10,000 bases of DNA from Chloroflexota bacterium (GTDB lineage Bacteria > Chloroflexota > Anaerolineae > Anaerolineales > Villigracilaceae): NCBI GenBank assembly GCA_020217065.1, contig JAIWOB010000004.1, positions 1-10,000 of the forward strand. The letters are read 5' to 3'. Within the stretch, counting starts at the first letter, position 1; every line of letters starts with the position of its first letter. This document shows positions 1-10,000 of the stretch, in pieces. The translations under genes were made by a program, and so were the position numbers. The notes under the pieces were generated by a model that did not search any database, was not told where the DNA came from, and worked only from the letters and a program-made list of their open reading frames with translations.

Positions 1-572
1 TATTCGAGCAAACCCGTCGCGTGCGAGTCGTCCTCCGCGCCGGTGGGGTCTCCCAGAACGTCGGGAAGCAACCGCGAAACGGCGTCAATCAAAATCAGGG
101 CGGGAAGTTCGCCGCCAGTCAAGACATAATCGCCGATGGAAATTTCATCCGTTACCAGACGCTCGCGGATACGCTCGTCAATTCCCTCGTAGCGTCCGCA
201 AAGCAGGGCAATGCGCGGATACTGGGAAAGTTCTTTGGCGATGTTTTGATTGAAAACCCGCCCCTGAGGAGAAAGCAGGATGATGGGAACGGAATTAACA
301 GATTCAGACGGCTCCCTCTGGCTTGCGCCCGCAGGGATGGATAAGCCTAAAACAGTTTCCACCGCCTCGAAAATGGGTTCAGGCTTCATCACCATTCCGC
401 CGCCGCCGCCATAGGGGGCGTCGTCTGTGGTATGGTGTTTATCGTGAGCGTAGTCGCGGATGTTGTGGAGGCGCACGTCAATCAATCCCCGCTCTCGGGC
501 GCGTTTGAGAATGCTGGTGTCGAGATAGGGTGGAAAGATTTCGGGCAGGAGCGTAAACACCTCAAATTGCAT
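1..572 (-). CDS. trmD: tRNA (guanine-N1-)-methyltransferase, 5' part (C-terminus beyond window)
   Basis: TrmD methylates N1 of G37, next to the anticodon, in tRNAs reading CNN-type codons, using S-adenosylmethionine; this suppresses +1 frameshifting. The 190 visible codons start [13 protein letters not shown] and carry the family landmarks: [15 protein letters not shown] (residues 52-66), the SAM-knot segments LLSPQGR (99-105), [13 protein letters not shown] (123-135) and [11 protein letters not shown] (149-159), and an EDDS segment (180-183) that should hold the catalytic Asp equivalent to E. coli Asp169. The glycine run has G where many relatives have A. The last visible residues, GLLE, normally precede a YPQYTRP-like motif, so roughly the final fifth lies outside the window. 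No ribosome binding site precedes the ATG; instead an extended -10 box sits just upstream (see the promoter entry). The nearest gene upstream on this strand is the YtxH-like gene, 154 bp away. The family assignment is secure. Confidence 0.96.
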
Positions 573-726
573 AAGGCGATTCTAGCATAGAAAATCCGCC
601 CTCGCGCCGCCGACGGGGCTGCCCTAGCCGCCGCCGTGGATTTTCAAGAGGCGAATCATATTGCCGCCACGACGACGGCGTTGACTTGACGGCGCAGTTT
701 CTATTTTGAGATAAACCCTGCGCGGG
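573..726. other. Intergenic spacer between ytxH-like gene and trmD
   Basis: This 154-bp GC-rich spacer has no supportable gene. Besides the trmD promoter it holds a small 5-bp hairpin (714-728, AACCC/GGGTT) that overlaps the stop codon of the upstream gene but has no U-run, so it is not a convincing terminator. It also holds two direct copies of GACGGCG separated by seven bases (about 674-694). Nothing else is recognised. Confidence 0.5.
579..587 (-). promoter_or_regulatory. Extended -10 promoter of trmD, apparently leaderless
   Basis: On the minus strand, TGC-TAGAAT matches an extended -10 element (TGn followed by a TATAAT-like hexamer). The hexamer ends six bases before the A of the trmD ATG at 572, so the expected transcription start is the A of the ATG itself. 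No convincing -35 hexamer is present at 16-18 bp spacing, which fits an extended -10 promoter. No Shine-Dalgarno sequence lies between the box and the ATG. The placement is seen in the sequence; leaderless transcription is inferred. Confidence 0.5.
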
Positions 727-945
727 TTATCCCTCTCTCGGCGCGCGCAGCGTTTCCAGCCGTCCGCGCAATTCGATGCGGCGCGAGTCCGCCGCCTGGC
801 GAATTTCGCCAAAGAAAGCCTGCCCGCGCTCGCGAAGTTGTCCGCGCAGTTTTTCGCCCGCCTCAGGCGCCAACAGCAACGCCACGACAGAACCGACCAG
901 CGCCCCCGTCAACACTCCGATTAGAAAACCAAACATTCGCCGCAT
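727..945 (-). CDS. YtxH-like small membrane protein
   Basis: A 72-residue protein with one transmembrane segment (about residues 4-26, FGFLIGVLTGALVGSVVALL). It is followed by LLAPEAGEKLRGQL, the signature of YtxH/gas-vesicle-GvpP-like proteins (APxxGxxxR), then a charged, probably helical tail (residues 31-72) rich in Arg and Glu. YtxH proteins are single-pass proteins of poorly known role, often linked to general stress; the predicted topology is N-terminus at the membrane with a cytoplasmic tail. The start at 945 is chosen because AAGGAG stands seven bases upstream and a TATAAT box lies 40 bases upstream. The reading frame runs back to an ATG at 1056, but that would put the start inside the end of the preceding gene with no ribosome binding site. 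It is probably a monocistronic gene. Confidence 0.82.
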   Translation of the reverse strand: MRRMFGFLIGVLTGALVGSVVALLLAPEAGEKLRGQLRERGQAFFGEIRQAADSRRIELRGRLETLRAPREG

Positions 946-952
946 ATCATTT

Positions 953-958
953 CTCCTT
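953..958 (-). promoter_or_regulatory. Ribosome binding site deciding the ytxH-like start
   Basis: AAGGAG on the minus strand, seven bases before the ATG at 945. It fixes the start of the 72-residue protein instead of the longer in-frame start at 1056. Another ATG at 950-948 is out of frame and too close to the site. Confidence 0.8.
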
Positions 959-984
959 GGCTGGTTTTTTGTTTGTTCGACGCG

Positions 985-990
985 ATTATA
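985..990 (-). promoter_or_regulatory. -10 box (TATAAT) for the ytxH-like gene
   Basis: A perfect TATAAT on the minus strand, giving a predicted transcript start near 978 and a leader of about 33 nt that contains the AAGGAG site. The -35 region at 17-18 bp spacing is a poor match to TTGACA, so strength and factor dependence are uncertain. It lies in the 88-bp gap after the NACHT-FGE gene, so the small gene need not depend on read-through. Confidence 0.5.
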
Positions 991-1033
991 CTTCATGGAC
1001 TTGCCCGACAGCGCGAAAAACAGGGATATTAAT

Positions 1034-4000
1034 TCAAACGGCAATTTTTTTTGCAATTGTTACACGAAAGCCAATAGTTTGGTGAAAATCCAACGGCGTA
1101 TGACGGTCGCGCGCCGTGGCGCGGCATTGAACAATGGGTTTATTGATAAAGCCCTCTTCGGCATTGGCGACATCAGAGTCCCATGAACCGCCGCGCATGA
1201 CTTTTGCTACGACTCTTTTCTTGACGTTTTTCTCAACACGGGGATTTAAAACGGGCTTTCCTTCTGTTTTGCGTTCACTGTATTCGAGTTCAGAATACCA
1301 GTCAAAACACCACTCGCGGACGTTGCCAGACATGTCGTTGAGGAACAGACCGTTTTTCGTCGCGCCGTTGGGGAACATGCCCACGGGAGTTGTCACGCCC
1401 ATCGAGTTGACGCCTTTATTATTGCATACGTTCACATCGCTTACTTCATCTCCCCAGGGCCATAATCCTGTTACAGTAAACCTTTTTCTATGCGGATTGT
1501 AATTCCCCGCCCTGGCGGCTCTTTCCCATTCGGCTTCGGTGGGCAGGCGCGCTTCTTCTTCAGAGGTAATTGCGCCCTCCGCCCTCATTTTTTGGGTTAA
1601 CCAATTGCAATAGGCTTCAGCCTCATACCAACTGACGCCCACAACCGGCAAAGAGAATTGATTCCATTTTGGGCTATCCCAGAAAAAAGGGCGACGCCGT
1701 TTTTCAGGGGGACGAGACGCAAGTAAAGATTTTAATTGTTCTTTTTCACGCTCCGTATCGCCGGTGAGATATGAAAAATCCGGCTCTAAACTTCCTTTTA
1801 GCCACTTGACGCCTTCTTCGCTCCAAAAGTCCGAATCGAGGGCGTAACCTCCCTCTTCTACAAAGAACGAGAAATCTAAATTCGTGACAAGATTTTTTGA
1901 TATTTTGTATTCAGAGAGGAAAACCAAATGCGCGGGGCGCTCCCACGGTTTGAGGCGAATTACCTGACCAGGCGCTATTTCATATTGCAAAGCCTTTTCT
2001 GTATTTTCAGGCGCTCCCATCATAAAACTTCCCTCTTGAACGACGGCGAAATCCTGTTCAACCCGCTCTTTTTCCCATGGCTTTCTAGCGCGACGGGCGG
2101 TCAACTTTCCAAGCGCAATTCCAATGGCGCGTCTCTCCTCAAACGCTCCTCTCGAATCTTGCATTTTCCGCCTCATAACGTCTTTGAGAAAAGATTCCGC
2201 GTCGTTTTTTGACCTGACCGCCAGACGGGAAGGCAATTCAAGAATAATGTCGCCGGCTAGTTCCAGCGCCGCGCTGTCGCCAATTTTGGCGATTGTTTCA
2301 ATAAAGTCAATCAAATTTGATTCGCTGACAATAGAAAGAGCGCCTGCCGCCAATGTGAGAGTTTCGCGCCAATTATCGTTGCGATAATATTTACGAATTA
2401 ACGTATCCCATTCCTTTTGTTTTTCCAGGGCAATGTATCTGCCCGCCAAATATTCGCGAAACGTGGAGTGACTGTAAAATCCGTAATAATTACCGCGTCG
2501 CTCCAACAAATCGCCCTGGTCGCCAATTTGATGGATAAAGTTTTCGGCGTCTTTTTTGCCCTCTTTCTCTTGATTTTCTTCGCTGTCGTCCGCATAGCGG
2601 GAGCCAAAATATTGCGACGTTTTCTCAATTAATTCAGTTTCTTGCAGACCGTTCCTTGCGCTTTGTTGCAGTTCATAAGCGATGGGCATTAACGCTTTGA
2701 CTTTATCCGTCCAAGTCATACCAATTAGCCCTGTTAAGTCGCTATGATGCAGGCTATCGAGAATGACCTCGATAGCCTGCTCGTACAATTCCGCGCGGCT
2801 ATTAGGAAGTTTACGACGATTATTTTTAAGATAGCAGGCAATGGCAAGCATTAAGGGAGTGGAAGCCAGCAATTGAACCTGATTAGAGCTGTTTTTAATT
2901 TCAACTTCCAGCTCTTGCGCGCTTTTATCTGGATTTTCCGCCCTTTGATTATTTCGAAACCAATTTTCAACAAAGCGCTTTCGTTCCGTGTCGGCAAGGG
3001 GTTGTATTTGATAAGGCTCAAAATCCTTTAAAATAAACTTTCCCCGATACGCGCTGTCTCGCGAAGCGACGACAAAACGATTCCTTTTATTCCCGCTAAA
3101 ATCGGAAACAAATCGCTCAATGGCAGAATTCAGTTCTCCGCGTTTTTCTTCAAGCGCTTCGTCAAACCCGTCAAACAGGACGATGCAGCCGCTCTGCGCC
3201 GGCGAAAGGAGAGTTTCCAAAAAAGCGTTTGAAATCTTGCTCAATTCATGGTGGTTGTTTTGCAGGCATTTACAGCCAAACTCTAAAAGAGACTTCGGGG
3301 TGATTTCCGTCTTATGTTCCACGCAATCTACCACATAATCTTTAAGGGAAATGGCGACGGGGACGAGCGCAGGCATGTCTGAACCGGAAACCGCATTAAC
3401 GACCTTTCTCTGTTCAGGCGTTAGCGCTTCGGGCTGTTTAAGAGCCTTCAACATGGACAACCCAATCCATTTCATCGTCGTGCTTTTGCCGCGTCCCGCC
3501 GCGCCAAGAAGCGTTATGCAGTTTGACGAGAAAGCGTCCGCCAGGTCAAGGTCAGCGGGAGTTTCGAGAGGCGCTTCTTCGCCGTCGCGGAAATCATGAA
3601 GAGCAAAGACGGAAATAGGTTTGAGACGTAAAGGAATGTAAACGTCATCCAAGCGGGGCGCAAACCCCTTTACCCCGCCATAATCTACTTTGAGATAATC
3701 AGGAAAAACGGAGGCAATGTATTGTTCCCTCATCTCGTCAAATGTTTTAGGGCGCGGCTTGTCTTCCATCGACGCGGGGGGCGGATGAATAATCACCGTT
3801 CCCGAATTCGCGCCAATTTGAACGTTATTTCCATTCCCTCCAGCCCTTTGTTCAACCGAAGAGGTTGAAGGGTCGTTTGGGCGCGGCGGACGACTGCGAA
3901 ACGCCTTCACCGTTTCAATCACAATCCAGCCGACTACAACCAAAACGCCCACATCATAAATCAAGTTAACGTATACGCCGCTATTTTCTTGCCTCAAGAC

Positions 4001-4084
4001 AAGCCATATCAAAATGACCAAAAACGCGAAAGGGGCGGTAAGTTTTTTGGCAAGCGTTGGCAGAATTTTTCTAAACGACTCCAT
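1034..4084 (-). CDS. Membrane-anchored NACHT NTPase fused to FGE/SUMF1-like domain (NLR-like)
   Basis: A 1016-residue protein. Order of parts: two transmembrane helices (about 17-31 and 40-59); a polar linker with a Gly/Asn-rich NNVQIGANSGTVIIH stretch (86-100); a NACHT NTPase with Walker A GAAGRGKS (194-201) and Walker B IVLFDGFDEA (301-310); an ASR sensor-like segment (340-342); the NACHT helical/winged-helix landmarks LLASTPLMLAIACYL (405-419) and FYSHSTFREYLAGRY (536-550); and a C-terminal FGE-sulfatase/SUMF1 domain (about 676-1010) with VQEGSFMMG, VVGVSWYEAEAYCNWL, RLPTEAEWERAARAG, WPWGDE, SGNVREWCFDW, MRGGSW and GFRV. NACHT proteins are nucleotide-driven oligomerising switches, several of them anti-phage in bacteria. 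The FGE-like domain lacks the catalytic Cys pair and is probably a sensor or binding module (inference). The start has CAGGAG six bases upstream. The gene follows the ABC transporter by 61 bp and is AT-richer than its neighbours, suggesting transfer. Domain calls are secure; function is not. Confidence 0.9.
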   Translation of the reverse strand: MESFRKILPTLAKKLTAPFAFLVILIWLVLRQENSGVYVNLIYDVGVLVVVGWIVIETVKAFRSRPPRPNDPSTSSVEQRAGGNGNNVQIGANSGTVIIHPPPASMEDKPRPKTFDEMREQYIASVFPDYLKVDYGGVKGFAPRLDDVYIPLRLKPISVFALHDFRDGEEAPLETPADLDLADAFSSNCITLLGAAGRGKSTTMKWIGLSMLKALKQPEALTPEQRKVVNAVSGSDMPALVPVAISLKDYVVDCVEHKTEITPKSLLEFGCKCLQNNHHELSKISNAFLETLLSPAQSGCIVLFDGFDEALEEKRGELNSAIERFVSDFSGNKRNRFVVASRDSAYRGKFILKDFEPYQIQPLADTERKRFVENWFRNNQRAENPDKSAQELEVEIKNSSNQVQLLASTPLMLAIACYLKNNRRKLPNSRAELYEQAIEVILDSLHHSDLTGLIGMTWTDKVKALMPIAYELQQSARNGLQETELIEKTSQYFGSRYADDSEENQEKEGKKDAENFIHQIGDQGDLLERRGNYYGFYSHSTFREYLAGRYIALEKQKEWDTLIRKYYRNDNWRETLTLAAGALSIVSESNLIDFIETIAKIGDSAALELAGDIILELPSRLAVRSKNDAESFLKDVMRRKMQDSRGAFEERRAIGIALGKLTARRARKPWEKERVEQDFAVVQEGSFMMGAPENTEKALQYEIAPGQVIRLKPWERPAHLVFLSEYKISKNLVTNLDFSFFVEEGGYALDSDFWSEEGVKWLKGSLEPDFSYLTGDTEREKEQLKSLLASRPPEKRRRPFFWDSPKWNQFSLPVVGVSWYEAEAYCNWLTQKMRAEGAITSEEEARLPTEAEWERAARAGNYNPHRKRFTVTGLWPWGDEVSDVNVCNNKGVNSMGVTTPVGMFPNGATKNGLFLNDMSGNVREWCFDWYSELEYSERKTEGKPVLNPRVEKNVKKRVVAKVMRGGSWDSDVANAEEGFINKPIVQCRATARDRHTPLDFHQTIGFRVTIAKKIAV

Positions 4085-4145
4085 GATGCGCTCCTGTATA
4101 AAATGCTCAAGCCCCTTGTTTTAACCTGGCGGTTATTTTACCTTT
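4085..4145. other. Short spacer between ABC transporter and NACHT-FGE gene
   Basis: This 61-bp AT-rich gap has no intrinsic terminator; only a weak 5-bp TAACC/GGTTA hairpin is present. It contains the NACHT-FGE ribosome binding site CAGGAG, six bases before the ATG, and an AT-rich TTTATACA stretch that could be a weak -10 box without a clear -35. Read-through from the ABC gene is therefore plausible. Confidence 0.45.
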
Positions 4146-5969
4146 TTATTCCCAAATTTCATTCTGTCTCATCCTTCCCTCTTCCACATACGAAAGACTC
4201 TGATGTCTGAAATACGTGTTATACAATTCGGCGTAATGACCGCCTTGCCGCAGCAATTCGTCGTGATTGCCCTGCTCGATGATGGCGCCTTTCTGCATGA
4301 CGACGATTCTATCCGCCGCCTTGACGGTGGAGAGGCGATGAGCAATGAGGATGCTGGTGGTGTTTTTCAAAATCAAATTCAACGCCTGCTGGATTTGCCA
4401 CTCGGTGAACGGGTCAATGCTGGCGGTGGCTTCGTCGAGGATGAAGATGGCGGGGTTTTGCGCCAGCACGCGCATGAGCGCCACCAGTTGACGTTGCCCC
4501 ATCGAGAGGCGGTTGCCGCGTTCGCCCACGGGAGTCTGCAAGCCGTCAGGCAGGGTCTCCAGCCATTCGCCGTCGCCAATCTTCCGCGCCAGCTTCAACA
4601 TTTCGGCTTCAGGCACGCCAGGCATGGCGTAGCGGATGTTATCCGCAACCGTCCCTGAGAAAAGGAACGGAACCTGCGAAACAATTCCCAGTTGGCGGCG
4701 GTATTGAATCAGGTCGAAGGTGCGGATATCGCGCCCGTCAATGAGCAATCGTCCGCCCTGGAATTCGTAAAAGCGGGCAATCAACTTCGCAATGGACGAC
4801 TTCCCCGCGCCCGTATGCCCAACAAGGGCAAGCGTTTCTCCCGGCTGGACGCTCAAATTGAAGCCGCTCAAAATAGGTTCCTTGTCGCTGTAGTGAAAGT
4901 CCAAATCTTCAAAGCGCACCTCGCCCTTCAAGCGCGGCACATCCAGCCGTTCGAGTTGAATCACATTCGGGTCGGCGTCAATCAACGCGAAGACTCGCTC
5001 CGCCGCCGAAAGCCCGCCCTGAATCTGCGCCCAAAAGGAGGTCAGGTTGAGGACGGGGAAGAAGAACTGGTCGAGGCTCATGATGAAGAGATACCACGCG
5101 CCAACGCTGACCAGTCTCTGCTCGGCGCTCATCCCGCCGACGTAGATGAGGACGCCGACGAAAATCCCCGAAAGCGCGTTGAGCGTGGGAAAGACCAGCG
5201 AAAGCACAAACCCGCGCCGAATGTTGACCCTGTACGACTGCTGGTTCGACTCGTCGAACGAGAGGAAGACGCTCTCCTCCTGCCGAAAATTCTTCGCAAT
5301 CGAAATGCCGCTGATGGTTTCCTTGATGGCGGCGTTGACATCGGACATGGCTTTCATCCCGCGTTTGGTCACCTGCCGAGCCAGCGCGCGGAATCCAGCC
5401 GCGACGGCGAAGATGACGGGCAGAAACGAAAGCAGCAACAGCGAGAGTTTCCAGTCGGTGCGGAAGAGGACCACGCCGAGAATCACGGCTTGGACGATTT
5501 GCGAAACCACGTCGGTGACGATGACGATGAGTTGACCGAACTCGTTGGTGTCGGACGTAATACGCGAGACGATTCTCCCCGACGAGAACTGGTCGTAGAA
5601 TGAAAGGTCATGCTCCGCTGCGGCGCGGAAGGCGCGGGCGCGCAAGTCGAGGACCACATCGCCCACCGCGCGGACAATGAGACTGCGCCTCAGCCAATTC
5701 AACCCCCACAAGCCGACTCCCACCCCCATCAGAACCCCGCCCACCGCCGCAATGGCTGGCAGCGTCGGCTGTTCCCCAAGCATATCCACCATACGGCTGA
5801 CCGCCACCGGCAGCGCCGCCCCGATGAAAGCAAGGATGAGCACAACAACGGAGGCGAGCGCCAGCCTGCGCGCCTGCGTTTTAAAGAATCCAAGAATCCG
5901 CCGCGTCAGTTCACGGTCGGAGTATTGGCGGTCGTATTTTTCGTCGTTGAGACCTGCAAAAAAGCCCAT
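4146..5969 (-). CDS. ABC transporter half-exporter (membrane domain fused to ATPase)
   Basis: A 607-residue type IV (exporter-fold) half transporter. The N-terminal transmembrane domain (about residues 35-325) has hydrophobic segments near 36-58, 73-92, 145-170, 174-193, 255-277 and 290-308. The nucleotide-binding domain (about 350-585) has every catalytic motif: Walker A GHTGAGKS (384-391), Q-loop Q432, signature LSMGQ (488-492, a variant of LSGGQ), Walker B IFILDE (508-513), D-loop SID (517-519) and H-loop H544. Both ATP sites of a homodimer would be competent and no partner half transporter is present, so a homodimer is likely. The substrate cannot be told; relatives export lipids, drugs or peptides. 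AAAGGA stands five bases before the ATG. The gene is insulated from valS by a terminator, has a possible -10 box at 5998-6003, and is followed after 61 bp by the NACHT-FGE gene with no terminator seen between them. Confidence 0.93.
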   Translation of the reverse strand: MGFFAGLNDEKYDRQYSDRELTRRILGFFKTQARRLALASVVVLILAFIGAALPVAVSRMVDMLGEQPTLPAIAAVGGVLMGVGVGLWGLNWLRRSLIVRAVGDVVLDLRARAFRAAAEHDLSFYDQFSSGRIVSRITSDTNEFGQLIVIVTDVVSQIVQAVILGVVLFRTDWKLSLLLLSFLPVIFAVAAGFRALARQVTKRGMKAMSDVNAAIKETISGISIAKNFRQEESVFLSFDESNQQSYRVNIRRGFVLSLVFPTLNALSGIFVGVLIYVGGMSAEQRLVSVGAWYLFIMSLDQFFFPVLNLTSFWAQIQGGLSAAERVFALIDADPNVIQLERLDVPRLKGEVRFEDLDFHYSDKEPILSGFNLSVQPGETLALVGHTGAGKSSIAKLIARFYEFQGGRLLIDGRDIRTFDLIQYRRQLGIVSQVPFLFSGTVADNIRYAMPGVPEAEMLKLARKIGDGEWLETLPDGLQTPVGERGNRLSMGQRQLVALMRVLAQNPAIFILDEATASIDPFTEWQIQQALNLILKNTTSILIAHRLSTVKAADRIVVMQKGAIIEQGNHDELLRQGGHYAELYNTYFRHQSLSYVEEGRMRQNEIWE

Positions 5970-5997
5970 GAGCGTCCTTTGACTCGAATTAAGGCGA

Positions 5998-6003
5998 ATT
6001 GTA
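5998..6003 (-). promoter_or_regulatory. Possible -10 box (TACAAT) for the ABC transporter gene
   Basis: TACAAT on the minus strand directly after the valS terminator, giving a predicted start near 5991 and a short leader holding AAAGGA. No good -35 hexamer is seen at usual spacing, so the call is tentative. It rests mainly on the need for a promoter after the terminator. Confidence 0.3.
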
Positions 6004-6007
6004 AATC

Positions 6008-6045
6008 AAAAAAACCTCCAAAGTCTTCGAGACTTCGGAGGTTTT
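6008..6045 (-). terminator. Rho-independent terminator of valS
   Basis: On the minus strand a 16-bp stem (one G-U wobble) has arms AAAACCTCCGAAGTCT and AGACTTTGGAGGTTTT around a 3-nt CGA loop. It ends in a run of seven U. It begins a few bases after the valS stop codon and separates valS from the ABC transporter gene. On the plus strand the hairpin is followed by only four T, so termination is mainly in the valS direction. Confidence 0.92.
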
Positions 6046-6048
6046 GCG

Positions 6049-8766
6049 TTACTTCAACTGCGCTTTGATTTTCTCTGCGGTCTCCTTATACCCCGCCAAT
6101 TTCTCGCGCTCCCTGGCGACCAGCGCGGCGGGCGCTTTGTTGACAAAATCGCTGGCAAGGAGTTTCTCCAGCCGCTCAATTTGGGATTGGGCTTCCTTCA
6201 ATTCCTTTTCGAGACGAGGCTTGTCGGCGGCGGGGTCCGCCATCCCCGCCAAAGGAAGGTAAATTTCCACCGAGCCAACCACAAGGGCAACCGCATCGGC
6301 GGGTTTTTCTTTCAGAGACGGGTGAACAACAACTTGAGACGGGTCAAGACCCGCAAGCGAGGCGATAGTCTGCGCCTGTTCTTTGAGCAGATTCGCCTTG
6401 TCGCCGGCGACGAATTGGGCGGCGAGTTTCCTGGATGGGGCGACAGATTTTTCCGCCCGCAGGTTGCGGATGGAACGCACGATTTCTTGAACGAGGGCGA
6501 AGTCGGCAATCTTGCCTTCCTCCCAGCCTTCGGGGTCGCGCGGTTCGGGGTAGCGGGCGGCAATCAGCATCTCGGACCAGTCTTGAGCAAGATTGGAGAG
6601 CGGAGATTGCAGGATTGCCGTCTTCAGATGTCCCCACACTTCCTCGGTCACAAAGGGCGTGAAGGGATGCAGCAAACGCAAAGCAATATCGAAGACTCGC
6701 GCCAGCGTTACGACTGTCTGTTCTCTAGTCTCCGTTCTTTTCATCTGCTCTTTGGCGACTTCCACGTACCAGTCCGCAAAGTCAGACCAGATGAACTCGT
6801 AGATTTCCTGCCCCGCCTGCCCATATTGGAAGTTTTGGAACTGCCGCTCGACGTTGCGGATGAGATTTTGGAGTTTCGCCCAAATCCAAGAGTCAGCCAA
6901 AGTCCAGAGCGCAGACGATTGACCGTTGACCGAGCCGCCATTCACGGCCTTCGGTCCTCCGTCCATCGTTTCAATCGCATTGATGACAAACCTTCCCGCA
7001 TTCCAAATCTTGTTGGCGAAGTTGCGGTTGGCTTCCACTTTCTTGACGCTCATGCTGGTGTCGTTGCCGGGCGTAGACCCCACCAACAGCGTGAAACGCA
7101 GCGCGTCCGTACCGAGTTCGTCCATCACAATCAGCGGGTCAATCACGTTGCCCTTCGTCTTGGCCATTTTCTGTCCGTGCTCGTCGCGCACCAGACCATG
7201 CAAATACACGGTGTGGAACGGGGCTTCTCCAGTAAACTCCAAGCCCATCATAATCATCCGCGCCACCCAAAAGAACAGGATGTCGTAACCCGTTTCCATG
7301 TAGGAGGTTGGGTAGAAATATTTGAGGTCGGGCGTTTGGTCGGGCCAGCCCAAAGTGGAGAAGGGCCACAAGCCGGACGAGAACCAGGTGTCCAGCACGT
7401 CGTCATCCTGGCGGATATCCTTCGAGCCGCAGGCGGAACATTCGGTCGGGTCTTCGCGGGCGACGGTCATGTGACCTTCGGGACAATACCAAACCGGGAT
7501 GCGGTGTCCCCACCATAACTGACGGCTGATGCACCAGTCCTTGATGTTCTCCAGCCAGTTGAAGTAAATCTTCTCGAAGCGTTCCGGCACGATTTTGATG
7601 CGCCCGTCGCGGACGGCTTCCAGCCCGGCTTTGGCGAGCGATTCGATTTTGACGAACCATTGTTCCGAAATCATCGGCTCGACAATCTCGCCGCCGCGCT
7701 GGGAACGGGGAATGGTGGTGAGGTACGGCTCGGTCTTGATGACCAGCCCTGCGGCTGCCATATCCGCCCAGAGGTTTTTGCGCGCCTCGAACCTGTCCTG
7801 ACCTTGATACTTACCGCCGTTTTCGTTGACCTTCGCCTCGCGGTCGAGCATGGAGATAATCGGCAGGTTGTGACGCTGGGCGATGGCGTAGTCGTTCGGG
7901 TCGTGGCCGGGCGTAATCTTGAGCGCGCCTGTGCCAAATTCCACGCTGACATAGTCGTCGGCAATGACGGGAATCTCCCGTCCCAAAATCGGCACGACGG
8001 CTTTGCGTCCGATGAATTTCTTGTAACGCTCGTCGTCAGGATGCACCGCCACAGCGGTATCGCCCAAAATGGTTTCAGGGCGGATGGTGGCGACGGGAAT
8101 ATATTCGTCTGAACCGGCAATCATGTATTTGAAGTAATAAAGCGTCGCCTGTTCCTCGCTGTATTCCACTTCGAGGTCGGAGACGGCGGTTTTAAGCCCC
8201 GGCGACCAATTGATGAGGCGCGGTCCGCGATAGATGAGACCCTTTTCGTACAGGCGGACAAAGGCTTCGCGCACGGCGCGGCTCAAGCCTTCGTCAAGGG
8301 TGAAGCGTTCGCGCTCCCAATCGCAGGATGCGCCAAGGCGGCGGATTTGGTTGGCAATCATCCCGCCGTACTTGCGCTTCCACGCCCAGGTGCGTTCGAT
8401 GAATTTCTCGCGTCCCAATTCCTCGCGGGTGATTTCTTCGGTCTTGAGCAGGTCGCGTTCCACCATTAATTGCGTGGCGATGCCCGCATGGTCCGAGCCG
8501 GGAATCCATAAGGTCGAGAAGCCCTTCATGCGGTGGTAGCGAATCATCAAATCTTCCATGCTGACGAACAAGGCGTGACCGAGATGCAGTTCGCCGGTCA
8601 CGTTGGGCGGCGGGATGGCGATGACAAACGGCTTGACATTCGGGTCGAAGCCCGGCTTGTTCGGGTCATTGTGCGGCTTGAAATACCCGCCCTTCTCCCA
8701 CTTCTCATAGATGCGGGGTTCGGTGGATTTGAAATCGTAGGCTTTGGGCAATTCCTGTTTGTTCAT
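6049..8766 (-). CDS. valS: Valyl-tRNA synthetase
   Basis: This class I synthetase attaches valine to tRNA-Val in the cytoplasm and edits mischarged threonine. It has 905 residues, the usual length. Order of parts: Rossmann catalytic core with PPPNVTGELHLGHA (HIGH motif HLGH, 61-64); CP1 editing domain with TIRPETILGDTAVAVHP (228-242); WCISRQLWWGHRIPVW (411-426); a zinc-ribbon-like cluster C428, C443, C446 with H432; the KMSKS-type loop as KMAKTKGN (533-540); an anticodon-binding domain (about 625-790); and a C-terminal coiled-coil tRNA-binding arm (about 840-905). The LPKAYDF/YEKWEKGGYF N-terminus and DVLDTWFSSGLWPF are also typical of ValRS. Ser is replaced by Ala in KMSKS but both lysines are kept. 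The core/anticodon-domain linker (600-618) is encoded by a repeat-like palindrome. GAGGAG lies five bases before the ATG. Expression is controlled by the T-box leader upstream, and the gene ends at its own terminator, so it is probably monocistronic. Confidence 0.98.
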   Translation of the reverse strand: MNKQELPKAYDFKSTEPRIYEKWEKGGYFKPHNDPNKPGFDPNVKPFVIAIPPPNVTGELHLGHALFVSMEDLMIRYHRMKGFSTLWIPGSDHAGIATQLMVERDLLKTEEITREELGREKFIERTWAWKRKYGGMIANQIRRLGASCDWERERFTLDEGLSRAVREAFVRLYEKGLIYRGPRLINWSPGLKTAVSDLEVEYSEEQATLYYFKYMIAGSDEYIPVATIRPETILGDTAVAVHPDDERYKKFIGRKAVVPILGREIPVIADDYVSVEFGTGALKITPGHDPNDYAIAQRHNLPIISMLDREAKVNENGGKYQGQDRFEARKNLWADMAAAGLVIKTEPYLTTIPRSQRGGEIVEPMISEQWFVKIESLAKAGLEAVRDGRIKIVPERFEKIYFNWLENIKDWCISRQLWWGHRIPVWYCPEGHMTVAREDPTECSACGSKDIRQDDDVLDTWFSSGLWPFSTLGWPDQTPDLKYFYPTSYMETGYDILFFWVARMIMMGLEFTGEAPFHTVYLHGLVRDEHGQKMAKTKGNVIDPLIVMDELGTDALRFTLLVGSTPGNDTSMSVKKVEANRNFANKIWNAGRFVINAIETMDGGPKAVNGGSVNGQSSALWTLADSWIWAKLQNLIRNVERQFQNFQYGQAGQEIYEFIWSDFADWYVEVAKEQMKRTETREQTVVTLARVFDIALRLLHPFTPFVTEEVWGHLKTAILQSPLSNLAQDWSEMLIAARYPEPRDPEGWEEGKIADFALVQEIVRSIRNLRAEKSVAPSRKLAAQFVAGDKANLLKEQAQTIASLAGLDPSQVVVHPSLKEKPADAVALVVGSVEIYLPLAGMADPAADKPRLEKELKEAQSQIERLEKLLASDFVNKAPAALVAREREKLAGYKETAEKIKAQLK
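6914..6969. repeat. Imperfect palindrome of degenerate heptads inside valS
   Basis: On the plus strand the segment divides into eight 7-mers. The first three are GACGATT, GACCGTT and GACCGAG; the last three are CTTCGGT, CCTCCGT and CCATCGT. The reverse complement of 6914-6932 matches 6952-6970 at 14 of 19 positions, so the block is an imperfect inverted repeat with a central spacer. It encodes a Gly/Asn/Ser-rich linker at ValRS residues 600-618, between the catalytic core and the anticodon-binding domain, where length varies in the family. It may be a small repeat element tolerated in frame, but copies elsewhere cannot be checked here. Confidence 0.45.
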
Positions 8767-8771
8767 TCTGA

Positions 8772-8777
8772 CTCCTC
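8772..8777 (-). promoter_or_regulatory. valS ribosome binding site
   Basis: GAGGAG, five bases before the valS ATG. It lies beyond the T-box terminator, so it is transcribed only when uncharged tRNA-Val favours the antiterminator. An ATG overlapping it (8779-8777) is out of frame. Confidence 0.85.
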
Positions 8778-8791
8778 ATGTCACGCCTGCG

Positions 8792-8838
8792 CTTTGCGAA
8801 GCGGTCTCATCGTTAAAACGAGAAGCCGCTTCGCAAAG
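8792..8838. repeat. Perfect 13-bp inverted repeat in the valS leader
   Basis: CTTTGCGAAGCGG (8792-8804) and its exact reverse complement CCGCTTCGCAAAG (8826-8838) flank a 21-base loop in which CGTT/AACG and TCT/AGA can also pair. It lies between the T-box terminator and the valS ribosome binding site. Neither strand has a U-run after it, so it is not a standard terminator. It is not part of the normal T-box fold; it could be a REP-like palindromic unit or an mRNA-stabilising or processing hairpin. Confidence 0.75.
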
Positions 8839-8862
8839 GACGTTCCCGGCAACGACATCATT

Positions 8863-8895
8863 AAAAATAAAAACGCCTCATCCGTTATGAGGACG
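8863..8895 (-). terminator. Regulated terminator of the valS T-box
   Basis: On the minus strand, stem CCTCAT/ATGAGG (8876-8881 with 8887-8892), extendable by a CG pair with one bulge, has a 5-nt loop and is followed by CG and a broken U-run (8863-8873). The CCTC of its 5' arm also pairs with GAGG of the T-box sequence, so the terminator and antiterminator exclude each other. Confidence 0.88.
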
Positions 8896-9119
8896 AAGCG
8901 TAAACTTCGCGGTACCACCTCACTTCAGCCTTGCGGCTGCGCTCGACAACCGACCATCATCGGTTTTTGCTGTAACGGGCAATCCCGTGACGGTCTACTC
9001 AGCGGACAGCCTTTCTTCGTCAAAAAATTCAGACGACTTCGGCGGTTTTTCCCTGCGAAGGCTCCCAGCCTAAGACCTTCTTTTCTGTCAGGGGAAGCGC
9101 CGCTTACTCCTTCTGAATA
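8863..9119 (-). promoter_or_regulatory. T-box riboswitch leader of valS, specifier GUC (Val)
   Basis: A T-box leader senses the charging of its cognate tRNA: uncharged tRNA-Val pairs with the specifier codon and with the T-box bulge, forming an antiterminator and letting valS be transcribed. Visible parts: Stem I base helix ATTCAGA/TCTGAAT (9112-9118 with 9027-9033); a specifier loop with the S-turn AGUA on its 5' side (9105-9108) and GUC at 9035-9037 on its 3' side; a next helix CGGCG/CGCCG (9098-9102 with 9040-9044); an apical part with an AGAAAAGAAGG distal-bulge-like stretch; a GAGTAGACCG stretch and stem III ACGGG/CCCGT (8975-8988); hairpins at 8948-8965 and 8926-8939; and the T-box core AGGUGGUACCGCG (8908-8920). 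The antiterminator pairs GAGG (8918-8921) with CCUC (8889-8892), with an upper helix CGAAG/CUUCG. The specifier agrees with the gene it controls. The call is strong; details of the central stems are less certain. Confidence 0.95.
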
Positions 9120-9125
9120 GCGGCG

Positions 9126-9154
9126 ATTATATGCGGGAGGCGCGGGAGAGTCAA
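9126..9154 (-). promoter_or_regulatory. Sigma70-type promoter of the valS T-box transcript
   Basis: On the minus strand, TTGACT (9149-9154) and TATAAT (9126-9131) are separated by 17 bp, a near-consensus vegetative promoter. The predicted transcript start, near 9118-9119, coincides with the first base of T-box Stem I. The -35 box begins only four bases after the stop codon of the upstream membrane protein gene. Confidence 0.92.
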
Positions 9155-9158
9155 GCGT

Positions 9159-10000
9159 CTATTCCGCAATGGGTTTCCACAGCAGGACGGTCCACGTCTG
9201 GCTGGTTTGGGGCATATCCACTTTCAACTCGGCGACAACCGAATAATACTGAGGCAGGCGTTTAACATGGAAAAACGTCGCCTTTTCCTTGACCGTCATC
9301 ACCAAATCGAAATCTTTTCTTTCGACGGAACGGTCGAGAAGCCTTGTATAACGAAAGCCGTCCAATTCCCAATCGGAATACGGAGGTCCTATTAAGTAGA
9401 AATCGGGATAAGGCTGCACGTTGTAATACACCAGCGATTGTCCGGCGTCCACGGGAATCAACCCAAGCTCCACAATTTCCGAGGCGACCAGGGGCGCATT
9501 CAGGATATTTCTGGAACTTCGCACGTAATCGTACAGTTCCGCCCATTCCCGCGAGTCGTTTTGTCGCAGCATCAGAGGATTCAACTCTTTCGATTCCCAG
9601 GCAAAAAGGTTGAACAGCGCCAGCAGAATCATCGCGGTTCGAAATTTATGTTCGAGGTTGAGGCGCTGAAAAAGCCAACAAAAAAAGAGCGGCGTCAGCA
9701 GTTGATAGGCGTAGTTCATGTACGTCCCCATGTGAGAGCCGAGAATCAACAGAAACGCCAGGAGAGAGCAAACAAAGGAAAAGAAAATGTAATTCATGGG
9801 GCGCGGCAGGAAGGGTCGCTTCCAATCGGACGCATTGAACCATTTCTCCGTTTTGCCCGGCGCGGAAGATTGGGCGACCGACCGCAAGTCGTCGGTCAGC
9901 GCAAAAACCGCCAAGAGCAGGGACGGATAGAAATAAAGAAAAAGTTGGTTCAATTGCCGCGCCAGATGCCCAAAAGACCGATAGGCGTTAGAGATATTCC
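9159..10000 (-). CDS. Multi-pass membrane protein, C-terminal part (possibly GT-C glycosyltransferase)
   Basis: The frame is open from the window edge to a TAG at 9159, giving 279 visible residues; the start lies outside. Four hydrophobic segments are visible, at about residues 19-34, 69-88, 93-110 and 120-134 of the visible part. They are followed by a soluble tail of about 145 residues with no membrane segment. The motif-like stretch SHMGTYMNYAYQLLTPLF resembles the late loop and helix of polyprenyl-phosphate-dependent GT-C glycosyltransferases (GT39/GT83-like), where a conserved Tyr-rich turn precedes a helix with a Pro, and such proteins often end in a soluble domain. This is a resemblance judged by eye, not a firm family call. 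An in-frame TTG at 9953 is an unlikely start because coding-like sequence continues upstream of it. No terminator fits between its stop and the valS promoter. Confidence 0.75.
   Translation of the reverse strand, partial: NISNAYRSFGHLARQLNQLFLYFYPSLLLAVFALTDDLRSVAQSSAPGKTEKWFNASDWKRPFLPRPMNYIFFSFVCSLLAFLLILGSHMGTYMNYAYQLLTPLFFCWLFQRLNLEHKFRTAMILLALFNLFAWESKELNPLMLRQNDSREWAELYDYVRSSRNILNAPLVASEIVELGLIPVDAGQSLVYYNVQPYPDFYLIGPPYSDWELDGFRYTRLLDRSVERKDFDLVMTVKEKATFFHVKRLPQYYSVVAELKVDMPQTSQTWTVLLWKPIAE

Follow-up and report, generated by a model that had tools for sequence, protein, structure and literature searches.

A candidate membrane-anchored NACHT-FGE receptor in a Chloroflexota bacterium, an apparently sequence-fixed relative of DGR targets

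The window analysed here, a stretch of 10,000 nucleotides from a Chloroflexota genome assembly (66% complete, 1.6 Mb, 157 contigs), carries on its minus strand an open reading frame in which hydrophobic helices, a NACHT switch and an FGE-type domain follow one another. The features of this frame are listed below.

1034..4084, minus strand: TM-NACHT-FGE open reading frame, 1016 aa (ORF call and homologs)
3995..4045, minus strand: hydrophobic helix 1, residues 14-30 (hydropathy; a helix in the structure model at low-to-medium confidence)
3896..3976, minus strand: hydrophobic helix 2, residues 37-63 (hydropathy and structure model)
3788..3841, minus strand: pre-NACHT linker GGNGNNVQIGANSGTVIIH, residues 82-99, disordered in the model (comparison with wider relatives, and model)
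3617..3742, minus strand: conserved pre-NACHT segment, residues 115-156 (alignment and model)
2951..3529, minus strand: NACHT nucleotide-binding domain, residues 186-378 (Pfam and structure)
3482..3505, minus strand: Walker A motif GAAGRGKS, residues 194-201 (alignment, conservation)
3155..3184, minus strand: Walker B motif CIVLFDGFDE, residues 301-310 (alignment, conservation)
2096..2953, minus strand: NLR-type helical, winged-helix and second helical domains, residues ~378-663 (conservation, structure)
1061..2053, minus strand: FGE-sulfatase / C-type-lectin-fold domain, residues 678-1008
1064..1195, minus strand: equivalent of the DGR variable region, RGGSW...GFR, residues 964-1007
1133..1171, minus strand: extra 12 residues of the loop, residues ~972-984 (approximate; low model confidence)

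The gene is separated by 61 bp from an MsbA-like ABC transporter gene on its upstream side and by 91 bp from a small YtxH-like gene on its downstream side, and the other window genes near it encode ValS, TrmD and a membrane protein without a Pfam family (9159-9998). Its GC content of 47.7% contrasts with 55.9% elsewhere in the window, the longer of the two contigs listed for the protein measures 146 kb, and an Rfam scan of the window gave nothing at gathering scores. A second ABC gene adjoins the ABC gene in all 11 ABC stretches of relatives that were read, whereas the ABC gene of the window stands without a partner, and ValS and TrmD are both absent from these 11 stretches; likewise, the other window genes are absent from 20 of 20 TrmD stretches of relatives. 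Because the relatives' ABC and TrmD stretches are arranged differently, the locus appears to have been rearranged or, with lower probability, to be a chimeric join, the stretch concerned being 4146-8766, where the partnerless ABC transporter stands beside ValS.

In the central part of the protein, the Pfam profile PF05729 scored 25.9 bits on residues 190-378, just below its cut-off of 26.7, and the residues G194, K200, D305, D308, E309, R342, P410 and H539 were invariant among the aligned homologs or conserved in at least 90% of them. We take R342 to be the sensor arginine, P410 the GxP-type proline and H539 the histidine of the winged-helix domain (WHD), so that the STAND motif order of Walker A, Walker B, sensor Arg, GxP-type Pro and WHD His is complete. 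A structure model based on 84 rows (pLDDT 84.9), which replaced a 23-row model (pLDDT 70.6), contained the NBD-HD1-WHD-HD2 fold, and the switch in this model matched the structures of NLRC4, NLRP3 and NOD2, from which kind of structure we also assumed the borders of the helical and winged-helix domains. The NACHT ATPase with Walker A and B that had been read from the letters in an earlier note is thus supported by conserved motifs and an NLR-like fold, and the NLR-like tripartite plan proposed there is borne out, as an architecture, by the predicted structure. The effector-NACHT-sensor plan and the NACHT motifs are shared with bNACHT proteins (PMC12169576), although the bNACHTs described there as tested have SNaCT or NCH1 C-termini and nuclease or unrecognised N-termini in place of the TM and FGE parts found here. 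Three matches at E <= 0.001 in a viral structure library (an NLR-named phage protein, an unnamed protein and a clamp loader) were uninformative.

At the C-terminus, the FGE-sulfatase domain of Pfam was matched at E 2.7e-40, and together with a structure match this confirmed the FGE-fold domain that had been noticed earlier. The cysteine pair of FGE binds copper. The cysteines of the present domain are C826, C887, C926 and C987 only, and in a profile alignment the SFLC...YC cysteines of FGE/SUMF1 (PDB 6s07; see also 1y1e) had no counterpart among them, the first position falling in the variable loop. Since the cysteine pair is absent, FGE enzyme activity of the protein was rejected. The distance from RGGSW to GFR is 36 residues in this protein vs 24 in 96 of the 107 loops that were measured among the 120 proteins listed, no other of these loops has 36 residues, and the longer loop contains five E/K/Q residues. 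Use of the fold as a scaffold for variable proteins is shared with TvpA (2y3c).

A protein search with 7,992 scored candidates yielded 186 relatives at E <= 1e-3, of which 120 were listed, and 24 of these (P0002-P0025) formed a close group at E <= 3.4e-86 and 30-35% identity, the next relative following at 2.7e-48. The domain pairing, which had been called unusual, is therefore not so, as proteins combining STAND and FGE are also a published class (Dore 2024, PMC10907252). In that paper STAND proteins with FGE/CLec domains are presented as putative antigen sensors, a role that for the DGR-mutated STAND-CLec proteins is a proposal by the authors' own statement, and their anti-phage role is given as uncharacterised as of early 2024; our literature search found no paper joining bacterial NACHT, anti-phage and SUMF1. 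The published sensors have, like the present protein, a central NACHT/STAND and a C-terminal FGE-type C-type-lectin domain, some have TIR or peptidase N-termini, and their Avd, RT, template repeats and variable repeats recur in the kin of the present protein. In contrast to the sensors described there, the present protein has no DGR detected in its 66%-complete genome, a loop that is longer by 12 residues and contains E, K and Q, and a two-helix N-terminus followed by a VxIG linker. Similarly, the FGS effectors of VMAP systems (Kaur 2020, PMC7159879) share the FGE/FGS domain, the placing of varied domains always at the N-terminus and the association with DGRs, but VMAP systems are reported there with vWA-MoxR partners, of which none occurs among the annotated genes of the window.

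Nine kin loci with a strong match were found besides the one studied here (G053, G005, G063, G260, G313, G254, G223, G379, G083); of these, G083 covers the C-terminal part only, and the reading frame of G254 showed no Walker A. Two of the loci (G063 and G223) end at a contig edge before the variable region, leaving seven that could be read. A pair of template and variable repeats was present in five of these seven (G053, G005, G313, G083, G379), and the mismatches within the five pairs fell at template adenines in 18/18, 16/17, 20/20, 11/11 and 10/11 cases, or 75 of 77 in total. Avd scored above its cut-off in all five pair-bearing loci, and an RT adjoins the target in four (G053, G005, G313, G083). 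In G053, which belongs to the same genus, an RT, an Avd gene and a template repeat of 127 nt come after the NACHT-FGE gene, and each of the 18 mismatches between template and variable repeat lies at a template adenine. The target gene of G005 is split over two contigs (L127, L131; C82, C62) whose ends overlap exactly by 127 bp, and the genome has several RT and Avd matches. Neither a repeat pair nor a nearby RT was seen in G260 and G254, each of which has RT matches on other contigs of the genome. The RGGSW-GFR loop has 24 residues in 23 of the 24 close homologs, and E/K/Q/M/W occupy only 7 of 299 places at its 13 mutable positions, compared with 20.4% over the whole proteins. Because the loop of the present protein corresponds to the region that is mutated by DGRs in its close relatives, its C-terminal domain appears to be a sensor, as the earlier note had supposed.

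Two further observations were made on these cassettes. On contig C363 of G379 (L225, 6030-9882), target, Avd and template stand together (11/11 mismatches at adenines), and despite this DGR cassette no RT match was found in the genome, which is 97% complete. The DGR cassette of G005 is flanked by homologs of ValS and of the membrane protein encoded at 9159-9998 of the window; this is close to the position of the gene studied here, possibly by coincidence.

No second copy of the variable segment was found in positions 1-4200 of the window, and the 66%-complete genome contained no template repeat (next best match at E 0.17), no RT (RVT_1) and no Avd. The action of a DGR on this gene was rejected on these grounds and because of the five E/K/Q residues of the loop, although the missing third of the genome may still contain a distant DGR. 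Of 37 loop codons in this gene 26 are NNY, and six kin genes have 19 to 23 such codons out of 25 (the residue after RGGS is included in these counts, and a seventh kin gene, that of G005, gave no row), and since this share is only somewhat below that of the kin, codons alone do not settle the DGR status. The tip of the protein is apparently fixed in sequence, unlike the DGR-mutated tips of its kin. In a 46-row tree that was built without the variable region, the protein was sister to all other rows of the close group (98/98), with a branch of 1.37 and a deviant composition, and its function may have shifted because it is such a deep, long-branched sister. The protein may derive from a DGR target, but the tree, which places it outside all other close-group rows, does not decide whether it lost a DGR or never had one.

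A NACHT-FGE paralog of about 880 aa (P0044 type) was found in 35 of 57 genus genomes, and ahead of Walker A a TM-like stretch is missing from all 37 listed P0044-type proteins whose N-terminus could be read. The 24-residue loop at its loci (L236-L265, for example G053:C233:14832-17468) is almost invariant, IGYQWFARSSFCNWSIPLMFNDDL; it was readable in 26 of 30 loci, of which 16 were identical and the other ten had one to three differences, and no RT-like frame was seen in the short paralog loci. Because this loop is near-invariant, variable and locked tips appear to coexist on related scaffolds within one genus, and a locked-receptor reading of the present protein is therefore worth testing.

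Hydropathy and the structure model agree with the earlier note that two hydrophobic helices stand at the N-terminus of the 1016-residue chain, hydropathy placing them at residues 14-30 and 40-56, and since basic residues come after helix 2, its C-terminal side is presumably cytoplasmic. The sequences of two close homologs start only at Walker A; among the other 22 of the 24, whose N-terminus could be judged, 21 have TM-like helices ahead of Walker A; the exception, P0013, has a TIR domain and no helices. In thirteen of these 21 there are two hydrophobic stretches set well apart, which to the eye look like a signal peptide and, after a proline-rich stretch, one TM, while eight show one, and N-termini of both kinds would suit an anchor. 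In wider relatives (seven proteins, picked by their listed domains), TIR, SIR2, trypsin-like, metallophosphoesterase, HATPase or DUF4062 modules were found ahead of NACHT or FGE, and a 2026 preprint (PMC13174449) presents DUF4062 as an anti-phage NADase. Because the N-terminal modules swap among the kin, the helices stand in the effector slot, which holds a TIR in one close relative and varied modules in wider ones, and their position is as the earlier note had it; the helices may act as an effector that disrupts the membrane or kills, but a plain anchor fits equally well.

Between helices and NACHT, the linker (3788-3841) has a RHIM-like VQIG core at residues 88-91, and linkers of the form '..VxIGG....SxIIH' that resemble it occur in wider relatives. 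A VQIG-type core was found in 1 of 95 wider relatives and in no other close homolog. We did not adopt VQIG as a RHIM/BASS motif, as the loose pattern [VI]x[VI]G occurs in 49 of the 95 wider relatives, in some of them in unrelated stretches. A search of the 66%-complete genome for a partner with the exact GNNVQIG-coding pattern matched only the gene itself.

Strong homologs are patchily distributed, as had been anticipated: they were found in 3 of 57 genus genomes and, at E <= 1e-50, in 9 of 400 order genomes (own genome included in both counts), and the three species that are nearest by the ABC gene (92-94% identity) had weaker matches only. No defence island, the other half of that expectation, was evident when PADLOC was run on 67 proteins beside the gene and its kin, with no control set: 37 models were matched, each of the 25 models listed by only one or two proteins and most of these models standing for general enzymes (DinG and dGTPase, for example), and no complete defence system was evident among these neighbours. 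Applied to the protein itself, PADLOC returned nothing convincing (PtuA at E 0.003), and the anti-phage NACHT models of NCBIfam scored far below their cut-offs (EruA 19.6 bits vs 1000, DS8 17.5 vs 790).

We lean, with moderate confidence, towards the view that the protein is a membrane-anchored STAND (NACHT) receptor with an FGE/C-type-lectin ligand (antigen) sensor. It would best be read as a membrane-anchored, sequence-fixed relative of the DGR antigen sensors, probably an intracellular alarm receptor, and its DGR kinship together with its apparently fixed tip is more informative than the domain pairing. The NLR-like reading holds for the architecture and not for the function, for which we infer a role in defence. 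In its resting state the receptor would be bound to ADP and lie at the cytoplasmic side of the membrane. Once a cytoplasmic ligand, most likely a phage protein, had bound to the lectin-fold tip, the NACHT switch would be freed and the receptors would assemble into oligomers; their N-terminal helices, now clustered, would then either affect the membrane or bring in a partner, with the outcome that growth is stopped or the cell is killed. Because the longer tip is apparently fixed, in contrast to the DGR-varied tips of the kin, it would be expected to recognise one constant ligand. Sensing in the cytoplasm is not assured, because one target of a published NACHT-CLec pair is predicted to be periplasmic (PMC10907252). 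The receptor view is also weakened by the lack of convincing PADLOC or NCBIfam matches to the protein, by the failure to see a complete defence system among the 67 neighbours scanned, by the anchor-like N-termini of the kin and by the deep, long branch of the protein.

Other explanations differ in what the receptor does or in how it arose. It is possible, if only tentatively so, that the protein is a 'locked' member of a hypermutated, membrane-anchored NLR-like family, in which the retroelement was lost and the insertion-extended tip became fixed as an inherited innate sensor; if this is true, the same scaffold serves within one genus as a variable receptor and also as a fixed one, which would parallel in bacteria the contrast between somatic and germline-encoded recognition. 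A membrane-tethered regulator or stress sensor, which would sense a host or metabolic ligand and signal to partners with the helices as an anchor only and without cell death, seems unlikely to us but deserves serious weight: the N-termini of the kin are anchor-like, the loci that were read have mostly housekeeping-type surroundings, and the paralog that lacks TM-like helices and has a near-invariant tip, present in 35 of 57 genomes of the genus, would fit a sensor of a constant ligand better than an arms-race gene. The patchy distribution and GC deviation of the gene, the DGR repeats in the tips of its kin and the swapping of effector domains argue against such a regulator.

The long branch, the longer loop with its E/K/Q residues and the failure to find DGR parts in the window or the 66%-complete genome would also suit a decaying relic that was once targeted by a DGR, has since lost it and is now drifting, but we consider this improbable in view of the full-length open frame, the intact NACHT motifs and the conserved core residues of the FGE domain. 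Recognition of kin or self in a multicellular bacterium was offered by Dore 2024 (PMC10907252) as an alternative for DGR-diversified sensors, and filamentous chloroflexi are among the hosts named there; for the present protein this is decidedly improbable, as contact sensing is unlikely with a tip that is presumably cytoplasmic. An active FGE-type enzyme joined to a NACHT switch, which the FGE fold would allow, is extremely unlikely given the missing SFLC...YC cysteines.

These findings bear on the function of cellular DGR targets. Related scaffolds in the genus and its relatives comprise DGR-mutated membrane-anchored tips, one apparently fixed and longer tip, a cassette with template and Avd for which no RT was found in the genome, and a paralog that lacks TM-like helices and has an almost invariant tip, and a comparison of ligands and phenotypes across them would test NACHT-FGE tips as antigen sensors and address whether hypermutated receptors can retire into fixed innate ones.

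Two minor observations concern the kin genomes. On contig C249 of G005 (L129) an RT stands beside a different RGGSW...GFR target, with a 121-nt repeat pair that is 89% identical. In addition, toxin-antitoxin parts occur in two kin loci, HepT-MntA in G063 (L128:7845-8802) and a BrnA antitoxin in G379 (L225:10026-10358).
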